Source: Rubellimicrobium rubrum
Lineage (GTDB): Bacteria; Pseudomonadota; Alphaproteobacteria; Rhodobacterales; Rhodobacteraceae
Direction of reading: 5' to 3'
Assembly: GCF_006152115.1 (NCBI RefSeq)
Contig: NZ_VDFU01000008.1
Location: 124,001-188,000, forward strand
DNA: 64,000 nucleotides
Under the pieces are notes generated by a model. The model made no database searches. It was not told the origin of the DNA and saw nothing but the letters and a program-made list of their open reading frames with translations. Position 1 is the stretch's first letter, and each line of letters starts with the position of its first letter. Below are positions 1 to 64,000 of this stretch, in pieces. A program made the position numbers and the translations under genes.

Positions 1-54
1 CGCTCCGACGCCGAGGTGTTCGGCGCGATCCGCTCCGCGAAGGACAGGTTCTGA
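1..54 (+). CDS. 3' end of an unidentified gene (partial)
   Basis: The window opens inside a reading frame that ends RSDAEVFGAIRSAKDRF and then TGA at 52-54. Only 17 codons are visible, so the product cannot be named. It lies on the same strand as clpA, about 215 bases upstream. clpS is a common clpA neighbour in proteobacteria, but this tail is not one I recognise as ClpS. The frame is open to the edge and its base use matches the surrounding genes. Confidence 0.45.
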   Translation, partial: RSDAEVFGAIRSAKDRF

Positions 55-67
55 GTGCGCCTAACGA

Positions 68-91
68 ACAGGCGCTTTCCGTGTCGCCTGT
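68..91 (+). terminator. Possible weak terminator hairpin after the partial gene
   Basis: A 7-bp inverted repeat, acaggcg (68-74) and cgcctgt (85-91), encloses a 10-base loop just after the stop of the upstream partial gene. There is no T-run after it, so it could only be a weak or Rho-assisted terminator, or chance. Confidence 0.25.
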
Positions 92-270
92 CCCTCTCCG
101 GACCGCTTCGGCGTCGCTGACGCGGCGTCGGACCCTTACCCATGGGATCGTGATCGGCCTGCATAAAAAAACCGCTTGAAGCGCGGGCGCAAACACCGAT
201 CTTTAAACCCAAGAGGCCCAAGGTCGCGTGGGGCAAGTCCCCTAACGGCCCCCGACAGAGGAGCACGCAA

Positions 271-2601
271 GTGCCGTCTTTCTCGACCACTCTCGAGCAG
301 TCCATCCATGCCGCGCTTGCCATCGCGAACAGCAAGCGTCATGAACTCGCCACCCTCGAACACCTGCTCCTCGCCCTCATCGACGAGCCCGACGCGGCAC
401 GCGTCATGCGCGCTTGCTCGGTCGATCTGAAAGAGTTGCGGAAGAACCTCGAGGATTTCATCGACGACGACCTGTCCACTTTGGTCACCGACGTCGAGGG
501 GTCCGAGGCCGTGCCCACCGCGGCGTTCCAGCGCGTCATCCAGCGGGCGGCCATCCACGTCCAGTCCTCGGGCCGCACCGAGGTCACGGGCGCGAACGTG
601 CTGGTCGCGATCTTCGCGGAGCGTGAATCCAACGCCGCCTACTTCCTGCAAGAGCAGGACATGACCCGCTATGACGCCGTGAACTTCATCGCGCATGGCG
701 TGGCCAAGGATCCCGCCTTTGGCGAGTCCCGTCCCGTCACGGGCGCCAGCTCCTCCTCGTCCAAGAACGAGGAGCACGACAAGTCCGAGTCCGCCGACGA
801 CAAGGAGAGCGCCCTGGCCAAGTATTGCGTCGATCTGAACACCAAGTCCCGCAAGGGCGACGTGGACCCGCTCATCGGCCGCGAGCTGGAGGTGGAGCGC
901 TGCATCCAAGTCCTCTGCCGCCGCCGCAAGAACAACCCGCTCCTGGTCGGTGATCCCGGCGTGGGCAAGACCGCCATCGCCGAGGGCCTCGCCTGGAAGA
1001 TCGTCAATGGCGAGGTTCCGGACGTGCTCGCGGGCGCGACCATCTTCTCGCTCGACATGGGCGCGCTGCTGGCCGGGACGCGCTATCGCGGCGACTTCGA
1101 GGAGCGGCTCAAGGCCGTCGTCAGCGAGCTGGAGCAGCATCCCGACGCGGTTCTGTTCATCGACGAGATCCACACCGTGATCGGCGCGGGGGCAACCTCC
1201 GGCGGCGCGATGGATGCCTCCAACCTGCTCAAGCCCGCGCTCCAGGGCGGCAAGCTGCGCTGCATGGGCTCGACCACCTACAAGGAGTTCCGCCAGCACT
1301 TCGAGAAAGACCGCGCCCTGTCGCGGCGCTTCCAGAAGATCGACGTGAACGAGCCTTCGGTGGAAGATACCGTGAAAATCCTCACGGGCCTCAAGCCCTA
1401 CTTCGAGGAACATCACCACATCAAGTACACCTCCGACGCGATCCGGATCGCGGTGGAGCTGTCGGCCCGCTACATCAATGACCGCAAGCTGCCCGACAAG
1501 GCGATCGACGTGATCGACGAAGCCGGGGCCGCCCAGCACCTGATGCCGTCCAGCAAGCGCCGCAAGACCATCGGCGCCAAGGAGATCGAGGCCGTCGTGG
1601 CCAAGATCGCCCGCATCCCGCCCAAGAACGTCTCCAAGGACGATGCAGAGGTTCTCAAGGACCTCGAAGGCGCCCTGAAGCGGGTGGTGTTCGGGCAGGA
1701 CGATGCCATCGTGGCGCTGTCCTCGGCCATCAAGCTGGCCCGCGCCGGCCTGCGCGAGCCCGAGAAGCCCATCGGCAACTACCTGTTCGCCGGCCCCACC
1801 GGCGTCGGCAAGACCGAGGTGGCCAAGCAGCTCGCCGACACGCTCGGCGTGGAACTCCTGCGCTTCGACATGTCCGAGTACATGGAGAAGCACGCGGTGT
1901 CGCGGCTGATCGGGGCGCCTCCGGGCTATGTCGGCTTCGACCAGGGCGGGATGCTCACGGACGGGGTGGACCAGCACCCGCACTGCGTGCTCCTCCTCGA
2001 CGAAATGGAGAAGGCGCACCCGGACGTCTACAACATCCTGTTGCAGGTCATGGACCACGGGAAGCTCACCGACCATAACGGCCGGTCTGTGGACTTCCGC
2101 AACGTGATCCTGATCATGACGTCGAACGCGGGTGCGGCGGACATGGCCAAGGCGGCCATCGGCTTCGGCCGCGACCGTCGCGAGGGCGAGGACACCGCCG
2201 CCATCGAGCGGACCTTCACGCCCGAGTTCCGGAACCGTCTCGACGCCGTGATTTCCTTCGCGCCCCTGTCGAAGGAGGTCATCCATCAGGTGGTCGAGAA
2301 GTTCGTCCTCCAGCTGGAAGCGCAGCTGATGGACCGTCATGTCCATATCGAGCTGTCGCGTGAGGCGGCGGCGTGGCTTGGCGAGAAAGGCTACGACGAC
2401 AAGATGGGCGCGCGTCCCCTGGGCCGCGTGATCCAGGAGCACATCAAGAAGCCGCTGGCCGAAGAACTGCTGTTCGGCAAGCTGACGAAGGGCGGCGTGG
2501 TCCGCGTGGGCGTCAAGGACGACAAGCTGGACTTGAAGTACGAGTCCGCTTCGGTCCCGCGCCTGACGGACAATAAGCCGCCGCTTCTCACGGCGGAATG
2601 A
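271..2601 (+). CDS. clpA: ATP-dependent Clp protease ATP-binding subunit ClpA
   Basis: ClpA is the AAA+ unfoldase that feeds substrates, including N-degron proteins presented by ClpS, into the ClpP peptidase in the cytoplasm. The 776-residue protein has the Clp N-domain (about 1-145), a Ser/Asp/Glu-rich hinge (about 158-180), a first AAA+ module with Walker A GDPGVGKT (227-234) and Walker B LFIDEIHT, and a second module with GPTGVGKT (near residue 508) and [13 protein letters not shown]. The segment AAIGFGRD in the second module is the ClpP-docking loop. The length is close to E. coli ClpA (758). The start is GTG at 271, preceded by an AGAGGAG ribosome-binding site. A strong terminator follows, so it is probably the last gene of its transcript. 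No clpS or clpP is in the window. Confidence 0.97.
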
Positions 2602-2610
2602 TCAAGGAAG

Positions 2611-2634
2611 CGCCGCCCTCCGGGGCGGCGTTTT
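2611..2634 (+). terminator. Rho-independent terminator after clpA
   Basis: A perfect 8-bp stem, cgccgccc (2611-2618) and gggcggcg (2623-2630), closes a tccg tetraloop and is followed directly by TTTT. It starts nine bases after the clpA stop codon. This is one of the cleanest intrinsic terminators in the window. Confidence 0.85.
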
Positions 2635-2640
2635 CATTAG

Positions 2641-3083
2641 TGGGTTCTGGACAGCAGGCAGGGCTGCTGAAAGCCCTGCCCAAGCTTGGCCACTTGCCCT
2701 GAAACGGAGGGGCAGGCCGTGCCGCCGGGTGTAAGTCGCGCGGCCATCTGGACGGCGAAGTCTTGCCCGGCGGGATGCAGCGCGGTCGGGTCATAGACAC
2801 GGTTCTTGAACCGAAAGCTTTGGCTATAAGGGTCTCGCACGGCCCTCACCCTGTCGAACAAGCTTCTCCATGGTTTCTACAGCTTCGACCCGATGTCGAT
2901 GCGGGCGTGGAAAACGGTGCTACCGCAATACGGCAAGTCCTGGCCAGTCTGCGCGCGATTCCCTGCGGATCTGACAAAGGTTGTCCTGATCCCCAGCCGC
3001 CCTCAGGATGCTCCACACGACATTCGAGGCGCTCCGAGGCAGGATTGGTCCTGCCAAAGGCGCGAAGCGACGGAGGGGTGCCC
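2641..3083. other. Gene-free stretch between clpA and the M23 peptidase gene
   Basis: About 440 bases with no confident gene. One open frame on the + strand runs from 2830 to 3087 without an obvious start before ATG 2893. It reads LSNKLLHGFYSFDPMSMRAW and onward, which looks more protein-like than a random frame, but I recognise no family. It could be a decayed gene fragment. The rest shows no tRNA, repeat or strong hairpin. The promoter of the downstream peptidase gene should lie here, but I cannot pick it with confidence. Confidence 0.4.
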
Positions 3084-4097
3084 ATGACGAGGATGCAGGA
3101 GTCGACACAGGCAACAGGCCGGGCACGGTCCTGGACAGCGCTGGGTCTGGTGCTGGGTTTGACGCTGACAGTGTGCCCCAAGGGCGCCGGTGCGTTCGAA
3201 CTTGCCTTTCCGGTCGCCTGCACGCCGGGCGACGATTGCTATCTCCAGAACCTGTTCGACCACGATCCGGGTCCTGGCGCGCAGGATGCCGCCTGCGGCC
3301 CGCTGGCCTATGATGGACACGACGGGACCGATATCGCCCTGCCGACGCTGGCTGCCCAGCAGGCTGGGGTCGAGGTCAGGGCTGCTGCGGCCGGAATCGT
3401 CCAAGGTGCGCGGGACGGCATGGAGGACATCCCGCAGGGCACGGACGGCGCGCCGGACGTCGCCGACCGGGAATGCGGCAATGGCGTCCTGATCACCCAT
3501 GAGGACGGCTGGGAGACCCAGTACTGCCACATGGCCCGGGGTTCGATCGCGGTGGCCCAAGGGGATCAGGTGAAGGTTGGGGACGTGCTTGGGCGTGTCG
3601 GCCTTTCCGGCCAGACCGAGTTCCCGCATCTTCACCTCACCGTTCGGACGGACGGGCAGGAGGTGGACCCCTTTGCGCCGGATGCCCCATCGACCTGCGG
3701 CGCCCTGCCTGCAACGGATCTTTGGGCCGTCCCGTTGCCGCTACCCCAAGGTGGCGTCACCAATGCAGGCTTCGCGACCGCCGTGCCGGAGTACGATGCC
3801 GTTCGTGCCGGCACAGCGGCCGTTGCGCCGGTTCCCGACCAGCCGCTGGTTCTGTTCGGCCTGTTCTTCGGTGGGCGCGAGGGGGACGAGGTGCAAATCT
3901 CCATCCTCGGTCCCAGCGGCGAAGAGGTGCTGGACCACTCCGAACCGCTGGACCGCACTCAGGCCCTCCTGTTCCGCGCCGCCGGGCTGCGTGCGCCCCA
4001 GGGTGGCTGGCCCGCAGGAAACTACCGTGGAACGGTGACCCTCGTCCGCAACGGCGCCGAGATCGGCCGGCAAGAGATCACGACCGACATGCCCTGA
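3084..4097 (+). CDS. M23 (LytM/NlpD-type) metallopeptidase, exported
   Basis: Predicted exported peptidoglycan endopeptidase of 337 residues. The N-terminus has a basic stretch, then a hydrophobic segment (about 18-37) ending GAGA, a likely signal peptide. The M23 zinc site is visible: HDGTD (H79, D83) and PHLHL (H182, H184), with YCHMARG between them. The family cleaves glycyl or D-alanyl cross-bridges in the cell wall. The roughly 130 residues after the peptidase domain look like a beta-rich extension of unknown role. Cysteines at 46, 52 and 71 suggest a disulfide-stabilised secreted protein. I chose ATG 3084 because GGAGGGG lies just upstream; the frame is open further upstream but that part is not protein-like. 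It is a single gene facing the next one tail to tail. Confidence 0.85.
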   Translation: MTRMQESTQATGRARSWTALGLVLGLTLTVCPKGAGAFELAFPVACTPGDDCYLQNLFDHDPGPGAQDAACGPLAYDGHDGTDIALPTLAAQQAGVEVRAAAAGIVQGARDGMEDIPQGTDGAPDVADRECGNGVLITHEDGWETQYCHMARGSIAVAQGDQVKVGDVLGRVGLSGQTEFPHLHLTVRTDGQEVDPFAPDAPSTCGALPATDLWAVPLPLPQGGVTNAGFATAVPEYDAVRAGTAAVAPVPDQPLVLFGLFFGGREGDEVQISILGPSGEEVLDHSEPLDRTQALLFRAAGLRAPQGGWPAGNYRGTVTLVRNGAEIGRQEITTDMP

Positions 4098-4295
4098 CAT
4101 CCGGGCAGGGGCGGTTACCAGAAGGACGTCCGCTCTCGGCGGGCCGGGCCCCGGCAGGACGCGACAGACTGGTGGTGCCATGCAGTGGGCGGTCGATGCC
4201 CTGCCCGCGATAGGCAGACGGCGAGCCTGTGCCGACCTACTGGGCAAGCGGCAGAGCGGGCTTTCGATCATCGCTCGCTGCCCGGAGGAGCCGCG

Positions 4296-6560
4296 TTACC
4301 GTTCCGTCAGCTTTATCTCGATCCGGCGATTGCGCGCACGGGCCTCCGGCGTGTCGCGCGGATCGACGGGCTGGTACTCTCCATAACCATTGGCGGACAG
4401 GCGCTCGGCGGGGATGCCCTCGACCTCGCTCATCTGACGGACCACGGACAGGGCGCGTGCCTGACTGAGTTCCCAGTTGTCGCGGATCGTACCCGTGCCG
4501 GACAGGGGAAGGTCGTCGGTGTGGCCGTCCACCTGGATCACCCAGTCGATCTGGGGCGGAATATCGGAGGCGATCTCGGTCAGGAGGCTGGCCACGCGCG
4601 CGATCTGGGCCTGCCCTTCGGGCGATAGCTGGGCACTGGCTGGCTCGAACAGCACCTCGGAGGAGAAGACGAAACGGTCACCCACGACCTGGATGCCTTC
4701 GCGGCCCTCCAGCAGCCGCCGCATGTTGCCGAAGAACTCGGACTTGTAGGTCTCCAGGTCCTCGGCCTCAGCGGCCAAGCGTGCGGCTTCCTCGCTCAAC
4801 CTCTGTCGTTCGGCCTCCTCCAACTCGGCACGGCGGCGCTGCTCGGCGGCGACCCGGGCCAATGCGGTGTTGAGCTCGGCCCCTAGGGACTCGATCTGCA
4901 CCTGGGCGTCTTCGTCGGCGTCCTGCGCCACCTCCAGCAAAGCCTGGAGCGTGCCGACCTGGGCCCGCAACTCGGCCACCTGCTGGTTGAGCGCGGCGAC
5001 CTGACGCTGCGCTTCGGTGGAAAGCTCCTCCTGATCCGCAAGTTCGGCCTGGGCGATGGCGAGAAGCGCCGCCTGACGCTCGGCTTCGGTCAGCGCCTGA
5101 TCGGACGATGCCTCGGCTTCGGCAAGGCGTTCCAGCGCCGCCGTGAGGCGGGCTCGCAGATCGTCGTCGCGAGTCGGACCGGCTTCGGGCTCCTGCCGTG
5201 CCAAGGCTTCGGCCAGTTGCGCGGACAGGTCCCGCCGCTCGGTCGTAAGGCGCTCCAGTTCTGCCTCCGCCGCCTCGCGAGCAGAGATTTCCCGGGCGAG
5301 ACGTTGGCTCATCGCATCCTGACCCTCGGTGGCGCTGGCCAGCGCCGCTGCCCGCTCTCGTCCCTCGACTTCCAGGGCGGCAAGGCGGGCCTCGGTCTCC
5401 TCGCGCTGCGCCTGGGCGGCGTCGCGGGCCAGGATCGCCTGGGCCAGACGCTCCTCCACCTCCTGCCGGCTGGCCTGGGCCTCGTTGAGGGCCGCTTCCA
5501 GGGCTTTCTGCGCCTCCGCCATATTGCCTTCGGTCAGGTCCTGGGCGGACAGCGCGGCGGCGAGGCGGGTGGAGAGCGACGCCCCTTCCGCCTGGGCGGC
5601 CTCCAAGGCTTCGCGGGCGGTATCGAGTTCGGCCTGGGTGCTCTCCTGAAGGTTGAGCGCCGCAAGCAGCCGAGCGTCGAGATCGTCGCCTTGCGTCCGA
5701 GCCTCCTGGGCCTGCCGGTCGGCCTCCTGCCGCGCCAGGATCGCGGCGGCAAGCTGGATGTCGAGGTCGTCGCGCGCGGCCTCGGCAGCGGCCAGGAGGG
5801 TCAGGGTTTCCTCGGCCTTTCTGCGCTCGTCCTCGAGGGTGAGGGTCATGGCTGTCAGTTCGGCCTCGGAGTCCTCCAGCCGCTGCCGCAGGGCTTCGGC
5901 CGCCGCGGCGTCGACAAGACGTTGCTGCTCGGCTTCGGACAATCGCTCGTTCACCTCGGCCAGCGCCTCCCCGCCCTGGGCGGTCTGGTTCTGGAGCGAG
6001 CGAACCAGTTGTTCCAGCGCCTCGCGGCGGGCAGCAGCAAGGCGGGCCTGTTCGGTCTGCGTGTCGATCTCGTCCCGGGCGGAGGCGAGCGCCTGGCTGA
6101 GGGTCGCCGCTTCCTCCGCCTGCTGCGCAGCCTGGGTCTCGAGGGCCGCCACCTGACCCCGAGCCTCGTCACGTTGAAGAAGAAGGGTGGCAACCTGCGC
6201 TTCGATGTCGGTGATGCGGATCCGCGCTTCGGTCAGGGCAGCGTCCTGCGCCTGCCGTTCCTGTGTCAGGCTGTCGATCAGGGTTGCCTGCTCGTCGCCG
6301 CGCCGGGTGGCTTCCGCCAGAGCGTCCGACAGGTCGGCCTCGCGCCCCTGCGACAGGCCCAACGCTTCGGTGAGCGAGGCCACCTGCCCGGTCAGGTCGT
6401 CCAGCCGGGTCTGCTGGCCGCTGATCTGGTCGCGCAGGGTGAACTGCACCACCGTGAAGATCGTGAGGACGAACATGAGGACAAGCAGCAGGCCCGTCAT
6501 CGCATCCACGAAGCCGGGCCAGGTCGCCGCATGGACCCCGCGTCGGCGGGCGCGCAGCAT
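4296..6560 (-). CDS. OmpA/MotB-like peptidoglycan-binding protein with long coiled coil
   Basis: 754-residue inner-membrane protein. One transmembrane helix near the N-terminus (about 15-40, preceded by the MotB-like GFVDAMTGLLLVLMFV) is followed by about 560 residues of Ala/Glu/Gln/Arg-rich coiled coil and a C-terminal OmpA domain with VDGHTDDLPL, NWELSQARA and a final RNRRIEIKL. In such proteins the OmpA domain grips peptidoglycan while the helix pairs with a MotA/ExbB-type channel. The channel partner is encoded immediately upstream with only a 4-base gap between its stop and this ATG, so the two are co-translated. No flagellar genes are nearby. A homologous pair is common in Rhodobacterales genomes as far as I know, but its job is not established. 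Confidence 0.85.
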   Translation of the reverse strand: MLRARRRGVHAATWPGFVDAMTGLLLVLMFVLTIFTVVQFTLRDQISGQQTRLDDLTGQVASLTEALGLSQGREADLSDALAEATRRGDEQATLIDSLTQERQAQDAALTEARIRITDIEAQVATLLLQRDEARGQVAALETQAAQQAEEAATLSQALASARDEIDTQTEQARLAAARREALEQLVRSLQNQTAQGGEALAEVNERLSEAEQQRLVDAAAAEALRQRLEDSEAELTAMTLTLEDERRKAEETLTLLAAAEAARDDLDIQLAAAILARQEADRQAQEARTQGDDLDARLLAALNLQESTQAELDTAREALEAAQAEGASLSTRLAAALSAQDLTEGNMAEAQKALEAALNEAQASRQEVEERLAQAILARDAAQAQREETEARLAALEVEGRERAAALASATEGQDAMSQRLAREISAREAAEAELERLTTERRDLSAQLAEALARQEPEAGPTRDDDLRARLTAALERLAEAEASSDQALTEAERQAALLAIAQAELADQEELSTEAQRQVAALNQQVAELRAQVGTLQALLEVAQDADEDAQVQIESLGAELNTALARVAAEQRRRAELEEAERQRLSEEAARLAAEAEDLETYKSEFFGNMRRLLEGREGIQVVGDRFVFSSEVLFEPASAQLSPEGQAQIARVASLLTEIASDIPPQIDWVIQVDGHTDDLPLSGTGTIRDNWELSQARALSVVRQMSEVEGIPAERLSANGYGEYQPVDPRDTPEARARNRRIEIKLTER

Positions 6561-6564
6561 CGCC

Positions 6565-7743
6565 CTACCTCGTTTCGTCGCGAACCCGCGCCGGGCCGCG
6601 CAGGGTCCGGGTCAGGCTGGCAAGATCGGCGCGCAACTCGGCCATGCTTTCCTGCCGGCCCGCCGAGATTTCCTCGAGGATGCGGAGCAGCTGCACGTCG
6701 ATGGAGCGAAGGCGCATCCGGCTTTCCGCGTCCGCGCCACCCTCGGCCATCTGCTGGCCCAGCCGGTCCAGGGCGGCCGCCATGCGATCCTGCCCCTCCA
6801 CGAGGCGCTGCAGAGCGGGGCCGGTGTCGCGCTCGTCGATCTTCTGGACAAGCTGGCCGATCGCGATGGCAAGATCCCCCAGCCGCCGGTCCGTCTGCGC
6901 CCGCGCGCTATCGGACTGCGCGAACATCCGGTTCAGCCCCTCCATCTGCTCGGCCATCGTGTCGACGACCTGCCCCAGCATGGACGCCTCGGCCGAGCCG
7001 CCCTCCTCGCCCGACAGGCCCACGCGAGTGATGGAGGACAGCCATTCCTCGAGTTCGCGGTAGAAGCGGCCCTGCCCGTGGCCGGCGAACAGTTCCAAGA
7101 GCCCCACGATCAGCGATCCCGCCAAGCCCAGGAGCGAGGAGGAAAAGGCGGTGCCCATGCCGCCGAGCTGGCTTTCCAATCCCGCCTGGAGCCGGCCAAA
7201 GATGTCGGCCCCCGTCTCTCCCTCCGCTGGTGTCAGGGAGCGGATAGTCTCCACGAGCGACGGAACGGTGGTGGCGAGGCCGTAAAAGGTGCCCAGGAGC
7301 CCTAGGAAGATCAGCGTGTTCGACAGGTAGCGCGTGATCTCCTGATCCTCGTCCACGCGCGTGGCAACCGAGTCGAGGATCGAGCGGGTCGAGGTCGAGG
7401 TGAGCTGCATCCGTGCGCCCCGCGTCCGCATCAGCGCCGCCAGGGGCGCGAGGAGCGAAGGCGGCGCGGGCAGGCCCTCGGCTCCGCGGGATCGGGAGAA
7501 GGCTTCGATCCATGACACCGAACGCATCAGGAGGAACACCTGCCGGAAGCAGCTGAACACCCCGAGCGCGAAGACGACGGCGATGGTAGTGTTAAGATAA
7601 ACGTTGGTGAAGAAGATTGCCTGAAGCGTGCGGAAGCCGAAATACGCCCCGGTCAGCACGAGCCCAAGGGCGACCAGCATCAGGGTGATCTGGCGCACCG
7701 GCTGCGAGAAGTGCGGCGCCGCTTCGGAATCCTGCCTGTCCAT
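6565..7743 (-). CDS. MotA/TolQ/ExbB-like proton channel family protein
   Basis: 392-residue membrane protein with hydrophobic segments at about 22-45, 50-70, 140-160 and 195-215 (counted from the start used here). The third and fourth contain the MotA/ExbB-type helices (LIFLGLLGTFYGLATTVPSL and SSSLLGLAGSLIVGLLELF). The C-terminal 150 residues are helical and charged. It should form the proton-conducting stator partner of the OmpA-domain protein encoded next. I prefer ATG 7743, which has AGGGG about 10 bases upstream; an in-frame ATG at 7776 would add 11 residues (MVLTGRGNSRG) and lacks a good ribosome-binding site. Function is inferred from domain pairing only; transport, surface maintenance or a motor-like role are all possible. 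Confidence 0.85.
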   Translation of the reverse strand: MDRQDSEAAPHFSQPVRQITLMLVALGLVLTGAYFGFRTLQAIFFTNVYLNTTIAVVFALGVFSCFRQVFLLMRSVSWIEAFSRSRGAEGLPAPPSLLAPLAALMRTRGARMQLTSTSTRSILDSVATRVDEDQEITRYLSNTLIFLGLLGTFYGLATTVPSLVETIRSLTPAEGETGADIFGRLQAGLESQLGGMGTAFSSSLLGLAGSLIVGLLELFAGHGQGRFYRELEEWLSSITRVGLSGEEGGSAEASMLGQVVDTMAEQMEGLNRMFAQSDSARAQTDRRLGDLAIAIGQLVQKIDERDTGPALQRLVEGQDRMAAALDRLGQQMAEGGADAESRMRLRSIDVQLLRILEEISAGRQESMAELRADLASLTRTLRGPARVRDETR

Positions 7744-7905
7744 GCCCCGGCTGTTACCCCTGCCCGTCAACACCATCGTATCACGCTAAAGGACCGCATG
7801 GCGAAACCCAAGCCCCGCCACACCCGCACAGGCGGAGTCCCCCTGCCCTGACGCAAGGGTATGACCGATCCAACACGGCGGAACTTGGGCGGGGGCGCGG
7901 CGACC

Positions 7906-8445
7906 TCAGGAGGCGAGGCTTCGGGTCCGCTCGATCAGCGCTTCGATCTGCGCGTCCTGGATGCCCAACCGCAGGAGTTGTGCGGCTGTGTTGGACAGGT
8001 ACTCCATGTTCCGCCCGCGCAGTCCCCTGGCCTCGACGATGGTGCGGGCCTGGGTGTCCAGGTCCACGCTGGCGTATTGCCGATGATCGCGCCGGACGAC
8101 ATAGGTGACCGCCGTCACGGCCTGCCCGTCAGTCAGCGTCACCGACAGCCAGCGCTCCTCATAGGCATCCGACACCAACTCGCGCGAGCGGACCTTGTCC
8201 AACACCTCATCCCGGCGCTCGGGCTCGACCTTGAGGGCCACCCCCTCGCAGAAGGCGCCCGCGTCCTCGTCCAGCGCGAGCACGAGGCCCGGGCGTTCCT
8301 CGGTGCCCCGGTAGTGGAACGACCACATGCAGAAGCTTCGCCGCCAGCCGTCGAGACGGGCGCGCACCGAGCGGGCGGGTTCGAAGCCTGGATCCCACAA
8401 GAGCGAGCCGTAGGCGAATAGCCATAGATCCGTTCTGTCCGTCAC
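7906..8445 (-). CDS. ChaC-family gamma-glutamylcyclotransferase
   Basis: Likely cleaves glutathione or another gamma-glutamyl compound to 5-oxoproline in the cytoplasm. The 179-residue protein opens with WLFAYGSLLWDPGF, the substrate-binding loop of the family, and has EGVALKVE and SRELVSDAYEERW further on, as in ChaC proteins. The start is GTG at 8445 (protein begins VTDRTDLWLFAYGS), preceded by GAGGGA. A longer frame back to 8529 would overlap the divergent DUF2125 gene and its sequence is not conserved-looking. The two genes are divergent with about 56 bases between starts, so their promoters must be close together or overlap. Confidence 0.88.
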   Translation of the reverse strand: MTDRTDLWLFAYGSLLWDPGFEPARSVRARLDGWRRSFCMWSFHYRGTEERPGLVLALDEDAGAFCEGVALKVEPERRDEVLDKVRSRELVSDAYEERWLSVTLTDGQAVTAVTYVVRRDHRQYASVDLDTQARTIVEARGLRGRNMEYLSNTAAQLLRLGIQDAQIEALIERTRSLAS

Positions 8446-8501
8446 GTCTCTGGTCCCTCCCGGCCCGACATCTATAGATGAGCGTGGAAAGGAACACCCC
8501 G

Positions 8502-9446
8502 ATGCGCGCTCTCTTCTTCGTGGTCGCACTGCTGGCGGCGCTTTACGCCGGCTACTGGTTCATAGGCTCCTCCCAGGTCGAAACCCGGGCCGAAGCCGCC
8601 CTGGCCCAGTTGGAATCACGAGGCTGGGAGGTGGACTACACGGACCTGTCCACGCAAGGCTTCCCGTCCCGCTTCGACACGACCGTGACCGATGTCCATC
8701 TCGGCTCCCCCGACGGGCAGGTCCGTTGGGACGCACCCTTCGTGCAGGTCTTCGCGCTCAGCTATCGGCCCAACCAGGTCATCGCCGTCTGGCCCCCGGA
8801 GCAGCGCCTTTTGGTGGCCGGACAGCCGCTGACCGTGATCTCGGAAGGGCTGCGCGCCAGCGGCACCGCGCAGTTGTCGCCGGACCTGCCGCTGGATCAT
8901 GCGGCGGTGGAGAGCGGCCCGTTGAGCGTGACCTCGGAGCAGGGCTGGAGCGCTTCGCTCAGCCGCCTGCTGGGCGCAATCCGTGAGGCGGGCGCTGCGC
9001 CCGCCACCTATGACGTGTTCGTCGAGACCGAGAACCTCGTCTCGCCCGCCGTGCCTGTCGGCTTGGACCTCCTACGGCTCGATGCCCAGGTCACGCTGGA
9101 CCAGCCGCTCAACCGTCATGTGACGGGGACGCCCCACCCCCGAAGCATCGCGCTTCGCGAGGCGAGGCTCACACGGGGCGACGTGGCCATCTCCGCTCGG
9201 GGCGATCTGGCCCCCGACGCCCAGGGAGTCCTTGCCGGCGAAGTGACGGTCACAGTCAATAACTGGCCGGGGCTGCTGGATCTGCTCCAGGAGTTGGAGT
9301 TCCTGCCTTTCGACCGTCGCGCGCTGTTCGAGGGCGCCTTCAGGAGCCTCGCGCAAGGCGAGGACAGGATCGAGGTGCCCGTGACCTTTACCAATGGCAA
9401 GGTCGAGGCGCTGGGGCTCGTTCTCCTCGACGCGCCGCGCCTTTAG
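8502..9446 (+). CDS. DUF2125 family protein, probably membrane-anchored
   Basis: 314-residue protein with an N-terminal signal anchor (MRALFFVVALLAALYAGYWF) and the DUF2125 pattern: ALAQLESRGWEVDYTDLSTQ, then GFPSRFDTTVTDV. The rest is a repetitive beta-rich domain. The family is found in Alphaproteobacteria and has no assigned function that I know of; the layout resembles periplasmic AsmA-like or lipid-binding folds, but that is speculation. ATG 8502 is chosen over ATG 8478 because AAGGA lies about 10 bases before it and it starts exactly at the signal anchor. Its 3' end overlaps the next gene's stop by a few bases, tail to tail. Confidence 0.8.
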   Translation: MRALFFVVALLAALYAGYWFIGSSQVETRAEAALAQLESRGWEVDYTDLSTQGFPSRFDTTVTDVHLGSPDGQVRWDAPFVQVFALSYRPNQVIAVWPPEQRLLVAGQPLTVISEGLRASGTAQLSPDLPLDHAAVESGPLSVTSEQGWSASLSRLLGAIREAGAAPATYDVFVETENLVSPAVPVGLDLLRLDAQVTLDQPLNRHVTGTPHPRSIALREARLTRGDVAISARGDLAPDAQGVLAGEVTVTVNNWPGLLDLLQELEFLPFDRRALFEGAFRSLAQGEDRIEVPVTFTNGKVEALGLVLLDAPRL

Positions 9447-10636
9447 CGGCACAAGGCTCCGCGGCCGCGCGCGGTATCGAGATGCAGGTGGTCGTCGTGG
9501 AAGGCGTCCGAGCCCGGCCCCAGCACCGTCGAGAAGTTCTGGCAGGCGGCCTCGCGCATGGCGCGCAGGGCCGGGTCGGGCCAGTCCCGCAGCACCTCGA
9601 TTCTGGATCCGTCGGCAAGGATGGCCGCGCCGATGTCCACCGCGCGGCCCCGGCCATGTTCGGACAAGCGCGCGCCGGCCTGATTGTTGCGAGGGCGGCA
9701 GGAGTAGCTGCCCATCACCTGCAGCCCCACGAGCCCGCCACCACGGCTGCCCACGGCGGGCCGCGCCCCGTCGCGCGTCCATTCGAGCAGCGCCTCGGCG
9801 GTGACGCAGTCCATGGTGGCGGGCTCGGACAGCGCGATGCCATCGACCGAGCGGATCTCGACGGGCTCCTCGATGCCGCAGCCATTCCCTGACCGGATGG
9901 CGGCGGTGACCTCGCCCTGGAGGCCCGGGTTCCCGCAAACCTGCCCCTGGATCAGCGCGGCCTGCCTCCGGGCAGCCTGTTCGACGATGTCCGGGGGACG
10001 CACGGTCGGCAGGCGGACTCGCGCGACCGCCAGACGCGAATACTCCGGCCCGATGGGAAGGATGTCCGGCTGCGTCTCGGGCGCATAGGCCGGAGGGGCA
10101 TCGGGTTCGGGGGGGAGAAGCGGGCGCGGATCCTGCGGAGGCAGCGGCCGGAGACGGGGACGACCCGGCTTGGGGGGCTCGGCCCGACGGGGCTCGGCGT
10201 CCGGACGGGTGGGCGGCGTGCTGCCGTCCCAGCCGTCCAGCATCACCGGCACGGGTGGCGGCTCGGTCATCAGCTCCTCGGCCCGGACGATCCCCATGGA
10301 GCCCTCGAGTTTCGGCTCCGGCGGCTCGGTCTCGATCAGGGGCGGCTGGCGTGGGACCGGAGGAAGGACATCGCGCTGGAGGTCCGGGATGGACCCCCCA
10401 CCGATGGCAGGGCGGCCCAGGCTTGGGGCGGCGTCCTGGGCCGCGGGTTCGTCGCCGGGGCGAACCAGGTCCACCGGCGGGCTGCCCCGGTCGGTACGGG
10501 GTCCGGGGCGAACAGGAGCATTGGACAGGGGGCGCGGTTCGGGCCGGAGCGATCCTTCGGGGGCCTGCTGCGCCACCACTGCCTCGGCCAAGGCGATGAG
10601 CCCCAGCGCCAGGAGCGGCGGCACGAGCCGCCTCAT
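9443..10636 (-). CDS. Extensin-like C-terminal domain protein, exported
   Basis: 397 residues: signal peptide ([19 protein letters not shown]), a proline-rich spacer of about 200 residues, then the extensin-like C domain with QAALIQGQVCGNPGLQGEV, NGCGIEEPVEI, GSYSCRPRNNQAGARLSEHG and DAFHDDHLHLD. The SEHGRGRAVDI and HDDHLHLD parts are close to those of D-Ala-D-Ala/L,D-type zinc peptidases, so a cell-wall role is plausible, although bacterial members are not characterised as far as I know. ATG 10636 overlaps the stop of the upstream TyrA-family gene by four bases (ATGA), so it is translationally coupled to amino-acid biosynthesis genes, an unexpected partner. Confidence 0.82.
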   Translation of the reverse strand: MRRLVPPLLALGLIALAEAVVAQQAPEGSLRPEPRPLSNAPVRPGPRTDRGSPPVDLVRPGDEPAAQDAAPSLGRPAIGGGSIPDLQRDVLPPVPRQPPLIETEPPEPKLEGSMGIVRAEELMTEPPPVPVMLDGWDGSTPPTRPDAEPRRAEPPKPGRPRLRPLPPQDPRPLLPPEPDAPPAYAPETQPDILPIGPEYSRLAVARVRLPTVRPPDIVEQAARRQAALIQGQVCGNPGLQGEVTAAIRSGNGCGIEEPVEIRSVDGIALSEPATMDCVTAEALLEWTRDGARPAVGSRGGGLVGLQVMGSYSCRPRNNQAGARLSEHGRGRAVDIGAAILADGSRIEVLRDWPDPALRAMREAACQNFSTVLGPGSDAFHDDHLHLDTARGRGALCR

Positions 10637-11547
10637 GCGCCGGGGGCCGGCACCCGGCCGAAGTTCGGGGCGGCCGTGTCCTGCCCCGCCTCCACGATCC
10701 CGCGCCGGATCGCGCGGGTCTTGGAGAAGTAGTCGTGCAGGTGCTGGCCGTCGCCCATGCGGATGGCGCGCTGGAGCACGAACAGCTCCTCGGTGAAGCG
10801 TCCCAGGATGTCGAGCGTCGCATCCCTGTTGGTCAGGAACACGTCCCGCCACATGGTCGGATCCGACGCCGCGATGCGGGTGAAGTCCCGGAAGCCCGAG
10901 GCGGAGTACTTGATGACCTCGCTGTTGCTCACCTGCTCCAGATGGTCGGCGACGCCGACCATCGTATAGGCGATCAGGTGCGGCGTGTGGGACACGACCG
11001 CGAGGACGAGGTCATGGTGATCGGGGTCCATCTCGTCCACGTTGGCGCCCATCCCGCGCCAAAGCTGCGCGAGCCGCTCTACCGCCTGCCGGTCCGCCCC
11101 GTCGGGGACAAGGATGCACCAGCGATTGTCGAACAGCGTGGCGAACCCCGAACGTGGGCCGGAGTACTCTGTCCCGGCCAGGGGATGCCCAGGGATGAAG
11201 TGGACGCCATCGGGCACATGAGGGCCGACAGCCCCGATCACCGCGCGCTTGACCGAGCCCACGTCGGTCAGCGTGGCCCCTGGCCGCAGCACAGGGGCGA
11301 TCTCCTCGGCCAGGGCCCCCATCGCACCAACGGGCACGGCCAGCACGACAAGGTCCGCCCCGTCCGCCGCCTCGCGGGCGCTGTCCACGACCCGGTTGCA
11401 AAGCCCGATCCCGCGCGCAACGTCGCGCGTCTCGGCCGTCCGGGCATAGCCCACGATCTCGCGGGCCAGTTGCCCACGCCGCATGGCATGGGCCATGGAC
11501 GAGGCGATCAGCCCCAGGCCGATCAGCGCGACGCGTTCGTAGATCAC
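10633..11547 (-). CDS. tyrA: Prephenate/arogenate dehydrogenase (TyrA family)
   Basis: Converts prephenate (or arogenate) with NAD(P)+ in tyrosine synthesis. The 304-residue protein starts [17 protein letters not shown], a Rossmann dinucleotide site, and contains [21 protein letters not shown] and [12 protein letters not shown], the family's active-site segments. It is a stand-alone dehydrogenase without chorismate mutase or ACT domain. GTG at 11547 overlaps the hisC stop (GTGA), and its own stop overlaps the extensin-like gene, so hisC-tyrA-extensin-like read as one transcript. HisC-type enzymes can also transaminate aromatic precursors, which would explain the pairing. Whether it prefers prephenate or arogenate cannot be read from the sequence. 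Confidence 0.92.
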
Positions 11548-12626
11548 CGCAGGCCCTTGAACTGACCGATGGCGTGGGCCACGCGGCGGCACGATGCCTC
11601 GTCCCCCACGGTGATCCGCAGGCAGTGGGGCAGCTTGTAGCCCGCAACCCGACGCACGATGATCCCCGCCCCGCGCAGATGCTCGTCGCAGGAGTCCGCC
11701 TCGGCGGCGTCGGAGAACCGGGCCAGGATGAAGTTGGCGGTGGACACGTCGGAGGGTACGCCCATCTCTGCCAAGGCACGCGCCAGCCAGTCGCGCCAGC
11801 GGGCGTTCTCGCTGCGGCAGCGAGCAACCCAAGCGCGGTCGCGAACGGCAGCCTCGGCGGCCATCAGGGCGGCCGTGGACAGGTTGAAGGGGCCGCGGAC
11901 GCGGTTCAGCACGTCGATGATCGCCTGCGGACCATAGCCCCACCCCACGCGCAGGCCGCCAAGCCCGTAGATCTTGGAGAAGGTCCGCGTCATCACGACG
12001 TTGTCCTGTTCGGCAATGAGCGCGGCCCCGGCGTCGTAGCCTTCGACATACTCGGCATAGGCACCATCCAGCACCAGGATCGCCTGCGGAGGGAGACCCT
12101 CGGCCAGACGCCGCAGCTCGGACGTGCCCACCATGGTCCCGGTCGGGTTGTTGGGGTTGGCCAGGAACACGAGGCGGGTCCGCTCGTTGCAGGCGGTCAG
12201 GATCGCGTCGATGTCGGTGGTCCGCTCCCGCTCCGGCACCTCGACCGGGGTGGCCCCGACCGCGAGGGTCGAGATGCGGTACATGGAGAAGCCGTGCTCC
12301 GTGTGGATCACCTCGTCTCCGGGGCCGGCATAGGCCTGGCACAGGAAGGTGATGATCTCGTCCGAGCCCACGCCGCAGATGATCCGCCGCGGATCGAGGC
12401 CCCATACCTCGCCGATGGCCTGCCGGAGGCTGGCGTGGTCGGTGGAGGGGTAGCGGTGCAGGTCGCGCACGGCGCGCTGGAACGCCTCGCGCGCCGGTTC
12501 GGGCGCGCCGAAGGGGTTCTCGTTGGAGGACAGCTTGAGGACATTGGCCCGGCCCTCCAGATGCGACACGCCCGCCTCGTAAAGGGCGATGTCCATGATG
12601 CCGGGCTGGGGGACGATCCTGGTCAC
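11544..12626 (-). CDS. hisC: Histidinol-phosphate aminotransferase
   Basis: PLP enzyme of 360 residues that transaminates imidazole acetol phosphate in histidine synthesis and, in bacteria with this gene order, often phenylpyruvate-type substrates as well. Visible motifs are [11 protein letters not shown] (31-42), [10 protein letters not shown] (154-163, Asn160), DGAYAEY (187-193) and [13 protein letters not shown] with the PLP lysine K218. Length fits the family. It is the first gene of a coupled set with tyrA and an extensin-like gene. No other his genes adjoin it; hisG, hisZ and hisS are 12 kb away on the same strand. Confidence 0.94.
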
Positions 12627-12682
12627 GTCGGGGGCCTCCTGTCGGGCGCCCTTCTAGCGAGGCGTGACCAGGGATGCCACCG

Positions 12683-13285
12683 TCATTTCACGGCCCTGGC
12701 CACCAGCGCCGACAGCCGTTCGGGACCGTATTCCGGCGGCAGGACATGGGCCGCGCCGTTCTTCACGACGGCCAGGGTCGGAAAGCTGCGAAGCCCGATG
12801 CGCCGCCCCTGTTCCCAGACGGCCTCCCAAAGCTGCGGGTCGTGGATGTCCGGCAGGTCCGGCGGCAACCCGATCGCGGCAAGCAGAGGGGCATAGGTGT
12901 CGGCCCTGTTGAGATCGCGGCCCTCGCCGTGGTGGGCGTCAAGCACGCTGTGGGCGAACTCCACCGCCCGATCGGGTTTCATACCCGCCGCATGGGCGAT
13001 GGCCACCGAAGGGGGGCCGCTGTTCGCATCCACCCCCGGCGTCTCGATGAGACGGAAAAAGGCCTCTGACGGCTCACGGCCCGTGACCGTCCTGAGATGC
13101 CCCGAGGCCTCTCGGATGAAGCTTTCCATCTCCGCATAGGGGCCGACGCGCTCGTCGGATATCAGGCCGGCCATGACCAGGCGGATGGGAAGGTCCGGGT
13201 GATCCGCCGCCACACGGCGCATCGCGGGCACGAGGCCGTAGCACCAACCACACAGCGGGTCGAAGCCGTAGATCAGTTCGGCCAT
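12683..13285 (-). CDS. DsbA-family thioredoxin-fold protein
   Basis: 200-residue protein beginning MAELIYGFDPLCGWCYGLVP, with a CGWC redox pair at 12-15 near the N-terminus and a FPTLAVVKNG segment carrying the usual cis-proline late in the fold. No signal peptide is present, so it is probably cytosolic, unlike classical DsbA. The relatives are the DsbA/FrnE-like proteins, whose substrates are mostly unknown. I set the start at ATG 13285, where the thioredoxin fold begins; upstream codons are not protein-like. It stands alone, upstream of hisC by about 56 bases on the same strand. Confidence 0.85.
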   Translation of the reverse strand: MAELIYGFDPLCGWCYGLVPAMRRVAADHPDLPIRLVMAGLISDERVGPYAEMESFIREASGHLRTVTGREPSEAFFRLIETPGVDANSGPPSVAIAHAAGMKPDRAVEFAHSVLDAHHGEGRDLNRADTYAPLLAAIGLPPDLPDIHDPQLWEAVWEQGRRIGLRSFPTLAVVKNGAAHVLPPEYGPERLSALVARAVK

Positions 13286-13515
13286 GGTCCAGTCCCCCGA
13301 AGAACGTGTTGGGCCCGCGCCCTGCTCCTCGCAGATGGCGGCGCGTGATCCGTCCCGCAAGGGCCCAGGGCGGCGGGCCGGCACCGGTCCTTTTCGCCAC
13401 CCTGTAAGAGCGCGCCCCGCGACCTAGGTGATAGGCGCTGGGGCAACAACTCGGCCGGGCGTCCCAACACGCCGTCCCGGCCCACAGCGCTCCTATGGCG
13501 CACCGGAGGAATTGA

Positions 13516-14694
13516 ATGCCGACGAACTTCTCCTTTTCGGACAACTCGCTGGCCGAGCCGACCTATCTGAGCCGCGGGCTCTTTACGACTGGACCGGGCG
13601 GGGGCGTGGATGACCGCACCTCCTTTTCCGCGGCGGCGTTGAACCAGTCCATCGAGTCCCCTGGCGACGTGGACATCTTTGCCGTGACGCTGGTGGCCGG
13701 GCAGCGCTACACCTTTGACGTGGACGACGGAGCGGGCGACTCGAGCGACATCGACCTCGAACTCGATCTGATCAACAACGAGGGGTTGCGTGTCGCGTCC
13801 AGCGACGACTCCTCGGGAAGCGACGATCCGCGCTTGGTCGTCACGGTAAACACGACGGGCGTCTATTACGTGGCCGTTCATGAGGACGAGAACGACTACG
13901 TCAACGGCGGCTACCGGTTCGTCAATCGGGACGACGACACCGGCGACTACACGCTCAACGTGTCCACCCCCAGCCTTCCCCGCCTGACCGCCCTGACCGA
14001 TGGCGCCAACAGCAGGAGCTATGGGGATACCGCACAGCGCGTGCTCGCGCTTGGCGGAAACGACATCCTCAACATGAACGGGGGCAATGACATCGCCTTG
14101 GGCGGTGCGGGCAATGACATCCTGCGGGGCGGCATCGGCAGCGACGAACTGGTTGGCGGCGATGGCACGGACCGGCTAGAAGGCCAGAGCGGCTCCGATG
14201 CGCTGGTTGGCGGCAGCGCACGGGACTTCCTGTATGGCGGCAGCAGCGGCGACGACCTGCTTGGCGGCACGGGCGGCGACCTCCTCCTGGGCGAGACCGG
14301 CAACGACGACATCGACGGCAACTCGGGCAACGACCAGCTTTACGGCGGCGACGGGGCCGACTTCGTGCGCGGCGGGACCGGGGTCGATGTGCTTTATGGC
14401 GGCGCAGGGGCGGATACCTTCCACTTCCTGGCCAACGAAGCCCCGGCCAGCAGCCGCTCGATCGAGGACCGGATCGAGGACTTCCAGGAGCAGGACACCA
14501 TCGACCTGAGCGACCTGCTGCTGGGTGAGTTGTCGTTCGGTGGCACGGGCCGCAACTCGGTCCGCGTCGTGGAACTGACCAATGGGTACTACGACGTCCG
14601 GGTGAACCTCGATTTCGACTCCGCGAGCGAGTTCGAGATCCTGGTCGACTCGATCGGCAACTTCCGCCCCAGCCGGGACGACTTCATCCTCTGA
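13516..14694 (+). CDS. Secreted RTX protein: PPC-like domain plus calcium-binding nonapeptide repeats
   Basis: 392 residues without an N-terminal signal peptide. Residues about 40-150 look like a bacterial pre-peptidase C-terminal (PPC) domain (SPGDVDIFAVTLVAGQRYTF, then GVYYVAVHED). From about 175 to 305 there are many GGxGxDxLxGG-type RTX repeats (GGNDILNMNGGNDIALGG, GGAGADTFHF), which bind calcium. The C-terminal part (DFQEQDTIDLSDLL, EFEILVDSI) is the type I secretion signal region typical of these proteins. No protease or other catalytic domain is present, so it may be an adhesin, surface layer or matrix protein. A GGAGGAATTGA ribosome-binding region precedes ATG 13516. No type I secretion genes are in the window, so export must use a system encoded elsewhere. 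Confidence 0.88.
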   Translation: MPTNFSFSDNSLAEPTYLSRGLFTTGPGGGVDDRTSFSAAALNQSIESPGDVDIFAVTLVAGQRYTFDVDDGAGDSSDIDLELDLINNEGLRVASSDDSSGSDDPRLVVTVNTTGVYYVAVHEDENDYVNGGYRFVNRDDDTGDYTLNVSTPSLPRLTALTDGANSRSYGDTAQRVLALGGNDILNMNGGNDIALGGAGNDILRGGIGSDELVGGDGTDRLEGQSGSDALVGGSARDFLYGGSSGDDLLGGTGGDLLLGETGNDDIDGNSGNDQLYGGDGADFVRGGTGVDVLYGGAGADTFHFLANEAPASSRSIEDRIEDFQEQDTIDLSDLLLGELSFGGTGRNSVRVVELTNGYYDVRVNLDFDSASEFEILVDSIGNFRPSRDDFIL

Positions 14695-14706
14695 TCCTGC
14701 CAGAGC

Positions 14707-14732
14707 GGGCGTCCGGATCTGTCCGGGCGCCC
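14707..14732. terminator. Hairpin after the RTX gene
   Basis: An 11-bp inverted repeat, gggcgtccgga (14707-14717) and tccgggcgccc (14722-14732), with one T-G wobble and a 4-base loop, starts 12 bases after the stop. It lacks a T-run, so it may act as a weak terminator or an mRNA 3' stabiliser. Confidence 0.45.
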
Positions 14733-14758
14733 GGTCCTACCCTGTCCGGGACGGGCCC

Positions 14759-15028
14759 ATGGACGACACTCTTCTCCGGCAGGCGATCCGGGATCGCCGC
14801 GTGATCGAGTTCCGATACCACGGCGAACATCGGACCGTCGAACCCTACCGGCTGGGCCTGGATGGCGGGCGGCTGCGGCTCATGGGCTGGCAGGCCCGCA
14901 AGGGCTGGCGCAGCTTCTACGCGCACGAGATGCTGGACCTCGAACTGACCGAGCGCACATTCCTCGACCCGCGCGAGGGCTACACGCGCGGCGATCCCCG
15001 CATGGACCGCATCTTGGCCGAGGTCTAG
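14759..15028 (+). CDS. Small stand-alone WYL-like domain protein
   Basis: 89 residues: an N-terminal helix (DDTLLRQAIRDRRVIEFRYHG), HRTVEPYRLGLDGGRLRLMGWQ and RSFYAHEMLDLELTERTF. This is the pattern of a WYL domain, a ligand- or nucleotide-sensing fold usually attached to a helix-turn-helix regulator. Here no DNA-binding domain is encoded, so it could be a free sensor, a modulator of another protein, or a remnant. The start ATG 14759 sits in a short gap after the RTX gene. It faces the homospermidine synthase gene tail to tail, overlapping it by four bases. Confidence 0.7.
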   Translation: MDDTLLRQAIRDRRVIEFRYHGEHRTVEPYRLGLDGGRLRLMGWQARKGWRSFYAHEMLDLELTERTFLDPREGYTRGDPRMDRILAEV

Positions 15029-16473
15029 GTCGCCAGCACGTTCAGGAAGGCCCAGGGCTCCTTGTCGTCATGCTCCTCGGGGAACAGGTCCCACCGGGTC
15101 GCGAGCGGGGTCCAGTCGGTGTAATGCGCTTCGACCGGCCCCAAGTAGGGGCGCTGGATCTCCAGGCACCGGGCGTGGTCCATCTCGTCGGTTTCGACGA
15201 TTCCGGCCTCTGGGTTCTCCAACGCCCAGACCATGCCTGCGATGATGGCCGAGGACACCTGCAGCCCCGTCGCGTTCTGCAGGGGTGCCAGCCGCCTCGC
15301 TTCGTCGTTGGACAGGCGCGAGCCGTACCAGAGCGCGTTCTTCTCGTGGCCGAACAGGAGAACCCCCAGCTCGTCCCCGCCTTCGGTGATCTCGTCGGCG
15401 GTGAGGATCTCGAGCCGATCCTGCTTGCGGCCTCCGCCGAACAGCTCGTGCAGGGACAGGATGGCCTCGTCGCAGGGGTGGTAGGCGTAGTGGCAGGTCG
15501 GGCGGAACGTAGGGGAGGCGGCGTCGCCGACCGTGTAGTAGTCGCTGATCGAGATGGCTTCGTTGTGGGTCACGAGGAAGCCGAACTGCGGCCCCGGCGT
15601 CGGGCACCAGCTATGGACTCGGGTGATCGCGCCGGGCCGCTCCAGCCAGATCGCGGAGCGGCAGCCCGTCTCGAAGCGATGGCCGTTCTCGGGGAACCAG
15701 GGCTCGAAGGTGCCCCAGCCCAGTTCGGCCGGCTGGAACCCTTCGGCGATGAAGCCCTCGACGGACCAGGTGTTGACGAACGTTCCGCGCGGCTTGGGAC
15801 GGGCGCGGGCCTGGGTGTCCCGCTCGGCGATGTGGAGACCCTTGACCCCCAGTGACTGCATGAGCCGCGCCCAGCCCTCGCGGGTGGTCGGCGCCGTGAC
15901 CGCGCGGCCGGTGTCGGCGGCAAGCCGCAGCAGCGCATCCTTGACGAACCAGGACACCATGCCGGGGTTGGCGCCGCAGCAGCTGACCGCCGTGGTGCCG
16001 CCGGGGTTGCGCGCCGCCTCGTCCCGCACGGCCTGGCGCAGCGCGTAATTGGTGCGCGCGGCGTTGTCCTCGGTCTCGAAGTAGAAGCCGGACCACGGCT
16101 CCACCACCGTATCGATGTACAGGACGCCGATCTCGCGGCAGAACTTCATGACGTCGAGAGAGGACACGTCCACAGACACGTTCACGCAGAAGCCGGGCCC
16201 GCCCGCGAACAGATCGCCCAGCACCTCCCGGTAGTTGTCGCGGGTCAGCCCAAGGCTGAGATGCCGGATGCGGTGCTGCTTGAGCCAGATGGCCATGTCC
16301 GGATCGGGATCGATCACGGTGAGCCGGCTGGCGTCGTAGTCGAAGTGCCGCTCGATCAAGGGCAGGACGCCCATGCCGATGGAGCCGAAGCCGATGATGA
16401 CCACGGCGCCGTCGATGCGGCCGTGGACGGGATAGCTGGGCGTCGTGCGCCCGCGAGGAGCCGTTTGAACCAT
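15025..16473 (-). CDS. hss: Homospermidine synthase
   Basis: NAD+-dependent enzyme of 482 residues that makes the polyamine homospermidine from putrescine, with spermidine or a second putrescine as aminobutyl donor. The N-terminus has GAVVIIGFGSIGMGVLPLIE, a Rossmann site, followed by TVIDPDPDM, VNVSVDVSSLDVMKFC and YIDTVVEPWSGFY, and the centre has AVSCCGANPGMVSWFVKDAL, all typical of bacterial homospermidine synthases in the saccharopine dehydrogenase-like superfamily. Length fits (about 470-480). It appears to be a single gene, downstream of the rpsD terminator on the same strand. It links with the polyamine catabolic genes at 51-58 kb of this window. Confidence 0.93.
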   Translation of the reverse strand: MVQTAPRGRTTPSYPVHGRIDGAVVIIGFGSIGMGVLPLIERHFDYDASRLTVIDPDPDMAIWLKQHRIRHLSLGLTRDNYREVLGDLFAGGPGFCVNVSVDVSSLDVMKFCREIGVLYIDTVVEPWSGFYFETEDNAARTNYALRQAVRDEAARNPGGTTAVSCCGANPGMVSWFVKDALLRLAADTGRAVTAPTTREGWARLMQSLGVKGLHIAERDTQARARPKPRGTFVNTWSVEGFIAEGFQPAELGWGTFEPWFPENGHRFETGCRSAIWLERPGAITRVHSWCPTPGPQFGFLVTHNEAISISDYYTVGDAASPTFRPTCHYAYHPCDEAILSLHELFGGGRKQDRLEILTADEITEGGDELGVLLFGHEKNALWYGSRLSNDEARRLAPLQNATGLQVSSAIIAGMVWALENPEAGIVETDEMDHARCLEIQRPYLGPVEAHYTDWTPLATRWDLFPEEHDDKEPWAFLNVLAT

Positions 16474-16514
16474 GATGCCGCCCCTATGCCTTGGGACGAG
16501 GGGTTCGGCAATGC

Positions 16515-16545
16515 AAAGACCCGCCGCGAGGGATCGCGACGGGTC
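16515..16545 (-). terminator. Terminator after rpsD
   Basis: On the minus strand a hairpin with arms at 16518-16528 and 16535-16545 (GACCCGTCGCG paired with CGCGGCGGGTC, one mismatch) is followed by TTT. It separates rpsD from the homospermidine synthase gene. Confidence 0.65.
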
Positions 16546-16571
16546 TGAAGCCTTGGCCAGAAAGGCTGGTG

Positions 16572-17195
16572 TCAGCCGTTCTTGGCGTAGAACTCGACCA
16601 CGAGGTTCGGCTGCATGATGACCGGATAAGGCACATCGGACAGGCCGGGCTGGCGCACGAAGGTGGCGGTCAGCTTGTTGTGGTCCACTTCCAGGTAGTC
16701 GGGCACGTCACGCTCGGTCAGGGCGATGGCTTCCTGGATCAGGCCCATCTGCTTGGACTTGGCGCGGACCTCGATGACGTCGCCTTCCTTCACGCGGTAG
16801 GAGGGGATGTTCACCGACTTGCCGTTCACGAGGACGTGGGCGTGGTTCACGAACTGCCGGGCAGCCCAGATGGTCGGCACGAACTTGGCGCGGTACACCA
16901 CGGCGTCGAGGCGACGCTCGAGGAAGCCCACGAGGTTCTCGCCGGTGTCACCGGTGACGCGGGCGGCGTCGGTGTAGATGCGCTTGAACTGCTTCTCGGT
17001 CAGGTCGCCGTAGTAGCCCTTGAGCTTCTGCTTGGCGCGCAGCTGGGTGCCGAAGTCCGACAGCTTGTTCTTGCGACGCTGGCCGTGCTGGCCGGGGCCG
17101 TATTCACGCTTGTTGACCGGCGACTTGGCGCGTCCGAAGACGTTCTCGCCCATGCGGCGGTCGAGCTTGTATTTGGCAGCGGTGCGTTTGGTCAC
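16572..17195 (-). CDS. rpsD: 30S ribosomal protein S4
   Basis: Primary 16S rRNA-binding protein of the 30S body. The 207-residue protein reads [20 protein letters not shown] at the start and has the S4 RNA-binding domain ([20 protein letters not shown], then [20 protein letters not shown]). The start is GTG 17195 preceded by AAGGAG; upstream frame extension to 17417 is antisense to the next gene's promoter area and not real. As in many alphaproteobacteria it is a lone gene outside the ribosomal operons. Confidence 0.97.
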
Positions 17196-17358
17196 CCCTG
17201 ATCTCCTTCGATGGGCCCATGGCGGGCAGGTTGAAGGGCGTTGTCCTTTCCCCGAAGGGCGACAGGCATCCCCTTGCGGGGGCCGCCAACACCAGGCGCG
17301 CCTCATGACCTCTCGGAGAGGGGTTGTCAACCCTGGCGGCAGGGCCAAGAGTGGCGCC

Positions 17359-18165
17359 ATGCACAAACAGTTCCTGGCCATCCGCTGGGGCCGGAAATAC
17401 GGGCCCGAGTACCTCAACCGCCTCTACGGCATGGTCGCGCGCCATACCACGCCGCCCTTCGACTTCTGGTGCCTGACAGACGACCCGGTTGGCACCAGGC
17501 CCGAGGTGAAGTGCCTCCCCCTGCCCGATCTCGGCTGCGAGCCACCCAAGAACACCCTGGGCAAATGGGGCAAGTCGCGGCTCTGGCGTCCCGACTTGGG
17601 CGGCCCCACGGGCCCCGTGCTGTTCCTGGACCTCGACGTGGTGGTGACCGGCTCCATGGACGGCTTCTTCGAGGTAGGCTCGCCCGACGACGTCATCCTG
17701 GCGCGCAGTCCCACAAATCCCTTCGAGAAGCTGGGCCAGACGTCGATCTACCGTTATCCGGTGGGCAAGCTCGCCCCCTTGCGCGAGATGTTCCTCGCGG
17801 ACCCCCAGGGCATCGCGGACCGTTACCGCTTCGAGCAGCGCTTCGTCAGCCGCCATGCACCGGGCGGCATCAGCTTCTGGCCCAAGGGCTGGGTTGCGCA
17901 CTACAAGCGGCATTGCATCCCGACATTTCCGATGAACTACATCCGGACGCCGCATCTGCCCAAGGAGACCCGCGTGGTCATCTTTCCCGGCCCCCTCAAC
18001 CCCCCTGACGCCATCGCCGGGCGCTACCGGGACACCGTGCCGGAGCGCCCTCCGCTCGATCATATCGCGGCCGGGTTCAGGGGTGAGCGGCGCGAAGGGC
18101 TGCTCAGCCATTTGCGCCACTATACGCTGCCGGCGCCCTGGGTTGCGGAGCACTGGCGCGAATGA
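17359..18165 (+). CDS. Glycosyltransferase-like protein
   Basis: 268 residues, opening [20 protein letters not shown]. The segment [18 protein letters not shown] carries a DxD-type acidic motif (DLD) placed as in GT8/GT-A nucleotide-sugar transferases, and [11 protein letters not shown] earlier is the usual pattern for proteins of this kind. The C-terminal half has [20 protein letters not shown] and a His/Trp-rich end. The sugar and acceptor are unknown. The ribosome-binding site before ATG 17359 is weak (AAGAG). Its stop overlaps the next gene by four bases (ATGA), so it is coupled to the DMT transporter pair, which may be chance packing. Confidence 0.7.
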
Positions 18166-18647
18166 CGGCCGGACCTGATCCAGCCGCCGCAACGCGTCCG
18201 CGCGTCCTTCATGTCTTGGCAGCGTTGGGAACGGGCGGGCTGCTGTCGCTCATGGTGCTGTGCAACTCCACCATCACGGCCCATGCGAACGCGCTCTGGG
18301 GGTCTCTGGTCCCGCATGCGACCGGCACCCTGGCCGCGGCCCTGGCTTTGGCGCTGCTGGTCCGCCGATCCCATGGCGAACGGACCGGCAGCGCTCCCGC
18401 TTGGGCCTATCTCGGCGGGCTTCTGGGGGCGCTGACGGTGATGCTGTCCTCGGTCGCGGCAAACACGGCGCTGGCGCTGTCGGGAACGCTGGCGCTGGGG
18501 CTTCTTGGTCAGGCGGGGTTCGGGCTCGCGGCGGACCGATGGGGACTGCTGGGGCTACCACGGCGCCGGGCGACAGGTCGGGACCTTCTGGCGCTGGGCC
18601 TGATCCTGGGGGGCAGCGCCATCCTGATCTTTGGGGCGCCCGCGTGA
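18162..18647 (+). CDS. YdcZ-type (DUF606) half-size DMT transporter, first of a pair
   Basis: 161-residue, very hydrophobic protein with about five predicted membrane helices (for example VLAALGTGGLLSLMVLCNST, LGGLLGALTVMLSSVAANTA). It matches the DUF606/YdcZ members of the drug/metabolite transporter superfamily, which are half the size of EamA proteins and often encoded in pairs that would form a heterodimer. Substrate unknown. It overlaps the glycosyltransferase-like gene by four bases and the second half-transporter by four bases (GTGA). Confidence 0.75.
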   Translation: MTAGPDPAAATRPRVLHVLAALGTGGLLSLMVLCNSTITAHANALWGSLVPHATGTLAAALALALLVRRSHGERTGSAPAWAYLGGLLGALTVMLSSVAANTALALSGTLALGLLGQAGFGLAADRWGLLGLPRRRATGRDLLALGLILGGSAILIFGAPA

Positions 18648-19081
18648 TCGCACCCGTCGCCATGTCAATCCTGGCCGGCGTCCTGATCGGCCTGAGCCGT
18701 CAGGTCAACGGGCGGCTGTCGCTGACCAAGGGGGCCTTGGGGGCTTCGTTCTGGAACCACCTCGTCGGTGCGATTGCCCTTGCGCTTGCGGCCTTGGCGG
18801 CATGGGGTGTGTCGAATGGACCCCTGGTGCCGCCCGGCCTGTCAGAGGCACCCCTGCCCGCCTGGGCCGGCGGGCCGCTGGGCGTGCTGTTCGTCGCGGC
18901 GGGAAGCTGGCTCGTGGCCCGGATCGGCGCGGCGAACACGGCGCTCCTGGTGATCGCTGGACAGATGGTCTCGGGGGCGCTGCTGGACACCCTGCGCGAG
19001 GCCGAGGGCGCGCCGATCCGTGCCCTCGGCGTGGCCATCATCCTGGCAGGGGTGGCGATCCCGCGCGGGTCAAAGGGGTAG
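18644..19081 (+). CDS. YdcZ-type (DUF606) half-size DMT transporter, second of a pair
   Basis: 145 residues starting at GTG 18644 (VIAPVAMSILAGVLIGLSRQ), overlapping the stop of its partner. It has NGRLSLTKGALGASFWNHLVGA, a segment typical of the family (N-x-x-L and FWNH), and about five helices. Presumed antiparallel partner of the preceding protein. Its last 12 bases overlap the end of the convergent VOC gene. Confidence 0.78.
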   Translation: MIAPVAMSILAGVLIGLSRQVNGRLSLTKGALGASFWNHLVGAIALALAALAAWGVSNGPLVPPGLSEAPLPAWAGGPLGVLFVAAGSWLVARIGAANTALLVIAGQMVSGALLDTLREAEGAPIRALGVAIILAGVAIPRGSKG

Positions 19082-19732
19082 GACCTCCACCCCTTCGGGA
19101 CCCGTTCGTGGTCCGTCGATGCCTTGGGCACGCAGGCGGCGCCAGAACCCCAGGCCATCGGACAGCGTCGGGTCGGCCCGGGTCTCGGGCAGGCAGTACA
19201 ACTCCACCACGTCGTCGCCCCAGGCCAGGAAGGCCACATCGACACGACCCTCGGGCTGGTCCAGCGTTACTGCCGCCCGTTCCTCCAGCCCCAGGCCCAG
19301 GAAGAAGGCCCGCATGGGACCAAGCTCCGTGCAGGAGATACCGATGTGGTCGTGGCCCCAGGGTGCGGGGACGGCAGGGGACCGCTTGGCGATCAGCTCG
19401 AACTTCGCGCCCTCGGGGCCGTCCAGGAACACGTAGTCCACGCCGTTCTCCCAGAACTCGGCGATGGAGAGCGGCCCTGTGGGCGTGGCTGCTGACAGGT
19501 GCCCCCCACGCGCCAGGCAATCCTGCAGGGCCGAGCCGAGGTCCGGCACCGACAGGGCCAGATGGTCGATGCGCCCGTGCCGTCCATCCGGCTGGCCCCG
19601 CGACAGGAGCACGGTCTGGGTGCCCAGAACCATCCGGTCCCCCTGCCGCTCGAAGCCGAAGACCTGCTGCAACTGGGCCGCGCCAGCTTCCGGGTCGGAC
19701 AGCACGAGTTCGGGGATCAGGGCGCGCGTCAT
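19070..19732 (-). CDS. VOC (glyoxalase/dioxygenase-fold) family protein
   Basis: 220 residues made of two vicinal-oxygen-chelate modules: PELVLSDPEAGAAQLQQVFG with RIDHLALSVPDL in the first, and GHDHIGISCTELGPMRAFFL with DVVELYCLP in the second. The His and Glu positions needed for a metal site are present (HLALSV, HIGISC, VVELYC). Whether it is a lyase, a dioxygenase or a binding protein cannot be told. ATG 19732 is chosen where the domain starts. Single gene. Confidence 0.8.
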   Translation of the reverse strand: MTRALIPELVLSDPEAGAAQLQQVFGFERQGDRMVLGTQTVLLSRGQPDGRHGRIDHLALSVPDLGSALQDCLARGGHLSAATPTGPLSIAEFWENGVDYVFLDGPEGAKFELIAKRSPAVPAPWGHDHIGISCTELGPMRAFFLGLGLEERAAVTLDQPEGRVDVAFLAWGDDVVELYCLPETRADPTLSDGLGFWRRLRAQGIDGPRTGPEGVEVLPL

Positions 19733-19858
19733 GGGGGCATCCTTGGACAGGGAGTGACGCCTCCTAGCCAGCCCGGTCACGGATGGCGAGTCTTCCAACG
19801 CACAGAAGGGCGCGGCCTGATCGGCCACGCCCCCGGACCCCTGCGCAAGCGCGAGGGG

Positions 19859-20944
19859 TCAGTCGTTCTCGACGCCGCCCTTGCGCTCGTTGCCGGCCAT
19901 GGAGTCGTCCAGGAACTCGCGCGTGTCTTCATAAGTGCGGGAGATGCTGTCGGTCTGGTTCAGCTCCTCCGCCTCCAACTCCTCGTTGACGCCGATCTCG
20001 GCGCCCGAGGACAGCACGTCCTCGCCCGGCGTGGCGATCAGCTGCTCCTCGAGCGACAGGTTGTCGTCGGGCATGGCCCTGTGCTCGGGCAGGAAGGGCA
20101 TGTTGTTGGGGTCGCGGATGGATCCGTCCTCCATCACGTCCTCGGCCATGTCGTCGATGGCCATGTCGCCCAAGACTTCCTCCTCCTCGGACAGTTCCGA
20201 GTCGAAGGTAGGATCGTCGCCCTGATCGATGGTGGGCGAGGCATCCCCGCCTTCCCAGCCCTGCATCACGCCCCCCAGCACGGCGCCGCCCACGCCCGCA
20301 TCCTCGGAGGTGGCGTCGCGCAGGTCGCGCTCGTCGTTTTCCAGATCCTGGAGATGGGCCACGCGCTCCCGGTTCCAGGCGGCCTTGTCCTCGTGGCCGT
20401 GGCCGATGATCGACAGGTCCGTGGGCTCGTCCTCGATCGGGACGGGGCCTTCCTCGGGCGCGGTCATCTGGATGCCGTGCCCTCCATTGAGGTTCGGGTC
20501 GGTGTCGCGGTTCCCGCCCAGGGCGTCCCCGCCCGGCGGAACCAGGACATCCTGCAAGGCATCCGGGTTGGCACCCAGCGTCTCAGCCTCCGTGTCGTCC
20601 GAGGTGCGGTAGCCGTCCTCGTCCGCCTCTTCGGCATCCTCGGCGTCATCGTCGTTGTCGAGGTCGTTGTCGGCATCACGATAACCGTCGTCGTCCTCGG
20701 TCTCGATCTCCGGGTCCACGTCGTCCCGGTCCTCGGACGGATAGCCCGCGCCTTCGATCCGCGTGTCCTGCTGGCCAGTGGTCTGGACCTGCGGGGCCGG
20801 CTCCCCCTCGGGGCGGCGACGGCTGAAGGCGGCGTTGATGGCGCGGCCCGCCCCTGCCGTGGAGCCGACAGGGCGGGTGTCCATGGACACGGCGCGCTCG
20901 GTGACGGCGTCGTCCCGATCGGGTGGGTTCGGTTGGTCAGCCAC
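19859..20944 (-). CDS. Highly acidic protein of unknown function beside nrdJ
   Basis: 361 residues, unusually rich in Asp and Glu, with no signal peptide, membrane segment or recognisable domain. Low-complexity acidic stretches (about 70-120) contain a repeated DGYR unit; later parts (PNNMPFLPEHRAMPDDNLSL and EDVLSSGAEIGVNEELEAEE) look less repetitive and could be short binding motifs. The start is GTG 20944 with AAGGAG eight bases upstream. It lies 91 bases downstream of nrdJ on the same strand and may share its transcript. Such composition suggests a disordered protein, for example a chaperone-like, DNA-mimic or metal-buffering role, but nothing in the sequence decides. I recognise no family. 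Confidence 0.7.
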   Translation of the reverse strand: MADQPNPPDRDDAVTERAVSMDTRPVGSTAGAGRAINAAFSRRRPEGEPAPQVQTTGQQDTRIEGAGYPSEDRDDVDPEIETEDDDGYRDADNDLDNDDDAEDAEEADEDGYRTSDDTEAETLGANPDALQDVLVPPGGDALGGNRDTDPNLNGGHGIQMTAPEEGPVPIEDEPTDLSIIGHGHEDKAAWNRERVAHLQDLENDERDLRDATSEDAGVGGAVLGGVMQGWEGGDASPTIDQGDDPTFDSELSEEEEVLGDMAIDDMAEDVMEDGSIRDPNNMPFLPEHRAMPDDNLSLEEQLIATPGEDVLSSGAEIGVNEELEAEELNQTDSISRTYEDTREFLDDSMAGNERKGGVEND

Positions 20945-21035
20945 GGTAGCGCTCCTTCGGATGCAGTGCCTTGGGGGCGGCATGCCTGTCCCGGCCCCTT
21001 GCCTGCTCAATGCCCGAGGCGCGCGGGGGTTCCTG

Positions 21036-23351
21036 TCAGCCGCAGCGCGAGAAGCCGCAGGTCGCGCAGCTCAGGCAGCCCTCCTGCACGCGGACCTCGT
21101 AGCTCCCGCAGGAGGGGCAGGCCATGCCGGGCGGGGCTGCGACCGCGTCCTGGGCCGGGGTCTCCTCCCAACCGGCATCGTCGAACTTGCCGGTCCGCAC
21201 CACGGGCGTGGCGGTGCCCTGCGGCTCGACCAGGGACGCCGCGCTGTCCAGAAAGCCGGTGTGCTTGAGGTGCTTCTCGATCTCGATGCCGATGGCGGCC
21301 AGGATCGAGGGCACGTACTTGCCCCCCATCCAGGCCCCGCCGCGCGGGTCGAACACGGCCTTGAGCTCATCGACCACGAAGGCCACCTCGCCGCCGCGCC
21401 GGAACACGGCCGAGATCATGCGCGTCAGCGCCACCGTCCAGGCGTAGTGCTCCATGTTCTTGGAGTTGATGAAGACCTCGAAGGGCCGCCGCCGCCCGTC
21501 CACGACGATGTCGTTGACGGTGATGTACATGGCGTGCTCGGACCCCGGCCAGCGCAGCTTGTAGGTGGCGCCCTCAAGCTCCTCGGGGCGCTCCATTGGC
21601 GGGTCCTCGGCCTTCGGCTCGGGCTTCGGAGCCTCGGCGACCGACAGCACGGACCCGGTGACCGCGTTCGGGCGGTAGGTGGTGCAGCCCTTGCATCCCC
21701 CGTCCCAGGCGGCCTGATAGACGTCGCGGAACTCCTCGAAGGGGATGTCGGCGGGCACGTTGATGGTCTTGGAGATGGAGGAGTCCACCCATTCCTGCGC
21801 CGCGGCCTGCATCCGCACGTGATCCATCGGGGTCAGGTCCTGCGCCGTGACCACGTGGTCAGGCAGCGGCGCGGCGCCCCTAAGCCTGCGCCAGAGCGCG
21901 ACGGCATGATCGACGACCTCCTCCTCCCGCCGGCTCCCGTCCGGCATCAGCACCTTGCGGGTGTACGCGGTGGCGAAGACCGGCTCGATCCCCGAGGACA
22001 CGTTGCCCGCATAAAGCGAGATGGTCCCCGTGGGCGCGATGGAGGTGAGGAGCGCGTTGCGGATGCCATGCGCCCGCACAGCCTCGCGGACGTCCTTGTC
22101 CATGCGCGACATGGTGCCGGAGGCCAGGTACTTCTCCGCATCAAAGAGCGGGAACGGCCCCTTCTCCTTGGCGAGGTCAACCGAGGCCAGATAGGCCGCC
22201 CGCGCGACCTGCCGCATGGTGGCGCGGGTCCAGTCCGCCGCCTCCTCGGAGCCGTAGCGCAGCCCTACCATCATCAGCGCGTCCGCGAGCCCCGTCACCC
22301 CGAGTCCGATGCGCCGCTTGGTCCGGGCCTCCTCGGCCTGCTGGGGCAAGGGAAAGCGCGACAGGTCCACGACGTCGTCCATCATGCGAACGGCCACGGC
22401 CACGAGATCTCGCAGGTCCCCTTCGTCCAGTTGCGCGCCCGGCCCGAACGGGTCCCGCACCAGCCGCGACAGGTTCACGGAGCCGAGGAGGCAAGCCCCA
22501 TAAGGAGGCAAGGGCTGCTCCCCGCAGGGATTCGTGGCCGCGATGGTTTCGGCGTAGCGCAGGTTGTTCTCCCGGTTGATCCGGTCGATGAAGATCACCC
22601 CCGGCTCCGCAAAGTCGTAGGTCGACCGCATGATCCGGTCCCACAGGTCCCGCGCCCGGATGGTCCTGTAGACCCTGCCGCCGAACACGAGATCCCAGTC
22701 GCCGTCGGACCTGACCGCTTCCATGAAGGGGTCCGTGACCAGCACGCTCACGTTGAACATCCGCAGCCGCGCCGGGTCCTGCTTGGCGGTGACGAAGTCC
22801 TCGATGTCGGGATGATCGCAGCGCAGGACCGCCATCATCGCGCCACGCCGCGATCCCGCCGACATGATCGTCCGGCACATCGCGTCCCAGACATCCATGA
22901 ACGACAGCGGGCCCGAGGCGTCCGCGCCCACGCCCTTCACCTCGGCTCCCCTGGGCCGCAGGGTCGAGAAGTCGTAACCGATCCCGCCCCCCGCCTGCAT
23001 CGTCAGCGCCGCCTCTTTGAGGGCGTCGAAGATGCCGGCCATGGAGTCCTGGATCGTGCCCATGACGAAGCAGTTGAACAGGGTGACGGACCGCCCGGTC
23101 CCCGCCCCGGCGACGATCCGGCCGGCCGGCAGGAAGCGGAAGCCATCGAGCGCGGCTTGGAACCGCGGCTCCCACACCTCCGGTTGCGCCTCGACCGAGG
23201 CCAGCGCCCGCGCCACCCGGCGCCAGGTGTCCTCGACCGTGACGTCCAAAGGCGTCCCGTCCGGCCCCTTGAGGCGGTACTTCATGTCCCAGATCGATTC
23301 CGAGATCGGCGCGAGGAAGCGCGAGCCGATGGGGTTCTGGTCGTTGGCCAT
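21036..23351 (-). CDS. nrdJ: Adenosylcobalamin-dependent (class II) ribonucleotide reductase
   Basis: Reduces ribonucleotides to deoxyribonucleotides using a thiyl radical made from coenzyme B12, with or without oxygen. The 771-residue protein carries RFLPAGRIVAGAGTGRSVTL with FNCFVMG (first redox cysteine), the finger-loop region ATNPCGEQPLPPYGACLLGS (active-site cysteine and glutamate), a C-terminal domain ending CPSCGSYEVRVQEGC and CATCGF, a zinc-ribbon-like and redox-active tail. ATG 23351 has GGAGA eight bases upstream; a GTG at 23363 would add four residues. No class I genes (nrdAB) are in the window. The gap to the divergent DUF1489 gene is too short for a full cobalamin riboswitch. 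Confidence 0.94.
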   Translation of the reverse strand: MANDQNPIGSRFLAPISESIWDMKYRLKGPDGTPLDVTVEDTWRRVARALASVEAQPEVWEPRFQAALDGFRFLPAGRIVAGAGTGRSVTLFNCFVMGTIQDSMAGIFDALKEAALTMQAGGGIGYDFSTLRPRGAEVKGVGADASGPLSFMDVWDAMCRTIMSAGSRRGAMMAVLRCDHPDIEDFVTAKQDPARLRMFNVSVLVTDPFMEAVRSDGDWDLVFGGRVYRTIRARDLWDRIMRSTYDFAEPGVIFIDRINRENNLRYAETIAATNPCGEQPLPPYGACLLGSVNLSRLVRDPFGPGAQLDEGDLRDLVAVAVRMMDDVVDLSRFPLPQQAEEARTKRRIGLGVTGLADALMMVGLRYGSEEAADWTRATMRQVARAAYLASVDLAKEKGPFPLFDAEKYLASGTMSRMDKDVREAVRAHGIRNALLTSIAPTGTISLYAGNVSSGIEPVFATAYTRKVLMPDGSRREEEVVDHAVALWRRLRGAAPLPDHVVTAQDLTPMDHVRMQAAAQEWVDSSISKTINVPADIPFEEFRDVYQAAWDGGCKGCTTYRPNAVTGSVLSVAEAPKPEPKAEDPPMERPEELEGATYKLRWPGSEHAMYITVNDIVVDGRRRPFEVFINSKNMEHYAWTVALTRMISAVFRRGGEVAFVVDELKAVFDPRGGAWMGGKYVPSILAAIGIEIEKHLKHTGFLDSAASLVEPQGTATPVVRTGKFDDAGWEETPAQDAVAAPPGMACPSCGSYEVRVQEGCLSCATCGFSRCG

Positions 23352-23480
23352 CAGGGTCTCCACTCAGCCGAAAGCCCGATCCTGGGGCCACATGGGGGAT
23401 GGGTCAACAAGATGTGGGGTCGCGACCCTTGCGGGCAAGCGGCCCGACCTTATGCTGCCGCGGCTGGAACGGAGGCGGGA

Positions 23481-23936
23481 TTGGCGGAACTGCACTTGAT
23501 GAAGCTGTCGGTCGGCACGGAGGACGTGGCCGACCTCGCCGCATGGCAGTCCGGGCGGGGCCGAGGGCCCGACGGCCTGCCCCGCCACGTCACGCGCATG
23601 TGGCCCAAGCGCGAGGCGGAGCTTCTCGACGGCGGCTCGATCTTTTGGACGATCAAGGGCGTGATCCTCTGCCGCCAGCGCCTCCTTCGGCTGGAGGAGG
23701 TCGTGGGATCGGACGGCATCCCCCGCTGCGCGCTGATCCTCGACCCCCAACTGGTGCGCGTCACGCCGACGCCCCGCCGCCCCTTCCAGGGTTGGCGCTA
23801 CCTGCCCCATGCCGAGGCCCCTCGGGACCTTGGCGAGTGGGATGAGGCCGAGGACGAGTTGCCCCCCAAGCTGTCGATGGCCCTGGCGGAGTTCGGTGTG
23901 GTCTGGGGCCCAGCGCCCAAGCGGTCGGCGTCCTAA
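23481..23936 (+). CDS. DUF1489 family protein
   Basis: 151 residues, starting at TTG 23481 with GGAGG five bases before it. That start gives (M)AELHLMKLSVGTEDVADLAA, which matches the way the family begins; the in-frame ATG 23499 would remove the first conserved strand and lacks a ribosome-binding site at proper distance. Other family segments: HVTRMWPKREAELLDGGSIF and WTIKGVILCRQRLLRLEEV. The function of the family is not known to me; it is conserved in Alphaproteobacteria. It is divergent from nrdJ and overlaps the convergent NYN gene by four bases. Confidence 0.82.
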   Translation: MAELHLMKLSVGTEDVADLAAWQSGRGRGPDGLPRHVTRMWPKREAELLDGGSIFWTIKGVILCRQRLLRLEEVVGSDGIPRCALILDPQLVRVTPTPRRPFQGWRYLPHAEAPRDLGEWDEAEDELPPKLSMALAEFGVVWGPAPKRSAS

Positions 23937-24616
23937 CCGCTGATCCAGCGGACCCAGGCCTGCGGTCCTTTCGGATCGAGCGCATAGAGGCTCGGGCGCT
24001 CCGACAGGTAGGATCGCCAGTTCGCAGCGCCGATGCTGGCCAGCGTGACCTTGTGAACCGAGCCCATGCGCGCGCCCAGCATCATCATGGCCATGGCGTC
24101 ACCCTGGCCTTCGGCACGGATCAGATCCCGAATCTTGGCATCGATGGTGGGCAGAGGCTTGGAGGAAACGACCGTGCCAACCACCTCGGCCTGTGCGGGC
24201 ATCGCAAGCGCGACGAACTCCGTACAGGCCGCCCGCCATGTGGCCGGCGCTTTCGTCGTCCCGATCCCCAGGATGGGCAAGCCCCGCTCACGCAGCCAGT
24301 GCGCCAGATGCGTGAAGTCCCTGTCGTTCGACGCGACGGCAAAGGCCCCAATCCCGCCCTGGCAAGCCAGTTCCACCGCCTCGATGCAAAGCAGCAGATC
24401 CGTCCCATTCTTGGCCCCGCCCACACGGATGGCGCGGAAGCCCGCCACCCCCTCCCAAGCGCGAAACCCGGCCTCGGCGGCATAGACACGGCGCAGATCT
24501 ACGCGCCCGAGTTGGGTGGCTGTTCCCAGGATCGCCCCGGCCAGCACCGGTGGAAGGTTGTCCCCATCCACTAAAAGAGCGACTCGCCGAACCGACCCTG
24601 GGAATGACACGGCCAC
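23933..24616 (-). CDS. NYN-domain protein (LabA/DUF88-like) with OST-HTH-like C-terminus
   Basis: About 227 residues. The N-terminal 140 have the PIN-like NYN nuclease fold: RRVALLVDGDNLPP (acidic residue near the start), GTDLLLCIEAVEL and AFAVASNDRDFTHLAHWLRE (conserved SNDRDF), so a metal-dependent RNA cleavage activity is plausible. The C-terminal 80 (AKIRDLIRAEGQGDAMAMMM, WRSYLSERPSLYAL) resemble an OST-HTH/LOTUS RNA-binding domain. The start is uncertain: GTG 24616 has a GAGG close by, while ATG 24664 or 24706 would add 16 or 30 residues. Target unknown; it is a single gene. Confidence 0.75.
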   Translation of the reverse strand: MAVSFPGSVRRVALLVDGDNLPPVLAGAILGTATQLGRVDLRRVYAAEAGFRAWEGVAGFRAIRVGGAKNGTDLLLCIEAVELACQGGIGAFAVASNDRDFTHLAHWLRERGLPILGIGTTKAPATWRAACTEFVALAMPAQAEVVGTVVSSKPLPTIDAKIRDLIRAEGQGDAMAMMMLGARMGSVHKVTLASIGAANWRSYLSERPSLYALDPKGPQAWVRWISG

Positions 24617-24762
24617 TCGTTCCTCGTGCTGTATCAGCACAGGACTCCAGCCCGAATGCGGCATGGTAAAGGCGCGTTTACGTCCACGGGCCCGCTTGGG
24701 ACACAAACCCCGTCAGCAGCCTGCCATTGTTGACGGATCGTCGCTCCCGGTCTGCGGGGCGA

Positions 24763-25461
24763 TCATTTCGGTGGCAGGCGCAACTGCTCCCGCAGCCGGA
24801 GCAGAGTCTTCTGCTCCGTGTCGTTCCAAAGCGCGAGGCGGCTCAAGAACAGGGTGGCCTGACTCTGGTGGATGACGCCGTCGGCCAGAACCTTGAGGCC
24901 GTTTGCCCGCAGCGTCTCGCCCGTGGAGGTGATGTCCGAGATGGCCTCGGCCGTTTCGCCCCGGACCACGCCTTCGGTCGCGCCCTGACTGTCCACCAGC
25001 AAGTAGTCCGCGACTCCGTGCTGACGCAGGAAGTCGCGCGTGAGCCGGTGGTACTTGGTGGCGATCCGCAGCCGGTGGCCGTGGTTCCGGCGAAAGGTAG
25101 CGCAGGCGGCGTCGAGGTCGTCGAGTGTTTCCACGTCCACCCAGAAGCGCGGCACCGCGATTACCACATCGGCCGCACCGAAGCCCATGGGCGCCAGTTC
25201 CTCGACGCGGTCCTCCCATCGAGCGACCTTCTCGCGCACCAGATCCGAGCCCGTCACGCCCAAATGGATGCGCCCCGCCTCCAGTTCGCGGGGGATCTCT
25301 CCGGCAGACAGCAGGACGGGCTCCAACCCGTCCCAGTCCGACTGCGCGGCATATTCCCGGTCGCTTCCGCTGCGACCTAGCGTGACCCCTCGTGCGGCGA
25401 ACCAGCCGAAGGCATCTTCCATCAGTCGTCCTTTGGACGGCAGGCCCAGCCGCAGCGTCAT
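24763..25461 (-). CDS. hisG: ATP phosphoribosyltransferase catalytic subunit, short form
   Basis: First step of histidine synthesis: ATP plus PRPP to phosphoribosyl-ATP. The 232-residue protein lacks the C-terminal regulatory ACT-like domain of long HisG, so it needs HisZ, whose gene precedes it with a four-base ATGA overlap. Motifs seen are LRLGLPSKGRLMEDAFGWFA at the start, HLGVTGSDLVRE, and the PRPP loop region DITSTGETLRANGLKVLADG. Product inhibition by histidine acts through the HisGZ complex in characterised cases. Confidence 0.95.
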   Translation of the reverse strand: MTLRLGLPSKGRLMEDAFGWFAARGVTLGRSGSDREYAAQSDWDGLEPVLLSAGEIPRELEAGRIHLGVTGSDLVREKVARWEDRVEELAPMGFGAADVVIAVPRFWVDVETLDDLDAACATFRRNHGHRLRIATKYHRLTRDFLRQHGVADYLLVDSQGATEGVVRGETAEAISDITSTGETLRANGLKVLADGVIHQSQATLFLSRLALWNDTEQKTLLRLREQLRLPPK

Positions 25462-26555
25462 GCTCCACCCCGCAACTGCGCCACGAGCTCGGGCCGGATT
25501 ACCCCACCCACCGCCGGGACCACGCGCCCCTGCCCCAGCACCCGCGTCAGCGCGTCATAGCGCCCGCCCGTAGCGACAGGAGGAAGCTCGGGCCGGGCGG
25601 CCGCAAAAAGGCCGAACACGAAGCCGTCGTAATACTCCAGTGTCGTGCGGCCGAAGCTGCCCTCGAACGTGACGTCAGCAAGGTCGATGCCACGCCGCTC
25701 CAGGGCCTCCACCCGACGCTCCAGCCGATAGATCGCGGGTCCGATCCCGGGGGCGTCCTGTTCGAGGGTTCTCAGCGTGTCCAAGGCCGAGGGCACCGGC
25801 GCGGCGAGCGACAGGAGAGCATCGATGAGAGCGAGTTCCTCGCCCGGCAGCGGCGGCGCCAGCGCCTCGTCGCGAAGCTGCTGGAGTCGGGCCTCGATCT
25901 CGGCCCGCGTCCGAACCCCGATCTCGGGACCGGCGTCCGCCAGGGGATCGGCCAAGGCCAACAGGGCTGCGCGCTCCTCGGACACGGGGATGCGACCGGC
26001 GAACCGGTCGAGCAGCGCCCTGAACCGCCGCGGCCGCCAGACATGCCGCCGCAGCGCGGCCTTGCGCATGGGCGTGGTAGAAAGCCCGTCCACCGCCGCG
26101 AGGATGAGGCCGATGTCCCCCATGGCCGCGCGCAGATGCAGGTCGGACAGGGCAGAGGCCAAGGACACGAAGACCTCGGCATCGGCATCGGCCGGATCAC
26201 GCCCCCCGAACAGCTCGAAGCCCACCTGGAGGAACTCGCTGGGCCGCAGGGGATCGTCCGCCTCCTGCCGCCGGAACACCTCGCCCGCATAGGCGTAGCG
26301 GGCGGGGTCGAGCCCCGCCTCCATGTGCATCCGCACGACCGGCACCGTGAAGTCGGGCCGCAGCATCATCTCGCCCCGCAGCGGGTCCTGCGTGACGAAG
26401 GCCCGGGCCCGGATATCCTCGCCGTAAAGGTCGAGAAGCTCCTCGGCGGGTTGGAGGATGGCGGCCTCCACCTCCTCCGCGCCCAGGGCACGGAGGTGAG
26501 CAAGGAGGCGCTGCGCCTCGGCCTTGGCGGCCGACTTCTGGGCGGGAAGGGTCAC
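25458..26555 (-). CDS. hisZ: ATP phosphoribosyltransferase regulatory subunit
   Basis: HisRS-like protein without tRNA charging ability that forms the hetero-octameric ATP phosphoribosyltransferase with short HisG. The 365-residue sequence has class II synthetase-like segments ([37 protein letters not shown]) and near the end GTLRL-free [13 protein letters not shown]. The GTG start at 26555 overlaps the hisS stop (GTGA), and its stop overlaps hisG, so hisS-hisZ-hisG are translated as one coupled set. No anticodon-binding domain is present, which separates it from true HisRS. Confidence 0.93.
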
Positions 26556-28039
26556 TTGGCGAGCAGGGCCTTGAGGTGGGCGACCAGGTCCGTCCGCGCG
26601 ATCTCCTGCTGCGCGGGACGGTCCTTCCATTCCTCGAGGCTCGCGGTCTGGGCGGCCTGCGCCCCGGCGATCAGGTCCTTGACCTGTACGACCCCCCTCG
26701 CCTTTTCGTCGCTGCCTTCGATGATCGCAAAGGGCGCGCGGCGGCGGTCGGCGTATTTCATCTGCGCGCCGAACTGCTTGGGGTTACCCAGATAGGCCTC
26801 GGCCCGGATGCCCGCCTGACGAAGCTCGGCCACGATGGCAAAGGTGTCGGCCATGCGATCGCGGTCCATGACGGTGACGACCACCGGCCCCGGTTCCTCG
26901 GCCTGCGTCCGCCCCTTGGCCCGCAGCGCGGCGAGCAGCCGGTCCACGCCGATGGAGACGCCCGTCGCGGGGACCGCCTCGCCGGTGAAGCGCTTCACGA
27001 GGTCGTCGTAGCGCCCGCCTCCCGCGACCGAGCCGAACTGGCGCGGCTTGCCGTCCTCGCCCAGGATCTCGAAGGTGAGCTCGGCCTCGAAGACCGGGCC
27101 GGTGTAATAGCCAAGACCCCGGACGGTCGCGGGATCGAGCAGGATGCGGTCCGCGCCGTAACCACCGGCATCGAGGAGCTCAGCCATCTGCGAGAGTTCC
27201 GATACCCCTGCCGCGCCGATCTGCGTCTGCCCGCACAGGGCCGTCAGGTTGCGGAGGGTGTCGGGCCCGGTCGCGCCACGGGCCTCGATGAAGCCCAGGA
27301 CGACCTGCACCTGATCCTCGGAGAGCTTCGCGCCCTTGGTGTAGTCGCCGCTCTCGTCCTTTCGGCCTTCGCCCAGCAGCGCCTTCACGCCTTGGGGGCC
27401 CAGCCGGTCGAGCTTGTCGATGGCGCGCAGCACGATGCCCCGTTCGTGGGCAAAGCGGTCGGGGTCGGCGGGATCGAGGACGCCCGCAGCCTCCATGACG
27501 CCGTTCAGGACCTTGCGGTTGTTGATCTTCACCAGGTAATCGCCCCGCGCGATGCCCAGCGTTTCCATCGCGTCGCAAAGCATCCCGCAGATCTCGGCAT
27601 CCGCCGCGACGGTCGGGGTGCCGACGGTGTCGGCATCGCATTGGTAGAACTGACGGAAGCGGCCCGGTCCCGGCTTCTCGTTGCGCCAGACGGGGCCCAT
27701 GGCATAGCGGCGATAGGGCGTGGGCAGGCTGGCGCGATGCTGGGCATAGACGCGGGCCAGCGGCGCGGTCAGGTCGTAGCGGAGCGCGAGCCAGTCGCGA
27801 TCCTCCTCCTGCCAGGCGAAGACCCCTTCGTTCGGGCGGTCTACGTCGGGCAGGAACTTGCCCAGCGCCTCGACCGTCTCGACCGCGCTCGTTTCCAGCG
27901 CCTCGAAGCCGTAATGGCGATAGACCTCGGCGATCCGCGACAGCATCGCGGTGCGTTCGGTCACCTCGGCGCCGAAGGTGTCGCGAAAGCCCTTGGGCGT
28001 CTCGGCCTTGGGGCGGCGGGTCTTGGGTTCCTTGGGCAC
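26552..28039 (-). CDS. hisS: Histidyl-tRNA synthetase
   Basis: Charges tRNA-His with histidine in the cytoplasm. The 495-residue protein has class II motif 1 near the start ([12 protein letters not shown] and following), motif 2 region [20 protein letters not shown] with [10 protein letters not shown], the HisRS region [14 protein letters not shown], and motif 3 GGGRYDDLV and [10 protein letters not shown]. It is longer than E. coli HisRS (424), as in other alphaproteobacteria. GTG 28039 follows GGAGGAG. It leads the hisS-hisZ-hisG set. The divergent slyX starts 98 bases away, so both promoters lie in that gap. Confidence 0.95.
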
Positions 28040-28137
28040 GCGGGCTCCTCCGGGCTGCCGGGCCGCTTTAGCGTGGCCGATGGGCGGGGGCAACGGCGGG
28101 GCTGGACAGGGCGTAGCCGCTCGGGCTTGGTGCGGCC

Positions 28138-28332
28138 ATGGACCTGACCCCCCTGGAAGAACGCATCGCCCACCTCACCCGCGCCATGGACGATCTGTCC
28201 GAGGTCGTCGCCCGGCAGGAGCGCGAGATCGCCCTTCTCACGCGCCGGGTGCAGATGCTCATGGAACGGGAAGGCGAGCGCGAGGCTCAGGGGATGCGCG
28301 ACGTCCCCATCGACCGGCCGCCCCACTGGTAG
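28138..28332 (+). CDS. slyX: SlyX family protein
   Basis: 64 residues, a short coiled coil with heptad hydrophobics ([20 protein letters not shown], then [16 protein letters not shown]) and the conserved proline/aromatic tail PIDRPPHW that marks SlyX. The family's cellular role is unsettled. The reading frame starts at ATG 28138 and stops with TAG. Divergent from hisS and tail to tail with the lipoprotein gene 16 bases on. Confidence 0.82.
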
Positions 28333-28347
28333 GGCTGAACCCGACAG

Positions 28348-28881
28348 TTAGCCCCCGTCCACTGCCACGAGATCGCCGTCATGGAGCAGCAGGTCGGTGT
28401 GTCCCTCCGCTCCGAAGACCGGATAGACCGACACGAACACCGTGTCCTGCGCCAGTTGGGCCAGCCGGGTGCCGCAGGGCTGCCCCGGGCCCGCGCCGCA
28501 GACCTGCGACTTGATCCGCTCATAGGCCGCGTCAGTCGGCGAGTAGGCGACGGCCGATGCGCCATAGCGCGTGGTCTCGTGGGTGGCGAGGTCGCCGAAC
28601 ATGACCAGGGCCCCTGTCACGGGCCGGGCACAGCCATCCGCGAATCCTGTGATGTAGTGCGTCCGCGGGGCGACGGTGTTCGGTGCGGTGTCGTGCACCA
28701 CGTAGCCTGCCGCTGTGTCAATCGCCGGCCCAAGCTGGGCTTCGGACAGGCCGCAGGCGGAGGGGACCGCGGTCGTGGCCTCCGCGAAGGCTGCGGTCAC
28801 GCCCGGTGCTGGGGCCAATCCCGCCTCGCAGGCCGGAAGGGCCAGAAGGGCCAGGGCAGCCAGTCCGACGGCGCGGGTCAT
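28348..28881 (-). CDS. Putative lipoprotein of unknown function
   Basis: 177 residues. The N-terminus MTRAVGLAALALLALPACEA is a lipoprotein signal with lipobox LPAC, so the mature protein would begin at Cys18 and be membrane-anchored. The rest has four further cysteines (SACGLSEAQLG, DGCARPVTG, SQVCGAGPGQPCGTR), likely two disulfides in the periplasm. I recognise no domain. Lone gene between slyX and dnaE. Confidence 0.72.
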   Translation of the reverse strand: MTRAVGLAALALLALPACEAGLAPAPGVTAAFAEATTAVPSACGLSEAQLGPAIDTAAGYVVHDTAPNTVAPRTHYITGFADGCARPVTGALVMFGDLATHETTRYGASAVAYSPTDAAYERIKSQVCGAGPGQPCGTRLAQLAQDTVFVSVYPVFGAEGHTDLLLHDGDLVAVDGG

Positions 28882-29000
28882 GGGGGAGTCTCCTTGGGCG
28901 ATGCGATGCCCGAAGGGTGTAGGACGCCCCCGGCGGATGTCGAAGACTGCGGCCCGGGTCGGTGGTTCCCCGCGCAGCCGGCGCGCCGTGCTGGCCGCCG

Positions 29001-32000
29001 TCAGACCTCCTCGACCTCGACCACGCCGGGCAGCGACCGCAGCGCGCGGCGGATCTGGGGCGTGACGGGGACCGTATCACCGATCTCCACCTCGACCTCG
29101 CCGGGGAGCGAGGGGTGCTGGAGCAGCAGGACCACCGGACCGCCCCTTGTCCGCTTGGCGGCCTGACGGGCCTGTTCGAGCACCTTGGCGACCGAGACCA
29201 GCGCCTCTTCGGCGTCCACGAAGACCCGCAGGCCCGTCCCGCTGTTGGCGAGCGCGTCGTCGATGGGGGTCACGGCGCGGCCTGTGAGCCTGAGCTGGTC
29301 ACCTTCGGAGGTGGCCTCCACCTGGATGATGACGCGCGAGCCCGGTTCGAGATGGGGCCGCCCGGCCTCCAGCGCCTCGGAGAACAGCGTCACCTCGAAC
29401 TGGCCGGTCGGATCGGACATCGCGACAAAGGCGAAGCGGTTGCCGCGGGCCGATTTACGTTCCTGCCGGGCGGCGACGGTGCCCGCGATCTTGGCGATGT
29501 GGGGCCCCTCCTGCACCCGGAGCGTCACCTCGTCGTAGGTGGACACCCCCTGCCGCTTGAGAGCGGGGAGATAGTCGTCCAGCGGATGGCCGGTGAGGTA
29601 GAAGCCCACGGCCTTGAACTCCTCGGCCAGACGCTCGGGCGGGTCCCAGTCGTGGGTGTTGGGCAAGCGCGGCTCGGGAAGGTCGGCCCCCGCCTCTCCA
29701 AACAGGCTCACCTGAGAGGAGGCGCGCTGCTCGTGGACGGCTGCGGAGTAGGCGACGAGTGCATCAAGCGACTCGCAGACCCGCTTGCGGTTCTTGTCGA
29801 GCATGTCGAAGGCCCCGGCGCGGGCCAGCATCTCGAGGGGCCGCTTGCCCACGCGCTTGAGGTCCACGCGCCGCGCCATGTCGAAGACGGTGGCGAAGGG
29901 CCTGCTCCCCCGTCCCCTGACGATCAGCTCCATCGCATCCACGCCCACGTTCTTGAGCGCACCGAGCCCGTAGACGAGCTTTCCGTCCTCCACGCTGAAC
30001 ACCGCTTGGGAGCGGTTCACGCAAGGGGGCACGGTCGGGATCTTGAGGTGCTTGCGCACCTCCTGGAAGTAGACGGCCAGCTTGTCGGTGATGTGGAGGT
30101 CGCAGTTCATGACGCCGGCCATGAACTCGACGGGGTGGTTCGCCTTGAGCCAGGCGGTCTGGTAGCTGACCACGGCATAGGCGGCGGCGTGGGACTTGTT
30201 GAAGCCGTAGTTCGCGAACTTTTCCAGAAGGTCGAAGACCTCGCCCGCCTTCTTGTCGGGCACGCCGTTCCGTTTGGCGCCGTCCACGAACTTGGGACGC
30301 TCCTTGGCCATCTCCTCGGCGATCTTCTTGCCCATGGCGCGGCGCAGCAGGTCCGCGCCGCCCAGCGAATAGCCCGCCATGACCTGGGCGATCTCCATCA
30401 CCTGTTCCTGGTAGACGATGATGCCTTGGGTTTCCTTGAGGATGTGGTCGATCGTGGGATGAATGGACTCGAGCGGCCGGGTTCCGTTCTTGACCTCGCA
30501 ATAGACGGGGATGTTCTCCATCGGACCGGGACGGTACAGCGCCACGAGCGCCACGATGTCCTCGATGCAGGTGGGCCTCATCCGCTTGAGCGCGTCCATC
30601 ATGCCGGTGGACTCCACCTGGAACACGGCGACGGTTCGCGCGCGGGCATAAAGGTCGTAGGTCGCCGCATCGTCCAGCGGAATGGCGAGGATGTCGTTCT
30701 CCGTTCCCGGCGCGGGGTCGTAAAGACGCGTGCCATCGGCAGCCACGTGCAGGTCGCGCGTCTTGCGGATCAGCTTCACCGCGTTGTCGATCATGGTCAG
30801 CGTCTTGAGGCCCAGGAAGTCGAACTTCACGAGGCCCGCCTGCTCCACCCATTTCATGTTGAACTGGGTCGCGGGCATGTCCTCGGTGCCCGGCGCGCGG
30901 TAGAGCGGCACCAGCTCATCAAGCGGCCGGTCGCCGATCACGACACCCGCCGCATGGGTCGAGGCGTTCCGCAGCAGCCCCTCCAGCTGCTCGGCGTATT
31001 CCATGCAGCGCTTGACCACCTCGGCGGCGCGCATCTCCTCGCGCAGGCGGGGCTCGTCGGCCAGCGCCTTGGTGATGGAGACGGGCTTCACGCCCTCCAT
31101 CGGGATCATCTTGCTGAGGCGGTCCACCTGTCCGTAGGGCATCTGGAGCACGCGGCCCACGTCGCGCACGGCGGCCTTGGACAGCATCGCGCCGAAGGTG
31201 ATGATCTGGCCCACCTTCTCCGCGCCGTAGCGGTCGCGGACGTACTCGATCACCTTTTCGCGGCGGTCCATGCAGAAGTCGATGTCAAAGTCGGGCATCG
31301 ACACCCGTTCGGGGTTCAGGAACCGCTCGAACAGCAGCGAATATCGCAATGGATCGAGGTCGGTGATGGTGAGCGCATAGGCCACCAGCGAACCCGCCCC
31401 CGAGCCCCGGCCCGGCCCCACGGGGATGCCCTGCGACTTGGCCCATTTGATGAAGTCGGCCACGATCAGGAAGTAGCCGGGAAAGCCCATCTGCTCGATG
31501 ATGCCGACCTCGAAGGCGAGGCGCTTCTCGTACTCCTCCACGGGCGCGGCGTGGGGGATGACCTTCAGACGGGCCTCCAGCCCTTCCTTGGCCTGACGGC
31601 GCAGCTCCTCCACCTCGTTGTCGGCGAACTTGGGCAGGATCGGCTTGCGCTTGGGCACCTTGAAGGCGCAGCGGCGCGCGATCTCGACGGTGTTCTCCAG
31701 CGCCTCGGGCAGATCGGCGAACAAGGTCGCCATCTCGGCCTGGGACTTGAAGTAGTGCTGGGGCGTCAGGCGGCGGCGCGGCTCGGACTGATCGACATAG
31801 GCTCCTTCGGCAATGGCCAGCAGCGCGTCATGCGCTTCGAACAGACCCTCCTTGGGGAAGTAGACGTCGTTCGTGGCCACGATAGGCAGGTCGAGGTCGT
31901 AGGCCAGTTCCAGCGTCGGCCGTTCGGTCAGCCGCTCGGCCTCGGGCAGGCCGCCATCGACAGGGTGACGCTGAAGTTCGACATAGAAGCGGCCCGGAAA

Positions 32001-32501
32001 GATCCCGGCCATGCGGCGAAGGACCTCTTCGGCCCGGCCGCGCTGGTTCTGCTGAAGAAGCCGCCCCAACGGACCGTCAGGCCCGCCGGACAGGCAGATC
32101 AGGCCCGCGCTGTGTCGCTCCAGATCCTCAAGGGTGATCTGCGGCAGGCCGTCGCCGTTGGTGTCCGCCAGATAGGCGCAGGAGGACATCTTCATCAGGT
32201 TGTTCCACCCCGCCTCGCTTTGGGCGAGGAGGACGATCGGGGCGGGGCGGTAGGGCGGCCGGCCCGGATCGGGCGGCAGGTAGCACAGGTCCATCTGCGC
32301 GCCGACGATCGGTTGGACGCCCATCTTGCAGGCGTAGTCCGAGAACTCCAGCGCGGCGAACATCGCGTTGGTGTCGGTCAGCGCCACGGCGGGCATTCCG
32401 GCCTCGGCCGCCAACTTGGGCAGCTTCTTCACGGGAACCGCGCCTTCCAGGAGGGAATGCTCGGAATGGACGCGGAGGTGGATGAAGCGAGGATTGGCCA
32501 T
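29001..32501 (-). CDS. dnaE: DNA polymerase III subunit alpha
   Basis: Replicative polymerase, 1166 residues (E. coli 1160). Order: PHP domain at the N-terminus (FIHLRVHSEHSLLEGAVPVK), polymerase core with the catalytic aspartates in SMPDFDIDFCMDRR, PGRGSGAGSLVAYALTITDL, the helix-hairpin-helix region (AYAVVSYQTAWLKANHPVEF, ALKNVG), and the OB-fold near the C-terminus (GNRFAFVAMSDPTGQFEVTL). The proofreading exonuclease is a separate protein. It is DnaE1-type rather than the error-prone DnaE2, judged by the length and full C-terminus. It is transcribed alone or with the downstream lipoprotein gene 119 bases on. Confidence 0.96.
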   Translation of the reverse strand: MANPRFIHLRVHSEHSLLEGAVPVKKLPKLAAEAGMPAVALTDTNAMFAALEFSDYACKMGVQPIVGAQMDLCYLPPDPGRPPYRPAPIVLLAQSEAGWNNLMKMSSCAYLADTNGDGLPQITLEDLERHSAGLICLSGGPDGPLGRLLQQNQRGRAEEVLRRMAGIFPGRFYVELQRHPVDGGLPEAERLTERPTLELAYDLDLPIVATNDVYFPKEGLFEAHDALLAIAEGAYVDQSEPRRRLTPQHYFKSQAEMATLFADLPEALENTVEIARRCAFKVPKRKPILPKFADNEVEELRRQAKEGLEARLKVIPHAAPVEEYEKRLAFEVGIIEQMGFPGYFLIVADFIKWAKSQGIPVGPGRGSGAGSLVAYALTITDLDPLRYSLLFERFLNPERVSMPDFDIDFCMDRREKVIEYVRDRYGAEKVGQIITFGAMLSKAAVRDVGRVLQMPYGQVDRLSKMIPMEGVKPVSITKALADEPRLREEMRAAEVVKRCMEYAEQLEGLLRNASTHAAGVVIGDRPLDELVPLYRAPGTEDMPATQFNMKWVEQAGLVKFDFLGLKTLTMIDNAVKLIRKTRDLHVAADGTRLYDPAPGTENDILAIPLDDAATYDLYARARTVAVFQVESTGMMDALKRMRPTCIEDIVALVALYRPGPMENIPVYCEVKNGTRPLESIHPTIDHILKETQGIIVYQEQVMEIAQVMAGYSLGGADLLRRAMGKKIAEEMAKERPKFVDGAKRNGVPDKKAGEVFDLLEKFANYGFNKSHAAAYAVVSYQTAWLKANHPVEFMAGVMNCDLHITDKLAVYFQEVRKHLKIPTVPPCVNRSQAVFSVEDGKLVYGLGALKNVGVDAMELIVRGRGSRPFATVFDMARRVDLKRVGKRPLEMLARAGAFDMLDKNRKRVCESLDALVAYSAAVHEQRASSQVSLFGEAGADLPEPRLPNTHDWDPPERLAEEFKAVGFYLTGHPLDDYLPALKRQGVSTYDEVTLRVQEGPHIAKIAGTVAARQERKSARGNRFAFVAMSDPTGQFEVTLFSEALEAGRPHLEPGSRVIIQVEATSEGDQLRLTGRAVTPIDDALANSGTGLRVFVDAEEALVSVAKVLEQARQAAKRTRGGPVVLLLQHPSLPGEVEVEIGDTVPVTPQIRRALRSLPGVVEVEEV

Positions 32502-32597
32502 CCCCGCAGTCTAGGCCACCCCGCGCCCGAGTCGGAAGCCGGGTTCAACAACAACCGCGTGGGGCTGTGCCCGATGGGCCGGGCCGGATGCTGTGGC

Positions 32598-33146
32598 TCA
32601 GGCCGGTTCGACCAAGCCGGGCAGCGGTCGCAAGGTCAGCAGGGCACCGATGGTGACCAGGATGCCAAGGCCCGCGATGATGCCCTCGTCGGTCCAGGCG
32701 GGCTGGATCACGTTCAAGGCCAGGATCGCGAACTGGAGCACCTGATCAAGCCGCGCGATGCGCAGGGCGCGCCGACCGCAGGCCAGGGCCCGCGTCTCGT
32801 CCCCGTCCCGTTCCCAGATCAGGGTGGCCCATTCCGGCTTGGGCCCAACCACCCCGGCCCCCAGCCCGAAGATCGCAGCCACGCCCAGGAGGGAGAGCAG
32901 GACCCAGGCCTCCCACTCCAGCCCGCCGGCCCAGACCATGCCTAGACCGCTTAGCAACACGAGCAAGCCTGCCGGGACCGACAGCGTGGGCCCGAGGATG
33001 GAGGCCCCCTTGATCACGCGAAGGGCGTCGGCGTTGTCGTGCGACCGTTCGGCAGCGGCGAAAAGGACCAGAAGACCGAGGCCGCCGCCGACCCAGACGA
33101 TGATGGCCCCGATATGGACCACCTTTAGCACTTCATAGAGACCCAT
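32598..33146 (-). CDS. DUF2269-type integral membrane protein, copy 1
   Basis: 182 residues with four to five predicted helices. It begins MGLYEVLKVVHIGAIIVWVG, where the histidine in LKVVH and the following glycine-rich helix are shared with copy 3 of this tandem set (LKLVHVVGAIIWVGG). A second shared part is ARLDQVLQFAILALNVIQPA, near copy 3's VKLDLAGQFAIISLMVLKPS. The family has no firm function; its layout, with a histidine in the first helix, recalls small haem-binding or copper-handling membrane proteins, which is inference only. It is the last gene of a same-strand run of three. Confidence 0.75.
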   Translation of the reverse strand: MGLYEVLKVVHIGAIIVWVGGGLGLLVLFAAAERSHDNADALRVIKGASILGPTLSVPAGLLVLLSGLGMVWAGGLEWEAWVLLSLLGVAAIFGLGAGVVGPKPEWATLIWERDGDETRALACGRRALRIARLDQVLQFAILALNVIQPAWTDEGIIAGLGILVTIGALLTLRPLPGLVEPA

Positions 33147-33255
33147 GATGTCTCTCCACTTGGAACTGCACCTGGCCGTGAGCCGGGAGTCTACATCATC
33201 CAGACCTTCGGGCGGAGGGTGGTTTTCCGCACCTTTGCCCGTCGCGCCCTTCCGT

Positions 33256-33789
33256 TCAGACTGCGTCGGAGGCGCCTTCGCCCATGCCGCGCGCCAGCGC
33301 CACGGCCAGACCCAAGCAGGCGGCCAGACCGGCCAGTAGCGCGGCCTCGCTCCAGCCCGGCGTCAGGATCAGCGCCGCCAGCGCCCCAAGCTGGAGCATC
33401 AGGCTCCCCCGCAGGAGGCGGAGCGCTTGGCGGGCCTGGAACGGGGCAGCCCCGTGCGGCATCTGGATCGCCTTGTCGCAGGCGGGCTCCGCGGAGCGTC
33501 GGGCCACGACCCAGGCGGTCAGCGACAGCCCTCCGGACAGAAGCACCCAGGCCTCGCTCACGAAGCCGCCGATGCCGGCCAGCACCACAAGCGCCAGAAG
33601 GGTTACCGACATGGCCGGGCGGATGCCCCGGCGCGAGATCAGGGCGGATTCGGCCGCCGCGCGAAGAACGGCGTCGTCGTCGCCATCCCGGTCGGCGCTC
33701 AGGAGGATGAGGCCGAGCACGGCCGCCGCGCCCATCCAGGCCAAGGCGGCCACGATGCCGGCAAACTCCAGCGCAATCATTAGGTCCAT
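33256..33789 (-). CDS. DUF2269-like membrane protein, divergent middle copy
   Basis: 177 residues, about five hydrophobic segments, same size and order of parts as its neighbours (MDLMIALEFAGIVAALAWMG; ARQALRLLRGSLMLQLGALA; LTPGWSEAALLAGL). The first-helix histidine present in the flanking copies is replaced (LEFAGI instead of LKxVHx), and the overall identity is low, so it may have a changed role or form a mixed complex with the others. It starts at ATG 33789 with a sequence TTTCAGGAT just upstream similar to that before copy 3. Confidence 0.65.
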   Translation of the reverse strand: MDLMIALEFAGIVAALAWMGAAAVLGLILLSADRDGDDDAVLRAAAESALISRRGIRPAMSVTLLALVVLAGIGGFVSEAWVLLSGGLSLTAWVVARRSAEPACDKAIQMPHGAAPFQARQALRLLRGSLMLQLGALAALILTPGWSEAALLAGLAACLGLAVALARGMGEGASDAV

Positions 33790-33884
33790 GATAATCGATC
33801 CTGAAATGGCTAGTTGGAGCTAGAACAGTTGCCGCCATCTCTGGGGCCGGACTGTCCGGCCCCGCTTGACGGACGAAGGCAGCC

Positions 33885-34433
33885 TCAGGCCGGCTGCGCT
33901 GCTGCTGGGGCGGTGGTCCGCAGAAAGGACAGCGCGCCCGCCACGAGGATGACCACGGGTACCAGCAGGTGCAGGTCGGCCCAGGACGGCTTGAGCACCA
34001 TCAGGCTGATGATCGCGAACTGCCCGGCCAGATCGAGCTTCACGAGGCGCAAAACCTGCCGCCCCATGGCGATGGACGCCGCTACGTCGCCCGTCTCGGC
34101 CCAGGTCTTGACCGAGCGTTCGCAGGTCGGGCCGAGCACCAGTGCCCCCAGAAGGAAGGTGCAGGCGACGATCGCAGCCGCAAGGATCGTCCAGGCCGCG
34201 AAGCCCCAGCCGCCCAGCCAAGCCAAGGTCAGGCCGGTCAGGATCGTCAGGAGGCCCAGGGGCGCGAAGACCCGGTTGCCGAGCAGCGCGACATAGGACA
34301 CGCCGGCCATGGTGGCCCGGTCGTCGCCCCGCCGGTCGAGGATGACGACAAGCAACGTCAGCACCGACGCGCCGCCGACCCAGATGATGGCGCCCACGAC
34401 ATGGACGAGCTTCAATAGAAGGATGATATCCAT
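33885..34433 (-). CDS. DUF2269-type integral membrane protein, copy 3
   Basis: 182 residues, helices at about 5-28, 55-78, 80-105, 130-150 and 155-172. It begins MDIILLLKLVHVVGAIIWVG, carries the first-helix histidine, and ends in an Ala/Pro-rich tail. It is the most upstream of the three tandem genes, which have gaps of 95 and 109 bases, so they could be one transcript starting in the relatively AT-rich region just above 34433. Divergent from the xdh operon. Confidence 0.75.
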   Translation of the reverse strand: MDIILLLKLVHVVGAIIWVGGASVLTLLVVILDRRGDDRATMAGVSYVALLGNRVFAPLGLLTILTGLTLAWLGGWGFAAWTILAAAIVACTFLLGALVLGPTCERSVKTWAETGDVAASIAMGRQVLRLVKLDLAGQFAIISLMVLKPSWADLHLLVPVVILVAGALSFLRTTAPAAAQPA

Positions 34434-34652
34434 TGTTGAATGGTCCTGGAAAATGATTGTCAGTTTGAATGATGGTTCATGACCTACCCTCAGGTGCCGG
34501 GATGGAGACAGTCCGGTTTTCCTGACCGCGGCAGGGTCACGCGCACGGCACTTGCCAACCGGGCGCGCTTTGGGCTTTGATCCCCGAAGCGCGGTCTACG
34601 CCGCATCGACCGCGCGACCTCACGGCCACCTGGTAACGCGGCGGGCTTTCAC

Positions 34653-36242
34653 ATGCAGATCGAGTTTCTCCTGAACGGGGAGACGGTCAGGGCCGACGGC
34701 CCGGCCACACGCACGCTGCTGGACTGGCTGCGCGAGGAGCGGGGACTTCGGGGCACCAAGGAGGGCTGCAACGAGGGCGACTGCGGGGCCTGCACGGTGA
34801 TGGTGACCGATACGCGGGGGGTTCATGCGCTGAACGCCTGCATCCTGTTCCTGCCCCAGCTTGCCGGAAAGGCCGTGCGGACCGTCGAAGGGATCGCCTC
34901 ACCGGGCGGGGACCTGCATCCGGTCCAGCGCGCGATGGTCGAGCATCACGGGAGCCAGTGCGGCTTCTGCACGCCGGGCTTCGTGGTGGCGATGGCGGCA
35001 GCGCATCTGAACGGCGACCGGGATCATGACACGGCCCTTGCGGGGAACCTGTGCCGGTGCACCGGGTACGCGCCGATCATCCGCGCGGCCGAAGCGGCGG
35101 CCTCGGAGCCGGTGCCGGACTGGCTGCGCGACGTGCCCCCGGGTGGCGCGCCCACGGGGACCATCGGCACGGCCGGCGCGACCGGAGCGGGCGACATGCC
35201 CCCCGCCGAGGGGTGGGCCGGAACGCGCGACGATGCCGTGGGGACGGCCGACACGTCGGCCACCGCTGGAGGGCCCTCCCCTGCTTTCAAGGGCGAACGG
35301 GGTGAGACGACGGGCGGAGCCGTGTCCTCGGGCACGGGAGTGGCCGCGCCGGTCGCCCTGCCCCCCGCAATGCCGGAGACGGATGGAGAGGCGTTCCTGC
35401 CCGAAAGCGCCGACGCACTCGCCGCGTGGTACCTGGCGAACCCGGACGCCACACTGATCGCAGGGGCGACGGATGTTGGCCTGTGGGTGACCAAGGGCCT
35501 GCGGGACTTACCCAAGGTCGCCTTCCTGAACCGTGCGCGCGACATGGCCCGGATCGAGGTGGCGGGCGGCCGCATCAGGTTCGGCGCGGCGGCCACGATG
35601 AGCGAGGTGCTGCGGGCCGTCGAAGAGCCTTTCCCAAGCTGGGCGGCGCTGATCCGGCGCTATGGCTCGGCGCAGGTGCGGAACGCCGCGACCATCGGGG
35701 GCAACATCGCCAATGGCAGCCCGATCGGGGACAACCCGCCCGCGCTGATCGCGCTGGGGGCGACCCTGCATCTGCGGCGCGGCGCCGACCGGCGCGAGAT
35801 GCCCATCGAGGCGTTCTTCTTGGATTATGGCAAGCAGGACCGCCAGCCCGGCGAGTTCGTGGAAGCCGTGACGGTGCCACTGGGCGCCTCGGCCTTCCGG
35901 GTCTACAAGCTGTCCAAGCGCTTTGACCAGGACATCTCGGCCGTCTGCGGCGGCTTCAACGTCACCGTGCAGAACGGGACCGTCGCAACGGCGCGGATCG
36001 CCTTTGGCGGCATGGCGGGCGTTCCCCAGCGCGCGACCGCCGTCGAGGCGGCCCTGACCGGCAGGCCCTGGACCTCGGAGACCATTGCGGCGGCAATGCC
36101 GGCCTTGGTCACCGATTTCTCGCCACTCTCGGACATGCGCGCCTCGGCGGCCTACCGGCTGGAAGGTGCGGGGGGGATGCTCATGCGCTACTTCGCTGAA
36201 CTGTCAGGGGCGGCCACGGACATCCGGGAGGTCGCGCCATGA
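34653..36242 (+). CDS. xdhA: Xanthine dehydrogenase, iron-sulfur/FAD subunit (XdhA) with inserted linker
   Basis: Small subunit of the molybdenum enzyme that oxidises hypoxanthine and xanthine to urate. The 529 residues include a plant-type [2Fe-2S] domain (C39, C44, C47, C62), a second cluster domain (C103, C106, C134, C136; QCGFCTPGF and GNLCRCTGY), and an FAD domain ([36 protein letters not shown]). Between the two halves, residues about 163-246 form a Gly/Ala/Thr/Pro-rich linker much longer than usual, so the protein is roughly 40-60 residues over the normal bacterial size. Stop overlaps xdhB (ATGA). First gene of a coupled xdhABC-transporter set. Confidence 0.93.
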
Positions 36243-38581
36243 GCGTGGGTCTTCGCGAGACGCACGACTCGGCCCATCTGCACGTCACCGGGCAGGCACG
36301 CTACGTGGACGACATCCCAGCGCCGGCGGGTTGCCTGCATCTGGCCTTTGGGCTTTCAGCCATTGCCCGGGGACGGCTCCTGACGCTCGACCTGTCGGCG
36401 GTACGGGGTGCGCCCGGCGTGGTCGAGGTGATGGTGGCCGAAGATTTGCCGCGCCCCGCCGACACCTCGCCCAGCGCCCATGACGAGCCGCTCCTCTGCA
36501 ACGGGCCGATCCACTTCCTGGGCCAGCCTCTTTTCCTCGTGATCGCCACGAGCCACCTCGCGGCCCGGCGTGCCGTGCGGCTGGCCAAGGCCGAGGTCGA
36601 GGAGAACACGCCGATCCTCACCCTCGACGAGGCGCTGGCCGCGAACAGCCGCTTCGAGGACGGGCCCCGCATCTGGACCAAGGGCGATGCCGAGGCCGCG
36701 TTAGCCAAAGCGCCGCGCCGCCTTGAGGGATCGATGGAGATTGGCGGGCAGGAGCACTTCTACCTCGAAGGACAGGCGGCGCTGGCGCTGCCGGGCGAAG
36801 GGCAGATGGAGGTCCACTCCTCCACCCAGCACCCGTCCGAGATCCAGCACAAGGTGGCCGACGCACTGGGCGTCCACATGAACGACATCCGCGTGGTGAT
36901 GCGGCGGATGGGCGGCGGCTTTGGCGGCAAGGAAAGCCAGGGCAACGCATTGGCCATCGCCTGCGCCGTCGGGGCGGAACGCACCGGGCGCGCCTGCCGG
37001 ATGCGGTACGACCGCGACGACGACATGGTCATCACCGGTAAGCGGCACGACTTCCGCATCGACTACGAGGTGGGCTTTGACGAGGACGGGCGGCTCCACG
37101 CCATCGACGTGACCCAGTATGCCCGGTGCGGCTGGTCGCAGGACCTGAGCCTGGCCGTAGCCGACCGGGCGATGCTCCACGCCGACAACGCCTACCTGAT
37201 CCCGGCCATGCGGATCACCTCGCACCGGCTCAGAACCAACACCCAGAGCGCGACGGCCTTCCGTGGCTTCGGCGGCCCGCAGGGCATGCTGGGGATGGAG
37301 CGCATTATCGAGCACGTCGCCCGCGCGCTGGGAAAGGACCCGGTCGAGGTGCGTCGCCTGAACTTCTACGACCCCCCCGGCGGTGCCAAGACCGGCCCCG
37401 GCACCGGGCGGCGCTTCGGCGGCCCGCACTCCCGCCCCGCTGGGGATGAGCAGACCACGCCCTACGGCATGGAGGTCACCGACTTCATCCTTCACGAGAT
37501 GACCGAGGACCTGCTCGAGGCGTCCGATTTCACCAAGCGACGCGAGGCGATCCTCGACTGGAACGCGCAAAGCCCGATCCTGAAGAAGGGCCTGGCCTAC
37601 TCTCCCGTAAAGTTCGGCATTTCGTTCACCCTCACCCACCTGAACCAGGCGGGGGCGCTGGTGAACGTCTACCGCGACGGCTCGATCCTGCTGAACCATG
37701 GCGGGACCGAGATGGGCCAGGGCCTGCACCGCAAGATCATGCAGGTGGCGGCGGCCCGGTTCGGCGTGCCGCTGGACCGCATCCGCATCAGCGCGACCGA
37801 CACGACCAAGGTGCCCAACACCTCGGCCACGGCGGCGTCCTCGGGCGCGGACCTGAACGGCATGGCGACGCAGGCCGCCTGCGACACGCTTCGCGACCGC
37901 ATGGCCGCGCATCTGGCGGGGCTCTATCAGACCACGCCGGACCGCGTGGAGTTCCGGGACGGCATGGTGGCCGTAGGTCCGGAGAGCCTGACCTGGGACG
38001 GGGCAGTAGAGGCCTGCTACCTTGGCCGCGTCTCCCTGAGTTCGACGGGCTACTACGCCACGCCGGACCTGGAATGGGACCGGCTGCGCGGCACGGGACG
38101 GCCCTTCTTCTACTTCTCCTACGGCTGCGCGGTGACCGAGGTCGTCATCGACACCTTGACGGGCGAGAACCGCATCCTGCGCGCCGATATCCTGCACGAC
38201 TGCGGCAACTCGCTGAACCCCGCGCTGGATATCGGCCAGATCGAGGGGGGCTACGTCCAGGGTGCGGGTTGGCTGACGACCGAGGAGCTTGTCTGGGACC
38301 AGAAGGGCCGCCTGAAGACCCACGCCCCCTCGACCTACAAGATCCCGGCCGTGTCCGACCGGCCGGCCTTGTTCAACGTCCGTCTGTGGGACGCTCCGAA
38401 CCGGGTTGAGACGATCTACCGTTCCAAGGCCGTGGGGGAGCCGCCGCTCATGCTGGGGATCTCGGCGTTCCTGGCGCTGCAGGACGCCTGCGCGGCGTGC
38501 GGGCCCGCGTTCCCGGACCTTCACGCCCCCGCGACGCCCGAACGGGTTCTGGCGGCGGTCAAGCGGGCGCGGGCCGGATGA
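36239..38581 (+). CDS. xdhB: Xanthine dehydrogenase, molybdopterin-binding subunit
   Basis: Large subunit, 780 residues, that binds the molybdenum cofactor and purine. Visible motifs are [19 protein letters not shown] at the start, [30 protein letters not shown] (Moco loop), [14 protein letters not shown] (with the substrate arginine), [17 protein letters not shown], and near the end [17 protein letters not shown] carrying the catalytic glutamate of the family. Length matches bacterial XdhB. It overlaps xdhA and xdhC by four bases each. Confidence 0.96.
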
Positions 38582-39501
38582 GCCTCGACCTCCCCGCCCT
38601 GCGCGAGGCGGTGGCGGCGCATGGGCGCGTCGTCCGCATCCTCGTGGTGACGGTTGCGGGGTCCGTGCCCCGGGACGCCGGGACGTCGATGCTGGTCTGG
38701 GACGGCGGCGAGGACGGCACCATCGGAGGCGGGGAACTGGAGAACCAGGCCGTGCGCGAGGCGCGAGCGATGCTGGCGGGCGAGCCGGGGCCGTTCCTGC
38801 GAACGGTGCCGTTGGGTCCCGCGCTGGGGCAGTGCTGCGGAGGGGCGGTCACGCTGGCCTGGGAGCGGTTCGACGCCGCGAGCCTGCCGGACGCCCTCCC
38901 GCACGCACGCCCGTTGGCAGGGACATCGGGGGCAGGTCCGCTGGTGGAGCTTCGGCCCGGCGCGCGCCCTGTCGTGCGTGACGGCTGGCTGATCGAGGCT
39001 GGGCCCGCACCCGGACGGCCGCTCTGGGTCTGGGGCGCGGGTCATGTCGGCCGGGCGATCGTGAACGTTCTGGCCCCCTGGCCCGGCGTCGCCGTCACCT
39101 GGGTGGACTTGGGACCGGACCGCTTCCCCTCCAGCGTGCCGCCCGGCGTGACCACCCTCCCGGCCACCGAGCCTCCGGCGCTCGTCCGCTATGCCCCTGG
39201 GAACGCGGACCACCTCGTGCTGACCCGGTCGCACGAGTTGGACCTCCAGCTCTGCCACGCGCTGCTCCATCATGGATTCGCGAGCCTCGGTCTTATCGGG
39301 TCCGCGACTAAGATGGGCCGGTTCCGTTCGCGCCTCACTGCGTTGGGTCACACAGCTGCCCAGATTTCGCGCATTGCCTGTCCGATAGGCGACCCCAGCC
39401 TCGGCAAGCACCCCCAAGCCATTGCCGTTGGCGTCGCTGCCGCGCTAATCAGGGCGGCAGGGACAAGCGGGCAATGCCAGGACAAGGATGCCACCGGATG
39501 A
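38578..39501 (+). CDS. xdhC: Xanthine dehydrogenase accessory protein XdhC
   Basis: Binds molybdenum cofactor and delivers its sulfurated form to XdhB. The 307-residue protein has the N-terminal XdhC module (VVRILVVTVAGSVPRDAGTS, GGELENQA, LGPALGQCCGGAVTL with the CC pair) and a C-terminal Rossmann-like module (LWVWGAGHVGRAIVNVLAPW, then SLGLIGSATKMGRFRSRL). Start at ATG 38578 overlaps the xdhB stop, and its stop overlaps the ABC ATPase start. Confidence 0.94.
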   Translation: MSLDLPALREAVAAHGRVVRILVVTVAGSVPRDAGTSMLVWDGGEDGTIGGGELENQAVREARAMLAGEPGPFLRTVPLGPALGQCCGGAVTLAWERFDAASLPDALPHARPLAGTSGAGPLVELRPGARPVVRDGWLIEAGPAPGRPLWVWGAGHVGRAIVNVLAPWPGVAVTWVDLGPDRFPSSVPPGVTTLPATEPPALVRYAPGNADHLVLTRSHELDLQLCHALLHHGFASLGLIGSATKMGRFRSRLTALGHTAAQISRIACPIGDPSLGKHPQAIAVGVAAALIRAAGTSGQCQDKDATG

Positions 39502-41021
39502 GTGAGGTGCTGCTGGCGATCCGAGGCCTGACCAAGGCCTATCCGGGGGTCGTCGCCAACAGCGAGGTGAGCTTCGACATCCGCCCCGCCTCGGTGCATG
39601 CCCTTCTGGGCGAGAATGGCGCGGGCAAGTCCACGCTGGTCAAGACGATCTACGGCCTCGTGCGGCCGGATGCAGGCGCCATGGTCCTCGCGGGTCAGGC
39701 CTACGCCCCGCCCGAGCCCCGTGCCGCCCGCGCGGCCGGGGTGGCGATGGTGTTCCAGCACTTCTCGCTGTTCGACGCTCTCAACGTCGCGGAGAACATC
39801 GCCCTTGGCATGGAGAACCCGCCGGCCCTAGGCGTTCTCGCCCAGCGCATCACCGAAGTCTCGCGCGAGTATGGCCTGCCGCTCGATCCGCGCCGCACCG
39901 TGGGCGACCTTTCGGCCGGTGAGCGTCAGCGGGTGGAGATCATCCGTTGCCTCCTCCAGTCCCCCCGCCTCCTCATCATGGACGAGCCAACCTCTGTCCT
40001 GACCCCGCAGGAAGTCGAGATCCTGTTCCGCACCCTGCGCCAGCTTCGGGACGAGGGGCTCGCGATCCTCTACATCTCGCACAAGCTCGAAGAAATCCGG
40101 GCGCTCTGCGAGGAGGCGACGATCCTGCGGGGCGGCCGGGTCGTGGCGACCTGCGACCCCCGCTCGACGTCGGCCCGCCAGATGGCCGAGATGATGGTGG
40201 GTGGCACGCTCAAGACCCCGACGCGGGCCGCCTCGGTCGGCGGCGAGGTGGTGCTGGAGGTCCAGGGCCTGACGGCGGCGCCCACCCGCCTGCACGGACA
40301 GGCACTGCGGGACGTGACCTTCAGCGTAAGCCGGGGCGAGGTGCTGGGCATCGGCGGGGTCGCCGGAAACGGCCAGGACGAGTTGCTGCTCGCCCTTTCG
40401 GGCGAGATGCGGGTCGCGCCGGGGATGGTCCGGCTTCGGAGCGATCCCATCGGGAGTCTTCGTCCGTCGGAGCGGCGCGCGCGCGGTCTTCTTTGCGCCC
40501 CGGAGGAGCGGAACGGCCACGCCGCAGCGTCCGACATGACCCTGACCGAGAACGCGCTGCTCACGGGGCGCGTGCGCGAAGGTCTGGCGCGGCGGGGCTT
40601 CGTGGACTGGTCGGCCGCCCGCGGCTTTGCCGAGCGCATCATCGCCAGCTTCGACGTCCGCACGCCGGGACCCCAGGCCACCGCCCGTTCGCTGTCGGGC
40701 GGCAACCTCCAGAAGTTCGTGATCGGCCGCGAGATCCTGCAACGCCCCGACGTGCTGGTGGTGAACCAGCCCACTTGGGGCGTGGACGCCTCGGCGGCGG
40801 CCTCGATCCGGCAGGCGCTTCTCGATCTCGCGTCCAAGGGCGCGGCAGTGGTGGTGGTGAGCCAGGACCTCGATGAGCTCATGGAAATTTCGGACCGCTT
40901 TGCCGCCCTGAACGAAGGCCGCCTTTCCCCCGCCCGCCCCGCGCACGGCCTGACGGTCGAGGAGATCGGCCTCTTGCTCGGCGGCGCGCACGGGATGGAG
41001 GTCGCCCACCATGCCCACTGA
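39498..41021 (+). CDS. BMP-type ABC transporter, duplicated ATPase (purine/nucleoside)
   Basis: 507 residues with two nucleotide-binding halves. The first has Walker A LLGENGAGKSTLVK, signature LSAGERQRVEI and Walker B LLIMDEPTSVLT. The second has a changed Walker A (GVAGNGQDELLLAL) and signature LSGGNLQKFVIGRE, as in the sugar/nucleoside (CUT2/BMP) class where one site is weak. It energises the two permeases encoded downstream. ATG 39498 overlaps the xdhC stop by four bases, which ties the transporter to purine oxidation and points to xanthine, hypoxanthine or a nucleoside as the substrate. Confidence 0.92.
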   Translation: MSEVLLAIRGLTKAYPGVVANSEVSFDIRPASVHALLGENGAGKSTLVKTIYGLVRPDAGAMVLAGQAYAPPEPRAARAAGVAMVFQHFSLFDALNVAENIALGMENPPALGVLAQRITEVSREYGLPLDPRRTVGDLSAGERQRVEIIRCLLQSPRLLIMDEPTSVLTPQEVEILFRTLRQLRDEGLAILYISHKLEEIRALCEEATILRGGRVVATCDPRSTSARQMAEMMVGGTLKTPTRAASVGGEVVLEVQGLTAAPTRLHGQALRDVTFSVSRGEVLGIGGVAGNGQDELLLALSGEMRVAPGMVRLRSDPIGSLRPSERRARGLLCAPEERNGHAAASDMTLTENALLTGRVREGLARRGFVDWSAARGFAERIIASFDVRTPGPQATARSLSGGNLQKFVIGREILQRPDVLVVNQPTWGVDASAAASIRQALLDLASKGAAVVVVSQDLDELMEISDRFAALNEGRLSPARPAHGLTVEEIGLLLGGAHGMEVAHHAH

Positions 41022-41114
41022 TCAGCGCCCGCATCGGATTTACCCGGTCTTGAGGGCCGGGGCGCTATCGCTCCGCATGGCAGGTCACGACCACCCCGTC
41101 AGGAGGCGCATGCC

Positions 41115-42245
41115 ATGATCGTCCTGGAGAAGCGCCCGGCCCCGTCGCGCGGCTGGGCCCTGGCGACCCCTGTCCTCGCGGTGCTGGCCACCATGGTCGT
41201 GGGGGGCCTCCTGTTCGCGGCGCTGGGCAAGGACCCGGTGCTGGCGATCCGCACGATCTTCTGGGACCCGCTCTTCGGCGACTTCGCGAGCTATACGCGC
41301 CCGCAGCTTCTCATCAAGGCGGGGCCGCTGATCCTGATTGCGATCGGGCTGTCCTTCGGCTTTCGCGCGGGCATCTGGAACATCGGGGCCGAGGGGCAAT
41401 ACGTCCTGGGCGCGCTGACCGGCGCAGCCGTGGGACTGGCCTTCTATCCGTCCGAGTCGCGGCTGATCTTCCCCCTGATGGTCCTGGCAGGGGCCTTGGG
41501 AGGCATGGCCTGGGCGCTGATTCCGGCCCTGCTCAAAGTCAGGTTCGGCACCAACGAGATCCTGGTCTCGCTGATGCTGGTCTATGTCGCGACGAACCTG
41601 CTTGCCTATGCCGCGCTCGGGCCGCTGCAGAACCCCGAGGGCATGGGTTTTCCCGGCTCGCGGAATCTGGCGCAATGGCCGGCTGCGGCCAACCTTGACC
41701 TGCTGCCGGGAACGGGCGTCCATTGGGGCGTCGTGGCGGCGGGGCTGGCGGTGATCGCCGCCTATATTCTGTTGTCGCGGCATGTTTTCGGCTTCGCGGT
41801 CCGCCTTGCCGGGCAGAGCCCCCGCGCCGCCGCCTTTGCCGGGGTATCGCCGTCGGGGCTCGTTTATGCCTGCATGGCGATCTCGGGCGCGCTGGCCGGG
41901 CTGGCTGGCGTGTTCGAGGTCACGGGCCCGGCCGGGCAGATCAGCATCGATTTCAACGTGAGCTACGGCTTCACGGCGATCATCGTGGCCTTCCTTGGCC
42001 GGCTGCATCCGGTCGGCATCCTGCTGGCCGGACTGCTCATGGCCCTGACCTACATCGGGGGCGAGATGGCCCAGACCCAGCTTGGCCTGCCTGCCGCGGC
42101 GGTGCAGCTGTTCCAAGGCATGCTCCTGTTCTTCCTGCTGGCCATGGATCTGCTGACGACCTACCGGCTGCGGCTCGGGCACCAGCGGGTCACGGCGACC
42201 CGCCCGGTCGCGACGCAGCCCCATCCGGCCGGGGGGACGCGCTGA
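41115..42245 (+). CDS. BMP-type ABC transporter permease 1
   Basis: 376 residues, about nine to ten predicted helices, BPD_transp_2 type (as in sugar and nucleoside importers). Segments seen: AGPLILIAIGLSFGFRAGIW, NIGAEGQYVLGALTGA, FGTNEILVSLMLVYVATNLL and INFNVSYG-like ISIDFNVSYGFTAIIVAFLG. An AGGAGG ribosome-binding site precedes ATG 41115. The end overlaps the second permease start by one base (TGATG). The gap after the ATPase gene is 93 bases, within the same operon. Confidence 0.92.
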   Translation: MIVLEKRPAPSRGWALATPVLAVLATMVVGGLLFAALGKDPVLAIRTIFWDPLFGDFASYTRPQLLIKAGPLILIAIGLSFGFRAGIWNIGAEGQYVLGALTGAAVGLAFYPSESRLIFPLMVLAGALGGMAWALIPALLKVRFGTNEILVSLMLVYVATNLLAYAALGPLQNPEGMGFPGSRNLAQWPAAANLDLLPGTGVHWGVVAAGLAVIAAYILLSRHVFGFAVRLAGQSPRAAAFAGVSPSGLVYACMAISGALAGLAGVFEVTGPAGQISIDFNVSYGFTAIIVAFLGRLHPVGILLAGLLMALTYIGGEMAQTQLGLPAAAVQLFQGMLLFFLLAMDLLTTYRLRLGHQRVTATRPVATQPHPAGGTR

Positions 42246-43174
42246 TGGACCTGTCCGGCATCTCGCCGATCCTCTTGCTCGCCTCGCTGATGGTCGCGTC
42301 CACGCCGATCCTGTTGGCTGCCTTAGGCGAACTGGTGGTGGAACGGGCGGGGATCCTGAACCTCGGCGTGGAAGGCATGATGATCACCGGGGCGATCACC
42401 GGGTTCGCGACGGCGGTGGCCACGGGATCGCCGGTCCTGGGCTTCCTGGGCGCGGCCGCCGGAGGGGCGGCGCTGTCGGTGCTCTTTGCGGTCCTGGTCC
42501 TGTGGCTCAAGTCGAACCAGGTGGCGACCGGACTGGCCCTGACGTTGTTCGGGCTCGGGCTCGCCTCGCTGGTGGGGCAGTCCTACAACGGCATCCGCGC
42601 GCCCGAGATGGCGGACATCACCATCCCCGTTCTGTCGGAGCTTCCCGTTCTGGGCCCCATCCTCTTCCAGCACGACTGGGTGGTTTATCTAGGGCTCGCC
42701 CTAGTCGCGGCGGTGTGGTGGTTCCTGCGAACGCAGGCGGGCCTGACGCTGCGCGCCGTGGGCGAGAACCACGAGGCCGCGCACGCCCTGGGCTACAAGG
42801 TCCTTCGGCTGCGGTTCTTTGCCATCCTGTTCGGCGGAGCCTGCGCGGGCCTTGGCGGAGCCTACCTGTCCCTGGTCCGCGTGCCGCAATGGACCGAAGG
42901 AGTCACGGCCGGCGCGGGCTGGATCGCCTTGGCCATCGTGGTCTTCGCCTCCTGGCGTCCGCTGCGGCTGCTGCTGGGGGCCTGGCTGTTCGGCGGGATC
43001 TCGGTGCTTCAGCTCAACCTCCAGGCGGCCAACGTGCCCGTGCCCGTCGAGGTGCTGTCGATGGCCCCTTACGTCATCACGATCCTCGTGCTCGTGCTCA
43101 TCTCCTCGGGACGGGGCCGGGCGGCGCTGGCCGCTCCGGGCTCGCTCGGGCAACCATTCCACGCCTCGCGCTGA
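42245..43174 (+). CDS. BMP-type ABC transporter permease 2
   Basis: 309 residues, about eight to nine helices. The parts ALGELVVERAGILNLGVEGM, GALTG-like MMITGAITGFATAVATGSPV, NQVATGLALTLFGLGLASLV and LRAVGENHEAAHALGYKVLR are those of the second permease in BMP/nucleoside systems. It pairs with permease 1. It is followed 33 bases on by the binding-protein gene. Confidence 0.93.
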   Translation: MDLSGISPILLLASLMVASTPILLAALGELVVERAGILNLGVEGMMITGAITGFATAVATGSPVLGFLGAAAGGAALSVLFAVLVLWLKSNQVATGLALTLFGLGLASLVGQSYNGIRAPEMADITIPVLSELPVLGPILFQHDWVVYLGLALVAAVWWFLRTQAGLTLRAVGENHEAAHALGYKVLRLRFFAILFGGACAGLGGAYLSLVRVPQWTEGVTAGAGWIALAIVVFASWRPLRLLLGAWLFGGISVLQLNLQAANVPVPVEVLSMAPYVITILVLVLISSGRGRAALAAPGSLGQPFHASR

Positions 43175-43207
43175 GGCGGGACCATCCAGAACAGGGAGTT
43201 ACTGCGG

Positions 43208-44299
43208 ATGAAACTGAACAGACGGACGCTTCTCGCCTCGGGGGCGACGGCCGCCACGCTTGCCACGCTGGGCCTGCCCGTCCGCGCGCAGGAGGGGCCG
43301 CTCAAGGTGGGCTTCATCTATGTGGGACCGATCGGCGACGGCGGCTGGACCTACCAGCATGATCAAGGCCGTCTGGCCGTCGAGGAGCATTTCGGCGACG
43401 CGGTCGAGACGATCTACCAGGAATCGGTCCCCGAGGGCGCCGACGCGGAGCGGGCCATCACCCAGATGGTGCTGAGCGGCGCGAAGCTGATCTTCACGAC
43501 CTCGTTCGGCTACATGGACCCGACCGTCAACGTCGCGACCCAGTTCCCGGACGTGAGGTTCGAGCATGCGACCGGCTACAAGACCGCGCCGAATCTCGCC
43601 GTCTATGACGCGCGCTTCTACGAGGGCCGCGCGGTCATCGGCACCATCGCCGGCCGCATGACCAAGACCAACAAGATCGGCTATATCGGCTCCTTCCCGA
43701 TCCCCGAGGTCATCCAGGGCATCAACTCGTCCTTCATCCACGCCCGCAAAGTGAACCCGGACGTCGAGATGGTGGTGATCTGGGCCTACACCTGGTTCGA
43801 CCCCGCCAAGGAAGCCGACGCTGCCAAGGCCATGATCGAACAGGGCGTGGACGTCATCCTCCAGCACACCGACTCCACGGCGCCGCAGGCCGCCGCGCAG
43901 GAGGCCGGGAACGTCTTCACCTTTGGCCAAGCCTCGGACATGGAGGCGTTCAAGCCCACACCGCGGATCTCCTCGATCATCGACAACTGGGGCCCGTACT
44001 ACATCCAGCGCATTCAGGCAGTGCTGGACGGGACTTGGGAAAGCCAGTCCTTCTGGGGCGGCATCGCCGAGGGCGAGGTGCTGATCGGCGAGATCACCGA
44101 AGCCGTTCCCGCCGAGGTGAAAGCCGAGGCCGAGGCTCTGCGCGACCAGATCGCGTCCAAGGCCTACCACCCCTTCACCGGCCCGCTGAACAAGCAGGAC
44201 GGAAGCGTCTGGCTGGCCGAAGGCCAGGTCGCCACGGACGAGGAGCTTCGCGGCCTGAACTTCTACGTCGAGGGCATCGCGGGCGAGATCCCCTCGTAA
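43208..44299 (+). CDS. BMP-family substrate-binding protein (purine/nucleoside importer)
   Basis: 363 residues. The N-terminus MKLNRRTLLASGATAATLAT has an RR pair followed by a hydrophobic stretch and an ALA-like cleavage region (PVRA), so export may be by the Tat route, which occurs for some binding proteins. The mature part starts PLKVGFIYVGPIGDGGWTYQ, typical of the PnrA/BmpA group that binds nucleosides or nucleobases, and continues with ATGYKTAPNLAVYDARFYEG and DSTAPQAAAQEAG. A ribosome-binding site AGGGAG precedes it. It ends the operon and is followed by a strong hairpin. Confidence 0.93.
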   Translation: MKLNRRTLLASGATAATLATLGLPVRAQEGPLKVGFIYVGPIGDGGWTYQHDQGRLAVEEHFGDAVETIYQESVPEGADAERAITQMVLSGAKLIFTTSFGYMDPTVNVATQFPDVRFEHATGYKTAPNLAVYDARFYEGRAVIGTIAGRMTKTNKIGYIGSFPIPEVIQGINSSFIHARKVNPDVEMVVIWAYTWFDPAKEADAAKAMIEQGVDVILQHTDSTAPQAAAQEAGNVFTFGQASDMEAFKPTPRISSIIDNWGPYYIQRIQAVLDGTWESQSFWGGIAEGEVLIGEITEAVPAEVKAEAEALRDQIASKAYHPFTGPLNKQDGSVWLAEGQVATDEELRGLNFYVEGIAGEIPS

Positions 44300-44310
44300 C
44301 CGCCAACGCC

Positions 44311-44340
44311 ACGGGGGGCTCGCAGGCGCGAGCCCCCCGT
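44311..44340 (+). terminator. Strong terminator hairpin after the xdh/BMP operon
   Basis: A perfect 13-bp stem, acggggggctcgc (44311-44323) and gcgagccccccgt (44328-44340), with a 4-base loop, begins 11 bases past the binding-protein stop. Only two T's follow, so it may need help for termination, or protect the 3' end of the abundant binding-protein mRNA. Confidence 0.75.
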
Positions 44341-44480
44341 TCAGCCGCCCTCCGCAGCAGGCCCGATCCGGCCACAAGGTGTCGTCCTTGGCCGCGCGTC
44401 CCGATGTTGCGTGCCAGACCCCTGTCCGGCCTGCTCATCCAGCCGTGACTGATCCCCATCCCTTCGAGAACGACCGACCC

Positions 44481-45542
44481 ATGATCGACTTCCTTGTCAT
44501 CGGCGGTGGCATTGCCGGCGTTTCCGCCGCGGCCCGCCTCTCGGCCCTGGGCTCCGTCACCCTGCTGGAAGCAGAGGACAGGCTGGGCCATCACGCGACA
44601 GGTCGCTCGGCGGCGGTCTTCGAGGAAACCTATGGCGCGCCCTCGACCGTGGCCCTCAGCCGCGCGAGCCGGTCCGAGTTGGAAGACAGGGCGGTGCTGA
44701 GCCCGCGCGGCCTGATGATGGTGGCCCGCGCGGAGGAGGATCAGGCCTTTGAGCATGACCTGATCGCGCTCGAGATGACCGAGATCGGGCTCGGGGAGGC
44801 CCAGGAGCGGTTTCCGATCCTCGGCCCCGCGGCAATCCGGGCGGCGTTCCAGCCCGACACCTTCGATCTCGACACCGACCGGCTGCTCCAGGGCTTCCTG
44901 CGCGAAGCCAAGGCGAACGGGGCGCAGGTCGTCTCGCGTTCCCCCGTGACGGCCATTCGCCGGACCGGCGCAGGCTGGACCGTGGAAGCGGGCGCGACAT
45001 ACGAAGCCCATGTCCTGGTCAACGCCGCGGGCGCCTGGGCGGACAGCGTCGCGGTCATGGCCGGACTGCCGCCGCTGAGCCTGCAACCGATGCGACGCTC
45101 GATGGCGCGAATCCCCTCACCCCTGGACCCATCCTCTTGGCCCATGGTGCTGGGCGCGGGCGAGAGTTGGTACATGAAGCCCGACGCGGGCGCGCTCCTC
45201 GTCTCCCCAGCCGAGGAGCAGCCGCAGGAGCCGCACGATGCCTGGGCCGACGATATGGTGCTGGCCGAGGGCCTCGCCCGCTTTGAGGAGAACGTCACGA
45301 TGGAGGTGACGCGGTTGCTGGCCTCCTGGGCCGGGCTCAGGACCTTTGCTCCCGACCGCCAACTGGTGCTTGGGCCCGACCCGCTGGAGCCTGCGTTCCT
45401 TTGGTGCGCGGGACAGGGCGGCTACGGCTTCCAGACCTCCTGCGCGGCCAGCCGGCATTTGGCGGAACTGGCCGGAGGCGGCCCGACGACGCTAGGGGCG
45501 GAACTGGCGGCGGCGCTGTCCCCGGCGCGGTTGCGGACCTAA
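44481..45542 (+). CDS. FAD-dependent oxidoreductase of the DAO family
   Basis: 353 residues. It starts MIDFLVIGGGIAGVSAAARL (Rossmann FAD site) with a following VTLLEAEDRLGHHATGRSAA, and has NAAGAWADSVAVMAGLPPLS and near the C-terminus LWCAGQGGYGFQTS, the family's FAD-closing part. It probably oxidises an amino acid or amine, as do glycine oxidase, sarcosine oxidase and D-amino-acid dehydrogenase; which one is unclear. ATG 44481 is chosen because the fold begins there. It precedes the rlmJ gene and may relate to the amine catabolic genes downstream. Confidence 0.85.
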   Translation: MIDFLVIGGGIAGVSAAARLSALGSVTLLEAEDRLGHHATGRSAAVFEETYGAPSTVALSRASRSELEDRAVLSPRGLMMVARAEEDQAFEHDLIALEMTEIGLGEAQERFPILGPAAIRAAFQPDTFDLDTDRLLQGFLREAKANGAQVVSRSPVTAIRRTGAGWTVEAGATYEAHVLVNAAGAWADSVAVMAGLPPLSLQPMRRSMARIPSPLDPSSWPMVLGAGESWYMKPDAGALLVSPAEEQPQEPHDAWADDMVLAEGLARFEENVTMEVTRLLASWAGLRTFAPDRQLVLGPDPLEPAFLWCAGQGGYGFQTSCAASRHLAELAGGGPTTLGAELAAALSPARLRT

Positions 45543-45590
45543 GGCCGCTGTCCTCTCCCTCATCCTCCGAGAGGATGCTAAGGGGGGACC

Positions 45591-46367
45591 ATGCTTTCCT
45601 ACCAGCACGGCTACCACGCCGGAAACCTCGCCGACGTCCAAAAACACGCCATGCTCGCCTGGGTGCTGGCGGAGCTTGGGAAAAAGGACAAGCCGCTCAG
45701 CTACATGGAAACCCATGCGGGCCGGGGGCTCTACGACTTGGGCAGCGGCGAGGCGCTCAAGACCGGCGAAGCGGCGGCGGGGATCCAACGCGTCGAAGGG
45801 TGGTTCGCCCAGGACGACCCCTATGCCAAGGTGCTGGCAGAGACGCGCCGGATGCATGGGCCTCGCGCCTATCCGGGCTCGCCCCTCGTGGCTGCCCTGA
45901 CGCTGCGCCCGCAGGACCGGATCACGCTGGCCGAACTCCACCCGCGCGAAGGCGACGCCCTTCAGCGCAACCTCGCCCCGCATGGCGCACGGATCGAGCG
46001 GCGGGACGGAGCGGAGATGGCCCTGACACTGACCCCACCCACGCCGCGCCGGGGCTTTTTGCTGATCGACCCATCGTGGGAGGTGAAGGACGAGTACGCC
46101 ACGGTTCCGGACCTCATGGAGCGGGTGCATCGGCGCTGGAACGTGGGCGTGCTGATGCTGTGGTACCCCCTTCTGCCCGACGAGCGGCACGCCCCCATGC
46201 TCAGGCGGCTGGAGCGGTCCTTTCCCGACGCGCTCCGGCACGAGGTCCGGTTTCCGCCGGCCCGGCCCGGCCATGGCATGGTGGGCTCGGGCCTGTTCAC
46301 CGTAAACCCGCCCTGGCGGCTGGACGAACGCGCGGCCTGGCTCGCTGAGCGTTTCGTGACGCTCTGA
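45591..46367 (+). CDS. rlmJ: 23S rRNA (adenine-2030-N6)-methyltransferase RlmJ
   Basis: SAM-dependent enzyme that N6-methylates A2030 in 23S rRNA. The 258-residue protein begins MLSYQHGYHAGNLADVQKHA, the RlmJ-type start, and has SYMETHAGRGLYDL as the SAM site and RGFLLIDPSWEVKDEY as motif IV. The motif is DPSW rather than the usual DPPY/F, a substitution worth noting. A strong GGGGGGACC region precedes ATG 45591. Single gene. Confidence 0.9.
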   Translation: MLSYQHGYHAGNLADVQKHAMLAWVLAELGKKDKPLSYMETHAGRGLYDLGSGEALKTGEAAAGIQRVEGWFAQDDPYAKVLAETRRMHGPRAYPGSPLVAALTLRPQDRITLAELHPREGDALQRNLAPHGARIERRDGAEMALTLTPPTPRRGFLLIDPSWEVKDEYATVPDLMERVHRRWNVGVLMLWYPLLPDERHAPMLRRLERSFPDALRHEVRFPPARPGHGMVGSGLFTVNPPWRLDERAAWLAERFVTL

Positions 46368-46406
46368 AGCCTTTCCGCAGGCCGATCCACGCTATACCTC
46401 GGACAC

Positions 46407-46850
46407 ATGTTCGAGCACCTCCTCCGCCGCCTCCTGTCACCCGCCCCTGAAACCCTCCCCGACCCGGACGCGCGTCTGGCGCTGGCGGCCCTTCTCGTAC
46501 GGCTGGCCCGGACGGATGGGCACTACACCGCCGCCGAGGTGAGCCGCATCGATCAAGTGCTGAGCGCCCGGTTCGGCCTTGGCCCTTTCGAGGTCGCCCG
46601 CCTGCGAGGCGACGCGGAGGTCCTGGAGACAGAAGCGCCCGACACCGTCCGCTTCACCCGCGCCATCAAGGAACACGTGCCCTACGAAGAGCGGCTAGGG
46701 GTCATCGAGGCGCTCTGGGAGGTCGCGCTGGCGGATGGCCGGCGCGCCGAGGACGAGGACGCGCTGATGCGGCTTGTGGCTCCGATGCTCGGGGTGGAGG
46801 ACGCCGACAGCGGTCTTGCGCGTCAGCGCGTGGACGCCCGGCTGCGGTGA
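46407..46850 (+). CDS. TerB-like protein
   Basis: 147 residues, all helical, with the two-repeat TerB pattern of acidic motifs: LALAALLVRLARTDGHYTAA then LGVIEALWEVALADGRRAED, each a helix followed by an Asp-Gly loop. TerB-like proteins are often found with stress or metal functions but no reaction is assigned. The frame stop overlaps the next gene's GTG start (GTGA), so it is coupled to the broken PhnD-like gene. Confidence 0.75.
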   Translation: MFEHLLRRLLSPAPETLPDPDARLALAALLVRLARTDGHYTAAEVSRIDQVLSARFGLGPFEVARLRGDAEVLETEAPDTVRFTRAIKEHVPYEERLGVIEALWEVALADGRRAEDEDALMRLVAPMLGVEDADSGLARQRVDARLR

Positions 46851-47587
46851 TCGCCGCTCTTCCGATGTACGACCGGCCCGACAACTGGGCGGCGCATGAC
46901 GCGCTCTGGTCGCTCATCCGGGACGGGCTTCGGTCCCGGGGGAATGCGGCACCCGACGCGCTGGACCACGGGACGGACCCCATGGACGAATGGGGACGGC
47001 CGGACCTCGTGCTCGGGCAGATCTGCAACCTGCCCTAGTGGGCGCGGTTGCGGGACCGGGTCACGATCATCGGCGCCGCCGACTATGAGCTCCCCGGTGC
47101 CGGGCCGGGAGAGTACTACAGCGTCGTCATCGCCCACGCCGCCAGTCCAGCGCTGGGTGCGCGCTTCGCGCTCAACGACGCGGCGTCGAACTCCGGCTGC
47201 GACCTTGGGCAGGAGTAGGCGGCATGCAACGGGATCGCGATCCGGCCGGTGCTGGTCACGGGCTCGCACGCCGCCTCGCAGAGGGCGGTGACCAACGCCC
47301 GAGCGGACCTGGCCAGCATCGACGCGGTGACCTTCCGCAACCTGCGGCGCTGGGACGACACGGCCCGCCATGTCCGTGTGGTGGGCCACACAGCATCCGG
47401 GCCGGGCATGAGCTTCATCACCGCCAGGAGCCGCGACCCGGCCCCGTTCCGTGCCGCGATCGCAGAAGCCATCGCCGCCCTGCCCAAGGTCGAGGCAGAG
47501 GTGCTGGGACTTCGGGCAGTGGTGGTCTTGCCCCTGTCGGCCTATGAGCGACGGCTGCCCCCGTCACCTGACGTCACAAAGGCCTAA
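46847..47587 (+). pseudogene. PhnD-like substrate-binding protein interrupted by two in-frame TAG codons
   Basis: One frame of 247 codons from GTG 46847 to TAA 47585-47587, broken by TAG at 47036-47038 and TAG at 47216-47218. The three parts join into a protein resembling small cytosolic-looking phosphate/phosphonate (PhnD-type) binding proteins: MYDRPDNWAAHDALWSLIRD, then WARLRDRVTIIGAADYELPG and FALNDAASNSG, then VLVTGSHAASQRAVTNARAD with LASIDAVTFRNLRRW. No frameshift is seen. TAG is a normal stop for several intact genes here (phaZ, slyX, the WYL gene), so read-through by a recoded genome is unlikely. The simplest reading is a recently inactivated gene. Confidence 0.75.
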
Positions 47588-47650
47588 GCCCAAAAACGTT
47601 GCAATCGACCCGGAAATGACGTCTCCTTCCCAAGCCATAGGGAAGACAAC

Positions 47651-48430
47651 GTGCCGAACGACGCCGCGCCCGTCATTGAAATTCGCAATCTTCACAAGGC
47701 CTATGGGTCGCTCGAGGTGCTGAAGGGCGTCGATATCGCCGCGCCCGCCGGGCATGTGGTGGCGATGATCGGATCCTCGGGATCGGGCAAGTCGACTCTG
47801 CTCCGCTGCTGCAACCTGCTGGAGGACAGCCAGCAGGGCGAGGTGGTGTTCTGCGGCGAACCGGTGCTTTGGAAGGGACGCGGCATGGACCGCCGCCCGG
47901 CGGACCGGACCCAGGTGGTCCGCATCCGCACAAACCTGTCGATGGTCTTCCAAAGCTTCAATCTTTGGTCCCACATGACGATCCTCCAGAACGTCATGGA
48001 AGCGCCTCTAACCGTCCTGAAGCGCGACCCGCGCGAGGTCGAGGACAAGGCCCGCGCCTACCTCGCCAAGGTTGGCATCGCCGACAAGGCTGATGCCTGG
48101 CCTGCGCAACTGTCAGGCGGGCAGCAGCAGCGCGCCGCCATCGCGCGCGCGCTCTGCATGGAACCCAAGGCCCTTCTTTTCGATGAGCCCACCTCCGCGC
48201 TGGACCCCGAGCTGGAACAGGAGGTGGTCCGGGTGATCAAGGCGCTGGCCCAGGAAGGGCGGACGATGATCATCGTGACGCATGACATGAGGCTTGCGGC
48301 GGATGTCGCCCATCATGTCGTTTTCCTTCACAAGGGTCGCATCGAGGAGGAAGGCCCTCCCGACCGGCTTTTTGGAAACCCTCGGACGGAGCGGCTCCGA
48401 GGGTTCCTGTCGGCCACGCAGGCCGCCTGA
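47651..48430 (+). CDS. Polar amino-acid ABC transporter, ATPase (HisP/GlnQ type)
   Basis: 259 residues. Walker A SSGSGKSTLLRCCNLLED, Q-loop SMVFQSFNLWSHM, signature LSGGQQQRAAIARALCM, Walker B ALLFDEPTSALD and switch histidine IVTHDM are all intact. The HisP-like segment around FNLWSHMTILQNVMEAPL marks the basic/polar amino-acid class. It drives the two permeases encoded 0.8-2.5 kb further on. The start codon is GTG at 47651, 63 bases after the broken gene. Confidence 0.93.
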   Translation: MPNDAAPVIEIRNLHKAYGSLEVLKGVDIAAPAGHVVAMIGSSGSGKSTLLRCCNLLEDSQQGEVVFCGEPVLWKGRGMDRRPADRTQVVRIRTNLSMVFQSFNLWSHMTILQNVMEAPLTVLKRDPREVEDKARAYLAKVGIADKADAWPAQLSGGQQQRAAIARALCMEPKALLFDEPTSALDPELEQEVVRVIKALAQEGRTMIIVTHDMRLAADVAHHVVFLHKGRIEEEGPPDRLFGNPRTERLRGFLSATQAA

Positions 48431-48462
48431 CAAGAACCGCTCGACCAACAAGGGAAACAACG

Positions 48463-49188
48463 ATGAAAAGACTTCTGCTCGCCTCCGCCCTGGCGCTCTC
48501 GGCGTCGGCGGCGCTCGCGCAGGACGTGGTGCGGATCGGCACCGAGGGAGCCTATCCGCCCTACAACTTCCTGGACGACTCGGGCGAGATCGCCGGCTTC
48601 GAGCGGGAGCTCGGCGACGAGATGTGCCGCCGCGCCCAGCTGACCTGCGAATGGGTCACGAACGAGTGGGACTCGATCATCCCGAACCTCGTCTCGGGCA
48701 ACTACGACGTGATCATGGCCGGCATGTCGATCACCGACGAGCGGGACGAGGTCATCGACTTCACCCAGAACTACTACCCGCCCACGGCATCGGCCTATGC
48801 GGCCCCCAGCGCCGAGGCCGATATCCAGGGTGGCGTCGTGTCGGCCCAGGCGGCGACCATCCAGGCCGCGCATGTCGCCACGACGGGCGCCACGCTCCAG
48901 GAATACGCCACTCCCGAGGAAACCGTGGCCGCCGTCCGCAACGGCGAGGCCGATGCGGTGTTCGCGGATTACGACTTCCTGGCGCCGATCGTGGCGAACT
49001 CGGGCGGCGAGCTTCAGTTCGTGGGTGACCGCGTGCCGCTGGGCGGTGGCATCGGCGCAGGCGTCCGTGAATCCGACACCGCGCTTCGCGACCAGCTCGA
49101 CGCCGCGATTCAGGCCATGAAGGACGACGGCTCGGTGAACGAGCTTCTCGCCAAGTGGTTCCCGGGCGAAACCGTCCCGAGCTTCTGA
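48463..49188 (+). CDS. Polar amino-acid ABC transporter, periplasmic binding protein
   Basis: 241 residues: signal peptide (MKRLLLASALALSASAALA), then the SBP_bac_3 fold with DVVRIGTEGAYPPYNFLDDS, GELGD-type ELGDEMCRRAQLTCEWVTNE and SIIPNLVSGNYDVIMAGMSI, which resemble HisJ/ArgT. Two cysteines (CRRAQLTC) could form a disulfide as in LAO-binding proteins. Ligand likely a basic or polar amino acid or related amine. A hairpin follows the gene. Confidence 0.93.
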   Translation: MKRLLLASALALSASAALAQDVVRIGTEGAYPPYNFLDDSGEIAGFERELGDEMCRRAQLTCEWVTNEWDSIIPNLVSGNYDVIMAGMSITDERDEVIDFTQNYYPPTASAYAAPSAEADIQGGVVSAQAATIQAAHVATTGATLQEYATPEETVAAVRNGEADAVFADYDFLAPIVANSGGELQFVGDRVPLGGGIGAGVRESDTALRDQLDAAIQAMKDDGSVNELLAKWFPGETVPSF

Positions 49189-49197
49189 CCCCTAATC

Positions 49198-49223
49198 CCG
49201 AGGGACACCCAGTGCTCCCTCGG
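49198..49223 (+). terminator. Intercistronic hairpin after the binding-protein gene
   Basis: A perfect 8-bp stem, ccgaggga (49198-49205) and tccctcgg (49216-49223), with a 10-base loop, lies between the binding-protein stop and the first permease. There is no T-run. In several ABC operons such hairpins stabilise the binding-protein mRNA so that it exceeds the permeases; that is the likely role here. Confidence 0.5.
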
Positions 49224-49243
49224 CTCCCGCCCAGGTTCCTGTC

Positions 49244-50131
49244 ATGTGCGCCGACCCATCCACCCTGAGCGATGCGCTCTGGTTCCTGTGCTACCTGACC
49301 ACGGGCAAGCACCTGGGCTTCTACGCCTCGTTCGGAACGGTGCTTCTCCTTCTCTTGGTCACCGCACCGGCAGCTCTCCTCCTCGGCTTCGGGGGCGCCA
49401 TGCTGGCGCGATCGCGCGTGGCGCCGCTCTCCTGGATCGGCAAGGCCTACATCCTGCTCGTCCGGGGCATTCCGGACATCGTCTTCTTCCTGTTCTTCGT
49501 GATCGCGCTGGATCAGGGCTTCGAATACCTTCGGCACCGGCTTCTGTGCCCCGACTGGGACCAGCCCGTGCGTCAGGGCAACGACTTCGTCGTCTGCGAC
49601 ATCGCGAAACTGCCCCTGTCCTCCTCGCCCCAGTGGATGCACGAGGTTTATGGCTTTTTCCTCGCCGTCCTGACCTTCGCCATCGTGTTCGGCGCGTTCG
49701 CGGGCAACGTCCTGTTCGGCGCCATGCGCGCGGTTCCTCGCGGCCAGATGGAAACGGCCGAGGCCTATGGCATGACCCATCGCCAGGCCTTCTGGCGGGT
49801 GCTGGTCCCGCAGATGTGGGTCTATGCTTTGCCGGGGCTGTCGAATCTGTGGATGGTCCTGATCAAGGCCAGCCCTTTGCTGTTCCTCCTGGGCGTCGAG
49901 GACATCGTGTACTGGGCGCGCGACCTTGGCGGCTCCAAGACCCCGCAGTTCACCGACTTCCCGCATGGCGACTGGCGGATGTGGTACTTCCTGTTCCTGC
50001 TGGTCTTCTACCTCGCCTTCACACGCGTCTCTGAGATCGTGCTCGATCGGCTGATGCGGCGGTTCACACACGGACAGGCCGTCGCCGGAGGCGAAGCCCA
50101 GCGCAAGGCCGCCATGGCGGGACCGGCATGA
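49244..50131 (+). CDS. Polar amino-acid ABC transporter, permease 1 (HisQ type)
   Basis: 295 residues, longer than E. coli HisQ (228). The BPD_transp_1 parts are VRGIPDIVFFLFFVIALDQG, FAGNVLFGAMRAVPRGQMET and the EAA loop MTHRQAFWRVLVPQMW. Between helices an extra segment of about 50 residues (including CPDWDQPVRQGNDFVVCDIA) holds two cysteines and should face the periplasm. The C-terminus ends in a charged tail. Start ATG 49244 has only a weak ribosome-binding site. Its stop overlaps the second permease by four bases (ATGA). Confidence 0.9.
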   Translation: MCADPSTLSDALWFLCYLTTGKHLGFYASFGTVLLLLLVTAPAALLLGFGGAMLARSRVAPLSWIGKAYILLVRGIPDIVFFLFFVIALDQGFEYLRHRLLCPDWDQPVRQGNDFVVCDIAKLPLSSSPQWMHEVYGFFLAVLTFAIVFGAFAGNVLFGAMRAVPRGQMETAEAYGMTHRQAFWRVLVPQMWVYALPGLSNLWMVLIKASPLLFLLGVEDIVYWARDLGGSKTPQFTDFPHGDWRMWYFLFLLVFYLAFTRVSEIVLDRLMRRFTHGQAVAGGEAQRKAAMAGPA

Positions 50132-50931
50132 GCTGCCTCGACACCATTCAGGCCTACGCCTTCCGGTCCCTTGGCTACGGGGAACGGGCGCTGCCGACGA
50201 CCGATTTCACCTTCTGCCAGCAGGCGACCCTGATCGGTTCGGGTCTGGCCTGGAACATCTATTTCGGCGTGGTGGCGCTGCTGGCGGGGTTCTTCCTGGC
50301 CATTGGCATCGCGCTGGCACGGACATCCCACAAGGCGTGGGTCCGCAAGCCCGCGGAGTGGTTAGTCTTCATTTTTCGCGGCTCGCCACTCTTTATTCAG
50401 TTCTTCTTTGGCTACTTTCTTTTCCTCAGTCTCAAGGGGCAGTTTCCGGGCCTGGGCATCCTGACCTCGGCTTGGCTCGGGGCACTGATCGTGCTTTTCT
50501 TCAACACCGCCGCCTACTCGGCCGAGATCTTCAACGGCGCGCTACAGGCCATTCCCAAGGGCGACCTCGAGGCCGCCGACGCCTATGGCCTGACAGGCTG
50601 GACCAAGTTCCGCCGCATCGTGTTCCCGACCATGCTCCGCCTGGCCTGGCCCGCCTACACCAACGAAGCCATCTTTCTGTTCCACGCCACCACGCTGGTC
50701 TTCGTGAGCAGCTTCCCGGCCATCCAGCAGAAAGGGGATGCGCTTTACTACGCGCAGTATTTCGCGGACAAGACCTTCAACCCGTTCGTCCCTTACCCCA
50801 TCCTTGCGGGGTATTTCGTCCTCCTCACCATGGCCATCGTCGGACTGTTCTGGCTGGGGTCGAGGTGGCTCAACCGTCACATGCCCTCCAGCACGGGACG
50901 CTGGCGCGCCAAGTTTCAGGTGATCCGATGA
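50128..50931 (+). CDS. Polar amino-acid ABC transporter, permease 2 (HisM type)
   Basis: 267 residues, with an N-terminal extension (MSCLDTIQAYAFRSLGYGER) before the first helix. Family segments are FRGSPLFIQFFFGYFLFLSL, TAAYSAEIFNGALQAIPKGD and the EAA loop LTGWTKFRRIVFPTM. Partner of permease 1. The following glutamine-synthetase homologue starts 72 bases later on the same strand, so the transporter probably belongs to the catabolic operon downstream. Confidence 0.92.
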   Translation: MSCLDTIQAYAFRSLGYGERALPTTDFTFCQQATLIGSGLAWNIYFGVVALLAGFFLAIGIALARTSHKAWVRKPAEWLVFIFRGSPLFIQFFFGYFLFLSLKGQFPGLGILTSAWLGALIVLFFNTAAYSAEIFNGALQAIPKGDLEAADAYGLTGWTKFRRIVFPTMLRLAWPAYTNEAIFLFHATTLVFVSSFPAIQQKGDALYYAQYFADKTFNPFVPYPILAGYFVLLTMAIVGLFWLGSRWLNRHMPSSTGRWRAKFQVIR

Positions 50932-51003
50932 CATGGCCCCCACGGTTTCTGGCCGTCGGCCCGACAAGCCTCTAGCCCTCCAGAAAGCCAAAAGGTGATT
51001 ACA

Positions 51004-52335
51004 ATGAGCTGGCTCGACCAGCACCCCGAGGTGCGCAACATCCGTTGCGGCGCCGTCGACCTGAATGGACAGGCGCGCGGAAAGCGTCTCCCTGTCCGAT
51101 TTGCCCGCAAGATCGAGGAGGAAGGCACCCGCTTCCCGCTATCCGTGCTCAATCTCGACATCTGGGGCGAGGATGTGGAGGACTCTCCCCTCGTCTTCGA
51201 GATCGGCGACCCCGACGGGGTTCTCCGACCGACCGAGCGGGGCTACGTTCCCATGCCCTGGCTCCAGACGCCTTCGGCGCTCCTGCCCATGTGGATGTAC
51301 ACGGAGGATGGTCAGCCCTTCGACGGGGACCCCCGCCATGCGCTTCGGGCGGTGGTGGAGAGATTCAAGGCCCATGGCCTCACGCCGGTCGTCGCCACCG
51401 AGATGGAGTTCTACCTCGTGGACGACTCCGGGGTGGACCTGCGGCAGGCCCCCTCGCCCCGATCCGGCAAGCGCCGCCCGGGAGCCGAGATCCTGAGCCT
51501 GCGCGCCCTCGACGCGTTCGACTCCTTCTTCAACGATCTTTACGAAGCCTGCGATGCCATGGACATCCCGGCCGAAGCAGCGATCAGCGAGGTGGGCCTG
51601 GGCCAGTTCGAGATCAATCTCAGCCATGTGCCGGACGCCCTAAAGGCCGCGGACGACGCGTACCTGTTCAAGATGCTGGTGAGGGGCTTGGCCCGCAAGC
51701 ACGGCTTCGCCGCGTCGTTCATGGCCAAGCCTTATGAGGATTACGCAGGGAACGGTCTCCACACCCACTTCTCGGTCCTAGACTCCGAGGGGAACAACGC
51801 CTTCGCGAACAGCACCTTCGAGGGGACCCCAGTCCTTCGCAACGCCATCGCGGGCTGCCTCAAGGGCATTCCCGATCTGACGCTGGTCTTTGCGCCCCAC
51901 GCCAACAGCTACGAACGGCTGGTGCCCGAAAGCCATGCCCCGACCGGCATCTGCTGGGCCTACGACAACCGCACCGCCTCGGTCCGCGTGCCGGGCGGCA
52001 GCCTCAAGGCGCGCCGCGTGGAGCACCGGGTGGCGGGCGGGGACGTGAACCCGTACCTGTTCTTGGCGGCCGTGCTGGGTTCGGCCCTCATCGGCATCGA
52101 AGACGACCTGCAACCCCCGCCGCCGATCATGGGAAACGCCTATGAACAGGATCTGGCGCAGATCCCGGATACCTGGGAGCAGGCCATCGAAACCTTCGAG
52201 ACCAGCGCCTTCGTCCGGCGCATCTTTGCACCGCAGCTCATCGACAACTTCGTCATGACCAAGCGGCAGGAGTTGCACTACATGGCCGAGCTTACGCCCC
52301 GGCAACAGCTCGAACTCTATCTCGACACCGTGTGA
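51004..52335 (+). CDS. Glutamine synthetase family protein (gamma-glutamyl amine ligase type), copy 1
   Basis: 443 residues. ATP-dependent gamma-glutamylation of an amine is the expected reaction. Motifs in order: VATEMEFYLV, VGLGQFEINLSH, NGLHTHFSVLDSEGNN, PHANSYERL, and CWAYDNRTASVRVP, which match the GS catalytic core, while the N-terminal beta-grasp part (RNIRCGAVDLNGQARGKRLP) is the PuuA/GlnT kind. It is not a nitrogen-assimilation GlnA: no adenylylation loop of the usual form is seen. ATG 51004 is preferred to GTG 50995 because AAAGG precedes it. A hairpin follows. Confidence 0.88.
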   Translation: MSWLDQHPEVRNIRCGAVDLNGQARGKRLPVRFARKIEEEGTRFPLSVLNLDIWGEDVEDSPLVFEIGDPDGVLRPTERGYVPMPWLQTPSALLPMWMYTEDGQPFDGDPRHALRAVVERFKAHGLTPVVATEMEFYLVDDSGVDLRQAPSPRSGKRRPGAEILSLRALDAFDSFFNDLYEACDAMDIPAEAAISEVGLGQFEINLSHVPDALKAADDAYLFKMLVRGLARKHGFAASFMAKPYEDYAGNGLHTHFSVLDSEGNNAFANSTFEGTPVLRNAIAGCLKGIPDLTLVFAPHANSYERLVPESHAPTGICWAYDNRTASVRVPGGSLKARRVEHRVAGGDVNPYLFLAAVLGSALIGIEDDLQPPPPIMGNAYEQDLAQIPDTWEQAIETFETSAFVRRIFAPQLIDNFVMTKRQELHYMAELTPRQQLELYLDTV

Positions 52336-52342
52336 CCGGTCA

Positions 52343-52365
52343 CCGCCGGGGCTCTTTCCCGGCGG
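52343..52365 (+). terminator. Hairpin after glutamine synthetase-like copy 1
   Basis: A perfect 8-bp stem, ccgccggg (52343-52350) and cccggcgg (52358-52365), with a 7-base loop containing TCTTT, starts seven bases after the stop. No T-run follows, so it is a candidate terminator or mRNA end-protector. Confidence 0.5.
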
Positions 52366-52855
52366 GACGGCTGCTCCTCCGAACCGGTCCAGAGACAGTG
52401 GGCCGGCGCGGATCGATCGCTCCGGTCCGACGAGGCCGGATCGACCTGACGCCGTCCGCAGTTCAGCTTGGCGTTGAACGGACGCAGCCCGTTCAATTTA
52501 CGGCTGTTTGTGTCTCATTATGATTAAAATTGTTTGGAATGCGGGACTCCGTTTCCCAATGCAGCCCCGATGGTGCCCGAATGCCGCCATATCTCGCGTT
52601 AATCTCTTCTTAACCAACACGGGAGGGAAACAGTGGATGCAGAGATCGGCAGAACGTCCTACGCTTCCCGGTTTTGGCCAACAAGGCGAGCCTCTCCCCG
52701 CGTGACCCAGTCCGACCGATCCTGACGGGACCGCGCGGGACGGCGTCCGGCGCAACTCAGGCTCATGCGGCCATCCGAGATCGGATCGCCGCTGCGACGG
52801 AGTGCGCCCCCTCTTCGATCCCTACGTCTTCAATCCCAGCAACAAGGACTTTGAC
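52366..52855. other. Non-coding stretch with AT-richer island upstream of the roadblock gene
   Basis: About 490 bases without a convincing gene, an exception in this densely packed region. The part 52490-52620 is notably AT-richer than its surroundings and contains a promoter-like pair (listed separately). Short frames across it (for example one from 52508) are not protein-like. The stretch could be a long 5' leader of the roadblock-like gene, carry a small RNA, or be the remains of an inserted element. Confidence 0.5.
52497..52524 (+). promoter_or_regulatory. Candidate sigma-70-type promoter upstream of the roadblock gene
   Basis: TTTACG (52497-52502) and TATGAT (52519-52524) are spaced by 16 bases in the AT-richer island. 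If used, transcription would start near 52531 and give a 5' leader of about 325 bases before the roadblock-like gene. Confidence 0.4.
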
Positions 52856-53212
52856 ATGGCTGTAACTTCCATCTCCGACGCCACCAAGATCAGCGGCTTC
52901 ATCGGGGCCTGCCTCGTGGACGGCGACACCGGTCTGATGCTTGCCTCCGAAGGGGGCGGCAAGCTCGACATGAACATGGTGGCGGCGCTCAACACCGACT
53001 TCGTGAAGGCCAAGCAGAACGCCATCGACACGCTGGGGCTGAATCAGGACATCGAGGACATCCTCATTACCCTGGACAAGCAGGTTCACCTGATCCGCCC
53101 GCTGGAGCGGAACCGTTCCATGTTCATCTACGTGGCGCTGGAGAAGGCGAACTCGAACCTCGGCATGGCCCGCATCCAGCTGAAGAACCTGGAAGCGAAT
53201 CTCAAGATCTGA
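52856..53212 (+). CDS. Small roadblock/LC7-like protein
   Basis: 118 residues, alternating strand and helix: DATKISGFIGACLVDGDTGL, MLASEGGGKLDMNMVAALNT, DILITLDKQVHLIRPL and MFIYVALEKANSNLGMARIQ. This is the roadblock/LC7 layout used in bacteria by proteins that modulate small GTPases such as MglA; here no GTPase gene is nearby. A good AAGGA lies before ATG 52856. It sits inside the polyamine gene set but has its own leader and two hairpins at its end, so it is probably transcribed alone and may be unrelated in function. Confidence 0.65.
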   Translation: MAVTSISDATKISGFIGACLVDGDTGLMLASEGGGKLDMNMVAALNTDFVKAKQNAIDTLGLNQDIEDILITLDKQVHLIRPLERNRSMFIYVALEKANSNLGMARIQLKNLEANLKI

Positions 53213-53266
53213 CCGCAGGCGGGGTTTGCCCCATCGCGGTCCAGGGCCGGCCCAACCGGGCCGGCC
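53211..53266 (+). terminator. Two consecutive hairpins after the roadblock gene
   Basis: First hairpin: gaccgc (53211-53216) with gcggtc (53236-53241), enclosing gggg/cccc; it overlaps the stop codon. Second: a perfect 9-bp stem, ggccggccc (53245-53253) and gggccggcc (53258-53266), loop aacc. Only scattered T's follow. Together they should end or protect this short transcript. Confidence 0.6.
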
Positions 53267-53400
53267 GTTGCGTTCCGTCCCTGGCGGGGACGACATGTGC
53301 CACAACGTCTTGGGGGACGGCCTTTGCCCCTGCGCGGAAGGGGGTTGACCACCCCCCCGGGTCCGGGCGTAGGCCTAGGCCACCCCAATACGAGACCCCC

Positions 53401-54084
53401 ATGCTTATCGGCATCCTGCAGACCGGTCATGCGCCCGACGCGCTCAAGCCCGCCCATGGCGATTATCCCGACCTCTTCCAACGGCTCCTCAGGGACAAGG
53501 GACTGACGTTCCGCACCTGGGCCGTGGTGGATGGGAAGTTTCCTTCCGGCCCCCACGATGCGGACGGCTGGCTCATCACCGGATCGCGCCACGGCGCCTA
53601 CGAGGACCACCCCTGGATCCCGCCCCTCGAGCGGCTGATCCGCGACATCCACAAGCAGGGCGTGCCGATGGTCGGCATCTGCTTTGGCCATCAGATCATC
53701 GCTCAGGCAATGGGCGGACGGGTCGAGAAGTGGCCGGGCGGCTGGTCGGTGGGCCGGACCGACTACGACTGGGGCGACGAACGCATCGCTCTCAATGCCT
53801 GGCATCAGGACCAGGTGGTGGAACGGCCCGAGGGCGCCAAGGTGGTCGCCACCTCCCCCTTCTGCGCTAATGCGGCGCTGGTCTACGGGGACAGCATCCT
53901 CACCGTGCAGGCGCACCCGGAGTTCTCGCGTCCCTTCGTGGCCGACATGATCGAGAAGCGGGGGCGTGGGCTCGTGCCCGATCCCCTGCTGGACAGGGCC
54001 AAGGCCGCCGTGGAGCAACCCATCGACGACCAGAGGCTGGCCGACCGGATCGCCCGCTTCTTCAAGGAACGGGTGACGGCATGA
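53401..54084 (+). CDS. Class I glutamine amidotransferase-like hydrolase (possible PuuD role)
   Basis: 227 residues with the triad nucleophile in MVGICFGHQIIA (C94) and the His/Glu in VQAHPEF (H172, E174). The family covers GMP synthase-type amidotransferases and gamma-glutamyl-GABA hydrolase (PuuD). Between two gamma-glutamyl ligase genes and followed by PuuB- and aminotransferase-like genes, it likely removes the glutamyl group from gamma-glutamyl intermediates. Overlap of its stop with the next start (ATGA) supports one operon. A specific substrate cannot be proven from sequence. Confidence 0.85.
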   Translation: MLIGILQTGHAPDALKPAHGDYPDLFQRLLRDKGLTFRTWAVVDGKFPSGPHDADGWLITGSRHGAYEDHPWIPPLERLIRDIHKQGVPMVGICFGHQIIAQAMGGRVEKWPGGWSVGRTDYDWGDERIALNAWHQDQVVERPEGAKVVATSPFCANAALVYGDSILTVQAHPEFSRPFVADMIEKRGRGLVPDPLLDRAKAAVEQPIDDQRLADRIARFFKERVTA

Positions 54085-55430
54085 ACTGGCTCGACAAGAT
54101 CCCCGCCGCCGCGCGGGCCTATCTCGATGGCAGCCGTCTGGACGAGGTCGAGTGCGTCATCGCCGACTTCCCCGGCATCGCGCGCGGCAAGGCCGTCCCG
54201 GCTGCTAAATGGGAGCGGCAGCAGTACTTCCACCTGCCGAACTCCATCTTCTTCCAGACCATCACCGGCGACTGGGCTGAAGCCGCCACCGACGGCTTCA
54301 CCGAACCCGACATGATCCTGCGCCCGGACCTGGCCACCGCCACGGCGGCCCCATGGGCCGTGGACGGGACGCTGCAGGTGATCCACGACGCCTATGACAT
54401 GCAGGGCAACCCCATCGGGATGGCGCCCCGCAACGTGCTCAAGCGCGTGGTGGACCTGTACCGCGCCCAGGGCTGGACCCCCATCGTCGCCCCGGAGATG
54501 GAGTTCTACCTCGTGGGCCGCAACGTCGATCCGGCCAAGGAGATCGTGCCCATGATGGGCCGGACGGGCCGCCCCGCCGCCGCCCGCCAAGCTTACTCCA
54601 TGACCGCCGTGGACGAATACGGTCCCGTCATCGACGACATCTACGAGTACGCCGAGATTCAGGGCATCGAGATCGACGGCATCACCCAGGAAGGCGGCGC
54701 AGGGCAGCTCGAGATCAACCTGCGCCACGGCGACCCCGTGCGCCTGGCCGACGACGTGTTCTACTTCAAGCGCCTGATCCGCGAGGCCGCGCTGAAGCAT
54801 GACTGCTTCGCCACCTTCATGGCCAAGCCCATCGAGGGCGAGCCGGGCAGCGCGATGCACGTCCACCATTCCGTGCTGGATGCCAAGGGCCGCAACATCT
54901 TCTGCGGCCCCGACGGAGAGGAGACGCCCGAGTTCCTGAACTTCGTGGGGGGACTCCAGCGGCATATGCCGGCAGCCATCGCCGTCATCGCGCCCTATGT
55001 GAACAGCTACCGCCGTTATGTGCGCAACCACGCTGCCCCCATCAACCTCGAATGGGGCCGGGACAACCGGACCACCGGGCTGCGGGTCCCGGTCTCATCC
55101 CCCGAGTCGCGGCGGGTCGAGAACCGGCTGCCGGGAATGGACTGCAATCCCTATCTCTGCATCGCGGCATCGCTGGCCTGCGGTTATCTGGGCATGACCC
55201 GGCAACTGGCGGCCGGAGCGATGTTCGAAGGCGACGCCTACCAGTCGGATGCCGAGATCCCCTATTCGTTGTCCGACGCGCTCGATCTGTTCGAAGAATC
55301 GAAGGATCTTCAAAGCGTTCTGGGCGAGGATTTCTCGCGCGTGTATTCCATCGTCAAGCGGACCGAGAACGAGGAATTTCTTCAGGTCATCAGCCCCTGG
55401 GAGCGGGAGCATCTCCTGCTGAACGTCTGA
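54081..55430 (+). CDS. puuA: Glutamine synthetase family protein (gamma-glutamylputrescine synthetase-like), copy 2
   Basis: 449 residues. Expected reaction is ATP-dependent coupling of glutamate to putrescine or another polyamine. The core motifs are VAPEMEFYLVGRNVDP, EGGAGQLEINLRHGD, GSAMHVHHSVLDAKG, APYVNSYRRYVRN and LEWGRDNRTTGLRVP. It is a distant paralogue of copy 1 (which has HTHFSV and SYERLVPES at the same places), so the two may handle different amines. It overlaps the amidotransferase gene by four bases and the oxidase gene by one base (TGATG). Confidence 0.88.
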   Translation: MNWLDKIPAAARAYLDGSRLDEVECVIADFPGIARGKAVPAAKWERQQYFHLPNSIFFQTITGDWAEAATDGFTEPDMILRPDLATATAAPWAVDGTLQVIHDAYDMQGNPIGMAPRNVLKRVVDLYRAQGWTPIVAPEMEFYLVGRNVDPAKEIVPMMGRTGRPAAARQAYSMTAVDEYGPVIDDIYEYAEIQGIEIDGITQEGGAGQLEINLRHGDPVRLADDVFYFKRLIREAALKHDCFATFMAKPIEGEPGSAMHVHHSVLDAKGRNIFCGPDGEETPEFLNFVGGLQRHMPAAIAVIAPYVNSYRRYVRNHAAPINLEWGRDNRTTGLRVPVSSPESRRVENRLPGMDCNPYLCIAASLACGYLGMTRQLAAGAMFEGDAYQSDAEIPYSLSDALDLFEESKDLQSVLGEDFSRVYSIVKRTENEEFLQVISPWEREHLLLNV

Positions 55431-56743
55431 TGGCCCGCGATCCGCTGCGCCAGAACGACCCGGTCCCTGGGACCTATCCATCGTCCTGGTATGCCGAGAG
55501 CGCGCAGGTCGCGGCTCCGCGCGGGCCCCTCAAGGGGGCGCAGCGCGCCGACGTGGCGATCGTGGGCGCGGGCTACACCGGACTCTGGGCGGCCAAGACG
55601 CTGGCCCAGCGGGGGCTGAAGCCCGTGATCCTCGAAGCGCATCGCGTCGGATGGGGCGCTTCGGGGCGCAACGGCGGGCAGGTGGGCACCGGCACCAACT
55701 GGGACCAGCGCAAGCTGGAGTCGCGGATGGGCCGGGACGCGGCGCGCGCCGTCTGGGACATCTGCGAGGACGGCAAGCGCCAGCTTCGCGAGTTCTGCGC
55801 CGCCGAGGCGCCCGAGGCGAACTACCTTCCCGGCGTGGCACACGGGGAATACTCGGCGTCCGAAGCGCGGGACTCCCGCGCCGGCGCGGAGCATCTGGCA
55901 CGCCACTACGGCTATGACCGGATCGAGGTCATGGACCGCGACGCGTTCCGGGCGCTGGTGAAGTCGCCTTTGTATGTCGGGGGGGTGCTGGACCGGGGGG
56001 CGGGGCATGTGCATCCGCTGCGCTATGCCCTGGCGCTGGCGCGCGCGGCCGAGCGGGCGGGGGCGGTGATCCACGAGGGTTCCATCGTCCTGGGGATCGA
56101 AAAAGGCCAGCCCGCCGTTCTGCGGACCAAGGACGGAGAGCTGCGGGCCGATCACGTGATCCTCGCGGGGAACGGCTACATGCCTGACCTCGATCCGCAG
56201 GTCGCGGCCCGCGTCATGCCGATCAACAGCTTCATCGGCGCGACCGAGCCCCTGCCCGACCGCTGGCAGGACGTGTTGGCCGAGGACATCGCCGTGGCGG
56301 ATTCCAAGTTCGTGGTGAACTACTTCCGCTTCTCCGAAGACCGCCGTTTCCTGTTCGGCGGGCGCGAGAGCTACGGCCTGGGCTTCCCAAAGGACATAGG
56401 CGGGCCGCTGCGGCGACGACTCGCGGATCTGTTCCCGCAACTGACTGGGGCAAAGATCGAGCATGTCTGGGGCGGAACGCTGGGGATCACCATGACGCGG
56501 CTGCCGCTGCTGTTGCGGGTCGCGCCCAACATCCTGTCGGGGGGCGGCTTCTCGGGCCATGGGGTCGCACTGTCGGGGATCTCGGGCCGGGCCATGGCCG
56601 AAGCGGTCCTGGGTCAGGCGGGCCGCTTCGACGCGCTCTCCCTCCTTCCCACACCGCGCTTTCCTGGCGGGGCGCTCGCGCGGGCGCCGCTCCTCACCCT
56701 GGCCATGACTTGGTACGCCATGCGGGACCGGCTGGGCATCTGA
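55430..56743 (+). CDS. puuB: Gamma-glutamylputrescine oxidase-like FAD enzyme
   Basis: 437 residues. It starts with a short lead (ARDPLRQNDPVPGTYPSSWY), then the FAD site ADVAIVGAGYTGLWAAKTLA and GWGASGRNGGQVGTG, which is the arrangement of PuuB and related DAO-family amine oxidoreductases. Later parts include FVVNYFRFSEDRRFLFGGRE and IEHVWGGTLGITMTRLPLL. The probable reaction is oxidation of the terminal amine of a gamma-glutamyl polyamine to the aldehyde. Coupled to the puuA-like gene. Confidence 0.88.
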   Translation: MARDPLRQNDPVPGTYPSSWYAESAQVAAPRGPLKGAQRADVAIVGAGYTGLWAAKTLAQRGLKPVILEAHRVGWGASGRNGGQVGTGTNWDQRKLESRMGRDAARAVWDICEDGKRQLREFCAAEAPEANYLPGVAHGEYSASEARDSRAGAEHLARHYGYDRIEVMDRDAFRALVKSPLYVGGVLDRGAGHVHPLRYALALARAAERAGAVIHEGSIVLGIEKGQPAVLRTKDGELRADHVILAGNGYMPDLDPQVAARVMPINSFIGATEPLPDRWQDVLAEDIAVADSKFVVNYFRFSEDRRFLFGGRESYGLGFPKDIGGPLRRRLADLFPQLTGAKIEHVWGGTLGITMTRLPLLLRVAPNILSGGGFSGHGVALSGISGRAMAEAVLGQAGRFDALSLLPTPRFPGGALARAPLLTLAMTWYAMRDRLGI

Positions 56744-56885
56744 GCCGACCACCGGCGCAAGACGTCGCGAGAGGAGCCGGGCGCCGCGCAAGGACCTTGC
56801 GTAGCAGGCCCCCTGGCTCGCGAGGGCCGGCATTGCCCGAGGCATGACGCACAGGTTAAGAAGGCTCAGCACGAGGAGAGCCGCC

Positions 56886-58253
56886 ATGAACGACCAAAGC
56901 CCCAATTCCTGGGAGTCGCGGGCCGACGCCGCCACCTTCTACGGCTTCACGGACCTGCCAAGCGTCCGGGACCGTGGCGCGGTCGTTCTCACGCATGGCA
57001 AGGGCCCCTACATCTACGACGTCCACGGGCGCGAATACCTCGATGCGAACTCGGGCCTTTGGAACATGGTGGCGGGCTTCGACCACCCCGGCCTGATCGC
57101 CGCCGCGCAGGAGCAGTACGCCCGTTTCCCCGGCTACCATGCCTTTTTCGGTCGTTTGTCCGACCAGACCGTGATGCTGAGCGAGAAGCTCGTGGAGGTG
57201 TCGCCCTTCGAGACGGGCAAGGTGTTCTACACCAACTCCGGCTCCGAGGCGAACGACACCCTGGTCAAGATGCTCTGGTTCCTCCACGCCTCGGAGGGGA
57301 ACCCACAGCGGCGCAAGATCCTGACCCGCGTCAACGCCTATCACGGCGTGACCGCCGTCTCGGCCTCCATGACCGGCAAGCCCTACAACTCGGTCTTCGG
57401 CCTCCCCCTGCCCGGCTTCATCCACCTGACCTGCCCGCACTACTGGCGCAACGGCGCGGAGGGCGAGACCGAGGAGCAGTTCACGCAGCGCATGGCCGAC
57501 GAACTGGAAGAGGTCATCGCGCGCGAAGGGGCCGACACCATCGCGGGCTTCGTGGCCGAGCCGGTCATGGGCGCAGGTGGCGTGATCGTGCCGTCCAAGG
57601 GTTACTTCCAGGCGATACACCCGATCCTGAAGCGGCACGGCATCCCGCTGATCTCGGATGAGGTGATCACCGGCTTCGGGCGGACGGGGAACACCTGGGG
57701 CTGCGAAACCTTCGGCTATATGCCCGACGCCATCATCTCCTCCAAGAACCTGACCGCCGGGTTCTTTCCGATGGGTGCCGTGATCCTGGGGCCGGAACTG
57801 ACCGACCGCCTGCAGCGTGCCTCCGAGGCCATCGAGGAGTTCCCGCACGGCTTCACCGCCTCGGGTCACCCCGTGGGCTGCGCCATCGCGCTCAAGGCCA
57901 TCGACGTGGTGATGAATGAAGGGCTGGCCGACAACGTCAAGCGTCTGACGCCCAGGTTCCAGGCCGGCATGGCCAGACTGGCCGAGAACCCGAACATCGG
58001 GGAATGGCGCGGCGTGGGCCTGATGGGAGCGTTGGAGGCTGTCGCGGACAAGGCCACCAAGCGGCCTTTCGACGGCAAGCTGTCGGTGTCCGAGCGCATC
58101 GCCAACACCTGCACCGATCAGGGGCTGATCTGCCGACCGCTGGGCCAGAGCATCGTTCTCGCCCCGCCGTTCATCATGACCGAGCCGCAGATGGACGAGA
58201 TGTTCACCAAGCTGGGTCAAGCGCTCGACAAGGTGTTCGCCGAGGTGGCCTGA
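56886..58253 (+). CDS. Class III aminotransferase (polyamine/omega-amino acid type)
   Basis: 455 residues, PLP-dependent. The pattern is close to putrescine-pyruvate (SpuC-type) and other omega-aminotransferases: GREYLDANSGLWNMVAGFDH, YTNSGSEANDTLVKM, RVNAYHGVTAVSASMTGKP, LISDEVITGFGRTGNTWG and ISSKNLTAGFFPMGAV with the PLP lysine. It would deaminate putrescine or a similar amine directly, an alternative to the glutamylated route encoded upstream. ATG 56886 follows GGAGAG; an upstream ATG at 56844 adds 14 basic residues not seen in the family. A hairpin terminator follows. Confidence 0.9.
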   Translation: MNDQSPNSWESRADAATFYGFTDLPSVRDRGAVVLTHGKGPYIYDVHGREYLDANSGLWNMVAGFDHPGLIAAAQEQYARFPGYHAFFGRLSDQTVMLSEKLVEVSPFETGKVFYTNSGSEANDTLVKMLWFLHASEGNPQRRKILTRVNAYHGVTAVSASMTGKPYNSVFGLPLPGFIHLTCPHYWRNGAEGETEEQFTQRMADELEEVIAREGADTIAGFVAEPVMGAGGVIVPSKGYFQAIHPILKRHGIPLISDEVITGFGRTGNTWGCETFGYMPDAIISSKNLTAGFFPMGAVILGPELTDRLQRASEAIEEFPHGFTASGHPVGCAIALKAIDVVMNEGLADNVKRLTPRFQAGMARLAENPNIGEWRGVGLMGALEAVADKATKRPFDGKLSVSERIANTCTDQGLICRPLGQSIVLAPPFIMTEPQMDEMFTKLGQALDKVFAEVA

Positions 58254-58258
58254 CGCAC

Positions 58259-58276
58259 GGGGAGCCCCGGCTCCCC
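58259..58276. terminator. Terminator hairpin between the aminotransferase gene and phaR
   Basis: A 7-bp stem, ggggagc (58259-58265) and gctcccc (58270-58276), loop cccg, is followed on the + strand by GCCGTTT. It lies six bases after the aminotransferase stop and about 24 bases from the convergent phaR stop, so it could serve both. Confidence 0.6.
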
Positions 58277-58299
58277 GCCGTTTCCGACCGGCATAGAGC

Positions 58300-58782
58300 T
58301 CAGCGCTTCTCTTCGTCGTCCTTTGCGGGCCCCGAGGACCCCGGCATGAGCCCGCCGCTCATGGCCTTGAAAAAGGCTTCCTGCTGGGCTCGGATCGCCT
58401 CGAAGCCCGGAAGCTTCGTGATCGGGTTGCCCTTGGTCATCTGCTCCAGCACCTTCGACTGGCTTTCGCGCAGCATCTCGAAGCTGGCAGCAAGGAACTG
58501 GGGCATCACCGTCGCGGCCTGTGTCGTATAGGTCCGCACGAGCGAGGTCAGCACGTCCGTGGGCAACACGTTCTCGCCACGCGACTCGTGCTCTGCGATG
58601 ATCTGGAGGAGGTATTGCCGCGTCAGGTCGTCGCCGGACTTGAGATCCACGATCTGAACATCCCGGCCCTGACGGATGAAGAGCGCGATGTCCTCCAAGG
58701 TCACGTAGTCGCTGGTTTCCGTGTTGTAGAGGCGACGGCTGGCGTAACGCTTGATCAGGAGCGGCTTGTCATTGTCAGGCAT
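58300..58782 (-). CDS. phaR: Polyhydroxyalkanoate synthesis repressor PhaR
   Basis: 160-residue DNA-binding repressor that senses PHB granules and controls phasin and its own gene. The start DKPLLIKRYASRRLYNTETS with DYVTLEDIALFIRQGRDVQI is the PhaR N-terminal DNA-binding domain; the middle has PTDVLTSLVRTYTTQAATVM, a helical PHB-associated part, and the tail is acidic. ATG 58782 is used where the family begins. A CTGC-N4-GCAA element lies just upstream, in line with autoregulation. Confidence 0.94.
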   Translation of the reverse strand: MPDNDKPLLIKRYASRRLYNTETSDYVTLEDIALFIRQGRDVQIVDLKSGDDLTRQYLLQIIAEHESRGENVLPTDVLTSLVRTYTTQAATVMPQFLAASFEMLRESQSKVLEQMTKGNPITKLPGFEAIRAQQEAFFKAMSGGLMPGSSGPAKDDEEKR

Positions 58783-58797
58783 GGACGGCTCCGGTTG

Positions 58798-58809
58798 CTG
58801 CACGTGCAA
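58798..58809. promoter_or_regulatory. Candidate PhaR operator upstream of phaR
   Basis: CTGCACGTGCAA (58798-58809) fits CTGC-N4-GCAG with one change in the last base. It lies about 16 bases before the phaR start codon. Autorepression is known for PhaR in Paracoccus denitrificans and Rhodobacter sphaeroides. Confidence 0.55.
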
Positions 58810-58840
58810 ACAGCCTAGGCCCGGTCAGGACAAAAGGAAA

Positions 58841-58864
58841 GGGCGGACCCGCATGGGCCCGCCC
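58841..58864 (-). terminator. Terminator after phaP
   Basis: Arms 58841-58850 and 58855-58864 pair (one mismatch) around a gcat loop; on the minus strand the hairpin is followed by TTTCCTTTTG, a T-rich run. A second 7-bp hairpin (58868-58874 and 58880-58886) lies just before it. It should end phaP transcripts, leaving phaR to its own promoter. Confidence 0.65.
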
Positions 58865-58922
58865 CTCACCGCTGCCGGGCAGCGGTCAATCCTTGATCAG
58901 GTGCCGAAGCCCCCGATAGCGA

Positions 58923-59384
58923 TCAGACATTCGTGGAGGTCGAGGTCGTCTGGACGCCGGTCTTGGCGGCGTTGGTGATGTCGGTGGTCGCCTTGCGGGC
59001 GGCGTTGGTCATGTCCTCGGACATGTCCTTGCCGGCGGCGAGCATCAGCTCGAGCGTTTCGGTCTGGACGCGTTTGGCGATGTCGGCAAAGGCGGCCATG
59101 TGCTCGGCGGCGGCTTCGGCGGAGGTGGACATGAAGTCGGTGATCGACTTGGCGTAGTCCGCGGGATCGGCCTTGGCCTGGGTCACGGAGGTCAGCTTGG
59201 ACAAGGTGTCCTGCATCCAGCGGGCCGACAGGTCGGTGGACTTCTGCGCGGCTTCGATGGCGACGGTGGACAGCTTTTCGGCCAGGGCGGCTTGGGACTT
59301 GGCGAGGTTCTCAACGGACGAGGTGTCCACGGGGAAGTTCGTCATCGCGTCTTTCATCATCTGGGCGTAATCGGTCGAAGCCAT
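58923..59384 (-). CDS. phaP: Phasin (PHA granule-associated protein)
   Basis: 153 residues, almost entirely helical and amphipathic, with the phasin pattern MKDAMTNFPVDTSSVENLAK, AIEAAQKSTDLSARWMQDTL, SAEAAAEHMAAFADIAKRVQ and a C-terminal Ala/Thr-rich end. Phasins coat PHB granules and are usually the most abundant protein there. The gene has a promoter-like element overlapped by two perfect PhaR-type sites, and it lies between phaC and phaR on the same strand. Confidence 0.9.
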   Translation of the reverse strand: MASTDYAQMMKDAMTNFPVDTSSVENLAKSQAALAEKLSTVAIEAAQKSTDLSARWMQDTLSKLTSVTQAKADPADYAKSITDFMSTSAEAAAEHMAAFADIAKRVQTETLELMLAAGKDMSEDMTNAARKATTDITNAAKTGVQTTSTSTNV

Positions 59385-59440
59385 GTCGGCATCCTTTCGG
59401 AAATGGAGGCGACCCGGTCGCCCCTGTGTTCAGCACGATG

Positions 59441-59469
59441 AATATGGATGCTGCACTGCAGCATTGCAA
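59441..59469 (-). promoter_or_regulatory. phaP: Candidate phaP promoter
   Basis: On the minus strand TTGCAA (59464-59469) and CATATT (59441-59446) are spaced by 17 bases, ahead of phaP with its start at 59384. One perfect PhaR-type site lies inside the spacer. Confidence 0.55.
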
Positions 59470-59489
59470 GGGTTGTTTCTGCGGTGCAG
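59451..59489. promoter_or_regulatory. Two candidate PhaR operators upstream of phaP
   Basis: CTGCACTGCAG (59451-59461) and CTGCGGTGCAG (59479-59489) both fit CTGC-N3-GCAG perfectly, with 28 bases between their starts. The first lies between the -35 and -10 elements, the second just upstream of the -35. This would let PhaR block RNA polymerase directly and bind cooperatively. Confidence 0.75.
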
Positions 59490-59530
59490 CGCTGGAGCGG
59501 CGGGAAATGGCGCGCCCGATTGCCGCAGGG

Positions 59531-61348
59531 TCACGCGGCGTCGGGCTTGGCCGTCACATAGGTCCCTGGTGCCGGGGCCAGCGCGGGATGTCTCGCATCG
59601 CCCGGCTCTCGGGCAGGGACCAGATCACCCGAACGCTGGGCCAGCCACTCGCCCCAGCGCGGCCACCAGCTGCCCTCGTGCTTCTCGGCAATCCTGAACC
59701 AGTCCTCGGGCGCAGCATGCAGGTCATGGCCGGTCCAGTGGCCGTACTTCTTCTTGGTGGGCGGGTTCACGATCCCGGCGATGTGACCTGACTCGGACAG
59801 GATGAAGGTCTTGTCCGCAGCACCCATCTGCTGGACGCCGCGATAGGAGGATTTCCATCCCGCGATGTGGTCGGTCTCGCAAGCCACGGCGCAAAGGGGC
59901 ACCGTGACCTCGGAGATGTGGACCGTCTCGCCGCAGATCGGGAAACCCGTGGTCGCGAAGCGGTCGCCCTGGCAGAGGCCACGCAGGTATTCGACGGCCA
60001 TCTTGGCGGGCAGGTTCGTGGAGTCCCCGTTCCAGTAAAGCAGGTCGAAGGCCGGCGGCGTCTGCCCCAGCATGTAGGACCGGATCGCCGGCTGGTAGAT
60101 CAGGTCGTTGGACCGCAGATAGCTGAAGGTCCGCGACATGAAGAAGGCTTCAAGGATGCCCTTCTCCATCGACTCCTTCTCGATCCCGTCCACGAAGTCG
60201 TCGTCGAGGAAGACCCCGACCTCCCCCTGGTCCGAGAAGTCGGTCAGCGTCGTGAAGAAGGTGGCGCTGTTGATCGAATTGTCACCGTGGTTCCTGAGCA
60301 GCCCGAGGGTCAGAGCCAGCGTGGTCCCGGCGATGCAGTAGCCCACGGCGTTGACGACATCGGTCCCGCAGATCGCCTTCACCTCGCGGATGGCCGTCAG
60401 GTAGCCGTCCTCGACATAGTGGTCCAGCGAGGTGTCCTTGTAGGACGGATCGGGATTCACCCAGGACACGACGAACAGCGTGAATCCCTGATCCACCACC
60501 CATTTGATAAGGCTGTTCTGGGCCTTGAGGTCGAGAATGTAATATTTGTTGATCCAGGGCGGGAAGATGAGCAGGGGAATCTCGCGCACCTGCTCGGTCG
60601 TGGGCCTGTACTGGATCAACTCGAACATGCGGTTGCGAAACACCACCTCGCCCGGCGTGGTGGCGAGGTTCTCTCCGACCTTGAACGCGCTCTCGTCCGC
60701 AAGACGGACGATCAGTTCGCCATCGTTGCGCTCCAGGTCCGTTACGAGGTTGGTCAGGCCGTCCACGAGGGACTGGCCGTTGGTTTCCACGGCGCGCTCC
60801 AGCGCGTCGGGATTGGTGGCGAGAAAGTTCGTGGGTGCGAGCATGTCCACGATCTGCTTCGAGAAGTACTGAAGCCGCCGTTTGTCGCGTTCGGACAAGC
60901 CGTCAGTCTGCGCCACTGCCTTCTGAACGGCGTCCGCGTTGATCAGGTACTGCTGCTTCCAGAAGTTGAACCAGGGGTGCGTATCCCAGAGCGGGTTCGA
61001 GAACCGCCTGTCCTTTGGACCGGGATCTTCGGGCGCCTTGAACGGGCCCTTGGCAAGCGCGGCTTGCGCTTCGGCGAAATGCGCCAGCGTCTTGCCCCAG
61101 TAGCCGGCCTGCAGCTCGATCACCTTGGCGGGGTGCTCCACGGCTTCGGCCATCCAAGCCTGCATCGCCTTGAGATAAAGCTCCTGCGACGGACCCTGGA
61201 GAGCGGCTGGCACCTTCTTGCGCTTCGCCATTATGCCTACGAGGCGCTTTGTCAGCACGTCGATCTTTTTCAAGTTTGCTTCGAAAAGCTCAAGATTGCG
61301 GCCCGTTTGCTCCACTCCTCCGTTCGTATCCGCACTGTCGGTTGCCAT
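59531..61348 (-). CDS. phaC: Polyhydroxyalkanoate synthase, class I
   Basis: Polymerises (R)-3-hydroxyacyl-CoA to PHA on the granule surface. The 605-residue protein has the lipase-like box VGYCIAGTT with the nucleophile C338, the synthase regions FPPWINKYYILDLKAQNSLI and SWVNPDPSYKDTSLDHYVED, a catalytic Asp region (YWNGDSTNLPAKMAVEY) and the catalytic His in LSESGHIAGIVNPP. Length and single-gene form place it in class I (short-chain monomers). It is divergent from phaZ with 92 bases between starts, where a TTGC-N4-GCAG element lies. Confidence 0.95.
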   Translation of the reverse strand: MATDSADTNGGVEQTGRNLELFEANLKKIDVLTKRLVGIMAKRKKVPAALQGPSQELYLKAMQAWMAEAVEHPAKVIELQAGYWGKTLAHFAEAQAALAKGPFKAPEDPGPKDRRFSNPLWDTHPWFNFWKQQYLINADAVQKAVAQTDGLSERDKRRLQYFSKQIVDMLAPTNFLATNPDALERAVETNGQSLVDGLTNLVTDLERNDGELIVRLADESAFKVGENLATTPGEVVFRNRMFELIQYRPTTEQVREIPLLIFPPWINKYYILDLKAQNSLIKWVVDQGFTLFVVSWVNPDPSYKDTSLDHYVEDGYLTAIREVKAICGTDVVNAVGYCIAGTTLALTLGLLRNHGDNSINSATFFTTLTDFSDQGEVGVFLDDDFVDGIEKESMEKGILEAFFMSRTFSYLRSNDLIYQPAIRSYMLGQTPPAFDLLYWNGDSTNLPAKMAVEYLRGLCQGDRFATTGFPICGETVHISEVTVPLCAVACETDHIAGWKSSYRGVQQMGAADKTFILSESGHIAGIVNPPTKKKYGHWTGHDLHAAPEDWFRIAEKHEGSWWPRWGEWLAQRSGDLVPAREPGDARHPALAPAPGTYVTAKPDAA

Positions 61349-61369
61349 GAGCGGAACTCCGTTTTAGTT

Positions 61370-61381
61370 TTGCAGTTGCAG
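61370..61381. promoter_or_regulatory. Candidate PhaR operator between phaC and phaZ
   Basis: TTGCAGTTGCAG (61370-61381) fits (C/T)TGC-N4-GCAG with one change at the first base, in the divergent gap between phaC and phaZ. It would allow PhaR to affect both genes. Confidence 0.5.
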
Positions 61382-61440
61382 CATAAGGCGTTGGCAAGGT
61401 CCTCGGTGCGACCCTGTCCGCATCGAGCGGGAGACCTGAC

Positions 61441-62733
61441 GTGAAGTATATGTTGACGTATGACCTGATGGAAAGTGTGCGCAACACCAACCAGTGGCTG
61501 GGGGCGACGGCACGGGCCATGGGTGCCTATCCGGTGATGGCCGCGACGGGCAACCCATTGGTCGAGTGGGTCAAGGCCTGGGGCGACGTGACCGAGCGGA
61601 CCTTTGCCCGGATGGTGGTTAAGCCCGACTGGGGCATTTCGGCTGTCACCGGCGACGACGGGCGCGACCACACGGTGCGAATCGAAACGCTGGTCAGCAA
61701 GCCTTTCGGCAACCTTCTCCATTTCCGGGCACCGGGGCGGTTCCCGCGCCAGCGCCGCGTCCTCATCGTTGCGCCGATGTCGGGGCACTATGCGACGCTG
61801 CTGCGCAAGACGGTGATCTCCCTGCTGCCGGACTGCGAGGTGTTCATCACCGACTGGCACAACGCCCGCGACATTCCCGTGTCCGAAGGCAAGTTCGACA
61901 TCGAGGACTATACTCTCTATGTGGCCGAGTTCATGCGCCACTTGGGACCTGACGTTCATGTGATGGCGATCTGCCAGCCCGCGCCGCTGGTTCTGGCTGC
62001 AACGGCCATCCTCGCCGAAGAGGCCCCGGAAGCGCAGCCCCGGTCGCTGATCCTTGTGGGCGGGCCGATCGACCCGGACGCCAACGCGACCGACGTGACC
62101 GACTTCGGTCGCCGCGTGACCATGGGCCAGCTCGAACAGCTCGTGATCCAGCAGGTGGGCTTCAAGTACAAGGGCGTGGGCCGGATGGTCTATCCGGGGC
62201 TGCTGCAGCTGGCGTCGTTCATGTCCATGAACGCCCAGACCCATAACCGGAGCTTCGTGGACCAGATCTTCCGCGCCGCCAAAGGCGAGACGTCGGACCA
62301 CGACAAGCACAACGCGTTCTATGATGAGTACCTGGCTGTCATGGACATGACGGCCGAGTTCTACCTGTCCACCGTGGAACGCGTCTTCAAAGGCCGTGAG
62401 ATCGCCCGCAACGTCTTTACGGTCGCGGGTCGCACGGTGGATATGGGCCGCATCAACTCGGTGGCCGTGATGGTGGTCGAAGGCGAGAAGGACGACATCT
62501 CCGCCCCCGGGCAATGCCTTGCCGCGCTCGACCTGCTGACCGGACTGCCCAAGGCCAAGAAGGCTGCCCATCTGGAACCCAAGGCGGGCCATTATGGGAT
62601 CTTTGCGGGCAAGAGCTGGCGCGACAACATCCGCCCGCTCGTGCTCAAGTTCATGGATGAAAACAGCGGCCTTGTGGAACGGCGGCCCCGGGCTGTCTCG
62701 ATGCTGCCGATCGTCGCCGCGCAGGGCGAATAG
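61441..62733 (+). CDS. phaZ: Intracellular PHB depolymerase
   Basis: 430 residues. Degrades PHB granules, the opposite of PhaC. It begins MKYMLTYDLMESVRNTNQWL like other intracellular depolymerases of this group, has the unusual nucleophile box MAICQPAP (C178, in place of the serine lipase box), IVAPMSGHYATLLRKTVISL and VFITDWHNARDIP (oxyanion region), and EPKAGHYGIFAG with the catalytic His. The start is GTG 61441, preceded by GGGAGA. Its stop is TAG and abuts the next gene's end. Confidence 0.94.
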   Translation: MKYMLTYDLMESVRNTNQWLGATARAMGAYPVMAATGNPLVEWVKAWGDVTERTFARMVVKPDWGISAVTGDDGRDHTVRIETLVSKPFGNLLHFRAPGRFPRQRRVLIVAPMSGHYATLLRKTVISLLPDCEVFITDWHNARDIPVSEGKFDIEDYTLYVAEFMRHLGPDVHVMAICQPAPLVLAATAILAEEAPEAQPRSLILVGGPIDPDANATDVTDFGRRVTMGQLEQLVIQQVGFKYKGVGRMVYPGLLQLASFMSMNAQTHNRSFVDQIFRAAKGETSDHDKHNAFYDEYLAVMDMTAEFYLSTVERVFKGREIARNVFTVAGRTVDMGRINSVAVMVVEGEKDDISAPGQCLAALDLLTGLPKAKKAAHLEPKAGHYGIFAGKSWRDNIRPLVLKFMDENSGLVERRPRAVSMLPIVAAQGE

Positions 62734-63588
62734 TCAGAGCCTATGGGCCCAGTCGACCGTCCGCCGCACAAGGGGGGCGGTCTGGCCCGGGCTTTTTACC
62801 GCGCCAGCCATCACATGGCCCATGGGGTCGTCGCCGGGTCCGGGCGTCAGCACGATCCGGCGGGCGGGCCCCCGCCAGCGGCGCATGACCGCCGACGTCA
62901 GGCCGGGGTCCACCACCTGATCGGAATCAGCATAGGCGAACAGCGCCGGCGCATCGATCGCATCGAGATCGGCCCGACGCACGGCGCGCACTGCCTGGGC
63001 CATCGGGGCATAAGCCTGGACGGGGTAGCGCGGGGTCCAGATGCCGGTCGTGTCGATCACGGGCGCCCCAACCTCCCCCCGGATCAGGAGCGGCCCCCAC
63101 CAGCTGGACAGCGGCGCATCCAGCACGGCCTGAAGACGACGCAGCCGCACCCCGTAATGGGGCGAGATCATGACGGCGCCCGCGACCGCCTCGGCTCGGG
63201 CCAAGGCCAGCGTGAGGAGCGTGCCGCCCGTCGAGCAGGCGATGGCGAGGACCCGTTCCCCGATGATGCGCCCGATGGCCAAGGCTTCGGCCACGTCGGC
63301 CTGCCAGTCCGGCAGGGTGGCCCGCCCCATGGCCGAGCCGTCCTGGCCATGGCCGGTCAGCCGGGCCCCGTACAGGTTCGCCCCCAGTTCCTCGGCGACC
63401 CGCTCGGGGTAGGGCGATAGCTCGCGACGGCTGGCCGAGAAGCCGTGGATGAAGACCACGGACCACGGCGTCCGTTCCGGCGCACCCGCCCAGGTCACGC
63501 GTTTTTCGCAGCCCGGCCGGAGATGCGGCACGCGAGCCTCGCGCGCCGCGAGCCAAGCCTCCATCCCGGCGGGCGGCGGAAGCGTCAC
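62734..63588 (-). CDS. Alpha/beta hydrolase
   Basis: 284 residues. The fold is seen in WSVVFIHGFSASRRELSPY (oxyanion strand), LYGARLTGHGQDG, the nucleophile elbow VLAIACSTGGTLLTLAL (S in CSTGG), ALFAYADSDQVVDP (Asp) and DPMGHVMAG (His). The substrate is unknown; it resembles carboxylesterase-type lipases. GTG 63588 overlaps the upstream gene's stop by four bases (GTGA), so both hydrolases are in one transcript. It converges on phaZ with no gap between stops. Confidence 0.82.
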   Translation of the reverse strand: MTLPPPAGMEAWLAAREARVPHLRPGCEKRVTWAGAPERTPWSVVFIHGFSASRRELSPYPERVAEELGANLYGARLTGHGQDGSAMGRATLPDWQADVAEALAIGRIIGERVLAIACSTGGTLLTLALARAEAVAGAVMISPHYGVRLRRLQAVLDAPLSSWWGPLLIRGEVGAPVIDTTGIWTPRYPVQAYAPMAQAVRAVRRADLDAIDAPALFAYADSDQVVDPGLTSAVMRRWRGPARRIVLTPGPGDDPMGHVMAGAVKSPGQTAPLVRRTVDWAHRL

Positions 63589-64000
63589 GTCACCTCCTCG
63601 ATGGCCCGGGCGATCAGCTTGAGGCAGCGTGGCGACGAGAAGCGGTGGTCGGCGTCCTTGACGAGGGTCAGCCGGACATCCGGCCCGCTCACATGGTCTA
63701 GCAGTCGCTGCGCCGTCCCGACGGACACCTCCCGGTCGGCGGTGCCCTGCAGCATCCGGGTCGGCATCGGCAGATGGAGCGGCGCGCGCAGGATCAGGTT
63801 CTCGCGCCCGTCCTCGATGAGGTGGCGGGTGATCTTGTAGGGGGCGCCATAATCCGAGGGGATGTGGATGTGCCCCTGCTCCATGAGTTGCGCCTGAAGG
63901 AAGTCGGGGGCGTCGGCCCACATCGAGTCCTCGGTGAAGTCCGGCGCGGCGGCGATGGTGACAAGTCCCGCCACCCGCTCGGGCGACCGCCGGGCCACCA
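63585..64000 (-). CDS. Alpha/beta hydrolase, 5' part beyond the window (partial)
   Basis: The last 138 codons of a second hydrolase gene. It contains LVTIAAAPDFTEDSMW, PTRMLQGTADREVSVGTAQR with the catalytic-Asp strand, and LVKDADHRFSSPRCL with the His. The nucleophile and N-terminus lie outside. The pattern is like small BAAT/YqiA-type esterases. It is coupled to the following hydrolase by GTGA. Confidence 0.75.
   Translation of the reverse strand, partial: VARRSPERVAGLVTIAAAPDFTEDSMWADAPDFLQAQLMEQGHIHIPSDYGAPYKITRHLIEDGRENLILRAPLHLPMPTRMLQGTADREVSVGTAQRLLDHVSGPDVRLTLVKDADHRFSSPRCLKLIARAIEEVT

Follow-up and report, generated by a model that had tools for sequence, protein, structure and literature searches.

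The locus described here raises the question of whether a gene that carries two in-frame TAG codons, and that can otherwise be read from end to end, has recently been lost or is still being translated through its stops. It lies in a stretch of 64,000 nucleotides from Rubellimicrobium rubrum, hereafter the window, and its features are collected in Table 1. We consider it highly probable that the PhnD-like frame is an ordinary young pseudogene that arose by nonsense changes. The initial annotation had proposed a frame of 247 codons starting at GTG 46847, interrupted by TAG at 47036 and 47216 but free of frameshifts, and translation reproduced this exactly: the internal stops, at codons 64 and 124, are the only ones in the frame, which ends with a TAA at 47585-47587. 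The coupling to the TerB-like gene is also preserved, as the GTG start overlaps the TGA of that gene in the form GTGA. The description of the gene as otherwise intact holds in so far as there is no frameshift and no indel is required in a codon alignment with three congeners, but it does not extend to the substitutions found at genus-invariant sites, such as an R-to-W change beside the first TAG and a W-to-C change in the SGW motif (47198-47200).

Table 1. Features of the PhnD-like locus and its surroundings, in coordinates of the window
Feature	Position	Strand	Basis
RsmJ/RlmJ methyltransferase gene (PF04378), intact, upstream neighbour	45591..46367	+	ORF, Pfam
TerB-like gene (PF05099), intact, partner conserved in the family	46407..46850	+	ORF, Pfam, relatives
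PhnD-like (Phosphonate-bd, PF12974) gene, very probably inactivated, two internal TAGs	46847..47587	+	Translation, homology, Pfam
First in-frame TAG, codon 64	47036..47038	+	TGG in congeners G002, G006, G005 and G001; Phe (TTC) in G007
TGC (Cys) replacing conserved Trp, SGW motif	47198..47200	+	Trp in genus and most of family
Second in-frame TAG, codon 124	47216..47218	+	Trp in 6/6 gene-bearing congeners
ABC transporter ATPase, HisP-like, intact, follows the locus in congeners	47651..48430	+	ORF, profile matches
Polar amino-acid (Lys/Arg/Orn-type) ABC substrate-binding protein, intact, the transporter's own	48463..49188	+	ORF, profile matches

The frame is a real coding gene and not a chance opening, because its translation (with TAG read as a residue) aligns over its full length with the intact gene of the nearest congener at 71% identity (E 9e-112), matches 27 of the 61 genomes searched, its own included, and scores 43.1 bits against the Phosphonate-bd profile PF12974, whose gathering cut-off is 27. 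When the single protein was searched against contigs, it matched four named Rubellimicrobium loci, in R. arenae, R. mesophilum and two MAGs, while a search of its own genome with the translation gave no second copy. The designation PhnD-type, used in the initial annotation, is correct for the fold family and goes too far beyond it. A profile comparison places AioX (PDB 6esk, E 6e-20), ArrX, PtxB and PhnD nearest among solved structures; these are binding proteins with which the gene shares the PF12974 fold family. In contrast to these proteins, the aligned relatives of the PhnD-like gene have no visible N-terminal signal peptide (their N-termini, read from the alignment by eye and not with a dedicated predictor, are MIAxLPMYD or similar), and its partner is a TerB-like gene rather than a phosphonate transporter. 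Moreover, the family does not reach the NCBIfam cut-offs for PhnD and 3A0109s03R: with the PhnD-specific models TIGR03431 and TIGR01098, the intact congener copies score 21.5-27.9 bits against 261.1 and 27.3-35.2 against 112.05, respectively. The protein belongs to the Phosphonate-bd fold family and is not a demonstrated phosphonate-binding transport protein. Predicted from four sequences alone, a structure of the intact R. arenae copy was of low quality (mean pLDDT 35) and was left unused.

The alignment with 25 relatives shows no stop at either TAG position in any of them. At the first, four congeners carry Trp (TGG) and a fifth carries Phe (TTC), the sixth congener copy being partial and ending short of this site; among more distant relatives, Tyr, Phe or Leu predominates there. 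At the second, Trp is present in all six gene-bearing congeners, and the more distant copies vary. Since the congeners have Trp at these sites, with a single Phe at the first, both stops are most simply read as TGG-to-TAG changes, each requiring one G-to-A transition. About 54% of the nonsense routes open to the congener's codons give TAG, and the probability of obtaining two TAGs and no TGA or TAA by chance is therefore about 0.29. Natural termination of the homologues at the first TAG, which the initial annotation had named as grounds for abandoning its reading, was rejected, as the relatives run full length.

A TerB-like gene lies upstream of the PhnD-like gene in the congeners, and the same holds for three or more other genera of Rhodobacteraceae; in the congeners, the PhnD-like gene is followed by an amino-acid-type ABC transporter that has a binding protein of its own. 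One congener, G004, shows the order RsmJ, TerB, ABC ATPase, with the PhnD-like gene absent between TerB and the transporter; there (L090:8122-9542, G004:C2), some 200 bases separate TerB from the ATPase, and the PhnD-like gene was not found elsewhere in the G004 genome. Because G004 lacks the gene and keeps both TerB and the ABC transporter, the PhnD-like gene is dispensable, and its loss is recurrent: the genus has seen two such events or more, here through nonsense changes and in G004 as a whole gene. Across Rhodobacteraceae, the pairing of a TerB-like gene with a PhnD-like gene devoid of a signal peptide is conserved (46407-47587 in the window; loci L009, L012 and L016), and in L016 two overlapping TerB-domain frames lie upstream of the PhnD-like gene. 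The locus of G006 (L071:8640-9500) differs from those of the window, G002 and G004, as an RsmJ-sized ORF was not seen directly upstream of its TerB gene.

How long ago the gene was lost can be approached with a codon model. Synonymous sites are near saturation between the four species compared, which makes the values of omega and of the neutral tail rough; with this reservation, omega was 0.06 on the window branch against 0.10 in the background, a difference that is not significant (2dlnL 1.2), and it departed strongly from omega = 1 (2dlnL 46.9), while adding a neutral tail at the end of the branch cost 1.8 log-likelihood units at about 25 point changes and 4.3 at about 49, the constrained part of the branch being about 38 times longer than the tail of about 25 changes. 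The same model gave no sign of accelerated protein evolution on the window branch. On this model inactivation was followed by no more than about 25 neutral changes, which must amount to only a few percent of the time that has passed since the lineage separated from R. arenae, and the loss would for that reason be very recent, in agreement with the initial annotation, which had favoured recent loss. Nonsense changes make up about 2.7% of random point changes, and two of them within 25 changes are slightly above expectation. At columns invariant in the genus, the frame departs at 12 of 109 positions (one of them a TAG) and the nearest congener at 2 of 100, but two more distant congeners, with 11 of 109 each, nearly match it. 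The lack of any departure at the 29 family-conserved columns and an omega that is not raised are compatible with continuing selection as well as with recent loss, and to that extent count against the pseudogene.

Among the biological alternatives, only low-level read-through retains some plausibility. The gene would still be used, with near-cognate tRNAs reading both UAGs at a low level and producing a little full-length protein, as has been suggested for numerous in-frame stops of bacteria. The omega of the window branch is well below 1, there is no frameshift, and both TAGs fall at aromatic sites that might accept an inserted residue; all of this speaks for read-through, and bacterial genes with in-frame stops and dN/dS below 1 have been reported (Belinky et al. 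2021, PMC7918605). However, the TAGs occur in one genome only and the low omega mainly reflects the period that preceded them. Two UAGs in a row compound the loss, the searches revealed no suppressor tRNA, and the gene is dispensable, as its absence from G004 shows. Many bacterial in-frame stops have been argued to be tolerated, and yet to be short-lived (Belinky et al. 2021, PMC7918605). One genome cannot separate recent loss from continued use, and the dispensability seen in G004 favours loss. We thus regard continued use of the gene as very unlikely, and we are just as doubtful, if not slightly more so, that the two UAGs merely lower the level of the PhnD-like protein without abolishing its expression.

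Alternatively, the TAGs could have been introduced during sequencing or assembly, or could belong to a minority variant of the culture, with sense codons in the true gene. The sequence does come from a single draft genome, but two independent errors of the same kind within a gene of 741 bases are improbable, the assembly is 99.98% complete and 0.16% contaminated, and the genes on both flanks are clean. An artefact is therefore very improbable.

TAG is an ordinary stop in this genome, as the initial annotation had argued from several intact genes. In 864 kb of the same genome, 77 of the 520 coding segments with 150 or more codons (15%) close with it, and release factor 1 (prfA) is present with a score above its cut-off. 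The search for an amber suppressor tRNA that had been suggested was carried out in two ways. None of the 40 tRNAs found with Rfam has a CUA anticodon, in a set that is incomplete (tRNA-Tyr was missed and a few isoacceptors were unseen). A pattern scan built on the anticodon loop and the T-arm recovered the missed tRNA-Tyr in its GUA version, and in its CUA version the sole tRNAs matched were two tRNA-Glu, off register. At seven other same-frame TAG junctions, one of them (L165) poorly resolved, no domain crosses the TAG, and five of the seven split two distinct known proteins, for example an ABC ATPase and histidinol dehydrogenase. Nor is the in-frame UAG conserved in orthologues, as would be expected of programmed read-through; every relative has a sense codon. 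Recoding of TAG to Trp or some other amino acid, either across the genome or in certain genes, would explain why both TAGs replace Trp codons, but it is barely conceivable against the release factor, the failure to find a CUA tRNA, the share of long coding segments that end in TAG and the seven junctions, none of them spanned by a domain. Two loci can be recorded in their own right: at L139:10237-10992 (G000:C13), the gene-transfer-agent (GTA)-type tail genes Phage_tail_2 and GTA-gp10 are adjacent in the same frame with a TAG between them, and at L165:1119-4667 (G000:C58), two long same-frame segments are split by a TAG at 2310, the only recognised domain being a helicase C-terminal domain downstream.

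The young pseudogene is thus supported by the sense codons in relatives, the single copy, the loss in G004, the ordinary use of TAG as a stop, the presence of release factor 1 and the failure to find a CUA tRNA. The frame is homologous over its full length and has internal stops, and these stops are derived. The ancestral gene would have encoded a small protein of the PhnD/AioX fold without a signal peptide, translationally coupled to the TerB-like gene. A G-to-A transition would have turned a Trp codon from TGG into TAG, and another TGG-to-TAG change would have followed, unopposed by selection. Translation would now stop at codon 64 (or 124), and the resulting fragment would lack most of the binding fold. 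The neighbouring genes remain intact; the order of the two changes, and the view that no functional protein is made, are what we infer. The case resembles the young nonsense pseudogenes described previously (Belinky et al. 2021, PMC7918605), which have in-frame stops in a single lineage with sense codons in orthologues, an otherwise open frame and a low dN/dS inherited from the period that preceded inactivation. Nothing essential sets it apart from them, the occurrence of both TAGs at Trp codons being a mild coincidence.

In practical terms, the PhnD-like frame should be annotated as one pseudogene, and not as two or three small genes. The finding is of modest interest for what it adds to an uncharacterised, conserved TerB/PhnD-like pair of the Rhodobacteraceae. 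In this pair, TerB has been kept intact despite at least two losses of its PhnD-like partner within one genus, which suggests that TerB functions independently of the PhnD-like protein.
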